The translations under genes and the position numbers were made by a program. The notes under the pieces were generated by a model, which saw only the letters and a program-made list of their open reading frames with translations, was not told the DNA's origin and made no database searches. This document shows, one piece after another, positions 1 through 64,000 of a DNA stretch of 64,000 bases (position 1 is its first letter; every line of letters starts with the position of its first letter). The DNA is from Branchinecta lynchi. Lineage: Eukaryota; Arthropoda; Branchiopoda; Anostraca; Branchinectidae. The stretch covers positions 15,728,518 through 15,792,517 of the forward strand of contig JAKZAP010000022.1 of the NCBI GenBank assembly GCA_023053575.1, given 5' to 3'.

Positions 1-885
1 ACTTTCAAAGGGACTGAGATATTTTTATGAAACATGGTATTAGGATTCTTTGCGTCAAGGGAAATGTCGAGTTCGTAGATGGGCTATGTAGCCCTACATT
101 TAGGGGTAGGGGAGGGGATTAAATTAAGGGAAAAACAAATATTTTTAAACAACTAATGAGGTGGTTGATTGAGGGATAAGAAGACATGCTGAAAACGATT
201 ATGAAAACCATTTTCCCGCCGGACAGGTAGTTCGCCCGGAATCCGGCTAAAACCGGAAAGTCTGTTATAAGTAAGTCTTTTTCTAAATTTTTTTTTCATT
301 TCACAAATCATTTTCTACCCGGACAAGTAGTTCGCCCGAAATCCGGCCAAAACCGGAAAATTTGTTAAGAGACAAAGTTTTATTTGTAGTTGATTAGATA
401 TCCGATTTGGGGGTAAGAAGAGATGCTGAATCCGTATATGAAAATCATTTCTTACCCGGACATATAGTTCGCCCGGAATCCGGCTAATTTGTTATAAGTT
501 AAATCTTTTATTTGAAGTTGATTAAATATATGATATAGGGGAAAAGAGATACGCTGAATTTGTTATTTAGCTTTATTTTTCGCCGGACAAGTATTTCCGC
601 AATTCGGCCGAAACCGGAAAATTTGCAGAAGTATGGCACGAAGTTTTCGTCAAGACAGATATGACTTATAGGGAAACACACATGCTGAATGCATATCTGA
701 ACTTAGTTTTCTCAGATGATTAGCTATTTGGCCTTAATCTGTTGCTATTTGCAACAGCTATTTGGCCTTAATACTAAAAAAGCTATTTGACCTTAATACT
801 AAAAATGTTCATGGAGTCTGGCAAAGACTGGATTTGGCGAAGACAAAACCCAGTCGTCTGGATCAAACATTGCATTTATGGAATC
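1..885 (+). mobile_element. Helentron/pearl-like repeat A, copy 1 (5' end outside window)
   Basis: Contains about four tandem core units spaced about 100-140 bp. Each has GGACAAGTAGTTCGCCCGG, a GGAATCCGGC block and AAAACCGGAAAATTTG. The copy ends with a TTATGGAATCCCATCGAAGC region. The same layout recurs at 12966-14080 (plus) and on the minus strand at 30735-31440 and 46455-46862. No ORF. Internal tandem cores beside a GACGG microsatellite resemble the pearl-type, Helentron-derived non-autonomous elements of molluscs and other invertebrates. This assignment is inference. Confidence 0.6.
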
Positions 886-1140
886 CCATCGAAGCCTTTG
901 GTCTTGTTGTGTTTGTTTTAACTGTCAACTATCTTGTCCTAATGTGTGTTTTTTTTACTGTTCACGCTTCAGTCTACTTAGCGTTTTATATTTTGTGTTA
1001 CAAATCAATTGGTTAATTAAAAAAGCGTATATGCACCTGGTATGTCTGATGTTTGTAAGCAAATCCGAGTTTTTTTTTTCCATTTCCTTTAATACTGTAG
1101 GCTACCGTAGCTTTAAAGTACGAATGTAAAGTAGATAAAT

Positions 1141-1467
1141 ATTCTTTGAGCCCAAGCTGACTTTGAAACATTTATTCAAACAATGTTTACAACGGATACG
1201 TCAGCTACACTGTAAAAAATAATCTTGCAGTATTTGCTACTGGGATTAATCTTGTCTTTATCGGGATAAGATTATCCCTAATTCGAATTATTTTTATCCC
1301 AATAGAGATAAGATTAATCCGAGTAGCAAATACTGCATCCTTATTCGGAGGAACTTTTTACAGTGTATGATTCTTCATCAGCGGTATTTCGGCCCTTCTT
1401 GAAAAGGGTCCTCGTCAAGGGTCCTGACGAGGACCCTTGCCAAGAAGGGCCGAAATAACTCCCTAGG
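1141..1467 (+). mobile_element. Hammerhead-family foldback element, disrupted
   Basis: The left end matches the family (TTTGAGCCCAAGCTGAC). The copy is split by a TA-target MITE at 1208-1365. The centre (1396-1457) is a tight hairpin of antisense and sense modules. The sense copy CTGACGA (1424-1430) ... GAAA (1452-1455) lacks a matching helix I, so it is probably inactive. Confidence 0.65.
1208..1365 (+). mobile_element. Tc1/mariner-type MITE (TA target) nested in a foldback element
   Basis: 158 bp. The termini CACTGTAAAAA and TTTTTACAGTG are perfect inverted repeats and similarity continues inward (TGCAGTATTTGCTACT). TA is duplicated at 1206-1207 and 1366-1367. Removing the element restores TCAGCTATGATTCTT, the sequence found uninterrupted at 9452-9467. 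A second, more diverged copy is at 47885-48053. Confidence 0.88.
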
Positions 1468-1634
1468 GACTCTGGGTCTCTATGCCCCGGCCTGCCCCAC
1501 ACCCAGGTGAGAGGCAACGGTCCACAATGATACCCAGTGCCTGACGACCATAACTAAGAAAAGGATAACTGGTAACCTATCATAGGTATAAAGTTCAATA
1601 ATTTGTTTTTTTTTTCATATGGGGGAGGGGGTAT

Positions 1635-1970
1635 TTGGTAGATAGCAGTTTAGATTACACAGCACTGTCAGAACTTTCATAATAGACAACAGAAGGATGC
1701 GCGGTTTCAACAGACAATCCGTAACAGACAAGACTCCGGATGTTGTCAGTCCTTGTGTTTGAAAATGTTATGCAAAACAGGCGCTGCCACCAGGAAGAGC
1801 CAAAAACATCTCCAAAAAGTGTCTGCTGAATTTTCCGACATCGTGACGAAAACAAAAAAAGTCAGTAGATACTTTTTTGGCTGTATTTTGGCTCTTAATG
1901 GCAACGCTTGTTCTGCATAACATTTCACATGCAACATTTCCAACACAACAGATAAAATCCCCACAATGCT
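1635..1970 (-). mobile_element. Diverged copy of the 17089 palindromic element
   Basis: CATAATAGACAACAGAAGG, ATGCGCGGTTTCAACAGAC, GTTATGCAAAACAGGCGCTG and TGGCAACGCTTGTTCTGC. No tandem duplication here. Confidence 0.6.
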
Positions 1971-1989
1971 TTTCTAATGTATTTGTAGT

Positions 1990-2750
1990 TTAGTGTCAGA
2001 ATAAAAAAAAATACTTGAACGTGAACATTGATGCTTGGTATTCTCTCAAGTCCTAGTCTCTTCCCTCACAGCTGAAGGGCAACTGGCCGTAGATTTCCAA
2101 ATACCTTGCGTTCAGGACTCGTGAACCATTCGATCTCGAAAGATGAAACGAAATTTTGAACGATTTCATAACTCGTGAACTATGATTTTAATTAAATCAA
2201 GAAAAAATAACTGGGTTATGACTTACCCTTGCTCTCATAACGATGCAGTTAAGCACATGTTTCTGCATGTCGTAATGGGTTGTCAGCTCGAGCTTCCCGT
2301 ACGAACCTGGGAAAAATTAAACAGACATTACGTTCTTTATCTGTAGAGTACTTACTCGTGATATCTTGTTGTTCCTCTAACCCGTTTTCGGACTCACCAG
2401 TGTTTTATTTTAGCTCATCAATGGGGGCTCATCACAGCCTGGTCGGTAAGTAGGTTGGCGACGAAAAAGCTCCCTGTAATTACACATATTTTCCTCCTTT
2501 TTTATCGTATCAACGTCAAAAAATTATAAACAGCGATGCTTTCAAGATTGAGAATTTGTTCGCCTAGTGCACAAAATCGAAAAAAATATTAAAAAAAACT
2601 ATTTATATGGATTTGCCGTTCCTGAAAAAGCTGAAAGCGCTCAAAGCAAGAATCTTCCAAATACTGTTAGGCTGGATCATATATATAACACGAACTTCAA
2701 AGTTTCTGTGAAAGAACGGATCAAACAATTAGGGAAGAAGCGCCGACAGT
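1990..2750. other. Unassigned rabphilin intron sequence
   Basis: No exon, tandem repeat or element end that I can define. The short plus-strand frame at 2567 has no gene-like features. Confidence 0.5.
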
Positions 2751-2751
2751 A

Positions 2752-3014
2752 CCCGATGAAAAATTAACCTCAAAATAGTAGTATGAAATTGTACGAAAAA
2801 GTAGCATGCAGTAGGAACTGATGCTACTACATGCTTCTATGTCGTCAAGCTTACCGTGATACTGTGTTCTACTGCATGCTACTATTAGCAAGCTTAAAAT
2901 TGGCCCAGTCTGAGGCACATTAAATGATAGTCTTCTTATACTATTAAATATCAATACATGCAACTTTTTCGTATAACTATCACACAACTACGCAGGCTAC
3001 AAATTTTCATCGGG
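2752..3014 (+). mobile_element. TA-target MITE with CCCGATGAAAA termini, copy A
   Basis: 263 bp. Termini CCCGATGAAAAATT and AAATTTTCATCGGG; TA at 2750-2751 and 3015-3016. Interior of TAGTAGTATG and TGCATGCTACT motifs. Ends 138 bp from the donor of the 3153-3298 rabphilin exon. Confidence 0.82.
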
Positions 3015-3152
3015 TACAAAGTCACAGATCAGAATCACTTCCTTTTTGTGATCTCAAAGATCCCCACAACAAATTTGAACAAAATATCTTTACTCCTCTA
3101 AGGGACATCGGACATGACGATTCAAAGAGATCCCAGAAAAATCAAGACTTAC

Positions 3153-3298
3153 CTTCCATCTGATCATCTTCTGAACTGTTGGCTCTACTTGATGGACCAC
3201 TGCTGACATTCAAAGACTTCATGGAGGGGGCTGGACTCTTTTCGAGGGACGATTGACTCAACGACGAGTTGGTACTTAAGCTGCCAGCGCGTGAACCA
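3153..3298 (-). CDS. RPH3A: Rabphilin exon: serine-rich linker before C2 domains
   Basis: 146 bp: one base, 48 codons and one base, entering in phase 2 and leaving in phase 1. Acceptor TTCCTTTAG, donor GTAAGT. Together with the previous exon's two bases it encodes NGSRAGSLSTNSSLS and later SSRANSSEDDQME. It is the last exon in the window, so the C2 exons should follow at lower coordinates. It is bracketed by inverted copies of one TA-target MITE, at 2752-3014 and 3328-3623. The second copy ends about 30 bp from the acceptor. Confidence 0.83.
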
Positions 3299-3327
3299 CT
3301 AAAGGAAAAATTGTTACTGAAGTCCGT

Positions 3328-3623
3328 CCTGATGAAACATTTGTAGCCTGCGTAGTTGTATGATAGTTGTATGAAAAAGTTGCAGTATGTAATAGTAGAG
3401 AATACTATCATTTAATGTGCCTCAAACTGGGCCAATTTTAAGCTGTAGTATCCAGTAGCGTCTTGCTAAAGTAGCATCCAGTCTTGCTAATAGTAGTATG
3501 CATTCGAATGCAGTTACACGGTAGCCTTGACATAGAAGCATGTAGTAGCATCGGTTCGTAATGCAAGCGACTTTTTCGTGCAACTTCATACTATACTAAT
3601 TTGAGGTAAAATTTTCATCGGGG
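3328..3623 (-). mobile_element. Same MITE family, copy B, inverted relative to copy A
   Basis: Starts CCTGATGAAACATTTGTAGC and ends AAAATTTTCATCGGGG. The sequence follows the reverse complement of copy A along nearly all its length. Confidence 0.8.
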
Positions 3624-3627
3624 TATC

Positions 3628-4022
3628 GCAGTCGCTCTACCATCTGCGCTACCGAGGGGCTTGTGAACAGAGTTCGCAAACCACTACAGTAGTCTGGTAG
3701 AAGCCCCTCGGTAGCTCAGATGATAGAGCGACTTCCTTGTAAGCAGAGGGTCCTGGGTTCAAATCCCGGCTGAGGAGCATTTTTGTCTATCAGTTCACTA
3801 CTTATAAAATGTTAAGGGCGTCTTCCCCATTAAAATTATATATTTGGTTTTATTTGGTTCTCACCGTGAGACCCCCTCTTATGGGTCCTGGTATGTCTAC
3901 GTGGCTCCGACAATGGAGTCCCAGACTTCTAAATTATGTTCGAAAAACTGTTTATGGTTTATTGGTCTCGGTACAAGTCCCTTGTGTAAAGTGCCATCTG
4001 TGTACACTTAAACTGACTTGAA
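3628..4022 (+). mobile_element. tRNA-Thr-containing repeat, rearranged copy
   Basis: An inverted A-box half (3629-3661, minus) and a full head (3703-3779, plus) face outward from GTTCGCAAACCACTACAGTA. A tail follows (CAGTTCACTACTTATAA ... CGGTACAAGTCCCTTGTG). Two other copies are at 25160-25405 and 35530-35782. Confidence 0.6.
3703..3779 (+). tRNA. tRNA-Thr(UGU)-like sequence, probably a repeat head or pseudogene
   Basis: A box TAGCTCAGATG, anticodon loop CTTGTAA, B box GGTTCAAATCC, acceptor ends GCCCCTC/GAGGAGC with one mismatch. The anticodon stem has two mismatches. It is part of a dispersed element, so it is more likely SINE-like than a functional gene. Confidence 0.55.
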
Positions 4023-4314
4023 GACCCCAATCTTGACAACAGAGGCGTCACTGGAAGGAGGGGGGGGGGGAGAATACGCTGTATTTCAGAGGACCACACA
4101 ATGTTCCATCTTGGAGCAATTTTCTGCTCCTAGCATGTTTTCAAAAGGCAAAATAGCTCGCTCGATAGCTAGATATTTTCGTTGACTGAACTTGCAACTC
4201 CGAACTTGCAAGACCCGGCCAAGGGACGGCGTAAGATGGCAAGAATATGAATCCCCCAAATGAAATTACGACAGTTATTCAGAAACCGTTAAAAAAAAAA
4301 AAAAAAAAAAAAAA

Positions 4315-4665
4315 CCCGCTGAAAATGCGTTACTTCGTTGTTCCGCTATTCACGAATAATCGATTTTCAGATAGTGGAATTCTCGTGGGATTTGTGGTAC
4401 CTCTATGAGCTTGTATATTTGTTGTATGCCGTACGAGAAAGATTTATGATTTTTGTTTGGTCAAAACTAAGCAATCTTCGCCAATTTCACCACTGCTCAC
4501 TGACAAGCCGCATTTGTGTTCAGATTAAAAAAAATTCCGCGTCGTGGTAGAATTTACGCTGCTACGAATATTCTGAACGTCATAAGTAGAGCAGATATAG
4601 TGGAAGATAAAAAAATTCCTTTGCAGAATCCAAATAACTCACTGTATTCAGTTAAATGACTTTAA
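4315..4665 (+). repeat. Dispersed repeat, partner of 42065-42410
   Basis: Inverted relative to 42065-42410 and collinear over about 350 bp: CCGCTGAAAATGCGTTAC, GTGGTACCTCTATGAGC, GTAGAATTTACGC and TCAGTTAAATGAC. No coding signal. Confidence 0.6.
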
Positions 4666-5794
4666 CTTGCCACTGCCAACCAAAATATCCAAACAATAAT
4701 GTTAACACACGACACAGGCGACACAGCTCACGCTTTTTCTTCCCAAATGTGATACTGGTACCCCCCCCCCCCCCTCCGGAGTCGAGACTACTTCTGTTTT
4801 TACTGCCATTCTAACCCAGGTGGGGCCTAAGGCCTTAGCTTCAACTGGGTACAATATCTCTTCCAGGCAACATAACAAGCTCTTTAAAACACGGAAATGA
4901 AATTTGAAACCAGGCTCGGAAGCTGTCAGGAGAGACTGCGAGGTGTCAAGGGAATAGTTTAAATTACAAACGAAACCTTTCCAGCGATTCCGAAAGCGGG
5001 GCTAGAAGGAAATGGTAAACTTGTAATACTGATCCATCCCGAGGGGTTGGCCGCTCTCAATTTTAGTGGGCAGCAAGTGCCCGGTGTCTCGCCGCAACAA
5101 ACGAACAGTAACATCAGCATATTTCGAAGCATTTGAAATATAAGCGGTATAATTTATGAACGGTACCGAGATATGGTGTACAGCAAGTGCCGGGAGTGGG
5201 CTTTTCCTAGAGTGCGATCATTTCCTGATTACAACCGAAAGGTTGTGAGTCGTTCAGAACAAATGTCATTAGGCTGAGGGTTTCCAAGAACCCCCCCCCC
5301 CCACAAACTCTACAAACCCGCAATGTACTGGAAGGTCACCATCCCACAGCTGCGCATTGTTGTCATTCCTTTGATGGAACCAGTGACAAGTCTGCAAATA
5401 TTTGTGACATCCTGCGCCTATAAAAGTAGGTCCTATTTTCATTTTCAACGAAAACTCGCAGATTTCTGTGGTTGGAGAGACATATGTTTTTCACTTGCAG
5501 ATTTTTAAAGCTTATCCCGCAGCAGATTTCACGATTTCCATTTTTATGTGGCGCAGATTTTGACTGAATTCTTTTTAAATGAAACGAGTGAAAAATCTGA
5601 GAAAAAAGAATTATCACTAAAGAGGATTTCTGGCATTATTTGAGGATTTTTGGCATTATTTGCGGATTTTTGGCACATTATCACGGAACCCTGGTATTCT
5701 CATACATCCCTTGAACTCAGTGACATTTTGGCATAAGTGCATTTTCCTGTGAAAATTTTTGTCACAATTGTGAATCGGGGGAGACGTCGAAAAC
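4666..5794. other. Unassigned intron sequence with C tracts
   Basis: C tracts near 4758 and 5289 and small local duplications (GGATTTTTGGCATTATTTG near 5640). No supported gene. Confidence 0.45.
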
Positions 5795-6060
5795 CTGTGA
5801 CTACATGTCAGAACGTTCATAACCGAGAAGAGAGGCGCGATTTAAACAAATAACACTAAGGAAGTAACTGTTACGTTTTGCAAACGTCTTACACGTTAAA
5901 ACGTTAAACGTCTTACACGTTAAAACGTTAAGCATAACAAGCATTGTCAGGGAGATCCGAAAAATCCCCGAGAACACTAAATCATGATGACAAACAAAAA
6001 ATTAGCTGACATTTTTTCGGCGTTTTTCGGCTCTTTTCGGATGGATAACGTTGGTAGTAA
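5795..6060 (+). mobile_element. Strongly decayed copy of the 17089 palindromic element
   Basis: GAACGTTCATAACCGAG, AAGCATAACAAGCATTG and GGCTCTTTTCGGATGG. Contains a local TTACACGTTAAAACG duplication at 5888-5928. Confidence 0.4.
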
Positions 6061-6200
6061 CTTTTGAAAATCATAATAGCTGACATCTGAAGTCCAACCT
6101 GTCAAAACCACGTATCCTCATGATATCTTTTATGAAATTTCGGACAGTCTAAACACAGAATTATGCGACAAGTGACAACACTGCAACTGTGAGCTCCTAA

Positions 6201-6756
6201 AGCATTGTCCTAATAGGTGTAATAAGGTGAATAGCGCTATACGCGATGTTTACGTCTTAATACACTTGGCTGTTCAAATACAACCCAAGAGGCTCTTATC
6301 AACGCGGCTTCCGGTGTTGCCAAGGTAATACAATTTTTCGAGCTCTAAAAATATCCGAAAAGGTTCTTGGTACTACTTGAAGTACACGAGTACAATATAA
6401 CGCAAACTATACTGTAAAAAAGCTATTAAAATAACGGATGGACAGCATTGATCCTCGAACTGACGAAAAGCCGTCGTAATAGAACAAAAACGTGTTTTTG
6501 TTAAGAAAAGTTGTTTCTTTAGCTTCCAACAAAGTAGAACTGTTGTGCTTTCTTTGGCAACCCTGACGACGCTGCGCCTCTCCTCGGCCCGCTGGCGGAA
6601 CCAACCAAGCGATCTGATTGGCTCTGCATAAGCCAGAATAGAACGCTAGTCTATTCTCCTTATAAACCTTATTACAGCGCGCTCCGAGGAAAAGAGGAAT
6701 CTGTAATAAGTCTTATACGCGGTAATACACCTTATTACACCTATTAGGACAATGCT
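6201..6756 (+). mobile_element. Harbinger-like MITE with TAA target duplication
   Basis: 556 bp. The terminal inverted repeat is 29 bp with no mismatch, beginning AGCATTGTCCTAATAGGTG. TAA is duplicated at 6198-6200 and 6757-6759. A 3-bp TWA target is typical of PIF/Harbinger. No transposase ORF is present. Confidence 0.85.
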
Positions 6757-7474
6757 TAACAGGTCTCTTTTCATTTCAATGCTACGCAGAACAGGGAGCA
6801 GAACAAATACGCTAGCGATTCCGCTTGGAACAAAGGCCTGAGGAACAATGACGAACTCGTTTCGAAAATCCAAACGTGATATAATCCGGAGAAACAGCCT
6901 TTGAATGGTGATCAAAGGAACAAGCAACATTGGAGTACTCGTTTTCCATTCCCAACAAACTCGCTTCAGCAATCCAAACATGGAAACACTCATGAAATCG
7001 GGAATTAAATTTTGATCAAAGGATTATGCTGTATTGCAGTATTCGTTTTCCATTTGCATAAAATAGATGAAAGTATGAAGATCGGTGACTGTTTATGTTC
7101 CAGTATTAAAAACTATTTGAATACAGTAAAACTAGGCTCTGCTTTTAATAAATGTTACACGGCTTTTCCTATTTTAAGCCTTTTCCCAGTCCCATTGACT
7201 TCTAGCAAAAACTCGGCAAAATTCCGATAACCGGTTTTACGCATCGATAGTATGATCCGTGAACACTCGTGGGAGCCTAATACTTATGGTAAATAGTGAA
7301 CTGTGGCAAGTCGCGTTATAGGCACGATGGGTCCTTTAGTCACGAATGTAACATGTTTACACGCTATTTAACTCGTATCGGCAGACCTAAGATCATCACA
7401 ACTTAAAACTGCTGTGACAGGGAGAGCGAGAAACTACAAATTGCATGTAAACTGCATGTGGTGTTGCACAGGAG

Positions 7475-7625
7475 CAGAGCAAAATAGCCCTAGATAGTAG
7501 CGCCAGGACGCCAGGAAAAATTTACACACACTCGAACAGTAGCTACACTATCACCACTAGCGATAGAGAACATCCCTACTGAAACTCATTCAGTCGTTTA
7601 CTAGCGCTGGCTCCGATAACTTCAT
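7475..7625 (+). mobile_element. Partial copy of the CAGAGCAAAATA hAT family
   Basis: AGCAGAGCAAAATAG, TAGTAGCGCCA, ACACACACTCGAACAGTAGC and TAGCGCTGGCTCC match one half of 26993-27351 in inverted order. Confidence 0.6.
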
Positions 7626-7938
7626 ATGTGTTCACACGTTTGAAATTACCGCCAATTGGTGTCCCTATTCTTGCGACCGGCTGGTGGCTGTTATATTGTA
7701 TACAGTTGTGTACGACCGTGATTAAGTTGTATTATTTAATTGTATCTTCTGGCCAGCCTGCTCTGTGCCATGAAGCTATGTAAAAGTACTTGTTTTCATT
7801 ATCTGAAATTAAATGAGCCTGAATCTTGATATTAAAATAGTCTGAGTCCCCCCCCCCCGAAATAGAAAAAAATAGTATTTTTACAGGCTTTTCCCTCTAA
7901 TCTATGTCTTTTTTGTACTTTTTTTCCGACCCGCAGGC

Positions 7939-7940
<2 letters not shown>

Positions 7941-7971
<31 letters not shown>
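7941..7971. repeat. C31 homopolymer
   Basis: 31 consecutive C. Beside it GTCTGGATGCGGGCCTG resembles the end of the poly-G hAT-like element at 34835. Other long G/C runs lie near 4758, 5289, 17470, 17810, 20212, 22710, 26550, 34165, 39000, 43580 and 44065. Confidence 0.8.
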
Positions 7972-7979
<8 letters not shown>

Positions 7980-8356
7980 TGTCTGGATGCGGGCCTGTCT
8001 GATAGTGAGAAATATGCTGTTTCTACTCGAAACCAAACCTGCTGTGTTGTAGTATACGGGCAAACTTTTTTACAAAAAATACACAGCGTCGATCGTACTT
8101 AAATGTACGTCCTTCAGTTTAGTAATTGTGGAGTCTCGAACTCCTTTACTCACTGTCCGTCACTATGTACCGTAGCTCCGCGAGGCCTGGATTCGTAAAG
8201 CCTATTTATGAGTGTTGACGCAGTCATGTAAATTCTTTATCCTTAAGAACATATTCAGTGTTCTCTTTCATTTTTATTATCTTTTTTGCTCAAAATTATT
8301 TGCTATTTATAGTGGGTACGCATTCCACCCAAGTCAACTAGTCATTTGTAAACAAT

Positions 8357-8955
8357 GACACAAAATGGATATGCGGATTTGATTGGAAAATTTACTTCAG
8401 TACTTCAGGACCAAGAAACTCAGTTATGGAATGAGGCTATTCGGAAGTCGGAGACGCTCACTAATTATCCGAAGTTTAAGAATTTGTTTGGATTAGAATT
8501 TTACTTTTAAGCTAGGTCTACCCGCAGAAATATTAAAGATTTGATTTCAACTCCGGGCGAACTGTCTCCCATTACGAAGTAGGAAATAAGGTTTTTGAAA
8601 AGAATAGGTCTTTGCCAGTGGCCGAGTGTGCTTGCCGATTTTGTGGTGAGTTTATGCCATCTGCTGACAGATTGTCCGGGGGTGAAGGAAATTAGAGATA
8701 GTTTTTTTGGCGGGGTGCCCATACTATTTCCTGGTATTATGATGTCGACGAATCGTCAGGTAATTCGGTCGGTATGTAAATATTTTAAGTGTATACTGGA
8801 AGTTTAGATCGGAGGTAATTTGGCGAATACTAGAAGGGTAAAAAGAAGTGATCTTATTGTATGTAATTTTAAAGGTCAATTTTGTTAGTTAAATGCGATA
8901 ATGAATACTGTTGTATGGCCCTTTGTTGGCTTTAATAAATTGTTATTATTATTAT
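8357..8955 (+). pseudogene. Non-LTR retrotransposon C-terminal fragment with ATT-repeat tail
   Basis: Broken frames contain TQLWNEAIRKSETLTNYPKF, IGLCQWPSVLADF and HLLTDCPGVKEIRDSFF, typical of LINE C-termini. The 3' end is CTTTAATAAATTG followed by (TTA)n near 8940-8955. Confidence 0.65.
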
Positions 8956-8995
8956 ATTTCGGCCCTTCTTGGCAAGGGTCCTCGTCAGGCTGCAG
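8955..8995 (-). mobile_element. Fragment of the hammerhead family joined to a retrotransposon tail
   Basis: On the minus strand the core CTGACGA, helix II and GAAATATA are intact. The downstream helix I strand is lost at the junction with the ATT-type tail of the adjacent non-LTR fragment. Confidence 0.5.
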
Positions 8996-9394
8996 TTCGA
9001 AGAAACAACCTGCAATAGTTCCTCTAAATAGTGTATTTTTTTTATCCAGTTAAACGCTATCGCTAATTTTTGTTCGTTACTCCGCTCTGCTACATTAACA
9101 GTTTACGAAAGGTTTATACAATAAGTAACACTTGGATCTCTACAAAGTTCAGCATTATAATGATCCCATAGTTGGACGTTGAAATATAAAGAGTCGTTAG
9201 ATCCTTCCCATAGTGTGTAGGCCACCCATTATTCCTACAATCGGAAAAGTAGTATCCGAGTTCTAAGAGGAAAAAAAAAAAAAAAAAAAAAATTTTGTTT
9301 TATTTCATAAGTGTGTTTTCTGTCTCCTTTGTGTTCCTTTTTGTACTTCATCTTTATCATTTCAGAATTACGGTGGGTGAATAAACATAAATAT

Positions 9395-9582
9395 TCCTTG
9401 AGCCCAAGCTGACTTTGAAACATATATACAAATAGTGCATCAAACTGATATGTCAGCTATGATTCTTTGGCAGCAATGTTTCGGTCCTTCTTGACAAGGA
9501 TCCTCGTCAAGCTGTCAATCATATCGCCGAAATATCGCTGCCAAAGCATCGCAGCTGACATATCGGTTCTATGCATTACTTA
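9395..9582 (+). mobile_element. Foldback element of the hammerhead family with 15-bp target duplication
   Basis: Begins TCCTTGAGCCCAAGCTGAC. Flanked by AATAAACATAAATAT at 9380-9394 and 9583-9597. The left arm carries an antisense module with C-to-T damage in the core; the right arm is shortened, with a partial GAAATATCGCTG. It preserves the sequence TCAGCTATGATTC, which serves as the empty-site reference for the nested MITE at 1208. Confidence 0.68.
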
Positions 9583-9632
9583 AATAAACATAAATATCTA
9601 TATATAGAGATTATGATCGATATCATTACTAA

Positions 9633-9875
9633 AGTTGCGTTTTATTGGATTCACTTTTGTTTCGTAAAAGTTTGTAGTTAGGCTCTTGTTTTGTCTTACT
9701 AGCGTTTTATTGAGTTCTTGTTTCCGAAAAGTATAACTACACCAAACTACGTCGGCGAGGTAGTTTGTAGTTTGAGCTCCGTAGTTTCAGGTTCGAAACT
9801 ACAGCAAATGGAATGGACAAATAAAACGGCTTTTAAGCGAAACTACGCCGAAACTACATCCAAAAAAACGCAACT
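9633..9875 (+). mobile_element. Second TAA-target MITE with GTAGTTT subrepeats
   Basis: 243 bp. Termini AGTTGCGTTTT(A/T)TTGGAT in inverted orientation, with TAA at 9630-9632 and 9876-9878. The interior has repeated GTAGTTT/AAACTAC motifs in both orientations. Confidence 0.75.
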
Positions 9876-9899
9876 TAAGCTCTCGTGTGTGCTTATTTA

Positions 9900-10860
9900 A
9901 AACAACTCGGTTGGAGACTACCGAACAGCCAATCGCACCGCTGAAAGCTTCAAGATAAAGCAAACTTTCTCTGCTCAGCTAATGTTTAAATTATTATTTT
10001 ATAAATATCTGTAATATCTATAAAAGTTTGTACTTGAAAACAATCAACGCTGAATGAAGTATGTTAGTTTACAGCCCCCGGAGTCCCCCTAATTCTATTA
10101 CCCGAAACTGAGGAGAAACGAATCCAACAGAAAAGAAATTGACAGGTATTTTGTTTCACCCCTCATTCCCAGCAAGAAAAAAAAACAGAAACCATTTTCC
10201 CGGAAATCAGAACATAGGATCTAACGAATGATTGTCCCACACTGTCTAGAAAATCCAGCCAATAGATTAGAAACAAAGAAATGGAAAAAAAAGAAGGAAA
10301 AGTCAGAAGGAGAAAAAAAAGAATCAAAGCTTGAACACGGCTTGAAAACATGAAAAGTGCAAATTGTGATATTCTGGGAACTTTAAAATGTCTTTGTATA
10401 TTTTTGAACAGTGTGTTTTGAATAAAAATTTTAAACGTTAAATCTTGGATCGTCCCGCAGTGATATTTCCAGGAAATTCGGGCCACAAGTTAAAATAAAA
10501 AAATAGTTTTTACCCAGATTTGGACATAAATCTCTTAATTTAAAACCAGAACCCTTGGCCAGCCCTGAACTATCATCCCTACTTTTCTCGACAAATTTTC
10601 CTAAACTTTCCTAAGAAGATAAGGTAAAGTCGGGTCAATTTGACTAAAAATGGGAATACCGCAAATGTGCCTATCTATGCCTGTGTGGCAAGCTTGGGGG
10701 GCGGGGGAGTACTTTGGGTTCGAAACATCTTAATTGAGGTTTAAGTGCCTCGATTATCTTAGGATTTATGCCTTCAATACATCTCTCATTTTTAGTGCGT
10801 GCAATTTGTTTGTGACAGCTCCAGTTGGCAATATACCTGATAGCCTAGATTTGGTCAGGC
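9900..10860. other. Unassigned intron sequence
   Basis: AT-rich. The minus frame at 10163-10486 has no recognisable motif. No repeats that recur in the window. Confidence 0.45.
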
Positions 10861-10871
10861 TGCTGTTCAGT

Positions 10872-11728
10872 GGGATCGACTAAAAGCAGGAAAGGAAAGG
10901 CAAGAGAAAAGCAGGAAAGAATACTAAAACCAGGAAGGGCAAACTAAAACGAGGAAAGAATTACCAGGAATCGAGGATTCGAAAAACTGGAAAGCCTTTC
11001 CTCTGTTTAGTATCCCGTGAGGGGTCGGAAACTTACATTTGTAACAGTTCACCTTTTCCTCCTTTTAGTATTCGAAAAAACTGGCATGCTGTGCCGTGCT
11101 TTTCCTCAGTTTAGTTTCTCGTGAGAGGTCGGCAACTTACATTTGTAGAAGTTCACCTTTTCCTCCTTTTAGTACCTTGTCGGTAGGCGACCATGAGTCC
11201 AGCGAGGGGTCGGCAACTAAGATATTTCAAGTCCACCATTTCTTTCCTGGTTTTAGTAGCTTGTCACGGAGAGTACCAAAACGAGAAAGAAATTAGGAAT
11301 TCTAAGAAACTGGCAAGCCTTTACTCTGTTTAGTATCTCGTGAGGTGTGGGCAACTTACGCTTGTAAAAGTTAACCTTTTCCTCCTTTTAGTCCCTCACG
11401 AGATACCAGGAAACGCTTGCCAGTTTTTTCGAATACTAAAAGGAGGAAAAGGTGAACTTTAACAAATGGAAGTTGCCGACCCCTCACGGGATACTAAACA
11501 AAGGAAAGGCTCGCCAGTTTTTTCGAATACTAAAAGGAGGAAAAGGTGAACTTTAACAAATGGAAGTTGCCGACCCCTCACGGGATACTAAACAGAGGAA
11601 AAGCCTTGCCCAGTTTTTCCAATCCTCGATTCCTGGCAATTCTTTCCTCGTTTTAGTTTGCCCTTCCTGGTTTTAGTATTCTTTCCTGCTTTTCTCTTGC
11701 CTTTCCTTTCCTGCTTTTAGTCGATCCC
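10872..11728 (+). mobile_element. MULE-like foldback element with 10-bp target duplication
   Basis: 857 bp. Termini GGGATCGACTAAAAGC with inverted repeats of about 140 bp, and GCTGTTCAGT repeated exactly at 10862-10871 and 11729-11738. The arms and interior alternate TACTAAAA with AGGAAAG-type blocks and GAGGGGTCGGCAACTTAC. Long terminal repeats with a 9-11 bp duplication are Mutator-like features. No ORF. A second, partial copy is at 38226-38720. Confidence 0.8.
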
Positions 11729-11739
11729 GCTGTTCAGTA

Positions 11740-12800
11740 GATACACATAAATGCTTGCTCATTTTCGTTTTCTACCGTTTATCATTATTGTCCTCCGGGT
11801 TTAAAGTCTCCAGCCTATTGATGGGAAACCAATAAATAAATAATAATAATAATTAATTTCTGACCAGCTTCTTTAGTAAAGCTGAATACAGAATATGTAA
11901 TACAGAAAATTTAGATACCGGCACGCACAAAAACATTAAGAACAACAACAGATTTAAGCACATAAGATATGGATAAAATGTTTAAAAATCGGTCAACATT
12001 CGACCACTGGTCAAGAGGTGTGAAAATGAAAACCGAACTTTCAGCTGAAACACGAGCAGTTTTTTCAAGCGCTTGCTCAGAAATGAAAGGAAAGACACAA
12101 ACAAAAGGAAAAGCCACCAAGAGTAAGCGAACAAAACATAACAAAGAGCAGACTTACCAAAACAATACCAGGAAAAAGAAGACAAGAGGGCTGACAAAAG
12201 CGGAAGAACACAGGAGGAACTGGAGATAAAACAATACTGCCCAGAATAATAAACCAAGAACAGTAGAAAAGTGAAATATCGGACCAAGATAATTAAACGA
12301 AAAGTTAAAAGAAATCATAACTATGCTACACTATTCCTCTAAAAGATATTTCGCTTTTGCATTTCTGCATTCAAGATTTAATAGAACTTTACGCTATGTG
12401 TTTGTTTTTACAGTTAAAGAATGCATTTACTTTACGAAAAGTGAAGGGAGTCTGTCATGTCTGTACTGCGTTGACTAAATTAGACTGTGCCACCCCCTTA
12501 GTATATGTCAGAATGAGGTCTCCGAGGTGTTGCTTTAGCGGCCATTTCCGACAGTCTCTCCCCTTTTTGAAGTCGTCTCCTGAAAAAAAGTAATTACAAG
12601 AAGAAAATAGGATTTTCAGAGACAGAGGACATCCAACTTGGATCCCAATTATCGAGCCCCGTCTGTTGTAGACATGCCTTTCTTTATAAGAACAAGACCA
12701 AAAGTTTAGATGGGATCCCAAAGGAGGGTACCTATTGGACGGCAATCGAGTCTTGTGGGCTTCTGGTCTTACCTGATCGCGCAAACAGCACCGTGAACTA
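11740..12800. other. Intron sequence with a small retrotransposon tail
   Basis: AATAAATAAATAATAATAAT at 11835-11855 looks like a retrotransposon tail. 12645-12770 resembles an end fragment of repeat A (GATGGGATCCCAAAGG). The three overlapping frames around 11911-12287 are low-complexity. Confidence 0.4.
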
Positions 12801-12927
12801 TTTTATAGAAGTTGATTTTTTGGTTTGTTGTTGGAGTGTATGATATTTTGTTTTTTTTATTGTGTTAGGTTTCCCGCCATGGCCCTTGGGCTTTATTGGG
12901 AATAAATTCATTCATTCATTCATAGCC
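12800..12927 (+). mobile_element. Non-LTR 3' UTR and (ATTC)n tail
   Basis: GGCCCTTGGGCTTTATTGGG followed by AATAAATTCATTCATTCATTC. Same type of end as other tails in the window. No coding remnant. Confidence 0.5.
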
Positions 12928-12965
12928 TGATCCCTAATCAACGCTTTAATGACATCTGTTCATAT

Positions 12966-14080
12966 CCTGTTTTTGGGATCGCAAAACGTCAGTTGAGGGA
13001 TACCTATGACTTCGTAAAAGTTGTCCGTCTGCCCGTCCGTCCGTCTGTCAGCACCATAACTCTCGAAGGAAATGGGATATTTTGATGAAACTTGGTGTGA
13101 GGATTCTTTGGGTCAAAGGACAGACCAAGTTTGTAGATGGGATCTGTAACCCTAAATTTAAGGGTTAAGGGTGGGGCGAAGTACCTGTCTGGGCTGTCGG
13201 TCAAAAAGATAAAGCTAAAAAAAGACTTCAGCATGTCTTCCTTACCCCTTCATCAAACCTCTAATCAACTTCATATAAAACTTTTACTTTTACAAATTTA
13301 GGGGCGAATTTTTTTTTTTGTTAAAGCTAATGAAATAGTCCATTTAGGGGTACAAGATATGCTGAATCTGACTATGACATTTATTTTCTCGCCGGACAAG
13401 AAGTTCACCCGGAATTCGGCTAAAACCGGAAGATGTGTTGAAGGTTGATTAGAGGTTTGATTTTGACTTAGCGGAAACAAGACATGCTGAATCCGAATTT
13501 GAAAGTAATTTTCTCGCGGGACAAGTAGTTCGCATGGAATCTGGCCAAAACCGGAAAATTTGAGAAAAGAAAAGGTCTACTGGACCATGATTAGATGTTC
13601 GATCTAAAGGAAAAAAAAACTACTGAATCCGTATATGACAATCATTTTTCTAGCCGGATGTAAACTTTGCTCGGAATCCAGCTGGAACCGGAAAATTTGT
13701 AAAAGTAAAAGTTTTATATGAAGTTGATTAGAGGTTTAATGAAAGGGTAACGAGACATGCTGAAGCCTTTTTTTTAGCTTTATCTTTTTGACAGACAGCC
13801 CAGACAGGTAGTTCGCCGGAATCGGGGCAAAACCGGGAATTTGGAAGAAGTAAGGTATTTCGTAGGCTCTGGGGGTAAACACACGTGCTGAATCCAAATC
13901 TGAAGTTGGTCTTGTCAGATGACTACCATTGGTCTTAATCTGTTTCTAAGTATTAATAGTTAAAAATGTTTAAGAAGTCTGGCGAAGACCGAATATCCAA
14001 AATACCCCATTGTCAGGGTGGATCAAATATTAAATTTTTGGGATCCCATCGAAACCTTTCGTCTTGTTGATCTCCCGTCC
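12966..14080 (+). mobile_element. Repeat A, near-complete copy
   Basis: Begins near TTTTTGGGATCGC. It then has CTATGACTTCGTAAAAGTTG, a (CCGT)n-like microsatellite at 13022-13050, AACTCTCGAAG, four tandem core units from about 13330 to 13870, and ends TTGGGATCCCATCGAAACC. It is the best copy for defining the family ends. Confidence 0.65.
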
Positions 14081-14269
14081 AGCCCAGATTAGGACCGGAA
14101 TTTTAATGCAATCTGAAGGACATTCTGATTCAACAAACTCTTAATTTCGGAATACAACGCGGTCTTACAATTGTTATAAGAGTGTTCTTTCCGAAATTAC
14201 CTGTTTATATCAGATTCTGGTCTTACCATTTACCCGATAGGAAAACATAGAAGATGGATGGATACTTTA

Positions 14270-14467
14270 TATAACGACATGAACAACTGGGTACATTTAT
14301 ATGATTTGGTTGTGCTTAAATTGTATATATACATATTGACATCTGCAAATCTGCTGTAAATGTCCGTTGACAACGTTTTCATGTATTATATGTTGACGAG
14401 AAATGCAAATTCGGCATGATTGCTGTGAAAGTCATTTTTAAATTAAATTCTACTCTACTCTACTCTA
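14270..14467 (+). mobile_element. Retrotransposon 3' UTR with (TACTC)n tail
   Basis: AT-rich UTR-like stretch ending AAATTAAATTC followed by TACTC repeats at about 14445-14465. No coding remnant. Confidence 0.4.
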
Positions 14468-15100
14468 CATAGATTATTAGAACTTAACAAATTCCATTTT
14501 CACCAGTTTCCGACGTGTCCGGCCGAACTATCGACCTGAAAGGAAAACGAATCCGAAACACCAAACAGAACTATCAAAGTATCGCTTTTTGTACGTCATC
14601 TAATGGAGCTATTTCCATTCTTAATAAAAATTGTTTCTAAGTCTGGTTCAGACGTTAGCCTTAATTGTATTTAGCCCCACTCCCCTCCAATGAACAGCCT
14701 AAAATCATCAGGTCCATTCAATATCGGAAACACCCCCATTTTTCCACTAATGAAGAAACATGATGCCTAGGGCCTACACGCACAGCTTACCAATTAAGTA
14801 CGAATCTAACCTAAGAAGAGGTGAAAGCATCGTAACTATAAACATAAATAAGTCATCGGCGATATCAAGCGAGATTGTGGATACAGAAAAAATATGGAAC
14901 ACTTAATCCAAAAGTAGCAGGAGATATATTTCCTATTAGAGGCAATAACTTGTCTCGAACAGATATGCAATGCACATCTTCCATGTCCGACAGGAAGTTA
15001 TATAATGACAATTACTTTTATGGAGGCTGATACGATATCATATCATACTGGCTAATATTTATCCTTTGAGACCCTGCTGGGTTTCTCTAAGGTTAAAAAC

Positions 15101-16336
15101 GTGTCTCGGTTGTTTTCAGCCTCGTCAAGCACGCTTTTTTCTTCCAACTACAGCCTGAAGAAGACCCACGTCATGAACATCCGAAGTATTGCTGAAGGAT
15201 ATCCTAGCTCACTTATTCGTATTGAGTACATTTTGTATAGGTGCTTCCCAGTCAACATGTGCGTAAGTATGTTGCATGCCAGTAGATTGAGAAATAGTAG
15301 TAAACTAAAAATGGTTAAAGAAGTATTTTTGTCGAAAGTAGTGGCGATAATCCATTACGGAGCAGAGATATGGGGATATGCAGTAGCTGGGAAATTGGAT
15401 AAGTTGCAATTAAATTACTTTAAAAGGATTCTAGGTGTAAATAATAGAATTAATGGTCTAGTGGTAAAGGGTGATTTAGGTCTATTATCACTAAGGAGTA
15501 GGAGGCTAGTGAGTATGGTAAATTTTTGGGAAAGGATTTTGATTATGCCCCATTCAAGACTACTAAAGGAGGCATACCTAGAATCATTGTGTGATGGAAG
15601 GAAGCAGTCGTGGGCACACCAGATTAAGTGTATTTTAGATAATACAGGTTTAAGTAATTTGTGGAATGAAGGGGAAGGTCCAGGATGGGAGTTAGGAAGT
15701 GTGACTAGAGTGGTTAGACAGACACTCCAAGACCAGGAAATACAGACGTGGTTATGCGAGGTGAGTAAGTCAGAATCTCTGAGGTTGTACGCTGCGGCAA
15801 AAGAGACGTGGGGTGAGGAAATATATTTTAAAGTAGGGTTAAGTAGGGAGGAGTTGGGTTTGTTAATAAGTATGAGGGCTGATGGTTTGCCGCTCGGTGC
15901 AAGAAGAAAGTATATGGGGAAAAAAGACGAAAGATCTGGTCCTTACTACTTCTGTCCTATGTGTGGAGAAATGAACGAGGATATATACCACCTTTTCTGT
16001 GATTGTAGAGAGTTACGGGGGCTAAGGGAGGAGATTTTCGGGGTGGGGGGAACTGATAAGAAATGGATTATTAAAATGATGGGGAGTAAAGATTTTAAGG
16101 AAATAAGAATTATTGGGAAGTTCCTCAGGTTAGCTTTTAAACACCGGAAAGATTTCTTCTGATGGGGAAATTGTGTTTTTAGTGCTAAGAAAGTATTCAG
16201 TGTAAATTAAAAATATTAAGAGTGTGTTAGTGTGTATATGCGCATGTAAGATTGTTTAGTTTTTGTTTCGTTTTGTTGCATGATGGCCGGATGGCTTTAA
16301 TGTGCAAATAAATCATTCATTCATTCATTCATTCAT
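15101..16336 (+). mobile_element. Non-LTR retrotransposon, 5'-truncated, with 353-codon C-terminal ORF
   Basis: The ORF at 15101-16162 is the C-terminal part of a LINE reverse-transcriptase polyprotein. It shows the thumb-like motif HYGAEIWGYA, LDKLQLNYFKRILGV, and a terminal CCHC-type knuckle (CPMCGEMNEDIYHLFCDC). The fingers/palm with YxDD is absent, so the copy is dead on arrival. The 3' UTR ends in AATAAATC and a (ATTC)n tail at about 16306-16336. The frame is uninterrupted, so this is a fairly young copy. Related copies: 39286-39546 (3' end), 36470-36930 (minus, with stops) and 46930-47255. Confidence 0.88.
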
Positions 16337-16554
16337 GGGCTGAGGAGTATATACACAGCCCCATTGGCTTTAGCAAGCAACGCGGTGAAACTTACATGAC
16401 CAATCAGTCCTGCCGGGGTCATAAGCGCGGGATCCTTATTTGGCTCGAAAAGCGCCAAAGACGGATAATCTACGAATCAGTTTAACGTCCGTTAAGGTTA
16501 AACAAACATTGAATGGGATGTGCGAGATCTGCGGGGTGAGAACGAATGGAGTGG

Positions 16555-16900
16555 TTGCAATAAAGTAAGTAAGTAATTTGTTTGTAACCCGCCATTCCGA
16601 AAAATTGGAGTAAAGGAAAAAAAAGAAATAAATATATAAAGACACAGAAAAAGACACTAATTTTCAATCTTCGGCCACGAAGCGGTGGAGAAGGTCCTGT
16701 GCTGGTTGGGCTCTGTTGTGAAGGATTTTTTAAAGTGACGAAGAAACATCCAAAAGGGTAACCCTTCCATCTTGAATTTTGAACTTCTGTCAATGTATGG
16801 TTATGGCATAATTTCGACAAGTGGAGAAGGTGCTTCGCATTTTTTAATCTCCTTTTTTCATAAGACATGACGTCCGAATGAAACAATGATCCGGGTGAGG
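16555..16900 (-). mobile_element. Minus-strand retrotransposon 3' end with (TTAC)n tail
   Basis: Shares about 350 bp with 51655-52020 and its end with 30541-30660. On the minus strand all three end in an AATAAA-type stretch and TTACTTACTTAC. The minus-strand translation contains KHLLHLSKLCHNHTLTE and CFFVTLKNPSQQSPTS. Confidence 0.55.
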
Positions 16901-17088
16901 TACGGCGGGTCCTTTACTGTAAGTTTGCAGGGTCAGAATTTGTTCCCACTGACCATTTTTTGTCCAAATTCTGCCTCTATCTGTTTACCATACAAAAAAT
17001 CAGCCTAGTTTGAATAAGATTTCCTAGTTAGTCCCAAGAAAAAAAAATCGGTCCAACTTTCAGTTACGATGGTATTTCACTGTCGGAA

Positions 17089-17840
17089 GTTTCATAACAG
17101 ACAGCAGAAGGATGCGCGGTTTCAACAGACAACCCGCGTAACGGTTTGTCTGTTGGTGGTGTCCGCAACGGACACCAATTGGGATTTTGTCTGTTGAGTT
17201 GGAAAACATTATTTGTGACATGTTATGCAGAACAAGCATTGCCTGGAAGAGCCAAAAAACAGCCAAAAAAGCATCTATTGCCTTTTTTCGTTGTCGTCAA
17301 GATGTCTGAAAATTCAGCAGTGCTTTTTGGCAATTTTTCGGCTATTCTGATGGCAACACTTGTTATGCATAACATTTTCAAACACAAGAGACAACATCCG
17401 AAGTGTTGTCTGTTCCGCATTGTCTGTTGATATCGCGCATCCTTCCAACAACAGGGTAGAAGCTTTACGTATGGGGGGGGGGGGGGGGAATCTTGGTGTC
17501 CGTAACGGACACCAATTGGGATTTTGTCTGTTGTGTTGGAAAACATTATTTGTGACATGTTATGCAGAACAAGCATTGCCTGGAAGAGCCAAAAAACAGC
17601 CAAAAAAGCATCTATTGCCTTTTTTCGTTGTCGTCAAGATGTCGGAAAATTCAGCAGTGCTTTTTGGCAATTTTTCGGCTATTCTGATGGCAACACTTGT
17701 TATGCATAACATTTTCAAACACAAGAGACAACATCCGAAGTGTTGTCTGTTCCGCATTGTCTGTTGATATCGCGCATCCTTCCAACAACAGGGTAGAAGC
17801 TTTACGTATGGGGGGGGGGGGATGGGGGGGGGGGGAATCT
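17089..17840 (+). repeat. Palindromic element with a 337-bp tandem duplication
   Basis: Units starting GTGTCCG(C/T)AACGGACACC at 17159 and 17496 are nearly identical; I count only a few substitutions. Within each unit GTTATGCAGAACAAGCATTG and its inverse form arms. Each unit ends in a poly-G tract. Reading frames across it are by-products. Diverged copies lie at 1635-1970 and 5795-6060. Confidence 0.75.
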
Positions 17841-17969
17841 TGTAGACCAGTCGGTAAACCATGAGTCCTTATGAAACGCCGCAAAGGCGACGAAAAATTT
17901 ATCTATTGCGGTCGCTTTGCCAAGTCCGATTTTGCCGAGTCCGTAACTCGTGAACCCTGACAGGTTTGA

Positions 17970-18695
17970 ATCCGGGTTACCAGAATTGTGCATCTACTCT
18001 CACTTGTGTGTCACTTTTGGACGGTTGGTCGGATCCGAAGGAGACTGGATAACTAACAAGAGGACATGTTTCTGACCTAACGATACACTTTCATAATTCC
18101 AATGGGCCCATGATCATTTCTTTGATAGTGCAAAACGGATACGTCAGCTGAATTTTACTAGAGCCATATTTCGGCCCATCTTGGCAAGGGTCATCTTCAG
18201 GCTCAAAGCCGCTCAAGTTGGAAAAACGAAATAAAGATTCTAGCTTAGCGTTAAATACTTGGACAAAATATTTAACACTCTGCGGCAATACTGCTATTTC
18301 ACGCTAAGCTAAAAAATAAAGATTCTAGCTTTGCGTAAAATAGCAGTATTGCCGCTTAGCGTTAATTTATATTTTCCAAATATTTAACGCTAAGCTAGAA
18401 TCTTTAGTTTGTTTTTCCATAATTTCATTTTTCCAAGTTGAGCGGCTTTGAGCCTGCAGAAGAGGACCCTTGCCAAGATTGGCCGAAATATAGCGCTAAT
18501 CAAATTCCACTGACATATCTGTTTTGCACTATCAAAGAAATTATCATAGGCCCTTGGGGAATATGAAAGTGTATCGTTAGGTCAGAAACATGTCCTCTTG
18601 TTAGCTATCAAGATTCCTTCGGATCCGACCAACCGTTCAAAAGTGACACACAAGTGAGAGATCACACACCATTCTGGTAATCCGGATTCCAATTC
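17970..18695. repeat. Large inverted repeat (about 330-bp arms)
   Basis: The left arm (ACCAGAATTGTGCATC, CACTTGTGTGTCACTTTTG, CTAACGATACACTTTCAT) is mirrored in the right arm (ATGAAAGTGTATCGTTAG, CAAAAGTGACACACAAGTG, ACCATTCTGGTAATCCGG). The hammerhead-family foldback forms its centre. Arm identity looks near 85-90% by eye. Confidence 0.75.
18115..18545 (+). mobile_element. Hammerhead-family foldback copy with extended inner palindromes
   Basis: Both arms carry the module. The minus-strand arm has CTGAAGA and GAAATATG, with G at the cleavage position. The plus-strand arm has an insertion in its core. Helix I strands GAGC/GCTC are kept in the minus arm. The centre holds nested inverted repeats around TTAGCGTTAAATA. 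It lies within a larger inverted repeat (17970-18695). Confidence 0.6.
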
Positions 18696-18699
18696 CCCC

Positions 18700-19578
18700 C
18701 CAGAGTTGCGGATCCGATCCGGGCACGAAATAGACGACCGAGCTCTTTCCAACTGTCAAGTTTCATTTGTGTCCGATGCCCCATTCGAAAGTTATGCTTG
18801 CCCCAAGATCTCGGATTACCCCTCCCTCCTCCCACCCCCGATGGTCGGATAGAGAAAGTACTATTCTCAAGTCAATGTGGTCGGGTCCCTGATACGCCTG
18901 CCAAGTTTCATTGTCCTAACGCATCTCGAGTGCCTTAACCCGTGATAACCGGAATTCCGGGAACCACCCTCCAACTCCCCCCACAGTGCCCAGATCCAGT
19001 TCGGTTATGTCAATGATGTGTCTAGCATCAGTGCTTGTTCTTCCCATAAACTTTCATCCAGATCCCTCCACTTTAAGCGTGTCACGATATTTCCGGTATC
19101 CCCCCTCCAACTCCCCCCACAGTTGTCGGATCCGGTTTGGACGTAAAAAGGGACATGTGAGGCATGTGTTCTTCCACTTATCATTTTTTATTCAGATTCG
19201 CCCGATGAAAAATTTGTAGCCTGCGTAGTAGTATGGTAGTAGTACGAAAGCGTTGCATGTAATACTATGTAATAGCAAAGAATACTATCATTTAATGTGA
19301 CTCAGACTGGTCCAATCTTCTATTTTAAGATAAATTTTTCATAGGGCGATCACCCGCTCGAAAGTTAAGCATGCATTAATATTCAGGATTTCCTCTCCGT
19401 CCAATTCCCCCACGATATTCGAATCGGGACTGAATATTTCCGTTTGGTGGGGTCTCTGATACGCCTGCTAAGTTTCATCGTCCTAGCACATCTGGAAGTA
19501 CCCTAAGTCGCGATCATTTGACCGAACGACCGACGGAAAAGTGATCAATATACGTCACTCGGCCGGAGGGCAAGTGCC
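18700..19578 (+). mobile_element. CCGGATC-type tandem-core repeat (repeat C), copy
   Basis: Repeated blocks CCAAGTTTCATC, ATTTCCGG, CCTCCAACTCCCCC and GGATCCGGTCCGG-like, spaced about 110-130 bp. It ends with CGACCGACGGA and a degenerate GTCACTC ... GCAAGTGCCGT hairpin. It is split at 19197-19352 by a TA-MITE. Second Helentron/pearl-like family, by layout only. Confidence 0.6.
19197..19352 (+). mobile_element. Shortened CCCGATGAAAA MITE inside repeat C
   Basis: CCCGATGAAAAATTTGTAGC at the left, AAATTTTTCATAGGG at the right, internal deletion relative to other copies. Confidence 0.65.
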
Positions 19579-19849
19579 GTAAAAAGGAAATAAAATGGTT
19601 AAACAGGTCGACCATTTGGCATACAGGAACACAGACCACAAATGGCAAACGATTCAAGCGTCAAGTCAGTATTGACGGACCAATAGTCCAGATTTTAACA
19701 CGGAGCATCTTCTCAAAACGGTTATTCTGGGTATTATTGGTTCTCAACTAGTCCCCGTCTTTTAAAATCCACTTTCCGAGCTGCGAATTTTGCCACGGCA
19801 ACATTGGCTGAAAACATTAGTTCATTTGGTCCATCCGTTTGGTTTTTAT

Positions 19850-20635
19850 GCATATCAAAAAGTTTCAAAGCACCGATACGATCTGGTTCGGTCAATTACG
19901 TGTCTAGGCCTACAGCTTGTTTCCCCGCCAAGTTCCATCCCACTCGGTCGACTCTGAGCGTTTCAAGAATTTCCGGTGCCCCTCCCCCACAAGTATCTGA
20001 TCTGATCCGCACTTCACATTGAACATCTTAGACGATAGCTTTTCTAGTTCATTCAAATCCGATTACCTGTTCAAAAGTTATGCATGCCAGTAGATGCCGG
20101 ATTCTTCACTCCCGCCACGATGGTCGGATCGGGGAAACGACTATTGTCATTTTTCATCGCCCTAGCACATCGGGAAATACCGAACTCATGGGATCACCAT
20201 AAATTTTGACCCCCCCCCCCCCCAACTCCCCCACAATGGCCTAATCCGGTCCGGTAATGTCAATGACGTATCTAGGACTTGTGCTTGTTCTTCCCACCAA
20301 GTTTCATCATGATCCCCCCTCTCTAAGCATTTCCAAAGATTTCCGGTTTCCCCTTCCAGCTCGCTTCAAAGTCACCGGATCCGGTCAGGATTTGAAGTGG
20401 ATGGCTGAGATACGAAGTCTTTCTAAATATCAAGTTTCATTAAGATCCTATCGGCCGTTCGAAAGTTAAAAATACCTAAATTTCTGGATTCCCCCTTCCT
20501 CCATTCCCTCCAGATGCTAGGATCGGGGAAGTTACTATTTCCAGTTTAATCAGGTCGGATCCCTGATATACCTGCAAGTTTCATCGTCCTTCCTTACCCA
20601 CTAATTACCCATATTTCACAAGTTTTAAATTTGTG
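19850..20635 (+). mobile_element. Repeat C, copy
   Basis: Four or five core units with AAGTTTCATC, TTTCCGGTTTCCCC and GATCGGGGAA. It lacks the terminal hairpin. Confidence 0.55.
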
Positions 20636-21214
20636 CGACTGTTGATGGGACAAATTCGATCAACTGGTATTTTCGCGTTAAACAGTTGGTTGAGCTCAAC
20701 CAGGTTGAACAAAACTGATTTGGCGTCAACCAGTTTTGCCGCTTGACGCCAAAACGTCCCCTTATTACCGAGTCTCAACCAGAACGTCCCGTTTTCGACA
20801 ACCCAGAATCCAAGCCACAGATTTTACCTCGGCTCATAGGCTGAAGACGGTAGTTCTTATCATTATTGTTCTCGACTAAACTTTCAAGCTTTCTATGCAA
20901 AAACCGGTTGCCATCTCAACGGTTAAAAGCCGGGATATAAAGTGCTTGGCAAATAGAGAGTTCCGCTTCTGATGCTGGCGTTCCAACGTAAAGCCAAAAA
21001 GTCTTTCAAACAGATTACCAAGCGGGAAGCCTTTGAAAGCATGACTAAAGCTCATTTTCACCAAGCTCATTTTCCGGCTAGAAGAGGTAAGTGAGAGAAT
21101 GGGATTATTCACGGAATGCTAATGCAAGAACCCATCATGAGGGGAGAAACATGGAGTCGTATGGTAACCAAGGATACCGTACTGACCCTCCATTCCACAA
21201 CCTGACAAGTATAC

Positions 21215-21400
21215 AGTTGATGACTATCTCTCCCTTCCGATGCAGAATCTCCGGTTACCTGCGGAAGAACGGAAGAAACGGTGTCACAGCTGCGCTGACT
21301 CAGGATTTGAGTCATTGAGTTTGAGTCGTCACGGACACGTTTACTCCTTCTTCCTGAGAATCGCTGGCGTGTTTTGGACTTAGTCATATAGAGTATTACT
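21215..21400 (+). repeat. Second copy of the acceptor-adjacent repeat
   Basis: Includes the matching CATATAGAGTATTACTTCAG end, but no rabphilin-like exon follows it. Confidence 0.6.
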
Positions 21401-21459
21401 TCAGCACGGACCCCTGGCGGTCGAGGGTACGATTTTCGAACAGCCAACTATCCTCTATA

Positions 21460-21677
21460 TAGTAGAGGTATGCTTACTGAAACAGTTACTTAAATGTGAA
21501 CAATGCAAGTTTGGGCTAAATGATTGAATGAAGATCCAAAATACCTATTCAGGCGTTTACTGAGGCCCTTAAATACCTACTTTGGGCTAACTGGTAGTTA
21601 ACCTTATGTCACAGCAGATGCATGAAAATGACAAAAGTTCAAAGTCAACAAACATTCAAATAAGCTTACCTCTACTG
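21460..21677 (+). mobile_element. TA-target MITE with AGTAGAGGTA termini
   Basis: 218 bp. TAGTAGAGGTATGCTTA and TAAGCTTACCTCTACTG with TA on both sides. Single copy in the window. Confidence 0.55.
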
Positions 21678-21679
21678 TA

Positions 21680-22780
21680 CCTTAAACCAGTGGTCCCAAC
21701 CTTTTCAGTAACGTGTACCCCTAATTAAAGGTTCAAAAAGGTTGCTTGAAGTCTTTGATTCGTGTGGGCCGAGAAGGTGGGAGACACCATCATTTTTTCG
21801 ATGGGTTGGATTTTTACGAACACACTATTACCTTGGTTTTCCCCAAAATCCTCACGGTAGCCAATGTTATCCACAAATACTTGAACAGAATTCACTCCTG
21901 AACGCCAATCCGCCATTGCTAATTAAATAATCATTGATCTCCTGTCGCTGGTCTAAAGATTACTAGAGTCTTCGAGAAGATCGAGTGGCGTGTAAGAGGA
22001 TTAAAACAACTAAGTTAATCACCATGTTAGATATGTCGGAAGAAGAAATCATCGGCCAGTTTGTCATTTTTTGGTCTCGGAAGCTGAATTCTGAATATTG
22101 TTTAGCTCAATTTCAGAATCTTCAAGAAATCACTATACAAAATTTAGTATAATTTATGGCGTATTGTTTATTGTGATCTAGTTTACATCGTTAATTCTTT
22201 GTACTGTGTACGTTGGTACGTCTTGGGTCTTGGGCGGGGGGGGGGGTCTAGGCGATGCAAGTGCTAGAATGCTTATGATATCCTCCTTTAACCCCTTTTT
22301 CAGAAGGTGAAAAAGACGACATTTATGCTATTATCATAAATGATAAAGCATACATGTGTGGAAATATATACAATGTCAATGAGACACTTGAGACTTGAGG
22401 CTGTTTTTAGCTGAAACTGCGTCAAATCTCGGCTCGACGTCATTAACGGCAATATCTTTTACAGTCAGGCTGTTTCTGTTTTTGGTTTTCATATTCCACG
22501 TGCTTTCATAAAGCTGCATCGCAGACATTTTCGTCAGCTAACTCGCAGCCTGAATGACAATATCACTTGCAATGCTTCGATTCTTCTTTAAGCGATATTG
22601 TTTGACGCAGGAACAGATTTTATGGAAGTAGGCTAGCTGTTCTAGAATCAATATTATTTCATTGACTTTCACTAGGGCTTGTTGTCACAGGCGTCACGCG
22701 CGCGTTGGCAATACCCCCCCCCCCCCCAAGTGGTCGGCCAAACGGTTCGAACATTTTTTTTTTTAAACTGTAAAAACAAC
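21680..22780. other. Unassigned intron sequence
   Basis: Nothing beyond G and C tracts near 22240 and 22715. Confidence 0.45.
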
Positions 22781-22784
22781 CAGC

Positions 22785-23195
22785 AAGTCAGTAAAAGTTT
22801 TAATGAGAATCATTCTGGGTGATCATAATATTACATACGAAGAGGCTCTCATTAAACTTGACATTCTTAAATTATCTGTACGTAGAAATACTCTTTCAAA
22901 CAAATTTGGAGCTAAGATAACCTGTTGTCCCCAGATCGCCAATCTATTCCCCCCTCCCCTCCCGTCTTCCGTGCGCCGGTCCGAGAGGAATACTGGCAAT
23001 CAGTTTTCTCCATATCCCGCTAATTCTTCTACCCAATTTTTACGTAGTTTTATCCCATCCTTTATTTCTGGTAATTTCTTGTAAGTGTATTAGTTAATTT
23101 GTTTCTTGTGTGTCTGTGTATTTTGTAAATTTGTATTTCTCTTCTAGCTTTTAGCTTTTAGCTATTCGGATTAAACTTGTTTGATTGAAAAAATC
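22785..23195 (+). pseudogene. CR1/L2-like retrotransposon 3' end
   Basis: Short ORF MRIILGDHNITYEEALIKL, then RRNTLSNKFGAKI and FLRSFIPSFIS, matching the CR1/L2 RT C-terminal pattern. The 3' UTR ends in TAGCTATTCGGATTAAACTTG plus a TTTGATTG tail. The same tail is found at 32697-32759. Confidence 0.65.
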
Positions 23196-23309
23196 CTCAA
23201 AAAAACGTATTGGCTAGTGATGCCTCTGCTGGTAATATTAGACTTTTGGCAATCAAAAATGAGTGAGGCAATATTTTGAAACTACAAACTAAACCGATTT
23301 TGGTACCTT

Positions 23310-23795
23310 AACGTACCCCTTGCAAAGGTTTCGCGTACCACCGGTTGGGAACCACATCCTTAAAGCGCTAGTATGCCAACTTTCTACCAAGTTTGGTGAA
23401 CAACTACTGGAAGACCCTAACCATCGCACATCCTTCCCCCTCCCCACATTCCCGACCGCATTAGGGCACAGAGAATGGCAGCACAACCAGTTCCTAAGCT
23501 CCAACCCATTCGGGCAATTCATGCGCGGTACGAAAGAAGTGTTGTCCCCTCCTTTGTGAGTTTTTTCAACGCGAAATTTTAAATTCTTTTCCTCTTTTTT
23601 ATATTAATTATTGAATTTTTAGCGTTTTAATTTGTTGCAATCCTTGTTCTTGTGCAATTATTGAATATTTGACTATGTTAAAAGCGCAATTGTATATAGT
23701 TATGTTTGACAAGATAACAAATATTCGGTTTTTTGTTAATACCGTAAGGAATGTTTTATCGAATAATAAAGATTGATTGATTGATTGATTGTTTG
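23310..23795 (+). pseudogene. CR1/L2-like retrotransposon 3' end with TTGA-repeat tail
   Basis: Peptide KALVCQLSTKFGEQLLEDPN, then KEVLSPPL in one frame and a terminal FVSFFNAKF in another. The 3' UTR ends AATAATAAAGATTG with (ATTG)n at about 23768-23790. Confidence 0.5.
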
Positions 23796-23829
23796 ACTGC
23801 ATTGGACGGATCCACCATTTGAGTTCTAT

Positions 23830-23885
23830 TCGAGCGTTTTTTCGAACCTTCTTAATTGGCAAGGGTCCTCTTCGGGCTCAAGCCA
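23830..23885 (-). mobile_element. Decayed hammerhead-family fragment
   Basis: Minus-strand CCGAAGA (U-to-C damage in the core), helix II with an inserted TTAA, GAAA, and a retained helix I (TTGAGC with GCTCGAA). Confidence 0.45.
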
Positions 23886-24062
23886 AAGAAACGAACCTAT
23901 CATGAAATGAATAAAGAGTCTAGCAATTTTAAGTATCTATATGTCAGTTTGTTTATCACCTCTCTTTTCTTTCCAGGTAAGATGAACACTTACAGATACT
24001 TACAGTTGCTTGACTCCATAATTACTTTATCGCGAACTCGGTTTTCCTGGCTCAAGCCTTAA

Positions 24063-24473
24063 AATACACCTGAACAATGAAACCATATTTGAACACACCA
24101 CGGAGAAACATGGCAGCGGAGAGCATTCTTCTCCTGAGCGTGACGTTTTCAAAATAGAGATGTTCGTTTCTGGAGGTTTGCACATGCATACTCCAAGAAA
24201 AAAAGCGCAATTCATTCGAATCTTGTACAGCGCTGGCCGGATATCTATACGTTTCGGCTTAACTGGTTAAAAAATATTCCAGAAGAAGGGTTGACTGGAG
24301 ACATTTGTTCATTTCTAAAATTGTTCGGTACTGAAATAAGGACAGATGCAAAAAGGAGCAAAAATCATAGCTTGGAAACACTATTTCGTATTTGGACTGG
24401 GTTTTCTGCAGGCAATGTTAACGGAAGTCATACAGATAGGTATGATACTTGGTACTCTTCATTCAGGTGTCCT
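24063..24473 (+). mobile_element. TTAA-target MITE, family 1 (CCTGAAC type), two-ended copy
   Basis: 411 bp flanked by TTAA on both sides (24059-24062, 24474-24477). Ends (AAT)ACACCTGAAC and TTCAGGTGTCCT. Other copies: 53320-53761 (two-ended, diverged flanks) and 60411-60750 (right-truncated). A TTAA target is seen in piggyBac and Kolobok superfamilies. Confidence 0.68.
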
Positions 24474-24730
24474 TTAAAGGGACTGTTACGAAGAAGAGCC
24501 GAAGCACCGCTCAAACAATCAGCTGATAGATCCGTTTATTTTTTTATTTTATTTCTTTTAATCTATTAAAACGGCCAACTTGGGCCATACTAAACAACTA
24601 ACAATAAATATTTACAACTAACAATGGGGGTAGGCAAAAAGTCAACAAAGTCAAACATGTCTAGGCTAATAGAAGTACAATCTCGTCGTTTCGACGTTGC
24701 TGGCCAGTAAGACACCGTGAATTTTAATAT

Positions 24731-25146
24731 AGGCGTAGTCTCGCCGTTCCCCGAAGACTGAACTTGAGGATTCCCCGCTTTTTTGTTAGTCCCGGGGACT
24801 CACTCCCCGTATTCTCGCAAGTCCCCACAGACGGGGAAGGCTCCGATTATCTTCACCATCATCAAAAAGGGACTCCCTTTCAGATTCGGGGTGGAATCAA
24901 TTTTTGTTGTTGTTGGTGCAATGCCAAATAAAATAAAAACAATCACAATAAGCAAAAACCAAAAATAAATGGATCCAGACTAATTTCGTCAACTGCATAT
25001 TTTTTTTTCGAACAAAATCTATTTTGGAAGCATTCCTCGTGTTCTTGCTGTTTTGAGTAAGCGGAGTCCGCGTGGAGTGACTCCCTCTATCCTCGCCGCT
25101 CCCTTCGATTCGCCGAGGAGTCTCGGGGAACGGCAAGAATCAGCCT
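24731..25146 (+). mobile_element. Diverged copy of the AGGCGTA MITE
   Basis: Collinear with 57599-58005 over about 410 bp; flanks no longer match. Confidence 0.7.
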
Positions 25147-25159
25147 CAGCTATTTACTT

Positions 25160-25405
25160 TTGTTATAAGTAGTGAACTGAAAGACAAAAATGCTCCTCAG
25201 CCGGGATTTGAACCCAGGACCCTCTGCTTACAAGGCGGGCGCTCTACCAACTGAGCTACCGAGGGGCATGTGTTCGCAAACCACTAAAATAGTCTGGTAG
25301 AAGCCGGCCATCCCGGCCGAAGGCAAATTCATCTAACCAGTTCACATCCCATGTTTATTGGTCACGGTACAAGTCCCTTGTGTAAAGTGCCAGATATGTA
25401 TTATT
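25160..25405 (-). mobile_element. tRNA-Thr-containing repeat, copy 2
   Basis: The tRNA-like head at 25191-25267 (minus) has canonical A box TAGCTCAGTTGG and B box GGTTCAAATCC. The anticodon stem has two mismatches. The other end is GGTCACGGTACAAGTCCCTT at about 25357-25380. It lies close to the donor of rabphilin exon 25412-25749. Confidence 0.6.
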
Positions 25406-25411
25406 ACTTAC

Positions 25412-25749
25412 TTTTTCTTTTTGTCCGAGCCATTACTGGCCAAGCTCTCGAAGCTCTTCGCAATCGTGCTCGAATACGAATGATTTGACTCCGAATCCTG
25501 ACTTTTCCCGAGCGATGAATTCCTCCGAGAGAAGAGCGCCCTCGACCGGGCCAAGATCGAACTTTTTTTCACGTCCCTCCCCTTTTCTTCAGTCTCAAGG
25601 TTGATTGGTCCGTTGCTAACGTGGATAACCATGTCTTCTTCGTTAGATGAGGTGACTGTGACAACGCTTACGTCCGGTTGATTTTGGGGTGATGTCCACT
25701 GTTTTTCGGCGGGCTCGCGGATTGATGATTGCTGGGCCTTACGAAGATC
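25412..25749 (-). CDS. RPH3A: Rabphilin large linker exon
   Basis: 338 bp: 112 codons plus two bases, entering in phase 0 and leaving in phase 2. Acceptor AGTATTTTCAG, donor GTAAGT. The peptide starts DLRKAQQSSIREPAEKQW. It contains an arginine/serine stretch (ARSRALFSRRNSS) and ends in a lysine-rich SDKKKK. No known domain is seen; it looks like the disordered pre-C2 linker. A dispersed repeat (25755-25945) touches its acceptor, so the repeat appears to supply the polypyrimidine region. Confidence 0.84.
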
Positions 25750-25754
25750 CTGAA

Positions 25755-25945
25755 AATACTCTATATGAAGTCCAAAACACGCCAGTCCTCCTCAGGAAGA
25801 AGGAGTAAACGTGTCCGTAACGACTCAGACTTAATGACTCAAATCCTATCACGGCGATCTTTCGGAGCGGCTGTGACACCGTTTCTTCATTGCTTCTGCA
25901 GGTATCCGGAGATTCTGCATCGGCAGGGAGAGATCATCAAGAGTA
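25755..25945 (-). repeat. Dispersed repeat touching the acceptor of rabphilin exon 25412-25749
   Basis: About 180 bp collinear with 21215-21400 on the opposite strand. Both contain GGAGATTCTGCATCGG, AAACGTGTCCGTRACGACTC-like and CCAAAACACGCCAG blocks. Both end in a TATAGAGTATT...TTCAG sequence, which is the splice acceptor at 25750-25752. Confidence 0.65.
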
Positions 25946-26109
25946 TATAAGCTAATTTAAGTTGTTTCAAAACCGGGCTCCGGGAAACTTCGTTCTACTT
26001 TTGCTGAAGGCCAGATTTCACCTCTCAGATTCCCAGATGTCCTGGGCTCCCGAACAGTAAAACCAACCCTTCCAGATTTTCATGAAAATGATGGCAGTTC
26101 ATTTTGCTC

Positions 26110-26301
26110 TTCTTAAATTTAATCGAAAAGGCCTGTGATAGGCCCATGTCCTGTTTTCGCTACAAGTCAACGGATCTTGGAAAAGGCTTAAAACAGCCAA
26201 AACCGTGGGTTATTTGTAGAAAGCAGAGCATAGTCTTAAAGTCTTCACATTTCTTAAAATACTGCAAGTTGAAGAGTAAATAGTGAGAGGGGTCCTTTAA
26301 G
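26110..26301 (-). mobile_element. TTAA-family 2 fragment
   Basis: CGGATCTTGGAAAAGGCTTA, AACCGTGGGTTATTTG and GAGAGGGGTCCT followed by TTAA. Confidence 0.55.
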
Positions 26302-26992
26302 TGAAAGGAATTCAGACCCTAAGCTCGGAAATCTCGCACATTTGAACCGCGCTTTTCTATTTCATAATTTGATCCAAACTCTGATGCACCTGGGACCCAC
26401 GGTTAGCACGTGCATGATTTTATTTTTCGATTTATTTTTACCTATGTATATGGCTCTGGCTGAAAAAATAAATAAATAATCTTTCCTTTGGCGAATGTTC
26501 CGTCGTCAAGGGGGCTAATTTGATTTCCTGGAGACTTGCAAAGGCTCGCTGGGGGGGGGGGGGGGAGGGTGTTTCTCTCGACGTCTGCATTAATTTTTTA
26601 TTGTATATTAATGATTATACTTTTGATCCGTCAAAAAGCACAAGGCATATCGGAGCAAAAGAAATAAAATAAAAGGAGAAAAATAGCATACTGTAAGAAG
26701 AAACAAATAAATTACATGTTGAAATAAACATTGGATCATGGGTTGTTTACTTCAATCCTTGTGCTTTGTGTTGATTCTTTTAACCAGTCAGTGTCAAACG
26801 GCGAAGTCACAAGCCCCTTACAATTTAGAAATGGTCGGATTGATTTCGACTAAGTTTCCAGTTTAACTGAAAAGCCAATGTGATTTTTTTGTACCTTACA
26901 TTTGAGTACTGAATTATTTTAACTATGTTTATGGATTCTTATTTTCCCGAACGACGAGTTATCAGCCGACATTGCTGACATATCGTTTTAGG

Positions 26993-27351
26993 CAGAGCAA
27001 AATAACAGTAGGGAGTAGCGCCAAGACCTATGCTTTCCAAGCTTCACAATTCGGCCATACTTGTAGCGCCGCCCACTACGCTTGTGGCATTTAAAGCCGA
27101 GACAAACTTGTAGGTTTAGAAATTTCTAGTAAAGCTAAGATGCGGTATACGCACATCGAAGAAACAGGGGAGCTTGTATCTTTCTTTTGCAGTGTTCAGA
27201 ATTTTAAGTTATTGGAGCCAGCGCTGGTGCACGACTGATTGAGTTACAGTAGGGACGCTCCCTATCACTGGTGATGCTAGTGTCGCTGCTATTCGAGTGT
27301 GTGTAACTTTTTTCAAGTCTTGGCGTTACTCCCTAGTGTTATTTTGCTCTG
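26993..27351 (+). mobile_element. hAT-type non-autonomous element with 8-bp target duplication
   Basis: 359 bp. Terminal inverted repeats of about 35 bp start CAGAGCAAAATAAC, with AGTAGCGCCAAGAC inward. GTTTTAGG is duplicated exactly at 26985-26992 and 27352-27359. There is no transposase ORF. A related half-copy is at about 7475-7625. Confidence 0.88.
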
Positions 27352-27473
27352 GTTTTAGGCATTTTTTGAATATATGTTTCAAAGTCAGCTTGGGCTCAAG
27401 GAATATTTTGTTGCCAATAAAAGGTATTCTTCTTTACCCATTACTTGTAAGGTTTGTACAGGCTTGGTTTATA

Positions 27474-27721
27474 GATGTTCCTTCAGCCCAAGCTGACTGC
27501 GAATCATATTTGACGGTGCAAAAGGGATAAGTCAGCTACATTTTATTCGAGCTATGTTTCGGCCCTTCTTGGCAAGGGTCCTCTTCAGGCCAAGCTTGGA
27601 AAAAAAAACTTGGAAAATAAAGTTTATTTTACACCTTGAGCCTGAAGAGGACCCGTGCCAAGAAGGGCCGAAATACAGCTCGAATAAAATGTAGCTGACT
27701 TATCCGTTTTGCACCGTCAAA
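27474..27721 (+). mobile_element. Hammerhead-bearing foldback element, full copy with 11-bp target duplication
   Basis: Same family as 30106-30359. It begins GATGTTCCTTCAGCCC and ends GCACCGTCAAA. It is flanked by CTTGGTTTATA at 27463-27473 and 27722-27732. The arms are antisense and sense CTGAAGA modules around a short AT-rich centre. A further family end lies just upstream at about 27376-27410. Confidence 0.72.
27545..27593 (-). ncRNA. Candidate hammerhead ribozyme, CTGAAGA subtype (minus-strand arm)
   Basis: On the minus strand: GGC, CTGAAGA (27588-27582), a 21-nt helix II hairpin, GAAA (27560-27557), CAT, predicted cleavage A (27553), then GCTCGAA. Core nucleotides are intact; helix I is weak here (C-G, G-C, G-U). 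The plus-strand partner arm (27638-27681) has a better helix I (GAGC/GCTC) but reads C where U16.1 is needed. Confidence 0.5.
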
Positions 27722-27734
27722 CTTGGTTTATATA

Positions 27735-28449
27735 GGACTGGCTTGGTCTTTTGGAACCTCTAATGGGATGGCGTCTAGTACGCCAGTTAGGCTAAAGACC
27801 TCGCAGTGACGTCCAGTGGTGTTACCGTCCTTGGTGACCCTAGGTCTTCACAGGGGATCCTGAAATTTAAGCTGATTCCAGGCTAACGGAAGATCTCACG
27901 AGAGCGATGGGGCAGGATGACGGAGAGTGCCCAACAGAGAAGTCAATATTTTCTCCAGAGAGCCGGTTACATCTTGAACTCATTAAAAGACCCCTCTTGC
28001 TTATTCTGCCATTTATAGTATAACCTAGCTCCCTTTTGGAAGCATAAGCTTCTAAAATTCCCACCTTTCTCCATTGCTTCGTTGTGTTCCTACGAATTTT
28101 TAGCGCTTCTTGGCTCTGCCAAGTTTTGCCCGCCAGACAATGCGAAGTTTGCCGGAATCTTAAATATCCAACTAACGACTCTTTCACATATTAGGATATA
28201 ATAATCTTCTCTTTTTGGCTTCTTTTATTTGCTTATTTTTACAACTTTTTAACCACGGCGTCTTCAGTTTTCAAACGTTTTGCGCTCAGCCGCCGCATCG
28301 GAGAGCAGGAAGGCTGGATAGAGTCGACAACCTCTAACATGAAAATCGATAATTTTAGGTGGGAAGTAATGGTGTTTTTGAAAGTCGTTTTTTCTGGTCT
28401 GTTTCGGAGGCAAAAGATCATTTCACCCATCACAGATCACCCAGGAACA
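27735..28449. other. Unassigned intron sequence
   Basis: The minus frame at 27867-28187 carries no known motif, and no repeat partner is seen in this window. Confidence 0.4.
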
Positions 28450-28985
28450 GTCGGATTTGCTTGAGAGGATACAGTATAGAGCGTTGCTCGTTACATCTAA
28501 AGCTCCAAAAGTCCCATACATTCAGCTCCTAAAGCAATTTAAGTTAGATACCCTTTCATGCCGCCGACTTCAACTTTGTATGAAGTTCGGTACATCTACA
28601 GTCCAAAACCCATTTCACCGTGATATACTCCCCCCTGATTTTCTCCCCTCCCGAATTCGTCTTCCTCGTCAAGCTGCCGACCCTGTGCCTCGTTTAGAGC
28701 CGTTGGTAGCTTTGCGAACAAGGTATTCTCAGAGTTTCGTCCCCTCGTTTGTTCGTTTATATAACTAAGAGCGCTTTTGAATGTTAATTTTTAGGTTATT
28801 TGTATTTTATTAATCGTAGTCTAGCATGTTATTGACCATATTTATCATAAGACGTCGGTATAAATGTCGCAAAATTGTATATATTTGTAGATTGTTGTTA
28901 TGTTTAGACGTAAAAACAACCCATCGGCTTGTCCGTTATCTGTTTTTTAGATTATATTGAATTGAATTGTATTGAATTTCTAGTA
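28450..28985 (+). pseudogene. CR1/L2-like retrotransposon 3' end with TTGAA tail
   Basis: ORF 28457-28768: LERIQYRALLVTSKAPKVPY, LDTLSCRRLQLCMKFGTST, ending TRYSQSFVPSFVRLYN. This is a typical CR1/L2 terminus. The 3' UTR ends TATATTGAATTGAATTG. Confidence 0.75.
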
Positions 28986-28989
28986 AGAG

Positions 28990-30090
28990 TTGTGCATTAA
29001 AAATATAATCTTTTCTTTCCTCATTCAAAGAGCCGTCATTCGCGGAAACGCGCCGGGGTCGTCCTGGGCCCCCTTCCTGATCTTTACTTTAAGTTTTACC
29101 AAGAACAAATAAGAAGTAGAACCTCCGTCTCTCAATCTCTGCAATATCACCATGCCTAGTGGAATAGATTCTCGATGCCCTGCCCGATGCAAACAAGCCG
29201 AGGATAAGAGCTAGGCGGAACATGACAGTGATTGACCTCCACAAACACTTCATCGCAGTAGAGCCCCAGAAAAGAGAAGTCGAGAGTAAACAGACTATTG
29301 GCTGTATGACATTGTGACGTTACTTGTGGCACGCTACAGAAGGGGGTTATACGCGCCGGCTACGTCATTTTCCTGTCAAATGCGCAGCGGCTAAGAAAGT
29401 AGACGAGCCAACTCAAAGTTCAGCAAGTAGCGCCAGCTGTGATCAGTTTCGTGGGATTATCAATAGTCGGTTCAAGGGAGAAAAGACGGAGCTTCTATTA
29501 GCTTATTTATCTTTGGACTTACTTAAATTTAAAATTTAGACACAAAATAATTAAATCATATTTGAACTGAAGAATTCAAGATAGTTATCTCCAAAAGTAT
29601 TTTATATATTTAAATTTAGACACAAAATAATTGAGTCGCATTTTAACGAAAGACAAACAGTAGATTCAACATAAGTATCTCCAAAAGTATTTTATAACGA
29701 ATATATACATTACCAGTTTGCACCTCGTCAACTCGGTTTTGAGTTGAACTAGGACTATATATACAATAGTATATACTATAGTATTGTACATATTGTTGTA
29801 TATATATAATATATACAGGTCAGTTATACTACCTAGATATGACGTACATCGAGTAAGACAACGTGGGAGAGTTCGGGGGTGGGGGATTTCGTTGCTCGTT
29901 TAAGGGCCAAACTGGTCGAGGGATCAGGTCACACCCACAGATTTGCCATTTATAGATCTTTTAGAGCCGACGATCTCAATCGGACAGAACTTTCTAGACT
30001 TAAAGCATACGGCCAAGCAAGATAAGAAAAGAGCTATGTGAGCTTGCAGTCCTTGGTTTAGAGTAGCTTTTGCTGCAGCCCAAGTTACAA
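28990..30090. other. Intron sequence, AT-rich in part
   Basis: Holds the 29535-29700 direct repeat and an AT-rich palindromic patch at about 29755-29820. Otherwise unassigned. Confidence 0.45.
29535..29700. repeat. Two-unit direct repeat, AT-rich
   Basis: AAATTTAGACACAAAATAAT and ATCTCCAAAAGTATTTTATA each occur twice about 85-90 bp apart. Confidence 0.65.
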
Positions 30091-30105
30091 ATTAATTTAA
30101 ACTTT

Positions 30106-30359
30106 AAATATTCTCTGAGCCCAAGCTGACTTTGAAACATTTATTCAAACAATGTTTACAACGGATACGTCAGCTACGATTCTTCATCAGCGATATTTTG
30201 GCCCTTCTTGGCAAGGGTCCTCGTCAGATTACAGGTTTGTTTCCTTCCCCGAAGTTGAACCAGAGGATTGACAGCCTGACGAGGACCCTTGCCAAGAAGG
30301 GCCGAAATATCGCTGATGAAGAATCGTAGCTGACGTATCCGTTGTAAACATTGTTTGAA
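30106..30359 (+). mobile_element. Hammerhead-bearing foldback retroelement, full copy with 13-bp target duplication
   Basis: The element begins AAATATTCTCTGAGCCC and ends ACATTGTTTGAA. It is flanked by the direct repeat TAATTTAAACTTT (30093-30105 and 30360-30372). The body is a foldback: the left arm holds the antisense and the right arm the sense version of a CTGACGA ... GAAA module. There is no ORF and no poly(A) tail. Long, variable-length duplications point to target-primed reverse transcription rather than cut-and-paste. Penelope-like elements and retrozymes are the known retroelements that carry hammerheads. Confidence 0.75.
30270..30317 (+). ncRNA. Candidate minimal hammerhead ribozyme (intact core)
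   Basis: Order: helix I strand ACAGC; core box CTGACGA (30276-30282); helix II hairpin 30283-30303 (GG, bulged A, CCCTT, loop GCCAAG, AAGGG, CC); GAAA (30304-30307); TAT; C (30311) as the predicted cleavage nucleotide; then GCTG pairing back to CAGC. All catalytic-core positions (CUGANGA, GAA, A15.1, U16.1, H17) are present. Helix III would be only the self-complementary AUAU, so activity would need a dimer, as proposed for the short-helix-III hammerheads of Penelope-like elements. The cleavage prediction is inference. Confidence 0.65.
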
Positions 30360-30540
30360 TAATTTAAACTTTTCTTATCGTTATCCAATATATCGTTATC
30401 CAATGCTAGCGAGTGAATTGTACGAGCTATTAAGGAAATAAAAGATGTACATACAGAATAAACCAGCTATGGCTAAGTGGAAAAAGCACAGGGCGTGATC
30501 TAAACCTTTTCTTACTCTTCTTTTTCCTTTTTTTACTCTA

Positions 30541-30665
30541 AGTAAGTAAGTAAGTAATTTATTTGGGACCCACCATTTTTAAAAAGAGGAGTGAATCAAA
30601 GAAAAAAAATAATATGAAAGATAAATAACTTAACTTGACCTAACTTAAACCTTTCTTTAGTCTAT
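30541..30665 (-). mobile_element. 3' end fragment of the (TTAC)n-tailed element
   Basis: TAAGTAAGTAAGTAATTTAT followed by GGGACCCACCATTTTT matches the end of the 16555 and 51655 copies. Confidence 0.5.
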
Positions 30666-30734
30666 ATACTCTTTTCTGCATGCTTTGAGTTTGCGCTCCC
30701 GACAAATCGGGGTAATGTCCCCCTTGATTTTCTA

Positions 30735-31440
30735 CTTCCACGACTGAGGAAACAAGACCAAAGGTTTCGATGGGATCCCAAAAATCAAATATCTGATCCA
30801 GACAATTGCGAACGAACTATCTAATCAACTTCAAACTAAACTTTTGCTTTTAACAAATTTTACGGTTTTGGTCTGATTCCGGGCGAATAAGTTGTCCGGG
30901 TAGAAAATAATTTTCACATAAGTGTTCAACATGTCTTCTTACCCCTCAATCGAACATCTAATCAACTTCAAATAAAACTTTTACTTTTAACAAACTTTCC
31001 GGCTTTGGCCGGATTCCGGGCGAACTACTTGTCTGATGACAAAATGGTTTTCACCATCCTGTTCAGCTTGTCTTCTTACCCCATAACCGACTATCACATT
31101 ATGTGTTTACAAATAGTTCATTTGCCCCTTAATTTAAACCCCATCTATTCCAGCAATGTTTTCAACGGATACATCAGCTAAGATATAAATAAATGTTTCA
31201 AAGTCAGCTTGGGCTCAAAGAATATTTAAACCCCATCCCCACCCCTAAATGTAGGGCTACAGAGCCCGTCTACAAACTCGACCTTACTCTTGACCCAAAT
31301 AACCCTTCAACAAGTTTCATCAAAATATCTCATTCCCTTCGAGAGTTATAGTGCGCATAGACGGACAGACGGACGGACGGACAGACGGACAACTTTTTTG
31401 ATGTCATAGGTATCCCTGCACTTACGTTTTTGGATCCCAA
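30735..31440 (-). mobile_element. Repeat A, minus-strand copy
   Basis: Begins with GGTTTCGATGGGATCCC, has two to three core units (TTCCGGGCGAACTACTTGTC) and ends with GACGGACAGACGGACGGACG and GATGTCATAGGTATCCCT, the mirror of 12966. It is interrupted by a foldback fragment at 31143-31235. Confidence 0.62.
31143..31235 (-). mobile_element. End fragment of the hammerhead foldback family
   Basis: Contains CAACGGATACATCAGCT and ends GTCAGCTTGGGCTCAAAG, matching the reversed 5' end of the family. No ribozyme core. It is embedded in a Helentron-like repeat copy. Similar end fragments are seen near 37985-38040, 48470-48540, 49105-49200 and 59105-59160. Confidence 0.5.
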
Positions 31441-31444
31441 AAAG

Positions 31445-32550
31445 CATAAAATGATACTCGATGCCGTGTCACAACTATCCTAGGCTCCAAGTCGTATCGA
31501 AGAGATTAGTCGAACAAAGGGTATAAAATGGAGGTCGGAACTAAATGTCACAACGCAGACGAGAAACTGAATTTTCTTGCTATGTTTTATTTTCCTTGGG
31601 TAGCTGTGGAACCCCTTGGAAAACAGGGGAGGCCGATGACACCCCCCCCACTCTGCCACACCCAAAGGACACCTCTTTATTAGTATTGGAGTGTCTGTAG
31701 TAGATAGAAAAGTTTTAAAAGGACTCTCACAAAGTATATGTTATCTAGCAATTATATTTCATCAGTTTGATTTTTCTGATTAATTTTTGTTTGTGACTGT
31801 AGGAAGTTAAGACTACTGTCGCAGGTTTTTTTTTTAAATTAAAATCTCATATTGGTATTTGGATTGATGTTTGTTTAGTTGTTAATTATCTTGTCCTAAA
31901 ATTCTCGTGCTGATGTTGCTAGTTGTTTGTTTATTTTTATTTGTCACACCTTAGGCGAGGGTTTTATTAATATTTTTTACAAATCAATCTGGATTAACGA
32001 AGTCATTTCATCATGCCACTTTGTCTGTCGCTTTTATGCAATTTCAGGTTTTCTATAGTTGTCAAAAAAACTGTACCTTACCTTACCTGCTCGTTCATCA
32101 AACCTGACCCAACGCCACTTTTTCGCCTCCAAATCTCATTGCCTACGGCATGTTCTCCAAGACGATAGAAAGCTCAAACTTGGGCAAACTCAAACTAATC
32201 TCCAAAGCAAACTTTTTTTTACAACATAGCCTAGGGAAACACATGGAGGGGGATCTTAGCTTCCGGAAATAGGAGGGGAGAGTTTACGACAAAAGTCTGT
32301 CTGACCTTTCTAGAGTTGAAGAATTTCAATGAATTGAACGGCTTTCTTACTAATTTCAAACATGAAAGTGTTAAAAATGAATTTATAGATAAAATAAAAA
32401 ATGAAGTACACAGAAAAAAGGGGAATAGAAAAGATGGTAGGACTAAAATAAGTACGCCAGAACAACCCAGAGAGAAAGTGTATTTCAAAGGGATCAATGA
32501 AGAGGTCGACTGAGCCCATTTGAAGTATATTAAATAGCTGCGTTACTTAA
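31445..32550. other. Unassigned intron sequence
   Basis: Overlapping short frames at 32231-32519 on both strands; none shows splice support in the rabphilin phase chain. Confidence 0.4.
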
Positions 32551-32556
32551 TGTTAA

Positions 32557-32985
32557 AGGACCCCTCGCCCCATTTACTCTTCAACTTACTGTATTTGAAA
32601 TTATTTGAATACTTTAAAACTAGGTGCTTTCAACATATAACCCACGGTTTTGGCTGTTTTAAGCCTTTCCCGAGACCCGTTGACTTGTAGCGAAAACATT
32701 CTAATAAGAGCTAGAATACTTCTACCTCTTAGCTATTTGGATTAAACTTGATTGATTGATTGAAAAAAAAAAACAGGGAAACAATTTACATAACCGGTTT
32801 TTCTGATTGAATAAATTCTCGCAGACAACCCGACAGCGTGATACACATCGAAGGTGGCAGCAAGTGAGAAAATTAGCGTGAATTTGTTACAGGGGTTAGA
32901 ATGTACCGTACGAAAAGGGAGGCTACGGTTTTCAGGAACACATAAATTCCCTCCATCAGCATACTGAACTATCAATGGGTAATCA
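32557..32985 (+). mobile_element. TTAA-target element, family 2 (AGGACCCCTC type)
   Basis: TTAA then AGGACCCCTCGC at the left. Then TTCAACTTACTGTATTTG, AACCCACGGTTTTGGCTGTT and GACCCGTTGACTTGTAGC, followed by GTACGAAA-type blocks. Fragments or copies: 7100-7220, 26110-26301, 47640-47845, 50090-50170, 58430-58581, 60755-61581 and 61770-61910. Confidence 0.55.
32697..32759 (+). mobile_element. About 62-bp retrotransposon tail inserted into a TTAA-family element
   Basis: TTAGCTATTTGGATTAAACT followed by TGATTGATTGATTG matches the 3' end at 23140-23190. Flanking repeat sequence continues across it (GCGAAAACA before, AAAACAGGGAAAC after). Confidence 0.6.
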
Positions 32986-33373
32986 TATCACTGTAATATT
33001 GTGATTTTTTCGATATTAACTTGTACATCTTCCTTTTTGATTACTTTGAATGTCATCTTTCATTTTTATTTTGTTCCTTGCTCAAATACCGTAGGATAGG
33101 AATGTGTCATGTCTGAAACCTTGTTTTTTCTTCAAGAAAATCCACAACAGAGGGCGGGATTCCTTGAAGCAAAAGCTGAGGATTCAATTGAGACTTAGGC
33201 CGGGTTTCACAAGGACTACTAAGCGAGCGGTTAAGCTTTAAGTCAGATGAGTCAGCAATAAACTATACCGTCCATAGTTCATCATCACCGTCCATAATTG
33301 ACATAATTGTACTTCGGAACGACCCCCCTCCGCGAGTCCGCATTAGACGGATTCACTCTTGCAATTTCATTAC

Positions 33374-33447
33374 CTTGAGTATCCTTAAGCTGACCCCTTC
33401 TCTCCGAACAAGAACTGGTTCGTCTTCCTCTTTGCCTTTATCTGAAT
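33374..33447 (-). CDS. RPH3A: Rabphilin short linker exon
   Basis: 74 bp: two bases plus 24 codons, entering in phase 1 and leaving in phase 0. Acceptor TTCTTCCAG, donor GTAATG. Peptide DSDKGKEEDEPVLVRREG followed by VSLRILK. One other frame also stays open through most of the exon but breaks phase with both neighbours. This is the shortest exon found, and the support is the splice sites and phase agreement. Confidence 0.72.
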
Positions 33448-33589
33448 CTGGAAGAAAATAAACACAAATGAAAAAAAGAAAATAAATAAAAAAAGGGCTC
33501 TCATCAAATATGGCACTATAGGGCAGGTAGCATTTATTCCAGCGAAGGGTCGCATACAATCCAAAAATTCGAACGGAAAAGATCTAAGA

Positions 33590-34857
33590 CATGTGCCCTC
33601 ACCAACTACTAAAGTCCATCCGGATCGTATCACTCGTTGAAAGTTACGCATGTCACAGGATATCCAGACCCCCCCTCCCCCCCTGCAACTCCCCCCCCAC
33701 AGTGCCCGGGATCCCTCTGAAATTGTAAACGTGCACAAAGGCCTTGTGCCAAGTCCAGTCCCGCTCCACTCTAAACGAGCTCCAACGTACCGCATACAAC
33801 GCCCCCGTATTTAGGGTCCATGCTCCTTTGTAGGGTCCAAGTTTCATCCGAATCCCTCCATCCGTTTGGATCCTACGCATGTTAAAAACTTACAGACTCC
33901 CCCTCCAACTACCCCCGCCGTGGTCGGATGCGATTCGGACATGGAAGATCTTGGGCATTTGCTTTTACCACCTACAAAGTTTCAATCGAAATGGAACAAT
34001 TTTCTGGTACCCCTCCACCCGCTCCTGCCGAAGCCGGATCCGGTCCGGAGCTGAAAATAAAATATCGAGGCCCCATAATCTCTGTATCCTCCAAGTACCA
34101 TCCAGTACATCCAGTATATCCGAATGTTGTATCCTCCAAGGACCATCCATTATATTCGAATGTTGCCCCCCCCCCCCCCACATGGTTGGACGTGCTTCAG
34201 ACACACTTGGGTATCTGCTCCTGCCACACAACAAGCTTCAATCGAATCGGATCATTCCATCTGCAACTTCCGTGGATCCAGGTCCAAGGAGACCCCCCCC
34301 CCCCCGCCAATTAATTCCTGGATACGTCCCTGGTCACCTATATTCACCTCCTGAACCCACCTGAAAACCCAGACCTCTACACCTCACGGACTGAACTTGT
34401 GCGGTGAGTCTCCTAGGCCTAAGCTCCGTGCTAGAATGTCATCAGAGAAAGGTCTCGAATCGAAAGTTGCGGAACAAACTTTTGCGGAATATCTATAATA
34501 TAGTATTCAAAGAGACGAGGGAATACCCCATAGGTAGGAAAGAACTACTTTAGACAATTAGTTTGCTAAGCCAACAACAAAGCCGACATGACAAGATCAC
34601 CATGGATACCAGAAATTTTCCTCATTTCTTACTCTCATCACATTGCAAACAAAATTAACAAGAGCTACAAGCTCACACGGCGCTCGTTACAGACGTAGCT
34701 ATGGCATATTTACGCAGTCGCTATACTGATTTGGTCTGCGTGAAGCACAATTTTCAGGACCTTTTTCAACTCCCACACCATGGCCAGAGTTAGTTCGAGC
34801 CCACGACGTGTCAATGGCATCTACTCCTGCCACCCAGGCCCGTATCCAGGAATTTAT

Positions 34858-34915
<58 letters not shown>

Positions 34916-35420
34916 CGCTTGCTGGTCGGACAAAAAAGTACAAAAAACACACAGATCAAGGAAAACACACAGAGCCTATAAAATGATCATTTTTGTATGT
35001 TTCAGGGGGGGGGGGGGGGTTAACCCCCTAACCCCGCTGGATACGGCCTTGGCCACCTATCAAGTTTCACTCGAATCGGATTCGCAACTTAAAGTGCCAA
35101 CACACGATCAGGATTTCCCAGCCGGATTTCCTGCACTTTCATCATCAAGTTGAAAAAATTTCAACTCATATGGAAGTGATGATGGTGGCAAAATTCCGGG
35201 CAGGAATTCCAGTCCGGGAGCTTCCTATCCTGATCGTCTGTCCGCACTATAAAGCGTGTCTCGAGTTCCCGGATTCTCTCTCCCTTTACTCCTAAACGGA
35301 TGATCGGATCTGGGTGAGGAAAGTTTCCTACAGCATTAGGTCAGTTCCTTCCAAGCTTGTGTGAAAGTGCCCAAACTGGCAAAACCTAGGCAAGCGGATA
35401 CCGCCAGACGGACAGACATC
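33590..35420 (+). mobile_element. Repeat C, long array, with a nested hAT-like insertion
   Basis: Core units continue across 33.6-34.4 kb and resume at about 34.8-35.4 kb (TCAAGTTTCACTCGAATCGG). Proline-rich reading frames here come only from C tracts. The block is interrupted by 34835-35051. Confidence 0.55.
34835..35051 (+). mobile_element. Short hAT-like element with poly-G core, inserted in repeat C
   Basis: Inverted termini CAGGCCCGTATCCAG and CTGGATACGGCCTTG. Flanked by GCCACC at 34829-34834 and 35052-35057. Contains a 54-G run (34860-34913) and a second G run near 35005. CAGG-type termini with GTATCCAG are common in hAT MITEs, although six bases is shorter than the usual 8-bp duplication. 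Confidence 0.68.
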
Positions 35421-35423
35421 ACG

Positions 35424-35520
35424 ATCTATAATAATAATAATAATAATTGTATTCAAAGCCAAAGGCCATATACAAGAAAATACATATAAAACAACAAAAC
35501 AAAATAACTTTACACGTTTT
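35424..35520 (-). mobile_element. Minus-strand retrotransposon end with ATT tail
   Basis: Reverse complement: TATGGCCTTTGGCTTTGAAT followed by ACAATT and (ATT)n. No coding remnant. Confidence 0.4.
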
Positions 35521-35529
35521 TTTTTTTTT

Positions 35530-35782
35530 ATAAGTAGTGAACTGATAGACAAAAATGCTCCTCAGCCGTGATTTCAACCCAGGCTTTTTTCCCCATTAAA
35601 AATTATAAATTTGGTTTTATTTGGTTTTCACCATGTCTTGTGCTTCATGTCTTACCCCGTCTTGTGCGTCCTGATTTGTCTACGTGGCTCCGACAAGCGA
35701 GTCCTAGACTTCTAAATTAGGTTCGAAAAATTCTTTATGATATTGGTCACGGTACAAGTCCCTTGTGTAAAGTGCCATCTAT
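35530..35782 (-). mobile_element. tRNA-Thr-containing repeat, copy 3, head deleted
   Basis: TATAAGTAGTGAACTGATAG and GCTCCTCAGCCGTGATTTC remain, but the A-box half is missing. The rest follows copy 1 to GTACAAGTCCCTTGTGTAAA. Confidence 0.55.
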
Positions 35783-35929
35783 ATTAACTTTACACGAGTT
35801 ACAAAAGTACTTCAGTACTTAAGTACTCAAGTATTTTGATCGTACTTCAGTACTTACGTAATCAAGTATTTAGGTAGGCTTATTACGGTAGGCTTGCAAA
35901 AAATCCCTGATCAAAAAGCAAGGACCCAA

Positions 35930-36165
35930 CACCACATAGTTCGATGTGAGGGGATATATCGAGTCAAGTTTTGGGGATCCCTAAAAGTAGTGACGGGACA
36001 CCTATATAACTTCGTCAAGTGTGTCTGTCCGTCTGTATATCTGTTAGTCTGCGAACTGTCAAATGAGTTAGGTAGGCTGTCTTGTTCGAACTTGGTTTCA
36101 TGTCCTTTGCGCCAAAAGTACAGGTCGTTCATAGATGGTATGTAGCCCTTCATTTAGGGTTGAAA
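35930..36165 (+). mobile_element. Repeat A, 5' fragment
   Basis: GGGGATCCCTAAAAGTAGTG, ACTTCGTCAAGTGTGTCTGT, CCGTCTGTATATCTG and ATGTAGCCCTTCATTTAGGG. Only the microsatellite end is present, without tandem cores. Confidence 0.45.
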
Positions 36166-36469
36166 AACTTTGCCATCGCTCTCTCGAAATCACACCTGAG
36201 AACAAGAAAACACTTGAGCTGAGGCTGTCAGCTCTGTGAGATTAATCGTTCAAGCGCGGTTCGCTAAAGGTTAATTTCAGGCCTCGGTCTTTGAAAGAAA
36301 ATACTGAGAAGAACTTCTGGTTCTCAGAGCATATCAGCGAACCGACAGACACATCGACAGCTGTATTGCAGTTCAGCCAAAGCTGACACAAATTCCCAAA
36401 AATATAGTTCATATCAATTCTAACCCGTTTAGAAATTCTAACCCATTTTTTCCGGTATAACAGCAGAAC

Positions 36470-36930
36470 TCCAGGAGCTTCATGATTATTCTAACTACCA
36501 CTAAAACTACAAAAAATCGTCTCTATGAATCATTGACAGCTTGAGGAATCTACCCACTTTCTTTATAATAGCATAACACTCATTCTTAAACATTTGCTCC
36601 ATCCATTCCTGATTGCGCTCATTTTCTCCAAATATTTCACTTCAGATTATTCAATTCCCTACATTCACACATAAGATGTCGCACACAGTCATTCATATCT
36701 CCACACATCGGGCAGAAGTAAGGATCAATTCTCCCAATCAGCCTACTCCCAACGGTAAAATATCAGCAGGCATACTGATTAATAATTTCAATTCCTCCCT
36801 ATCTAAACCCGCTTTAAAATAAACACATTCACCCCATGTCTCTTTCGCCTCTGTATAAAACCTTAGAGATTTTGAACTATCTCTATTGACCTGCCACCTC
36901 TGAATTTCCTGGTCCCTAAGTATAACTTAC
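36470..36930 (-). pseudogene. Decayed copy of the 15101 non-LTR ORF
   Basis: The minus-strand translation gives LRDQEIQRWQ, EAKETWGECVYFKAGL, REELKLLISM and VGRFLKLSMIHRDDF. These align in order with the 15101 ORF but are broken by stops and frameshifts. The zinc-knuckle part is out of frame. Confidence 0.72.
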
Positions 36931-36944
36931 ATGGACAAGCACAT

Positions 36945-37120
36945 CAACGGCTTACCCGGTATCACGGGCTCATCCATCTGTTCTGTTGATTTGTGTGTCT
37001 ATTTTGCTGTAATTATTGTTTCTTCCTTTGTTTATTTGTTTTCTTTCTATTTCTTACTCCACTCCACTTACTCCACTTTTGTGCAGTGGGTTAAAAATAA
37101 ATCATTATTATTATTATTTC
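36945..37120 (+). mobile_element. Retrotransposon 3' end with ATT tail
   Basis: T-rich UTR-like segment ending GGGTTAAAAATAAATC and (ATT)n. No coding remnant. Confidence 0.4.
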
Positions 37121-37307
37121 AACAAAAGCAAGGCGATCAAATAATTTGTAATGACTAGTTATTCACGACACTTATCGTCCACTGTATGGTTTGTGTTTAC
37201 TTTATTAATTTAGATTATTATAATCAGCTGCACTGGCGGGATTGAAATAAAACACCGGGATCTCACCGAGACCTTCGCTCTTGTTTTGTTTCATTGTCCC
37301 AGATAAA

Positions 37308-37603
37308 GCGCGTGTCCCACCCTTCTAACAAAAGTAACTATTAGTTACTAGTTTCGTTCCAACCTCGCGGAAAGTTACTATGCTGACCGTTCCAACCTTC
37401 TCGAACTAGCAACTAATAGCTAGTAACTATTTGCTTACTAGACTCGGGAGCGTGGTAACTATGTATCTCTGTGTGATTGGACGGATTCGCCCGTGGCATG
37501 ATCTTCTGCCGGAAAATAGAAAAATCGTTCCAGCCTTTACGGCAAAAGCCAGAATTCATGACGTCATGCGTAGTAAGTATGGTAGGTAGGGTGGAACACG
37601 CTC
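37308..37603 (+). mobile_element. Second copy of the GAGCGTGTTCCA MITE
   Basis: 296 bp, collinear with 51026-51336. AAA on both sides (37305-37307, 37604-37606). Confidence 0.75.
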
Positions 37604-38225
37604 AAAATATTTTATGCTCAGACGTGAATCCTTGCCAAAAAATCCACCTATTTCTTATTCTCTAAGACATGGAAACCAAACAACTAATTAAACGAGCCCC
37701 TCAGCCGGAAATGGAAATTTGGAAGAAAACAGCGGTATTTCGGTTTTATCTGCACCTTTAATTCGCTGGACGGGAAATCCCCTAGGCAATAGGTTTCTGC
37801 AGAGGCCACGTGTACTAATTGGGAAGTTTCTATTTCCTATCCTAGCGGGAAGCGTAGTTGCTATTTTCTCGAGAAAGTGGTTAATAATCAAAAAGGAAAA
37901 CAATACGTGCGCCGACAAAGATATCCTAACATGAAAGGTTAGGCGAAGGAATAAAAAGTGTAACATTAACGGAGTAAAAGTGTAATGTTCCTTCAGCCTA
38001 AGCTGACGGTGAATCAGGTTGCCTGCGTTAAATGCGTAATGAGAGTTCATTTGCCCTCTTTTACCTCCCTTTTGTTTATGAAGTTCGCTGTGTGATTCTC
38101 TCTAAATCCTGAGACGCTACCCGCCGAAAGGTTGCCACGGCTATAGTTGCGTTTTTTATCGAAGTTTTGTTCGCCGTTAGCTTAGCTGGTTGCTTAATTT
38201 CCGTTTTCAAACGCCTTCGAAGTTG

Positions 38226-38720
38226 GGATCGACTAAAACCAGGAAGGGAAGGGAACGCGAGAAAAGCAGGAAGGGCATACTAAAACGAGGAAGGGCATAC
38301 TAAAACAAGGAAGGCTGTCGCCAGAATTCAAGACTGGAAAGCCGCACTGTTCCCTTCCTCTGTTTATTGTTCTTTGAGGGATCGGCAACTTTTCAAATTC
38401 AAAGTTCACCATCCCTTCCTCGTTTTAGTATCCAGACATGGGTAGGCATTAAGTTCAGTGAGGGGTCGGGAACTGTACTAATTGTGATTCACCTTTTCAT
38501 TTCTCGTTCTGACGGGACTAAAATCCTCCGAGTCCAGCGAGGGGTCGGCAACTAAGATATTTTGAGTCCACCACATCCTTCCTCGTTTTAATACTTTGAA
38601 AATATTAAAACGAGGAAGGAAATGGTGGACTTGAAATATCTTAATTGCCGACCCCTCGCTGGATTTTACTCGCCTACCGTCAGAACGAGAAATGAAAAGG
38701 AGAATTAAAATTAGTTTATA
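38226..38720 (+). mobile_element. Second copy of the GGGATCGACTAAAA foldback family
   Basis: Starts GGGATCGACTAAAACC. It has ACTAAAACGAGGAAGG repeats and an internal inverted repeat around 38590 (CCTCGTTTTA / TAAAACGAGG). Right end unclear. Confidence 0.6.
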
Positions 38721-38764
38721 CTTGCTGACCACTCACTGAACTTAATGGCTACCAGTGACAAAGA

Positions 38765-39225
38765 AACAGTAACCCGCATCTAGGACTTGTGCGTGTTGTT
38801 TCCACCAAGTTTCATCCCAGCCTCTCCACTTTAAGCGGTTCCCAAGGTTTCCGGTTCCCCCCTCCAACTCCCCCCAATGTCACCGGATCCGGTCCGGATT
38901 TAAAATCTTATGTCTGAGACCCCAGGACTTCCTATACACGTTTCATTAAGATCTGATTACCCGGTTGTAAGTATTCCGGATTCCCCCTCCCTCCACCCCC
39001 CCCCCCCCCCCCCCCCCCCCCGATGCTCGGATCGGAGAAATGAATATTTCCAACTTAATCATTTGGGGTCCCTGATACGCCTGCCAAGTTTCATCGTCCT
39101 AGCTTATGTGGAAGTACACGAACTAGAAAAACCCGGACCGACCGACCGACCGGACCGGCCGACCGACCAACGGACAGAAATTGCGATCGCTATATGGCAC
39201 TTGGCGGAAGGGCAAGTGCCATAAC
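38765..39225 (+). mobile_element. Repeat C, 3' part with terminal hairpin
   Basis: Core units end in a (CCGA)n-like microsatellite at about 39135-39180, GATCGCTATA, and a perfect 11-bp stem hairpin at 39193-39223 (TATGGCACTTG / CAAGTGCCATA). Best-preserved end of the family. Confidence 0.6.
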
Positions 39226-39285
39226 AAACCGAATACTTGTTCTCTCGCCAAACATCACTATATACAATTGCGCTTTTACATTAAT

Positions 39286-39546
39286 GATGGGAAGTAAAGA
39301 TTTAAAAAAAATAAGAAATGTTGAGAAGTTCCTCAGGTTGACTTTTAAACACCGGAGAGGTTTCTTTTGATGGAGAAGTTGTGTTTTTAGTGTCAATAAA
39401 GTATTCAGAGTGAACTAAAAGTATTAAGAGTGCGTTAGTGTGTATATACGCATTTAAGATTGTTTCACTTTTCTTCTTTTTTTTTTGCATAATGGACTGA
39501 TAGCTTTAATGTTCAAATAAATCATTCAATCATTCATTCATTCAGT
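39286..39546 (+). mobile_element. 3' end copy of the 15101 non-LTR family
   Basis: Starts at TGATGGGAAGTAAAGA, matching the last about 30 codons of the 15101 ORF, and then follows its 3' UTR to an ATTC tail. It is severely 5'-truncated and joins directly to the end of a CCGGATC-type repeat. Confidence 0.82.
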
Positions 39547-39879
39547 ATCATAGTTAAATAGTCAATAACAATTACACAAGAACAAAGAATTGCAACAAAT
39601 TAAATCCTAAACTTCAATAATTAACATAACCAGGATCAAACTTCACCTAGTTCTTAATCCTATGATTCGTTTCTAAAAGGCTCGTCTTTTTAGTTTGAGA
39701 CCTTTGCCGAGAAGGGCGAAATTCTGAAAGATAAAATCAGCGGACGGATGCGGTTAACGCACTCAACCAGGAATAAAAGCGGAATAAAAGTTTGCAGGAT
39801 TTAAATACCTTAAATTTCACCTTTTTTTCTCCGTTACGTTTGTTATCTAATCGTCTGTTTCCTTTTCTACTGTTTGTCC

Positions 39880-40680
39880 TACTGAGCTTTCTGCTTTAAA
39901 AGTTACACAAAATTATTTATCGAGATTCCATTTTGATTTCCGAATTTTATAGAACTCTTCTCTGACTTGAAATTCAAAAGTGAATAATCCTTTCGAAATT
40001 TTGAACTGAAAAATGAGAATTTTCTGAGCTTTCTGCTTTAAAAGTTACACATCAGAAATTATCAAAATTCCTCGCTGGTTTCCGAATTTTTACCAACTCT
40101 TCTCTAACTTCTACTGAGCTTTCCGCTTTAAAAGTTACACAAAATTAGTTATCGAGATTCCTTTTTGATTTCCAAATTTTTAACAACTCTTCTCTGACTT
40201 CAAGTTCAAAAGTGAACAATCCTTTTGAAATTTTGAACTGAAAACTGAAAATTTTCTGAGCTTTCTGCTTTAAAAGTTACACATCAGAAATTATCAACAT
40301 TCCTCGTTGGTTTCCGAATTTTCATCAACTCTTCTCTAATTTCTAATTCAAAAGTGAATAATCATTTGGAACTTTGAACTGAAAATCGAAAATTTTCTGA
40401 GCTTTCTGCTTTTAAAGTTGCACATCAGAAATTACTCGTTGGTTTCTGAGTTTTTACCAACTCTTCTCTAACTTCTAATTCACAAGTGAACAATCTTTTG
40501 GAAATTTGAACTGAAAATTGAAAATTTTCTGAGCTTTCTGCTTTACACATCAGAAATGCTCAACACATCAGTTACACATCAGAAAGTATTAAAATTCCAC
40601 GTTGGTTTCCGAATTTACACCAACTCTTCTCCAACTTCTAATTCAAAAGTAAATAATCCTTTGGAAATTTTAACAATAAG
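39880..40680. repeat. Satellite-like array, about 140-bp units
   Basis: GAGCTTTCTGCTTTAAAAG recurs six times between 39885 and 40550, spaced about 144, 86, 145, 141 and 130 bp. Each is followed by TTACACATCAGAAATTAT and CAACTCTTCTCT blocks. No ORF. Confidence 0.8.
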
Positions 40681-41154
40681 ATAGGAAACTAAAAAAGAGT
40701 GCCCTGTTTTTTTCTTTATTTTGTTTTCGATGGTAGATCGGGTAATATTCCTATCATCGTGGTCGATTACGTTATGCTTCTGAAATAACTGTGTATTTAT
40801 GTTTCAATTTTCTAGATTACTTTTCAGTTTCAGTAAATAGGGATTCGCATTTCGGTCAGAAGGAGTTGTCGCTTGTCGCGATTTTTACTTGCCACGATAC
40901 TGAGACCAGTGTGGCGACATCGAAAAAGTTTAGATAGTAATTTTTCGCCGAAAACAGAGAGTGAATTGGCGGTGAATTTTGTTTTCATGAAATAAAAAGT
41001 GAAAAGGTCACTCTTGGTGGGAAAAACTATCGCAAAAATGACAGATCCTCATTTTGTTTTCATGAAAAAAGTGAAATGGTAACATTTGGTCGGAATCAGT
41101 GAATTTCATGTCCTACGTAGGACAAGAATGAAAGAAACAATATAGAGTGACAAT

Positions 41155-41245
41155 TCAATTCAATTCAATTTATTTTAAAAAATTCGCTCACGGACGAAGC
41201 CGAACATTGAATTTCTTCCGTCATGTGTAGCTTAACAATTGACTA
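41155..41245 (-). mobile_element. Minus-strand (TTGAA)n-tailed retrotransposon end
   Basis: AATTCAATTCAATTCAATTT followed by a UTR-like stretch. The reverse complement resembles the 28985 and 44395 tails. Confidence 0.4.
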
Positions 41246-41348
41246 ATGTTAAAACAACTATAACTAATGTTATACAACATTAATCTAACATCACACTGTC
41301 GTACGACATGTGGTGAGACAAGATGTCTTTTACGCTCCGATCACTTAC

Positions 41349-41482
41349 CTGCGGTTTTTTGGGCTGCTGCGTCCGAGTCACTTTCGAACGCTGAGGGGAC
41401 GATGCCTTTGTACGATGTCGGACTCCGAAGTCTGGGGTTTTCAATTTCGGAAAAGCTGTTCTGCGGACTGGGAGTCCCATGC
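41349..41482 (-). CDS. RPH3A: Rabphilin exon: proline/serine-rich linker
   Basis: 134 bp, entering in phase 2 and leaving in phase 1. Acceptor CTCGTAG after a CT-rich tract, donor GTAAGT. A second frame is also open across this exon, but the preceding exon forces the frame HGTPSPQNSFSEIENPR, which ends in DSDAAAQKTA. That frame delivers exactly the single leftover base the next exon needs. The SP and TP dipeptides suggest a phosphorylated disordered linker. Confidence 0.78.
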
Positions 41483-41489
41483 CTACGAG

Positions 41490-41905
41490 GAAAAGAGGAA
41501 GATGCAAAGTAAAAGGCTATGTACCCAACCGAACATACATGTCACATTGGGACCAACGGTCACTGATGTCACGCATACGCTGGACATACTTCGGATATCT
41601 GAGATTTCTCTACCTACCACGGCGCACGCGGAACCGCTACCTGATCCGTCGTTCGTTAATTTCTGACCCAATGTTGACACTTGAAGCCATCTCCTCTAAT
41701 TTGTGTCCGATTGGAAAATTACCTGTCCACGATCCATCAACGTGATTCTAAATTAGTGAATCTTTATGGAAAATATTTGTTGAGTGTTTTGCTATTATTT
41801 TATATTTCTTTATCCTTTTTACTGCACTTACGCCCTTCGGCAGTGCGTCCATAAATCCTTCATTCATAAATCCTTCATTCATTCATTCATTCATTCACTG
41901 AAAAC
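41490..41905 (+). mobile_element. Probable retrotransposon 3' end with (ATTC)n tail
   Basis: An ORF segment with WTYFGYLRFLYLPRRTRNR and ISSNLCPIGKLPVHDP is followed by an AT-rich UTR and CATTCATAAATCCTTCATTC, then pure ATTC repeats. It lies immediately upstream (minus sense) of the 41349-41482 rabphilin exon. The protein family is not recognised. Confidence 0.45.
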
Positions 41906-42064
41906 CAACCTTCGAGAATTATTAGGCAAAAATAAACTGTGCTACATTTTAAGGATGAAAAGAAGGAAATATCTGGTGACACCGTAGGAAGTAAAACTTT
42001 TTAGGGATATAAGAAATCTGGAAAGATTCCTTAAAGTTTAACTGAAAAGCCAACTCATTTTTGT

Positions 42065-42410
42065 GTCATTTAACTGAATACCCTGAATTACTTGGATTCT
42101 GCAAAGGGATTATTTTATTTTACACTATCTGCTCTAGCTATGACGCTTGGAATATCTGCGGCTGTCCCCACAAAGTAAATTCTACTATGACGCGGGAAAT
42201 TTTAATCCGAATGTAAACGCGGTTTTTCAGTGGGAGGCGGTGAGATTGGTGAAGATTGCTTAGTGCCTGAACGAAAAAAAAAAAAAAATCATAAATCAAC
42301 AAAAATACAAGCGCATAGAGGTACCACAAACCACACGGAAATTCCACTATTGAAGATTGATTATTCGTCAATAGCGGAACAACGAAGTAACACATTTTCA
42401 GCGGGTTTTC
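42065..42410 (-). repeat. Dispersed repeat, partner of 4315-4665
   Basis: GTCATTTAACTGAATACCC, GTAAATTCTACTATGACGCG, AGGTACCACAAACCACACGG and ACACATTTTCAGCGGG mirror the 4315 copy. Confidence 0.6.
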
Positions 42411-42419
42411 AAGCAAATT

Positions 42420-43770
42420 TAAGGGAATAAGTAATGGATAACTATATTGTCCTACCCCAGCCCTTTAAAGTTTAAAAAACTTTAAAGTGGCCATGGCTCA
42501 CAGGGAAATATTTTGTAATTATAGTTGTTTCCATGGACCTTTGACCTTTTATGGAATAAATCTAATGGTATCTGAGGTTACACTGCCACAACGAACCGTA
42601 ATGCAATTTAGGCACATAGTAAGATATCCGATAAAACTGATATATGTCATGGCCGAGGGCGCAGCATTCAGGGCGGCGTATTTACAAAACGAATAACACG
42701 CATAAATTCACATTTTTTTTTGTTATTATTCTGAAAGGGCCAGACAAAATGATGTATGGTATAAGGATTTCATCCATACTCCCGAGCAAACCGTCTCTCT
42801 TTGTTGCAATTTTATAAAAAAAAAAAATGTTTTAAAATGTGTATTGTATTTATATTTTATTTAGACCAGGGAGTACTCTGTTTGTTTTTGAGGTATTGTT
42901 GTGTCAGTGTACAGAGCGAAAAACGATAGTTAGCGTTTCCCGACGTCTTGTGAAACCCTCTATCTACATTAGTGATCTGAAAAGTTTTCTTTGACAGTTG
43001 GTGTGTCATTGAAAAGCGAGTAGCTCCGTGCGTGCCCGAGCTGTAAGCTCTAATACGCCAACTTCTAACAACAACAATATAACAACAATCCGGTCATGTA
43101 AGGGCATGCGCAATTGTTAGTAGGCCATTTGAAACCTGCAGTAGAAATTTGCCCTTTGAACACATCTCTAAATTTCGGACCGCCTTGGTTCTGTTTTTCT
43201 CCCACAGAAAAGTTAAATGGGAATGTTAAATTAAGAAATGTTGGAAGTCAAGTTAACAGCTTTCTCGTGACAGAAGAACGAAATCTGACTATTTAATTTA
43301 GTCTTCTCGTTATTTTTTAGTATTACTTATTTTTCTCGTGGATTCGGACGATTCTGAAAGTACTTCACAAATATTGCGATACATCAGACTGCTGCAGCTG
43401 TTAGAGGGTGCGCAAGCAACTGGACAGAAAAACAGAAAAATATTCAAAACGTATGTGGCATTGATCTTAATTTATTTGACTCAAACTATTGTTTATATAA
43501 ATAATTGCTATAATTGTGTTTCACCATTTTCTTCAGCGCCGTTCAAAGTAAGATATGTCTACTCAAAGCCATATCAAGGAGGGGGGGGGGGGCTCTTCTA
43601 CGTGCTTGTTTTACTTTTACGGTTAGGTCCGACCCCAAGGGAGACCTCCCCCCCCCAAAGAAAAAAGTTTTGGATACGGATGTGCCTCTGCTCGACGCCC
43701 TCCCCCCAACCGCTTCTCAGGGGGGAATGCCACTGCGATATCGCCACGAACTTCCGCATCCCGTCACTTA
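42420..43770. other. Unassigned intron sequence with G/C tracts
   Basis: G12 near 43580 and C tracts near 43650. The 147-codon plus frame at 43338 crosses these tracts and the rabphilin donor region, and is not gene-like. Confidence 0.4.
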
Positions 43771-43771
43771 C

Positions 43772-43895
43772 TTTGTGGTGATGTGTAAAGAGTGCCTTGA
43801 ACTTTGAAGGCTTGCCACGGGGCTACTTCCGAGTCTCTTAGGACTCTCGTCTTCTGAACTATTAGCCCCTTCATCTTGTTCTGAACTCGTTTGAC
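43772..43895 (-). CDS. RPH3A: Rabphilin exon: acidic serine-rich linker
   Basis: 124 bp, entering in phase 1 and leaving in phase 2. Acceptor TTTTTTCCAG, donor GTAAGT. In the frame set by the preceding exon it is fully open: SQTSSEQDEGANSSEDES, then a serine-rich, mildly basic stretch ending in TTK. Many serines precede acidic residues, as in casein-kinase-type sites, but this is composition only. The support is splice sites plus phase agreement on both sides, not sequence homology. Confidence 0.78.
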
Positions 43896-43944
43896 CTGGA
43901 AAAAAGCAAAGGCTGAGCTGGAAAACTAGCTTCCGCGTGGCAAG

Positions 43945-44395
43945 TACAGATGATACAGACCTCCTTAATACTTATAATTTAGAAACCCTGTTGAAGCGCC
44001 GTGAAAAACTTTCGTTAGTGTTTGGAACTAAAATCTTGAATACACCAGCATTGCGTAATTTCCTCCCCCCCCCCCCCCCAGATTTTTCAGCGACAAGAGT
44101 AAGGCCCAAGAAAGTGGTAGCCGAGCTAATACTAAAATTGCAGCCAATTAAACACACAACGACTCGTTACCTAAGAAGTTTTGTTCCCGCCTTCATCAAC
44201 CTTTTTAACTCGCATCATTAATTGTAAATAGATTTGAATATTTTGTGTTAGATTTGACATGTCTTGTTATATCCAAACTAGTATAGAGTTATCTTTTGTA
44301 TATAATTGGTGCTAATATGGATGAGAACTACCAAATCGGCTTGACCGTTGTATCGGTTTTGAAAATAAACTGAACTGAATTGAATGAAGTCTGGA
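43945..44395 (+). pseudogene. CR1/L2-like retrotransposon 3' end
   Basis: Peptide LETLLKRREKLSLVFGTKIL, later TTTRYLRSFVPAFINLFN. The 3' end is AAAATAAACTGAACTGAATTG. A C13 tract is read as prolines within it. Confidence 0.65.
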
Positions 44396-44409
44396 CGAAG
44401 TCACTCTTT

Positions 44410-45610
44410 GGCAGATCCGTGCCGATTTTAGGGTTATTTTACGATTCCGTTATCTATTTGCTTTTATGGCACTTTCCTTACTGCCAAGTGCCATGTACCG
44501 ATCACTTCTCCGTCGGTCAGTCGGAGCCTCGTTTTTGTTGCATGCTGCAGGTCCACTTCTCGGCCGATTCCGGACTGATTCTTTCTGCATCCGTTTTTGT
44601 ACTGCAGCGCTTCCGAGGAAGACGGCAGCGCTTCTCGAGAATCACGGACTTGCTCACCGACCAAGTCCGTGCTTCCCTGCAAGATGCTGCAGCACTGCCG
44701 CTTCAACCAAGAAGAAAGTGAATCCAAAACCGCATATTATGCAAAAGCAGAGAAGGCCTGCAGCAGCGATGCGGCAGCGCTATTGCAACAAAAACGAGGC
44801 TTAGAGTTGCGTTTTTGTGGATTCACTTCTATTTCGTCAGAGTTGGACGACACTTGGCAAGCGTATTAGGAACCAGACCAAACTAACTTGGAAATAGTCA
44901 CTTCCCAGATCCGACCATCCGTGGAGGGAGGGGGAATCCGGAATCTTGAGGTATGTATACACTCAGAGTGCAATGATCGAGATGAAACTAGTTGGGAAGA
45001 ACAGGCACAAGTTACATCGTTAAAGGATCCGGGTACTGTGGGGGAGCTTCAGAGGGGTTCCGGAATTCTGGTGATCCCGGGTTAAGGTTCTAGATGTGGT
45101 AGGACGATGAAAACTTGCTAGGCATACGAGCGACCGAGACCAAATTTACTTCAGAATAATCGCTTCTCTGATCCGACCATCGTGGGGAGAGAGGAGGGAG
45201 GCGGGAAATCAGGAATCTTGGGGAATGCATAACTTTTGAACAGGTTATCAAATATGAATGAAACTTGACAGTTGGAAAGAGCTCGTGTCTCTCGGGTGTC
45301 TCATTTCATGTCTGGACGGGATCCGACAACGCTGGGGGGATGGACTGTAGGAAGACCGGAAATCTCGGGACAGGCTAGAGTGGAGGGATCGGGATGAAAG
45401 TTGGTGAGAAGAACAAAGACAAGTTCTAGATACATTTTTGATAGAAATGGACCGGATCGACGGAATGTGTGGGAGTTGGACGTTTCTCGAGTTTTCTCGG
45501 AATTCCAGTGATCGCGAGGCTTCTCCAGATCCACTAGAACGATGAAACTTGGCAGGCGTATTAGCGGAAACGGCCATCTTGGAGAGATTGGATATCTTCC
45601 CCTTTTAACC
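44410..45610 (-). mobile_element. Repeat C, minus-strand copies
   Basis: The terminal hairpin (ATGGCACTT ... AAGTGCCAT, 44466-44494) begins the block. Cores recur from about 44880 to 45600 (GATGAAACTTGGCAGGCGTA and similar). 44540-44870 between them has no clear core units. Confidence 0.52.
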
Positions 45611-45792
45611 AAAAATTATTTCATAACCTTTTTATTTCATCCAACACATATTTAAAAAAGAATGTACATGTCGGCTCCTTTGAGGAATAATCGGTCAAAC
45701 CACCTTGATGATTTTACTGTCAAGAACCCCACTTGGAAGTGGATGTTACCTAGGACACCAACTTTATAACCCTACTTACAGGACATCCAATT

Positions 45793-45840
45793 GGAGGTGA
45801 TACCCAGCTCTAAATTAATTTAGAGCTGGGTATCACCTCC
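45793..45840. repeat. Perfect 48-bp palindrome with no spacer
   Basis: The two 24-bp halves, beginning GGAGGTGATACCCAGCTC and meeting at AATT/AATT, are exact reverse complements with zero loop. Confidence 0.92.
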
Positions 45841-46179
45841 AGTCCCTAGTATAATAATAATGGTACAATATAAAAAAAGGCAGTGCACAGTTCGTCTAAA
45901 AAGTTTTTCTTTTCGGCAAGCTAGATTATTTCGGCTAACAGACTGTCCAAGGAATACTTGAAAGCATTGATAGAATCTCTCAACACTACTAATACTCCAA
46001 CACAATACTTCATACTGTAATACTTCATCGGATACCGGCCAGTCTACTTGTCCGACGGAAGCATAAGGTTCAAATATTGATTCAGGATGTATTCATACAA
46101 ATAAAACGACGCTCTAACCGACCGACCTCTATAAACCAACTTCGGATAAGACTTTCACTCTTACGAATTTTAAGTGCAA

Positions 46180-46442
46180 AACGACAGTGCAAAACGGGTC
46201 CGTCAACTGAAATTTATTTGAGCTATATTTCGGCCCTTCTTGGTAAGGGCACTCTCAGGCTCAAATCGCTCAAACTGGAAAATGAACTTGTGAAAAAACA
46301 CATTTTCATTTTTCAGTTTGAGCGGCTCCAGCCTGAAGAGGATCCTGCCATAAGGGCCAAAACATAGCTCTAATAAAATTAGCTGACACATTCGTTTTGC
46401 ACTGTAAAATATGATTCGCAGTCAGCTTGGGCTGAAGGAATA
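46180..46442 (-). mobile_element. Hammerhead-family foldback copy
   Basis: Ends with GGCTGAAGGAATATT, the reverse of the family start. The minus-strand module keeps a 7-bp helix I (TTTGAGC with GCTCAAA, around 46265-46217) but has lost one base in the CTGANGA box. The plus-strand module has AAAA in place of GAAA. Confidence 0.6.
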
Positions 46443-46454
46443 TTTTTTATTTTT

Positions 46455-46862
46455 TCTTACCAATTTACCGGTTTTCGCCAGATTCCGGGCAAACTACTTG
46501 TGCGGTCAAAAGGAAAAAATCAAAAATAGATTCAGCACGTCTATAGACCCTTGTATAGAACTTTTCTTCAGATAAAGCTTCAGATAGAACGTTTACTTTT
46601 TACAAAATTTACGTTTTTCCCCGGATTCTGGGCGAACTATTTTTCCGGTGAGAAAGTTCAGTTACGGAATCAATGTTTCTTCCTACCCCTAAATCGACTC
46701 TTACTTCAGCTTGACAAAATATTTTCTTCATCCCTTAAGTACTTCGACCCAAAGGATCCTCAATATCTCAAAACTTCGAGAGTTATCGTGCTGACAGACG
46801 AACAACTTCACGAAGTCATAGGCATCCCTCCACTTACATTCTGGGATCCCCCCACAAGTTAA
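46455..46862 (-). mobile_element. Repeat A, minus-strand partial copy
   Basis: Core blocks GATTCCGGGCAAACTACTTG and GATTCTGGGCGAACTATTTT, then GAGAGTTATCGTGCTGAC and TCACGAAGTCATAGGCATCC. The microsatellite is nearly lost. Confidence 0.55.
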
Positions 46863-46929
46863 AGCATAATAAGTAAGAGTGTAAACGATGATAGATAGAT
46901 AAATATACATAAATATATATACACTTTAC

Positions 46930-47255
46930 ACATTAAATTGAATTTCAGCCAGGTGGTAGTTGACACCTGCTTTGAATTGGTTCATATTTTCGGCATTTAC
47001 AACACTTTCGCCTGTAGGGAAAATAAGAAAATATTTGCTTAAGTTTAGTGTAAAGACTGGTCCTTACTTTTGTGGATTGCCTGGATGTAATAATGAAAAT
47101 TCGAGCCACTTTTTGGAAGAATGCATTGAGTTAAATGATTCGCGGAAGGAAATGTTCGGCGTGAGAGAATGTGGAACTGATTGTTTTGTACAAATGTCAG
47201 AGGAAAGGAATTTGAGGTTTATTAAATCACTTAGAAGGTTCTTCCGGATAGGCAT
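46930..47255 (+). pseudogene. Non-LTR retrotransposon C-terminal fragment, related to the 15101 family
   Basis: Open segment with VKTGPYFCGLPGCNNENS, then HFLEECIELND and MFGVRECG, and IKSLRRFFRIG. Same order as the 15101 ORF end but clearly diverged. Confidence 0.65.
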
Positions 47256-47630
47256 GTGCACAGGTATAGGGATCTATTTATCAATCTATCAACAGCTCGC
47301 CCCCTAATTGCATATGGCCACGCAACAACAAGACCCTTCTATATCAAGGACGTTATCGCCATTGAGCAAGTTCAAAGAAGAGCAACAAAAACAGTGCCAG
47401 CCATTCGCCATCTGCCTTATGAAAACCGGCTTCAAAAACTACGATTACCCAGTTCATCTTACAGATTTCTTCGGTGATTTGATCGAAACTTTTAAAATTT
47501 GCCATAATTATTATGATAATATTAGGGCTGATGATGTCTTCATTTTCAACCACAATGGTCTCAGAGGACACAACTTGAAACTGAATGGTAAGAGAGTCCG
47601 AAAAGACATCAGAAAATGGAGTTAACTTGT
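47256..47630 (+). pseudogene. CR1/Rex-like reverse transcriptase C-terminal fragment, frameshifted
   Basis: Two overlapping frames together show VIAIEQVQRRATKTVPAIRH, LPYENRLQKLRLPS, GDLIETFKICHNYYD and GHNLKLNGKRVRKDIRK. These are a well-known non-LTR RT C-terminal pattern (EKVQRRAT ... LPYEERL ... GDMIE). One frameshift lies near 47465. It ends where another repeat begins. Confidence 0.72.
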
Positions 47631-47884
47631 AGCCAAAACAGGGAAACAATTTACAGAACCTGTTTTCTGATGGAAAAACTTCTCGCAGTATAACCGTCGA
47701 CAGCCTGATACACATCAAAGGTAGCAGAACATGTCAAGTGAAAAAATTAGCGTGGTTTTGTTACAGGAGTTAGAATGTACCGTACGAAATTGGGGTCTCC
47801 GGGTAGGTTGCATTAGTATTATCGGTAAGACAGGTCCTGTGAGTATCACGACGGACAGATGAAAACTACTCCCTTTTCAAAGTA

Positions 47885-48053
47885 CACTGCAGAAAAAAAT
47901 CTTGCAGTATTTTCCACTGGGATTAATATTGTCTCTACTGAGATAAGATTATTTCTAATTCGGATTTTTCTTATCCCAGTAGAGATAAGATTAATACCAG
48001 TAGCAAGTACTGCAGTTAATTTTAGTCCTTTCTCGGAGAAACTTTGAACCATG
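47885..48053 (+). mobile_element. Second, diverged copy of the CACTGTAAAAA TA-MITE
   Basis: Shares the ATCTTGCAGTATTTTCCACT left arm and the inverted right arm with 1208-1365. Flanked by TA on both sides; the right terminus is decayed. Confidence 0.7.
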
Positions 48054-48544
48054 TACCCTTTGGCATCTCCCCACCCACACAGCTTCGAGTCTGAACTTCT
48101 GAAACTAACTTCCTCCTTGAATGCTTGGCATAGGTCATTTTTAATCCGACAGCTGCTGGTCCCGAGCAACAGGCTCCCCTCTAATTACTGCTTTTAGGTT
48201 AACGAAAACTCTGGAGAAGATATTGAGAACAGTCATTAGGCGAGAGGGAGTATTTTCCCAACAAAAGGAAGAATCAATGCCAAATTAGGCAGGGTAACAG
48301 TGGAAACTATTTTTCTCCAGACACCGTGAAACATTGTCAAGTCAAGAGACTTGCAACACGTGGAGGAAAGTCCCTGGGAAAAAGTTTGCTATTAGTCTGT
48401 GTACGTTTGATAGCGTTGTTGTCAGCTGTCTTTATCTAATGTTGTTGTGACTCCGAGGCCAGAGCTATATTTTGACCCTTCTGGTCCTCTTCAGGCTTAA
48501 GCTGGAAAATAAACTTGTGGAAAAAAAACCCTAAAGATTCTAGC

Positions 48545-48972
48545 TTAAATATCTCCTTTTAGTGAATTTCTTTGTGGGAATTACATAGAGTTAAAGCGGG
48601 TGTTACGTTTAATTTTTGGAATTTGCTGCTCAATGGGGTCGTTGACAGGACAGAAATTTGTCAGCATGTTAATCGTAATCGACGCGTTACACGAAATTAT
48701 GGAGTTAAAAATAATCCGACTGGGGCTGCTTTAGAGCGGCGTGCTCGATTTCTGGAATCCCTCGACCCTCTAAATACCCTCTATCCAGCAATTTAAGAAA
48801 TAGTTAATGATTCATTTTTTTCTTTGTCTCTCTTTTTTGAATTATGTATTGTCAATTTAAAAACTGTATTTTGTGTGTTGTTCCTTTTTCCTTTTTTTTA
48901 TTTTTCTTTTCTTATACTTCATCAGTGACATTTTATGTAAAGATGGGTAATAAACATATTCATTCATTAGTT
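48545..48972 (+). pseudogene. Retrotransposon 3' end fragment
   Basis: Short ORF VTFNFWNLLLNGVVDRTEI, ending ARFLESLDPLNTLYPAI. It is followed by a T-rich 3' UTR and GGTAATAAACATATTCATTC, a non-LTR-type tail. The clade is unclear. Confidence 0.5.
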
Positions 48973-48977
48973 GACTT

Positions 48978-49095
48978 TGGTTTAGCTTGGGGTCGGAATT
49001 TCCTTTCACTGATTATGCTATTCCATATTTCTATTTTGGTTTAGGTTGGGGTCTGAATTTCCTTTCACTGATTATGCTATTCCATATTTCTGGAA
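48978..49095. repeat. Two-unit direct repeat of about 60 bp
   Basis: TTTCCTTTCACTGATTATGC followed by TATTCCATATTTCT occurs twice. Confidence 0.75.
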
Positions 49096-49250
49096 GTGAA
49101 TACTTCGCCTGTGTACGCCGATATACAGCTCTCATGAAATTCAGCCGACGTATCCGTTTAGCACTGTGTTTGATCCGCAGTCAGCTTTGGCTGAAAGAAT
49201 AGCTACGACTTAGTGTTCTAGGTGACATCGAATTTACTGTAATGACTTAC

Positions 49251-49398
49251 TTCTGACTATTTTCTTAGCCCATGAAGACTGCTTCACATACGTCTCTGGA
49301 TTTTCCAAGCAACTGACAGAGGGCGCTGACTTTGCATAACGATTATACTTTGCATTGGCTGATGACTTCTCCTTAGGCACTGTATATTTGGGTACACT
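49251..49398 (-). CDS. RPH3A: Rabphilin exon: start of linker after zinc finger
   Basis: 148 bp: 49 codons plus one base, entering in phase 0 and leaving in phase 1. Acceptor TTTTCCAG, donor GTAAGT. The peptide begins SVPKYTVPKEK, which fits directly after SGAWFFK where vertebrate rabphilin has GFPKQVLP. It then becomes a polar basic linker (NRYAKSAPSVS, WAKKIVR). It has no recognisable fold and is probably the start of the disordered linker. Confidence 0.85.
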
Positions 49399-49683
49399 CT
49401 GGAAAATAAGCATGGTATTAGGCTGAACACTTAAAGGACACGTCTTGCTTACGATAGTAAGTAGCATTTATATCCATTCTCGTACCCTAGATCTTACACT
49501 TTGTAATTGTATCCTATCTCCTCCCTTACAAGAGAGGGGATAGGATCGTAAACAACTGTTTCCAATCCTAAACGACTGTTTGCAATTGTAAAAAAAAAAA
49601 GAATTATGATCGTCTCCAATTGTATTCAATTGTTTCCGATTGGAAAAATGTCCCGTAATACAATGACTTGAATTATTTCAATA

Positions 49684-49955
49684 CCCGATGAAAAATTCTT
49701 TGACTGTGTAGTTGTGTGGTAGTTCTACGAAAAAGTTGCATGTATTGATATGTAATAGTATAGAACACTTCGATTAATAATATGTAGTAGTATGAAGCAC
49801 TTTGGATTCGCATGCCTCCGCCTGGGTTAATCTTAAGTAGTAGTATCCGATAGCATCCAGTTTGCTAGTAGCAGCATGCAGTGGCAACAGTTACTACTAC
49901 ATGCTACTTTTTCGTACAACTCCATACGACTAATTCTCGAAAATTTTTCATCCGG
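49684..49955 (+). mobile_element. TA-target MITE, CCCGATGAAAA family
   Basis: 272 bp, TA at 49682-49683 and 49956-49957. Same termini and TAGTAGTAT-type interior as 2752-3014. Confidence 0.78.
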
Positions 49956-50877
49956 TACGGGTATAGCATTACACTGATTATCTTGCTTGCCACGTTTATT
50001 CTCTTTACGTGACGTATCAGGTTCCCCATTGTTTGGTAGAAACTTATTGGCCCGAAGACCCAAGTTTGTCATTCAAGTCAGGGGACACGGAAAGAGGTTA
50101 AAAACAGTCAAAGCCTTGCTTGATTTTCTGTAAGCAGAGATTAGTTTTAAAGCGGTTTAGTTTTTTAGTTTTAGATTAGTTTTAGTGCGAACACACGATG
50201 GGGATCGGGAGCTCGGGGGCGGGAATTCCTGCCCGGATTTCCGGCACCATTATCACTTCCATATCGAAAAGTTGAAATTTTTTCAACTTGATGATGAAAG
50301 TGCATGAAATCCGACCGAGAAATCCTCATCGTGTGTTCGCACTTTAAGCGAGGTGTCTTTTAACGGATGGTAATAGCATACTACCACGCATACTTCATGT
50401 TTGGATATGTTAATGTAAGATAAGGTACACTTCTACTGAAATTAAAATATTGCAGTTTTTGAACAAAAGCAACAGACATGGCAGTGGTTTGCATAAATCA
50501 CGATTTCTTCATTCACTCAATTTTATGATCAAACTGGTTAACCAAACTAATTCACAAAATTATTTAAACTTGAACCAAGAAACTGCACTAAAGATCATAT
50601 TTCCTATTTACACCTACACAACAAACACAAAGGATTGAGCAAATTTTCAAACAAAGTTATTGCATTATTGCACCTTTACAACTTCTGGCTGACTTGCCGA
50701 AACCACTTTCCACTTACGAAGTGCATTCCCTTTCCAAGTGCGGGCGGAAAATAACGGAGCGCGAAAACTGCTCTGGAAAGCGAAGCGAGTTTTAGCCGAA
50801 GTCGCAAAAAGGCACATAATTTCATCTAGGAAGAAGATTTTTTAGACCCGATGTCCCTTTTTTTTTTTTTTTTATCT

Positions 50878-50990
50878 TGTGCATATACTACATTTGAAAG
50901 CTCAGTGTATTTTTTCCTTATTTTGTCTGTACTGCTATTCTCCTCTTCTTAAGTGCGTAAATAAAATATCATCATCATCATCAGAAGCTC
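50878..50990 (+). mobile_element. Retrotransposon 3' end with (ATC)n tail
   Basis: UTR-like segment ending GTGCGTAAATAAAATATC, then ATC repeats to 50982. Confidence 0.4.
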
Positions 50991-51025
50991 GCAGAGCTTT
51001 GCAGACCACTAGAATCGTCCTTGAA

Positions 51026-51336
51026 GAGCGTGTTCCACCCTTCAACAATAGTTACTATTAGTTACTATTTCCGTTCCATCCTCACGAAAAGTTACTACGC
51101 TGACCGTTCCAACCTTGTCGGAACTCGGAATAGTAACTAATAGTTACTATTTGCTCACCATGCTCGGGAGCGTAGTAAGCGTAGTTACTACGCATCTCTG
51201 TAACGTGATTGGTCGGATTCGCCCCTGGCGTGAGATCCCGCTAGAAAATAGAAAAATCGTTCCAGCCTTGAAGGCAAAAAGCCAGAATTCGTGACGTCAT
51301 GCGTAGTAACTACGGTAAGTAGGATGGAACACGCTC
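51026..51336 (+). mobile_element. MITE with GAGCGTGTTCCA termini next to a rabphilin exon
   Basis: 311 bp. Termini GAGCGTGTTCCACCC and GGATGGAACACGCTC. GAA is duplicated at 51023-51025 and 51337-51339. The interior is rich in AGTTACTA/TAGTAACT. A second copy is at 37308-37603. Confidence 0.8.
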
Positions 51337-51365
51337 GAAATAACATTCCAAAAATAATGACTAAC

Positions 51366-51485
51366 CTTGAAAAACCAAGCTCCCGATTTTTTTAGCATCT
51401 CTCGTTGCTCCAAACAAAGCTTGCACAGCCAAATTGGAAGATTCCTTGAACAATTTGTGTCAACACCACACTTTGAGCAAACAGC
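51366..51485 (-). CDS. RPH3A: Rabphilin exon: second half of zinc finger and SGAWFFK
   Basis: 120 bp, 40 codons, phase 0 at both ends. The acceptor is TTACAG with a pyrimidine-rich tract and the donor is GTTAGT. The peptide begins [13 protein letters not shown], continues [16 protein letters not shown] and ends SGAWFFK. The CSKC and CKLC pairs complete the FYVE-related zinc finger. SGAWFF is the second Rab3-contacting element in rabphilin structures. All eight zinc-binding cysteines are present across this and the preceding exon. A MITE with 3-bp target duplications ends only about 25 bp past the donor (51026-51336). Confidence 0.93.
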
Positions 51486-51654
51486 CTGTAAGGGAAACAA
51501 ATGTGAGGAACTGGATGCGAATGTCTAGTCTAAATAACTTTACTTTACCTTAAATCGCACTTGCAAGCAATAAGTATGTTGAATCCCGATGAGTAGCTTC
51601 TGGTTGAAGCTTGCGAGTCTCATGGGAAAGTATTTATTATAGGTCTGTTCATTA

Positions 51655-52020
51655 GTAAGTAAGTAGGTATTTATTTATGACCCGCCATTTTGAAAAGGCT
51701 GAATAAATGAAGAAAATAAACAAAACACATAAACACAACAGAAAAAGAATTTTCAATCTTCGGTCAGGAAGCAGTGGACGACGTCATGCGCTGGTTGGGC
51801 CCTGTTGTCCATGATTTTTGAAAGCAATGAGGAAACATCCAACACTTGCATCTTGAATTTTGAATTTCTCCGTCATTGTATGGTTATGAAATAATTGGAG
51901 CAGGTGCTTCGCATATTTAAAATAACATGATCTCATCTTTTTAATCTCCTTCTTTCGCACAACATGAGTGACGTCAGAACGAAATAGTATAGAAGGAGCG
52001 CAGAAGGTGCTGTACAAATT
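51655..52020 (-). mobile_element. Second copy of the (TTAC)n-tailed element
   Basis: The minus-strand translation contains YAKHLLQLFHNHTMTEKFKI and FLIAFKNHGQQGPTS, paralleling 16555-16900. The tail is TACTTACTTAC at 51655-51667. Confidence 0.55.
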
Positions 52021-52400
52021 TACCAAAGCTTTACGATTATAGCGCCCCCAGTAGGACTAATGAGGGGTTAGGATTAACAGTAGGATTAATGAGGGGTTGT
52101 TCAATTTTTTGCAACTATGGATGGCAAAAATCCTGCATAAAAAATCTGTAACCAGTGACTGGTTTACGCGATGGAGTCTGGTAAGAGACAAGTATTGAGA
52201 ATGGTTGCATAGGCATAATATCCTTACTCTTGGCAGTTCTATGCCTTCCATAGTAACAAAAAAATTATAAGGTTATGACACAGTCTCTTCTAGGTTAATA
52301 TTTCACTAAGTTAAGTCAAATGGTGATGAATTATCTTTCATTTGTCAGCTTTCCTAGAAGATTTTCATAAATCATACTAAACAAGCAGAATCAATTCTCA

Positions 52401-52406
52401 TTTATT
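52401..52406 (-). promoter_or_regulatory. AATAAA overlapping the stop codon of the minus-strand candidate gene
   Basis: On the minus strand the end reads GCAAAATAAATG: the TAA stop lies inside the AATAAA hexamer. EXOSC2 ends in nearly the same compact way, which supports a genuine gene 3' end here. Confidence 0.5.
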
Positions 52407-52735
52407 TTGCAACTGTCGCAGACACAGTATTATGACCACTGAAGGCAAAAAGTGCAACCCCATTGTCTTGATCTAACTCTTCAATATTCAACCCTTGCAG
52501 AATCAATGATGATGATCGAACATCTTTGAGAACCTTACGATCGCGGCTCTTCAATCCTTCTTCTTCCAACTTCTTAAGCACTTGGTTTCTCGACTGAGTC
52601 CCCCCCCCTTCCTTCAATAAATGGCACAAGGGTTCCACTCGGGATCCCTTTAGCCTTTCCGCTGAATCCATCCAATCCAAGGGAATTTGAAACGCCCCGC
52701 CTTTTAGAGAAATACTTGAAAACTCAAATAAGCCC
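52402..52735 (-). CDS. Likely last exon of an unrecognised minus-strand gene
   Basis: The acceptor has a strong pyrimidine tract (TTTTTTTCTTTCCATGCCAG). It is followed by one base and 110 sense codons, then TAA. The peptide includes IPLDWMDSAERLKGS, VEPLCHLLKEGGG, then a charged helical stretch (VLKKLEEEGLKSRDRKVLKD) and ends SGHNTVSATVAK. There is no signal peptide or membrane segment. AATAAA overlaps the stop codon. A six-G run is read in frame as GGG. I do not recognise the family. Confidence 0.5.
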
Positions 52736-52910
52736 CTGGCATGGAAAGAAAAAAACATCCCCAAAATAATGCACACAAATATTCACGCGTTAACAATAAG
52801 TTTTAAACTAATAATTAGGTATAATTTCTTATTTTTCAGTGAATCACTTTTATTTTGTTCATTTTACTTTTTTAACTAGTTTTGATTTTTAGTCTGCCTT
52901 ACAAACTGAC

Positions 52911-53011
52911 GGATCGTTCTGAGAAGGAATTTCAAAATCGCTGCAGTAGATTCCAAGCTGCCCCGTCAAACCAGTTTGAAAGTCAGGAATCACGCGGAAA
53001 GCCGGAGACAT
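52911..53011 (-). CDS. Possible first exon of the unrecognised minus-strand gene
   Basis: 101 bp from ATG in context GAAATGTC. Peptide MSPAFRVIPDFQTGL, then GQLGIYCSDFEIPSQNDP. It ends in phase 2 at GTCAGT, which fits the next exon. The open frame also continues upstream through the antisense of EXOSC2 exon 1. Coding status is inferred from codon-like content only. Confidence 0.33.
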
Positions 53012-53034
53012 TTCAGTTGTGAAAAGTTTTTGAA

Positions 53035-53206
53035 ATGTCTGTAGATATACGCTTGGCCAAAGATTACTTTTTGCAAGACAAAAGTCTGGAAATTGAAGAA
53101 TTGCCAAATCTAGTGACTCCAGGAGAAAAACTTTCCTTTGAAAGATATTTACGTGGTCACGGAACTTTTGAAGACAACAATGGAGAACTAACCGCATCTG
53201 TGGCAG
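53035..53206 (+). CDS. EXOSC2: EXOSC2 exon 1 (N-terminal domain)
   Basis: Starts at an ATG with upstream context TTTTTGAAATG. It encodes MSVDIRLAKDY, then LVTPGEKLS, LRGHGTF and TASVAG, matching the N-terminal domain of animal RRP4. It ends after GCAG, before donor GTAAGA, with one base left over. 172 bp. Confidence 0.96.
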
Positions 53207-53319
53207 GTAAGAGTATCTTAAGTAGATCAAAAGTAGACATAATAATAATAGAAAATCTTGGTTTCACTGATAGCACAACAGTCTGAAATATTTTGAGCTG
53301 CAATTTCATTGACTGTTGA

Positions 53320-53761
53320 AAGGACGCCTGAACAATGAAACCATACTTGAACACACCATGGAGAACACATTTACAGACATGGCCACAGAGTGCGTTCTTC
53401 TCCTGAATGTGACATTTTCAAAATAGGGATGTTCGTTTCTGGAAGTTTGGACATGCAGACTCCAAGACAAAACGTGCAATTCCTTCAAATCTTGTACAGC
53501 GCTGGCCGGATTGTATTGGAATTTCTTCTAGACATACTTTTGGGCTTAACTGGTTAAACAATATTCCAGAAGAAGGGTTGATTGGAGACATTTGTTCACT
53601 TCTAAAATTGTTCGGTACTGAAATAAGGACCGATGCAAAATGGAGCAAAAATCATAGCTTGGAAAACAGTATTTCGTATTTGGATTGGGTTTTCTGCAGG
53701 CAATGTTAACGGAAGTCATACAGATAGGGATGATACTTGGTACTCTTCATTCACATGTCCT
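53320..53761 (+). mobile_element. TTAA-family 1 MITE in EXOSC2 intron 1
   Basis: Aligns along its length with 24063-24473 (AGGACGCCTGAACAATGAAA, GTACAGCGCTGGCCGGAT, TTGGAGACATTTGTTCA). The flanks are TGAA and TTGA, each one substitution from TTAA. Confidence 0.65.
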
Positions 53762-54096
53762 TTGAAGCCAACTGAAAACCTATTGTGGGTTCCTTACACC
53801 TTCTTGGACTGAAGTCAGCTGAAGTAAAGGAACTACTAAAGAAAGAAAATGGAGGTTCAGTATCAAGTAGTATGAAGACACTCCAAAAATCCATCCTTAA
53901 TTAGAAAATATGGCATTGTTGAGATCTCAGCGGGTTTTCCAAGGTCCTTAGACCAGCTTTAGAGTACTTGGAAAGGCTTGTGATATCACGTCTACTTGCA
54001 TGACAATTTAGTTTCCAAACCCAACTTAATTGTATCAGAACTACAGAAGGTATATACATGTAAACGTGTCTGACACCTCCCTGGTCTCTTGGCTAT

Positions 54097-54431
54097 GGAT
54101 ATATATCAGTCAAGTACACTAGCCCTTTTTCAGTCACGGTGCTCATACGTCTAGCACCATGCTAGACGTTTGAGCACTGTACCTTGAAATTCATGCATGG
54201 TGCATGGATTTCAGCATACAGTGCACACATGAAAAAGCAGGTATTTAGCCGGAATTTAGTGTGTAATGATAGAAACTGTGCTTTTTCATGTGTGCACTGT
54301 ACGCTGAAATTCATGCACCATGCATGAATTTCAAGGTACAGTGCTCAAACATCTAGCACTCAGACATGGTGCTAGACATTTGAGCACCGTGACTGAAAAA
54401 GGGCTAGCGTACTAGACTGATATATATATCC
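54097..54431 (+). mobile_element. Foldback MITE in EXOSC2 intron 1
   Basis: Near-palindromic, about 140-bp arms. Outer ends GGATATATATCAGTC, then GCCCTTTTTCAGTCACGG and GTGCTC-type blocks; centre near 54260. Shorter inverted repeats (GGTGCTAGAC / GTCTAGCACC) are nested within each arm. No target duplication assigned. Confidence 0.72.
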
Positions 54432-55692
54432 AAATACATACAGTATTCAAGCATGGCCTACATATTTCATCTAATTTCTGAAATTTTTTCTGACGTAACA
54501 TTGACCTCATGAGTATTGTCTGAGATTTAGTCTCGACAAAAAATACAGAACTAATATGATAATGATTATAAATTCATTTCCCAATTATATGACAAAAAAA
54601 TTCATTTTAAATGGAGTTTGAAAAGAAAAAAAGGAAAGAAAGAAAAACGAAGAAAAACAATAGGCTAGATTTACATTAGCTAAATATTTAAAATGCAAAA
54701 ACTGAATTACTAATTATGTCAAAACCATTTACAATAATCCCTCCACCAATCTTCTAACTGGTCAAATTTTTATTCATGCTTAGATATGCTATCGGGTGTT
54801 GACTAAACTTTAGTTGATTATCTATGGCTTGTGACATCACACGAAAAGTCTATATTTTCCATTTTCTAATGGAACTGATTGTCCTTAGAATGTTTATAAA
54901 TGTAAACGAAATACCTGTTCTGCAACATTAATTTAATAGAATTCCGCTGTTTCTTTCATGATGTCATGAAAACTTCATGGGTCGAAGATAATAAGCTAAG
55001 GTTTGGTTTCCTCCGTTGACTTATACCTTACCTCTTTATCCTGTTCTATAAAACTTAACTAAGGGCATGAAGATGTAGCATAAAAATGAGCCAGGTTTTT
55101 AAAAATACTACTGTAGTACCACAGTCAAATGAAGTGATATTAAACACCAATTAATGTGGTTTTGTTTTAGTGGAGTATTCGTTTACAGACAATTCACTCT
55201 TTCTGCCACTGTAGCCAGTTCTCAGTTTCTACCATTTTTCCCATGTTGAACTTGTGAACCAATCATGAGAACAGGTAGCCCAATTTGAAACTGAGTTTAC
55301 TTGTTGGCCCTGGGATCTAGTTGTGTCTGTTGTGGGGACCCACTGGTTCAGAGGCGATTGGGCCCAGATTACCCAGTGATTTCAACAACTTGACAATGGT
55401 TGGAGTCAGGGTGACGATATTCCCTGTACCATACAAACAGATTTTACGGTTGGGAAGATACATTAGGAGTGGCATCTCCCTCAGCATCCCTGTTCAGGGG
55501 CATCATGTGCAAACCATGACAAGGATTTAGTTGAATTTGGAATACCTGTTGTCATTGGGGTCTGTATGTATCTTTTGATGGCCGCCCACCCACCCACCCA
55601 ACCGCTTTTGGCAAATGCCAAAGAAAAAACAACTGATCTCATTTTTACATTCACAATCCATCTCTGATCGCTTGCGCACTCGTTTATTTCAG
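54432..55692 (+). other. EXOSC2: EXOSC2 intron 1, unassigned remainder
   Basis: No repeat partner in the window. Includes CACCCACCCACCC near 55590. No additional exon is expected because exons 1 and 2 join in phase. Confidence 0.5.
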
Positions 55693-55869
55693 GTGTGGTC
55701 ACAACTGTTGGTCAACTTGTGACAGCCATACCTGTCAAGAGTCGCTATACAGGGGTTGTTGGGGATTTGATAGTTGGAAGGATTACAGAAGTCCAACAAA
55801 AACGGTGGAAAGTGGATACAAACTCAAGACTGGAGTCAGCCTTGAACCTAGCCAATGTGAACTTGCTTG
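55693..55869 (+). CDS. EXOSC2: EXOSC2 exon 2 (start of S1 domain)
   Basis: Acceptor TTATTTCAG, donor GTATGT, 177 bp, phase 1 at both ends. Encodes VVTTVGQLVTAIPVKSRY, then GDLIVGRITEVQQKRWKV and DTNSRLESAL. The VGRITEVQQKRWKV block is nearly identical to human RRP4. Confidence 0.97.
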
Positions 55870-56895
55870 GTATGTGTATTTTCTTAAAATATAAAAAGGC
55901 TATGCAGAAATCAAAGTACCTATTGGCTTCTTACTTCAGGCCAGTGTAATTATTTGACGAGTGTCCAAGTTGGGAACATCTAGGCCCCTTGAGTAATTTA
56001 AGTCCCAACAGGGACGTATGAGTTTAGATATTAGGCTGCAGGGCATCAGAGTATTGGTAGTTGCAATCTATTTCTCTCTCTTTTTTTTTGATGTGCTGCT
56101 ACTGAGTGCATAGATTGCCAGGGTTTATGGATCATGGCTTTGAGAAATTTGGTTTGAAACCAGCCTAGCTTCTGTCTACATGCTGTTAGCAACCTGCAAG
56201 ATTTGAACTTGAAAATGGTGTCCCAGGCTATAAGTATATGCTACTGCTAGAAATTTCTGTGTAAATAAAATCAAAAGCATGAAATAAAGTACTTCAACAT
56301 GTAACGTGAATGAAGTAGGCTATGTGTTAAGGACGAATACTCTTAATACTTCATGCTTGCATTGAGATTTCTCCTGTGTGATACGTCATACTTCTCTCTT
56401 AGATAGAGCTTTCAGGTGTACGATTTATACTGTTTCCTTTCTTGTCAAAAACGTAGACCCTAAATTTTATTTTCTCAAAATCTGATTTAAAATTTCGAGT
56501 GTCCTTTCTGTAAATGAGTAGCGTATTAGAGCAGGCCACAAAAAAATGGTATTTCTACCACATACACAATGCTAACCATCCCTACTGTCACTATGAATGT
56601 GTAAAACCACTAAAAATACCGTAAAACAATGAGCAAATTAAAAAAAATCCACCAAGTTTCCTAGGTTTGAAATAACTCTGTCTGGACTAAATCTCATCCG
56701 ATTATCCCGGACAGCTGTTATGGGTATATATAATTATAGAAGGTAAACGGAATGTTTGGATTTGGACTTAAAATACCTAATGTTCTGACAGGGAGAGCTG
56801 AGTGTCTGGCGATATCTCAGACGAATGGACTCGCAGACTGAAATAACTGAGGGAATTTTGGACGAAAAAGTTATAATAGATTATTTCCTATTTAG

Positions 56896-57050
56896 GTGGT
56901 GAACTTAGGCGAAGATCAGAAGCAGACAAGCTAGCAATGAGAACATTTCTAAAAGAGGGCGACTTGATTAGTGCAGAAGTTCAGTCGATTCAACAAGATG
57001 GAATGCTTGTTTTGCACACCAGGAGTCTCAGATACGGCCGTCTTTCACAG
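56896..57050 (+). CDS. EXOSC2: EXOSC2 exon 3 (end of S1 domain)
   Basis: Acceptor CCTATTTAG, donor GTAAAA, 155 bp, entering in phase 1 and leaving in phase 0. Encodes GGELRRRSEADKLAMRTFL, then EGDLISAEVQ and LHTRSLRYG. GELRRRS and EGDLISAEVQ are RRP4 family signatures. Confidence 0.97.
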
Positions 57051-57598
57051 GTAAAAATAGTACGGTTTTTTATTTTTATGTATTTGATTCCTTTAATCTG
57101 AACAGTGAAGAGTCTATAACAATCTCTAACATCAACACATCAATCAAATTCACACACAATTACAAGAAAATAAGACAGCTGACTAAGCATACAAAACTAC
57201 TACTTAATGTGCAGTTAAAAACTAAATAAATAATCTGTTTTAGTCTGTTAATTGCTCAATAATGCCATGCACTTTTAACGACTGGGAACCAAAATGCTAG
57301 GAGGGCCGGCGGAAATTGTTCTTTCAGATGTTTCTTAAAGAATTAGTGGAACGAGTAATTATTATTATGTACTTGATAGATAGTTCAGGCTCTTTCATAC
57401 TATTCCCGCTCCTGAGAAATGTCTTCCAACTCAAAGGACTAAATAATAACGCGATTTCCAATAGCTTCAGATAAGACTGGGTTGAGCTTAAGTCGGTCCA
57501 GTACCGCACTTTCATGCAAGTTAGCATGAATTTGCTAGACAAAACTTCTTTCGTCGCAGTGACGCAAGCTTAAAAGGAGTTTACAATGCGAAGACTAG

Positions 57599-58005
57599 AG
57601 GCGTACTCTCGCCGTTCCCCGCGGACTCCACTTGAGGAGTCCCCGCGTTTTTGTTTGTCCCGGGGACTCGCTCCCCGTATTGTCGCGAGTCCCCACGGAC
57701 GGAATGCTCTGATTATCATCACCATCATCAAAAAGACTCTTTCAGATTCGGAGAGGAATCAATTTTTGCTGGTGTTGGTGCAATGTAAAATTAATTAAAA
57801 ATAATCAGGAATAAACAAAACCAAAAATAAATTGGCTCCAGACTAATTTCCTGAACTACATATTTATTTTTCGAACAAAATCCATGTTGGAAGCATTCCC
57901 CGTGTTCTCGCTGGGTCCGCGGAGTCCGCGTGGAGTGACTCCCTCTATTCTCGCCGTTCCCTTTCATTCTCCGAGGAGTCCTCGGGGAAGGGCGAGAATA
58001 CGCCT
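57599..58005 (+). mobile_element. MITE with AGGCGTA termini in EXOSC2 intron 3
   Basis: 407 bp. Termini AGGCGTACTCTCGCC and GGCGAGAATACGCCT. TAG is found on both sides (57596-57598, 58006-58008). A diverged copy is at 24731-25146, with the same interior (TCCCGGGGACTC, TCACCATCATCAAAAAG). Confidence 0.75.
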
Positions 58006-58429
58006 TAGGTTACGGTACTAGTTTAGTGCGTTCTTGAAAGGTTACTTTTTTGTTTAAATAAATTATTTTTTAATTGAATCAAGCCAACAAGTTACTAAAC
58101 TAACAGGAAATCAGAAGGGTCATGTGCGCTGTAAAAAAAATAGAGGTTGACGTCTATGTTTCAGACTAATCGTAAACAACAATAAAAATAATAACGCTAC
58201 TGATATATTCCTAAACTAAACGTCTTGCCGAAAGCTTTTAACCACACTTTTCTGGGAAAGATAGCAGAAGTTATATCTCCCACCTGTAGCCTAGAATTAA
58301 TTGAAGACATAGAGTTATAGAAAGTGATGCTGGTGCTGAAATCCTTGCAGGAACTAAAGTGTGCAACCGCCACTGCGGCGTATTTACCACCGGTATGAGT
58401 ATACCAAGTGTGTCTAGGAAGGATAGCTG

Positions 58430-58581
58430 ATGTAAATGTTTCTCTCTCTTTGCTAGAAGTCAACGGGCCGGGAAAAGGTCCTAAAAGTCCTGGGTAATTC
58501 GCTGAAAGCACAGCCTAGTTTTAAGGTAGTCAACTGTTCTGAAATCCGGGAACATAAACAGTGAATAGTGTGAGGGGTCCT
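58430..58581 (-). mobile_element. TTAA-family 2 fragment in EXOSC2 intron 3
   Basis: AGAAGTCAACGGGCC, GTTTTAAGGTAGTC, then GTGTGAGGGGTCCT followed by TTAA (58582-58585). Confidence 0.55.
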
Positions 58582-58585
58582 TTAA

Positions 58586-58693
58586 GCATTGACGGAGCTA
58601 TTACGGAAACAGGTGTAGCGGATGCAGTACCACATCGTTTATCGCCGTGGTGTGCAATGACTCTCGAGTGGAATGAATACGATTGTGTAGTCA
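58586..58693 (+). repeat. 108-bp segment in EXOSC2 intron 3, inverted copy downstream
   Basis: Identical to the reverse complement of 60299-60406 except for four substitutions, no indels. An uninterrupted frame runs through both copies (IDGAITETGVADA ... MTLEWNEYDCVV). The product is not recognised. Confidence 0.75.
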
Positions 58694-58699
58694 ACCAGA

Positions 58700-59801
58700 A
58701 GTTGTAAAGGTGCAATAACTTTCCATTTGTTCCTGCGCTCGGTGGATTCTCGGAAAGCGCATCCAAGAGATCGCCAGAATTGACCTTTAGCCGGATTTGG
58801 TTTCAGGTTTTTGCCAAAAGAGCTCAATGGCATCTCTCCCAAGTGTTCTGACCTTTCTACTAATTTGACAATTTTTGGTAGACAGGGGTCTGGCTGAGCA
58901 GATGGCCATCTCACCTCGGAGTGCTAATCTTCTTTCTTCCCAGGCCTGGGCAGAAAGGACAACAAGTTTGGTTTGGGCGGCTGCAAAGTTCTATAGCGAA
59001 AGCAGTAAGAGAAGCAAAATATGTACCATTCTTACTGACTAGACAAAAGACCTCTCGAAAAAGAAACAACTCATGATCTTAGTGGTCTAATTTCTATTTT
59101 AGACGTAAGATGAAAAGAAGGGCCGAATTATCGATGATGAATATCTTAGCTGGCTTTCCGTTCTGAGTATTATTTTATATCACTACTAACAGCATTATTT
59201 TATGACTAGTATTATTTTATATTACTACTATCAGCTAGAGCTGAGGAGTGTTTATAGCCATAGAAACGTAGCCTAGAGAGACGATTTGTTGAGGAGGTCG
59301 AAAGTGATGCTGGTGCTGAACTATGCAGATTCATGTGTGCTACGACCACTTTGTCGCGTATTTCCGCAATGCTACAACATACCCTAGATGGCCTCGTGCT
59401 GAGGAGTAACAAACAGCGATAGTTTGGGTGCTCTAATTTAAGTTACTTCTCGTGTCGTCGTGGCTGCGCAAAGAGCCTGGTGTGAAATCTCTGCACAACC
59501 CATATTTTCGCTTCCTTCTGCCACCTTCCTTCCAACCCCAGCTTACGCGTCCTCAGAGAACGTGTGCGGGTGCATCTCCAAGCTGGACCCGTTTCCCGTC
59601 GTACTGAGCGGTATCATCTGTGTCCCCAAATCCGTTGATGCGTTTTTTTTTATTTATTTCTGGTTCATTTTTGTAACACATTTTAGTTTTAAGTTTGTGC
59701 AATGATATTTTCTGTCTCCATGCCATTTTTCCACAAGCCACGATTTAATGCCATTTGCTCCAAGCCACCCTTTAAACTCGGTAACATTTGTGCTCTTTCA
59801 G
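58700..59801 (+). other. EXOSC2: EXOSC2 intron 3, remainder
   Basis: A hammerhead-family remnant (GAAGGGCCGAATTATCGATG near 59115) and a short duplication (ATTATTTTAT at 59168 and 59210). Otherwise unassigned. Confidence 0.45.
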
Positions 59802-60188
59802 GGCATCCTCATCAAAATATCACCGTATCTCATCAAGACCAGCAAACTCAACTTCCATAACCTCCCCTGTGGCGCTAGTGTGATCATTGGGAATAACGGG
59901 TACATTTTCGTCGGGCCCACAGTGAACGAAGAAGAAAGCACTGGCGGATTCACACAGAATTTGGAACCCATCGCCCTTCCAGATAGGCAGGTCATAGTCC
60001 GCCTTAGGAACTGTATCCATTTGCTTTCTCAGAGTAGAACGCCCATTTTTGATACGAGTATTATGAAGTGCTACGATGCGAGTATTAACTTGGGATATGC
60101 GATTAAGGACATGTTGTTGCCGGAAGTGGTGAGGGAACTAGCTGCCATTGTGAGAGAGCAAGTTAGCGATGAAGTTATGGTGACGTAA
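59802..60188 (+). CDS. EXOSC2: EXOSC2 exon 4 (KH-like domain, C-terminus)
   Basis: Acceptor GCTCTTTCAG, 387 bp including the TAA stop. Encodes GILIKISPYLIKTSKLNF, then HNLPCGASVIIGNNGYIF, GGFTQNLEPIALPDRQVI and a C-terminal helix region ending DEVMVT. It is the largest exon and carries the KH-like RNA-binding fold. Confidence 0.97.
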   Translation, partial: GILIKISPYLIKTSKLNFHNLPCGASVIIGNNGYIFVGPTVNEEESTGGFTQNLEPIALPDRQVIVRLRNCIHLLSQSRTPIFDTSIMKCYDASINLGYAIKDMLLPEVVRELAAIVREQVSDEVMVT

Positions 60189-60194
60189 AATAAA
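60189..60194 (+). promoter_or_regulatory. EXOSC2: EXOSC2 poly(A) signal AATAAA directly after the stop
   Basis: The stop TAA (60186-60188) is followed with no gap by AATAAA. The 3' UTR would be only about 15-25 nt if this hexamer is used. Confidence 0.7.
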
Positions 60195-60298
60195 GATGTT
60201 TCTCTAAATTGGATATGTTTACGAGTACTTGAGCCATGCGTTGTGACGGGTTTTTGGAGGAACGTCGTACCTTCTCTCTACGTGCATCCGCAGCATGC

Positions 60299-60406
60299 TG
60301 ACTACACAATCGTATTCATTCCACTCGAGAGTCATTGCACACCACGGCGGCAAACGATGTGATATTGCATCCGCTACACCTGTTTCCGTAATAGCTCCGT
60401 CAATGC
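60299..60406 (-). repeat. 108-bp segment downstream of EXOSC2
   Basis: Partner of 58586-58693. Both end at TTAA next to an AGGAC-starting mobile element. Confidence 0.75.
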
Positions 60407-60410
60407 TTAA

Positions 60411-60750
60411 AGGACGCCTGAACGATGAAACCATACTTGAACACACCATGGAGAATGCATTTACAGATATGGCCACGGAGAGCGTTCTTCTCCTGAGCGT
60501 GACGTTTTCAAAATAGGGATATTCGTTTCTGGAGGTTTGCACATGCAGACTCAAAGACAAAAAGCGCAATTCATTCAAATTTTGTACAGCGCTGGCCGGA
60601 TCGTATTGGAATTTCTTCTAGATATGCGTTTGGGCTTAACTGGTTAAAAAAAATTCCGAAAGAAGGGTTGATTGGAGACATTTGTTCATTTCTGAAATTG
60701 TTCGGTACTGAAATAAGGACAGATGCAAAATGGAGCAAAAATCATAGCTT
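60411..60750 (+). mobile_element. TTAA-family 1 MITE downstream of EXOSC2, right-truncated
   Basis: AGGACGCCTGAACGATGAAA directly after TTAA (60407-60410). It loses similarity at about 60751, where a family 2 foldback begins. Confidence 0.65.
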
Positions 60751-60754
60751 GGAC

Positions 60755-61400
60755 TTCACAACAGTTGAATACCTTAAAACTAGGCTGTGCTTTCAGCAAG
60801 TTACCCAGGGCTTTTGGGACCTTTTCCCGGCCCGTTGACTTCTAGCAAAGAGAGAGAAACATTTACATCACCATTTTTTCTAATGAATAAACTTGTCTTA
60901 GACAACCATCGACAGCATGATACGCATCGACGGTAGCTTCTCAGGCAAGTGAGGAAATGAGTGAGGTGTCGTTAGGGAGGTAGGAATTTGCCGTATGAAA
61001 TTCGAGTCTCCGGTGTTACCTGTAATACTAATGCAACCTATTGCCATAATCACTCCATCTATTTCTAAACCCGGAGACCTCAATTTCGTACGGTACATTC
61101 TAACCCCTCTAACGAAACCACGCTCATTTTCTCACTTGCCATGTTTTGCTACCTTTGACGTGTATCACGCTGTCGAAGGTTGTCTGCGAGCAGTTTTTTC
61201 TGTCAGAAAAGCCGGTTATGTAAATTTTTTTTTACTGTTTTCACTATAAGTCAACGGGTCTCGGAAAAGGCTTAAAACAGCCAAAACCGTGGGTTATTTG
61301 TTGAAAGCACAGCACAGTTTTAAAATATTCAAATATTTTAAAATACCGTAAGTTGAAGACTAAATAGTGCGAGGGGTCCTCTAAGAATGGATGGCGCTGA
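60755..61400 (+). mobile_element. Long foldback copy of TTAA-family 2
   Basis: Left and right halves are inverted copies. GTTGACTTCTAGC, GACAACCATCGACAGCATG and GTATGAAATTCGAGTCTCC are on one side. The other side has GGAGACCTCAATTTCGTACG, ACGCTGTCGAAGGTTGTC and AAGTCAACGGG. The centre is near 61035. It can form a stem-loop of about 500 nt. Confidence 0.6.
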
Positions 61401-61581
61401 CGGTCTGTAGGTTGCACAACGGGTCTCGGAAAAGGCTTAAAACAGCCAAAACCGTGGGTTATTTGTTGAAAGCACAGCACAGTTTTAAAATATTCAAATA
61501 TTTTAAAATACCGTAAGTTGAAGACTAAATAGTGCGAGGGGTCCTCTAAGAATGGATGGCGCTGACGGTCTGTAGGTTGCA
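61252..61581. repeat. Exact 165-bp tandem duplication
   Basis: 61252-61416 and 61417-61581 are identical by inspection (CAACGGGTCTCGG ... GTAGGTTGCA). The unit is part of a TTAA-family 2 arm. 165 is a multiple of three, so an antisense frame stays open through both units, which does not show coding. Confidence 0.9.
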
Positions 61582-61909
61582 TTAGTATTACAGGTAAGAC
61601 AGGTTCCCTAAACTCGGAGACCTAAATTTCATACGGTAGATTCTAAACCCCTATCGACAACTTACTGATCTTCATATTTGCCTTGTTCAGCCATTTTTTA
61701 TGCTTATCATGTTCCCTGCGCGTGTTTGCGAGAAGCTCCGTCGTCAGAAACAAACGGTTATTCCCTGTTTCTGCTAGAAGTCAACGGGCCAGGATATAAG
61801 CTTAAAACAGCTGGCTTTTGGTAATTTGTTGAGAGTCCTAGCTTTGGAGTGTCCAACTATTTTAAAATATTGGAATATAAACAGTAAATAGTGCGGGGGA
61901 TGGTTTAAG

Positions 61910-63714
61910 GAAATCAACTCGAAAAAATACTTAAAACAAATTTTAAAGCGGTAAAAAGCATCCCAACTAACATGGAAATCTTCGTTTCCTTCAACTGGAC
62001 AGGCTGCCATTCTTTCCTTCCATTAAAAGCAGTCTACCACAAACCGCTGATTTTGGGAAAGCCTATGCCAGACGCTGGGTACAATCCTTTAGTATACCCT
62101 ATGCCGCTATGCCTAACGCTTGATACTTGGAACCTAGTAAAATATTGATTATTTAAGTGAAGCTCAGCAATCAATCAATCAGAATTCATCTATAGTATGG
62201 TAGGTCAGGGGTGTAGGGTAGGTCAACAGCTATGCAGCGATTGGCATAGGGTATCCAGCGTTAGGCATAGGGTATGCCGAACGCTAGATGGCATAGGGTG
62301 TCTAAAAATCAAGGAGTTGTGGCTGACTGGCTAAAAGCTAATTAACCAGGACTGTGGAACAAAAGGAATAATAGGACTGTTACACTCGTAAGTCATAGTA
62401 AGTCTGTGGATCGGAACCGAGGCATTTTAATGTGCTAGGGTGAAGCGTCTATTCGGTCAACACCATTGCGAAAGAGTTCTAGAACCGAGGAAGGAAACCG
62501 ACCTCGACTCCGACCTAAATCGAGGTCGAATATTCTCTGATTCACAGTGTCTGACCCAGCAACGCCGCCGCTGATATCGAATCCAGTTCAGTTTCCGACC
62601 TAGTTTCCGGTTCTGAAGATCTGTCTCCGAGTTATACTTCAGATTTTCTGATGAGGAAACATGTTATGAAGAAAAAGATCGGTTTTCTTTAGACCAGAAA
62701 GAACTGAACAAGATAATTAACCGAAGGTTACCCGGAAATAGCCTAGGCTAAGTACCGAAACTGAACACATATTTCCGCGCGACGTGGATCTTACGTAAAA
62801 TTTTCTCGCTAGCGGTTAACAAGTCTCGTGGCTTCTCGGATCGGCTTTAACCCAGATTCCCACACTATAGATAAATAGATAGAGCAGTTACTTAGTATAT
62901 TTCAAAAGCGCGCAGGGGCCATATACAAAAAAAAATAAAAAAGTTATAAAATTCTAAATGTTTATCTACATACACGCCCACTCGAGTGATAAAGTTGATA
63001 TTACTCAGAATTTCGGGAAGCGACAAAATTACACCATTTAGATAAATATTTCTTAAATCAGAAAGCTTCGGCCGTCCACGGAGAAAATGGTCCTTCCTCC
63101 TCTCAGAGTTGGCAAGCATACCTCCCGTCAGGAACCCACTACCTCTCCCAAAAACCTTCTGCCTGCTCTGGATTGGAAGGCAGTTTGCCTTACAGTTGGT
63201 TACAGTGGTTTCACATGATCTGCCGGATTGCGCCGCATGGTTGTCGGATTTTACATCGTATAGACGAAATCCGGCAGAAGGAAAGAAAACATGGGAAATT
63301 ATCTTACGAAGAACGTAAAAACGCTTGTGGAAAAGTGCCACACGCTTACCGGCTTTAAAGTGGTGCCCACAGAAAGCGATTTTTTTTTCCACTTACTAAT
63401 CGAGACGCGACGCGAACAAAACGCGAATTTTGTGGCCTGACAAGCAGTTTTCCGCTTGCGATGCCAAATTCGCTCGCCGTGATTTCGACGGTCTAGATAC
63501 ATGGTGATGTTCCGAATTCCACCGCAATCTCTAACTTCTTCAGAAGTCTCTGCCGGTATACGTCGAGCAGAGAGGAATCCGGGGGGAGGGGGTGATTGTA
63601 TTGGAACTCAACTTCACAAAGAACGCAAATACGATTAGATTTGTTACCTGCGAAAACTCTACAAAGTGCAATAGGGGGCACAGTATAAGAAGAGAAAAGA
63701 CGCCGCACGCTTAC
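61910..63714. other. First visible rabphilin intron, distal part
   Basis: The palindromic cluster at 62055-62310, then unassigned sequence. The 166-codon minus frame 62892-63392 has no motif, and the 63715 donor points to an exon already found at 51366. Confidence 0.4.
62055..62310. repeat. Small palindromic repeat cluster
   Basis: CATAGGGTATCCAGCGTTAG, GGCATAGGGTATGCCG and inverted ATACCCTATGCCGCTATGCC recur. Contains an (ATCA)n-like stretch at 62167-62180. No gene seen. Confidence 0.5.
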
Positions 63715-63847
63715 CTTTTTACAGTCATGACATTTCAGCTGTGAAGTTGAAGAAAGAAGTCGAAATCTCTCCCCACAGAGGATACACTGATTCACGCCGT
63801 TTCCAAGCACTTGTCGGCGCATGTTCTCCACTCGTTCAACAAGTTTT
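63715..63847 (-). CDS. RPH3A: Rabphilin exon: Rab-binding helix and first half of zinc finger
   Basis: 133 bp. The acceptor TTTTGTAG is at the high-coordinate end and the donor GTAAGC follows the last codon. One base completes a codon from an upstream exon, then 44 codons follow, ending in phase 0. The peptide starts KLVERVENMRRQV, the C-terminal part of the Rab-binding helix. It continues with NGVNQCILCGERF and ends with CHDCKK, giving two of the four zinc-binding CxxC pairs. Rabphilin has the same order (ENMRK, GVNRCILCGEQ, CEDCKK). The peptide runs directly into the next exon's AVCSKCG. A start codon is not expected here. Confidence 0.9.
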
Positions 63848-64000
63848 CTACAAAAGAAGGAAATTTTAAAGGAGTTGTGAGAAGGCAGAAGGTGTGGGAG
63901 GAACCATTACCAGCCGATACGAATAATAATTGCGAACACAACTACATTTTCTTCGTGAAACCGGCCAGCACTGCTCACGGATAACACACAGCAGGGCCGT

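Follow-up and report, generated by a model that had tools for sequence, protein, structure and literature searches.

An inverted-repeat insertion of 254 nt, found at positions 30106 to 30359 of the 64,000-nt stretch of DNA analyzed here (the window), raises the question of what kind of mobile element could have left a foldback between two copies of a 13-bp direct repeat and why this foldback carries the letters of a hammerhead ribozyme. The insertion quite probably represents the non-coding remains of a Penelope-like element (PLE), and its right arm holds a minimal hammerhead motif of the PLE type; if such a hammerhead cuts at all, it would be expected to do so mainly in dimeric RNA. The insertion and its immediate surroundings consist of the following parts:

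30093-30105: left copy of the 13-bp direct repeat, TAATTTAAACTTT, probably a target duplication, of which the initial 3 letters may be part of the arm end
30106-30140, minus strand: 35-nt tail containing GTCAGCTTGGGCT, present on this arm only, recognized from tail matches in the window
30141-30227, minus strand: left arm, with its own hammerhead copy, the core of which runs from 30227 downwards
30228-30275: 48-nt centre between the arms, delimited by sequence reading and inverted-repeat comparison
30276-30362, plus strand: right arm, tailless, carrying the hammerhead
30360-30372: right copy of the 13-bp direct repeat, a probable target duplication

The two arms (30141-30227 and 30276-30362) are 87 nt long each and 99% complementary, with a single difference in 87 positions. 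When the arms are read from the centre outward, the hammerhead lies close to the inner end. In the left-arm copy of the hammerhead, G12 is changed to A and the helix I partner is missing. The original prediction placed the motif in a dispersed foldback element. This placement was confirmed: the motif lies within an inverted repeat, on its right arm, and an iterated profile search recognized 22 arm fragments in the window at E values of ≤1e-3.

The hammerhead motif

The hammerhead of the right arm extends into the centre of the foldback and has the following components:

30272-30315, plus strand: minimal type I hammerhead motif (sequence reading, descriptor search, and folding)
30272-30275, plus strand: 5' strand of helix I, CAGC, which is the last 4 bases of the 48-nt centre
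30276-30282, plus strand: core CTGACGA, C3 to A9 (sequence reading)
30283-30303, plus strand: helix II and its loop, GGACCCTTGCCAAGAAGGGCC, 21 nt with 7 pairs and one bulged A (sequence reading and folding)
30304-30306, plus strand: GAA, corresponding to G12, A13, and A14 (sequence reading)
30307-30310, plus strand: ATAT, A15.1 to U16.1, self-complementary (sequence reading)
30311, plus strand: C17, with cleavage predicted between 30311 and 30312
30312-30315, plus strand: 3' strand of helix I, GCTG, which forms a 4-bp helix I with CAGC

Direct reading of the plus strand bore out the claim that all conserved hammerhead letters are present in order, and the CTGACGA core, the 7-bp hairpin with one bulge, the ATAT, the C, and the CAGC/GCTG pairing are all present as described. 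The motif has the minimal type I arrangement of CUGANGA, GAA, A15.1-U16.1, and H17, combined with helices I (4 bp) and II (7 bp). In the hammerhead consensus, N7 can be any base and H17 any base but G.

A relaxed descriptor, which included the full core, a helix II of at least 5 bp (one bulge allowed), and a helix I of at least 3 bp, matched the 64,000-nt window at 30276 on the plus strand and at 27588 on the minus strand, versus a mean of 0.025 loci (the largest number being 1) in 200 dinucleotide shuffles. The two matches belong to the same repeat family and were treated as one event. With a stricter descriptor (a 2-nt gap in helix III and a helix II of at least 7 bp), matches were seen in none of the 200 shuffles. 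The Rfam hammerhead models, which had been proposed as a check, recognized no hammerhead family at E values of ≤10, so there is no canonical type I match; this is expected for a motif that has no real helix III. Rfam matches to miRNA precursors and snoRNAs on or near the arms were rejected, as they fell under the gathering scores and are typical of long hairpins. A search of a viral sequence collection with the 32-base motif returned 0 matches. The hammerhead motif is confirmed as genuine, and its self-cleavage remains a prediction.

The suggestion that helix III is nearly absent and that the motif resembles the dimer-acting hammerheads of PLEs is also supported. In the excerpts available of PMC6155905 and PMC7761336, PLE hammerheads are described as minimal forms in which helix III is missing, and thousands of motifs like them are said to be scattered through animal genomes; they may act as dimers, and their role is described as unknown. 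Similarly to the minimal PLE hammerheads (Cervera and de la Pena 2014; Lunse et al.; both as covered in the excerpt of PMC7761336), the motif in the window has the type I order, a missing or nearly missing helix III, a dispersed distribution in non-coding DNA, and a proposed dimer action, but it differs from them in its inverted, rather than tandem, setting, and its cleavage is a prediction. The type I hammerheads of newt and axolotl (excerpts of PMC6155905 and PMC7229834) share the weak helix III, and theirs cleave much better as dimers. However, they sit in tandem repeats of ∼330 to 350 bp and keep loop 1-loop 2 contacts, unlike the motif described here.

Predicted folding

Folded alone, the 44-nt module forms both helix I and helix II, with pair probabilities of at least 0.93 and a z score of -2.42 (4 of 200 shuffles were equally good). 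For the module with its flanks (63 nt), the z score was only -1.37, with 21 of 200 shuffles equally good. For the sister motif at 27588, it was -0.27, with 72 of 200 shuffles equally good, and the best fold was without the hammerhead helix I. For the complete foldback transcript, one long hairpin is predicted, in which neither hammerhead helix is present. The right-arm transcript forms helix I with a probability of 0.001, and its hammerhead fold is less stable than its best fold by 4.9 kcal/mol. As judged from these models, the ribozyme is probably buried in the present foldback, which would make this copy a by-product rather than a functional signal for processing. The copy at 30.2k is probably silent, because the hammerhead helices are absent in the predicted foldback RNA and disfavoured in the right-arm RNA, unless a dimer or a protein shifts the balance.

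Conservation of the module in the arm family

The hammerhead module could be aligned in 16 arms. All the required core letters are kept in 3 of these (30276, 27588, and 8988), two of which retain helix I as well; in the other 13 arms, one or more of these letters have been lost. The arm at 46258, which occupies a misplaced row in the 16-arm alignment, is without N7 in the profile alignment and thus does not count as intact in either of them. The minus-strand arm at 8909-8991, which holds the 8988 core, breaks off directly behind the ATAT, where it is interrupted by a (TTA)n sequence that resembles the 3' end of another retroelement.

Among the 42 columns of the module, conservation is lowest at H17 and N7 (0.40 and 0.50, respectively, in 22 rows; 0.44 and 0.62 in 16 rows), which are the positions that the hammerhead leaves free; 1 of the 16 arms has G at H17. 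The expectation that the core varies less freely than neighbouring bases held in part. The 11 required letters are better conserved than the ∼40 nt downstream (0.90 versus 0.72), with conservation falling past helix I, but in the 16 arms their conservation only equals that of the other positions in the 42-nt module (0.881 versus 0.881). Random sets of columns reached the core mean in 9.5% of the cases when drawn within the module and in 0.7% when the downstream stretch was added. In the structure named above, 83.5% of the cells are paired, versus 30 to 50% with slid partners, yet 109 of 500 column shuffles also reach 83.5%. Two-sided changes are seen in 4 of the 11 pairs, a number reached by 19 of 500 shuffles; structures with slid partners also have up to 4 such pairs. 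The covariation for the hammerhead helices is suggestive at most.

Tails, direct repeats, and spacing in two-armed copies

Seven two-armed copies were compared in the window; they are located at 30.2k, 27.6k, 9.5k, 46.3k, 31.2k, 18.2k, and 1.2-1.46k. This number does not include the arm pairs 23878-/24480+ and 48497-/49117+, whose head-to-head arms, ∼600 nt apart, may represent longer two-armed copies. The sister features referred to below are the following:

27474-27721: sister foldback with the tail at left and 11-bp direct repeats, holding the 27588 hammerhead
27550-27591, minus strand: sister hammerhead inside that foldback; its core letters are complete, and its helix I has 3 bp (one of them G-U)
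9395-9582: sister foldback with the tail at left and 15-bp direct repeats, which may include tail-end letters
31146-31223: 78-nt sister insertion of two head-to-head pieces, with the tail at right and 14-bp direct repeats; the hammerhead is not reached
46184-46444: sister foldback with the tail at right and with no direct repeat of at least 8 bp found

A single tail of ∼35 nt on one arm only is present in 5 of the 7 copies (those at 30.2k, 27.6k, 9.5k, 46.3k, and 31.2k). Both arms are tailless at 18.2k, and the copy at 1.2-1.46k has a left tail and has lost its right end. With up to 3 mismatches allowed, the tail core has 9 matches in the window, versus 0.01 expected, and 3 of these (27384, 37985, and 49180) are on single arms or alone. 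The tail-like sequence at 37985-38007 lies within a minus-strand open frame, with no recognizable arm.

Direct repeats flank 4 of the 7 copies, with lengths of 13 bp (30.2k), 11 bp (27.6k), 15 bp (9.5k), and 14 bp (31.2k), in which some letters may be element ends. A shared word of at least 11 letters was found in 0.4% of random pairs of 80-mers from the window (2,979 trials). No direct repeats of at least 8 bp were found at 46.3k, 18.2k, and 1.2-1.46k, and none were found around the single arm at 27.38k.

Throughout the family, the outer ends of the copies are near-fixed and the inner ends are variable. The distance from the predicted cut to the outer end is 44 and 48 nt in two tailless arms and 78, 79, 80 to 85, and 86 nt in four tailed arms; the value of 80 to 85 nt is for the 9.5k copy, in which the outer end falls within the direct repeat.

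The 18.2k foldback (17965-18692) is tailless and has arms of 234 nt (88%) that run well past the end of the family arm, so the flanking sequence is inverted too. At 1211-1365, the inverted ends CACTGTAAAAA and TTTTTACAGTGT interrupt a family arm and perhaps belong to a nested small inverted-repeat transposon.

Origin of the foldbacks

The anatomy of these copies is that of published PLEs. In the Pen families of Adineta vaga, the pLTRs can be inverted, head to head, with a 31-bp tail optionally present on one inverted pLTR and a 9-bp duplication (excerpt of PMC3846280). In PAc from Anolis, as far as the excerpt of PMC11167929 goes, the tail is the sequence between two reverse transcription (RT) start sites, and the hammerhead lies at the pLTR-ORF junction, cutting 26 nt into the ORF, with the RT start at 111 to 118 nt; mutations in this hammerhead left in vitro insertion unaffected. 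The copies in the window resemble those elements, as presented in the same two excerpts, in having head-to-head arms, a one-arm tail of ∼31 to 35 nt (5 of the 7 copies here), a short target duplication (direct repeats at 4 of the 7), and a hammerhead upstream of the tail. The spacing from the cut to the far start is 78 to 86 nt here versus 85 to 92 nt in PAc, the latter obtained by subtracting 26 from 111 to 118 (PMC11167929, excerpt). Unlike PLEs, the window copies are without visible coding sequence, the insertions of 78 to 254 nt being made up of arms and centre only, and AUAU or ACAU stands in for helix III. Hammerheads of the minimal kind were already known in PLEs, and the window family is probably a further example. 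Because the foldback itself has PLE anatomy, with its head-to-head arms, one-arm tail, and short direct repeats, the link to PLEs probably reflects descent, beyond mere likeness.

Several other types of element share some of these properties. A MITE- or FB-like DNA transposon, mobilized by a transposase that acts on the arms as terminal inverted repeats and with the hammerhead letters riding along in a conserved hairpin, would also be short, non-coding, and present in many copies, and 87-nt arms that are 99% complementary would suit it. However, DNA transposons are expected to have symmetric ends and a duplication of fixed length. In the family described here, the ∼35-nt tail makes the outer ends unequal in 5 of the 7 two-armed copies, the direct repeats vary from 11 to 15 bp, and the inner ends are variable while the outer ends are near-fixed, which makes a transposon improbable. 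A protein-coding relic, in which the module would overlap the start of a PLE ORF and H17 would vary as the third base of isoleucine codons (ATH), could draw on the ATH seen at H17 in frame 1 and on the report that PLE pLTRs include the first ORF codons (PMC3846280, in excerpt). Against such a relic, two of the variable letters occupy second codon positions in this frame: N7, which is A or C, and U16.1, which has been replaced in 5 of 16 arms. Conservation is not lowest at third positions (phase means of 0.909, 0.820, and 0.865), and of the 8 arms that were translated, 7 are interrupted by stop codons in each of the three frames within 120 nt. The codon-phase account of the variable letters is weak, and there is little to recommend a coding origin. 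An animal retrozyme, a small non-autonomous element that spreads as a circular RNA cut by its own hammerheads, is very improbable, even though the copies are short and non-coding and have the type I core. Retrozymes, according to the excerpt of PMC7229834, consist of tandem repeats of ∼170 to 400 nt with mostly canonical type I motifs, whereas the window copies are inverted or single, with no tandem units seen, and helix III is nearly absent from them.

Some observations speak against the proposed PLE origin or the ribozyme: direct repeats are not found at three of the two-armed copies, the 18.2k copy is tailless, most arms no longer have an intact core, the core does not stand out in conservation within the module, and the longer RNAs are predicted not to adopt the hammerhead fold. 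A further point is that no PLE coding copy was seen in the window; a non-coding copy would lack the PLE ORF. In the six frames of the window, no GIY-YIG pattern was detected and the [FY]xDD pattern had only two loose matches, in unconvincing frames; no RT or GIY-YIG domain was recognized in the 10 tested of the 57 ORFs of at least 100 aa. A LINE-like ORF at 15056-16162 has a weak zf-RVT match under the curated cut-off, and its 5' part overlaps a diverged family arm; a protein search with this ORF gave no match at E values of ≤0.001 among 5,868 candidates.

Assuming that the foldbacks descend from PLEs, a PLE enzyme supplied in trans probably cut both target strands, after which the same kind of RNA would be copied on each of them, once from the near start site and once from the far one. 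The two copies would run inward, stop at variable points, and join head to head within a short duplication. Truncation of the copies fits the 78-nt insertion at 31146-31223, in which the hammerhead is not reached, and the overlapping arms of the 9.5k foldback. By analogy with published PLEs, the motif would formerly have been active on tandem or paired PLE transcripts, with two RNAs pairing via the self-complementary AUAU to make helix III. A foldback could also arise by self-priming on an antisense template and not by priming on both target strands. Self-priming has been proposed for the inverted repeats of rotifer PLEs in PMC3846280, the excerpt of which leaves the head-to-head origin open, and palindromic centres, such as those at 27.6k and 46.3k, are in line with it. 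The single difference between the 87-nt arms at 30.2k is neutral between self-priming and two-strand priming. However, self-priming leaves the combination of one near-start arm and one far-start arm unexplained, and in vitro, both strands of the target are cut and extended by the PAc enzyme (PMC11167929, in excerpt). We consider self-priming rather unlikely.

More specifically, priming on both strands might take place in one step: to yield each foldback, a dimer of the PLE enzyme would nick the two target strands and prime on them simultaneously, one subunit being fixed at the near RNA start site and the other at the far one. This is a tentative reading, with less than an even chance of being right. 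If true, it would account for exactly one tail per two-armed copy, solve the origin of the head-to-head repeats of PLEs, and turn the hammerhead into a landmark that precedes the far start site by ∼80 nt. The tails found on one arm only are relevant to the origin of PLE inverted repeats and provide a countable prediction for PLE-rich genomes. Among the titles listed in literature searches, none was on the one-tail pattern, which does not prove its absence from the literature. With 22 arm fragments in 64 kb, the family is dense, and since the presumed RT starts, the ribozyme, and the target duplication are packed within ∼250 nt, each copy would be a compact record of a single insertion event.

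Other features of the window

The window also contains two tRNA-Thr-like sequences (3703-3807 and 25163-25267), which lie in a common stretch of 105 nt that is 94% similar between the two sites and inverted in orientation; these are candidates for SINE-like elements or duplicated tRNA genes. Two segments appear to be exons of host genes, one (59706-60188) with a KH_6 domain, which we take to be Rrp4-like, and the other (63493-63906) with an FYVE_2 zinc finger. Families of 40- to 86-nt repeats with a CCGGAC...CCGGAA core are found at 198-619 and 13371-13839.
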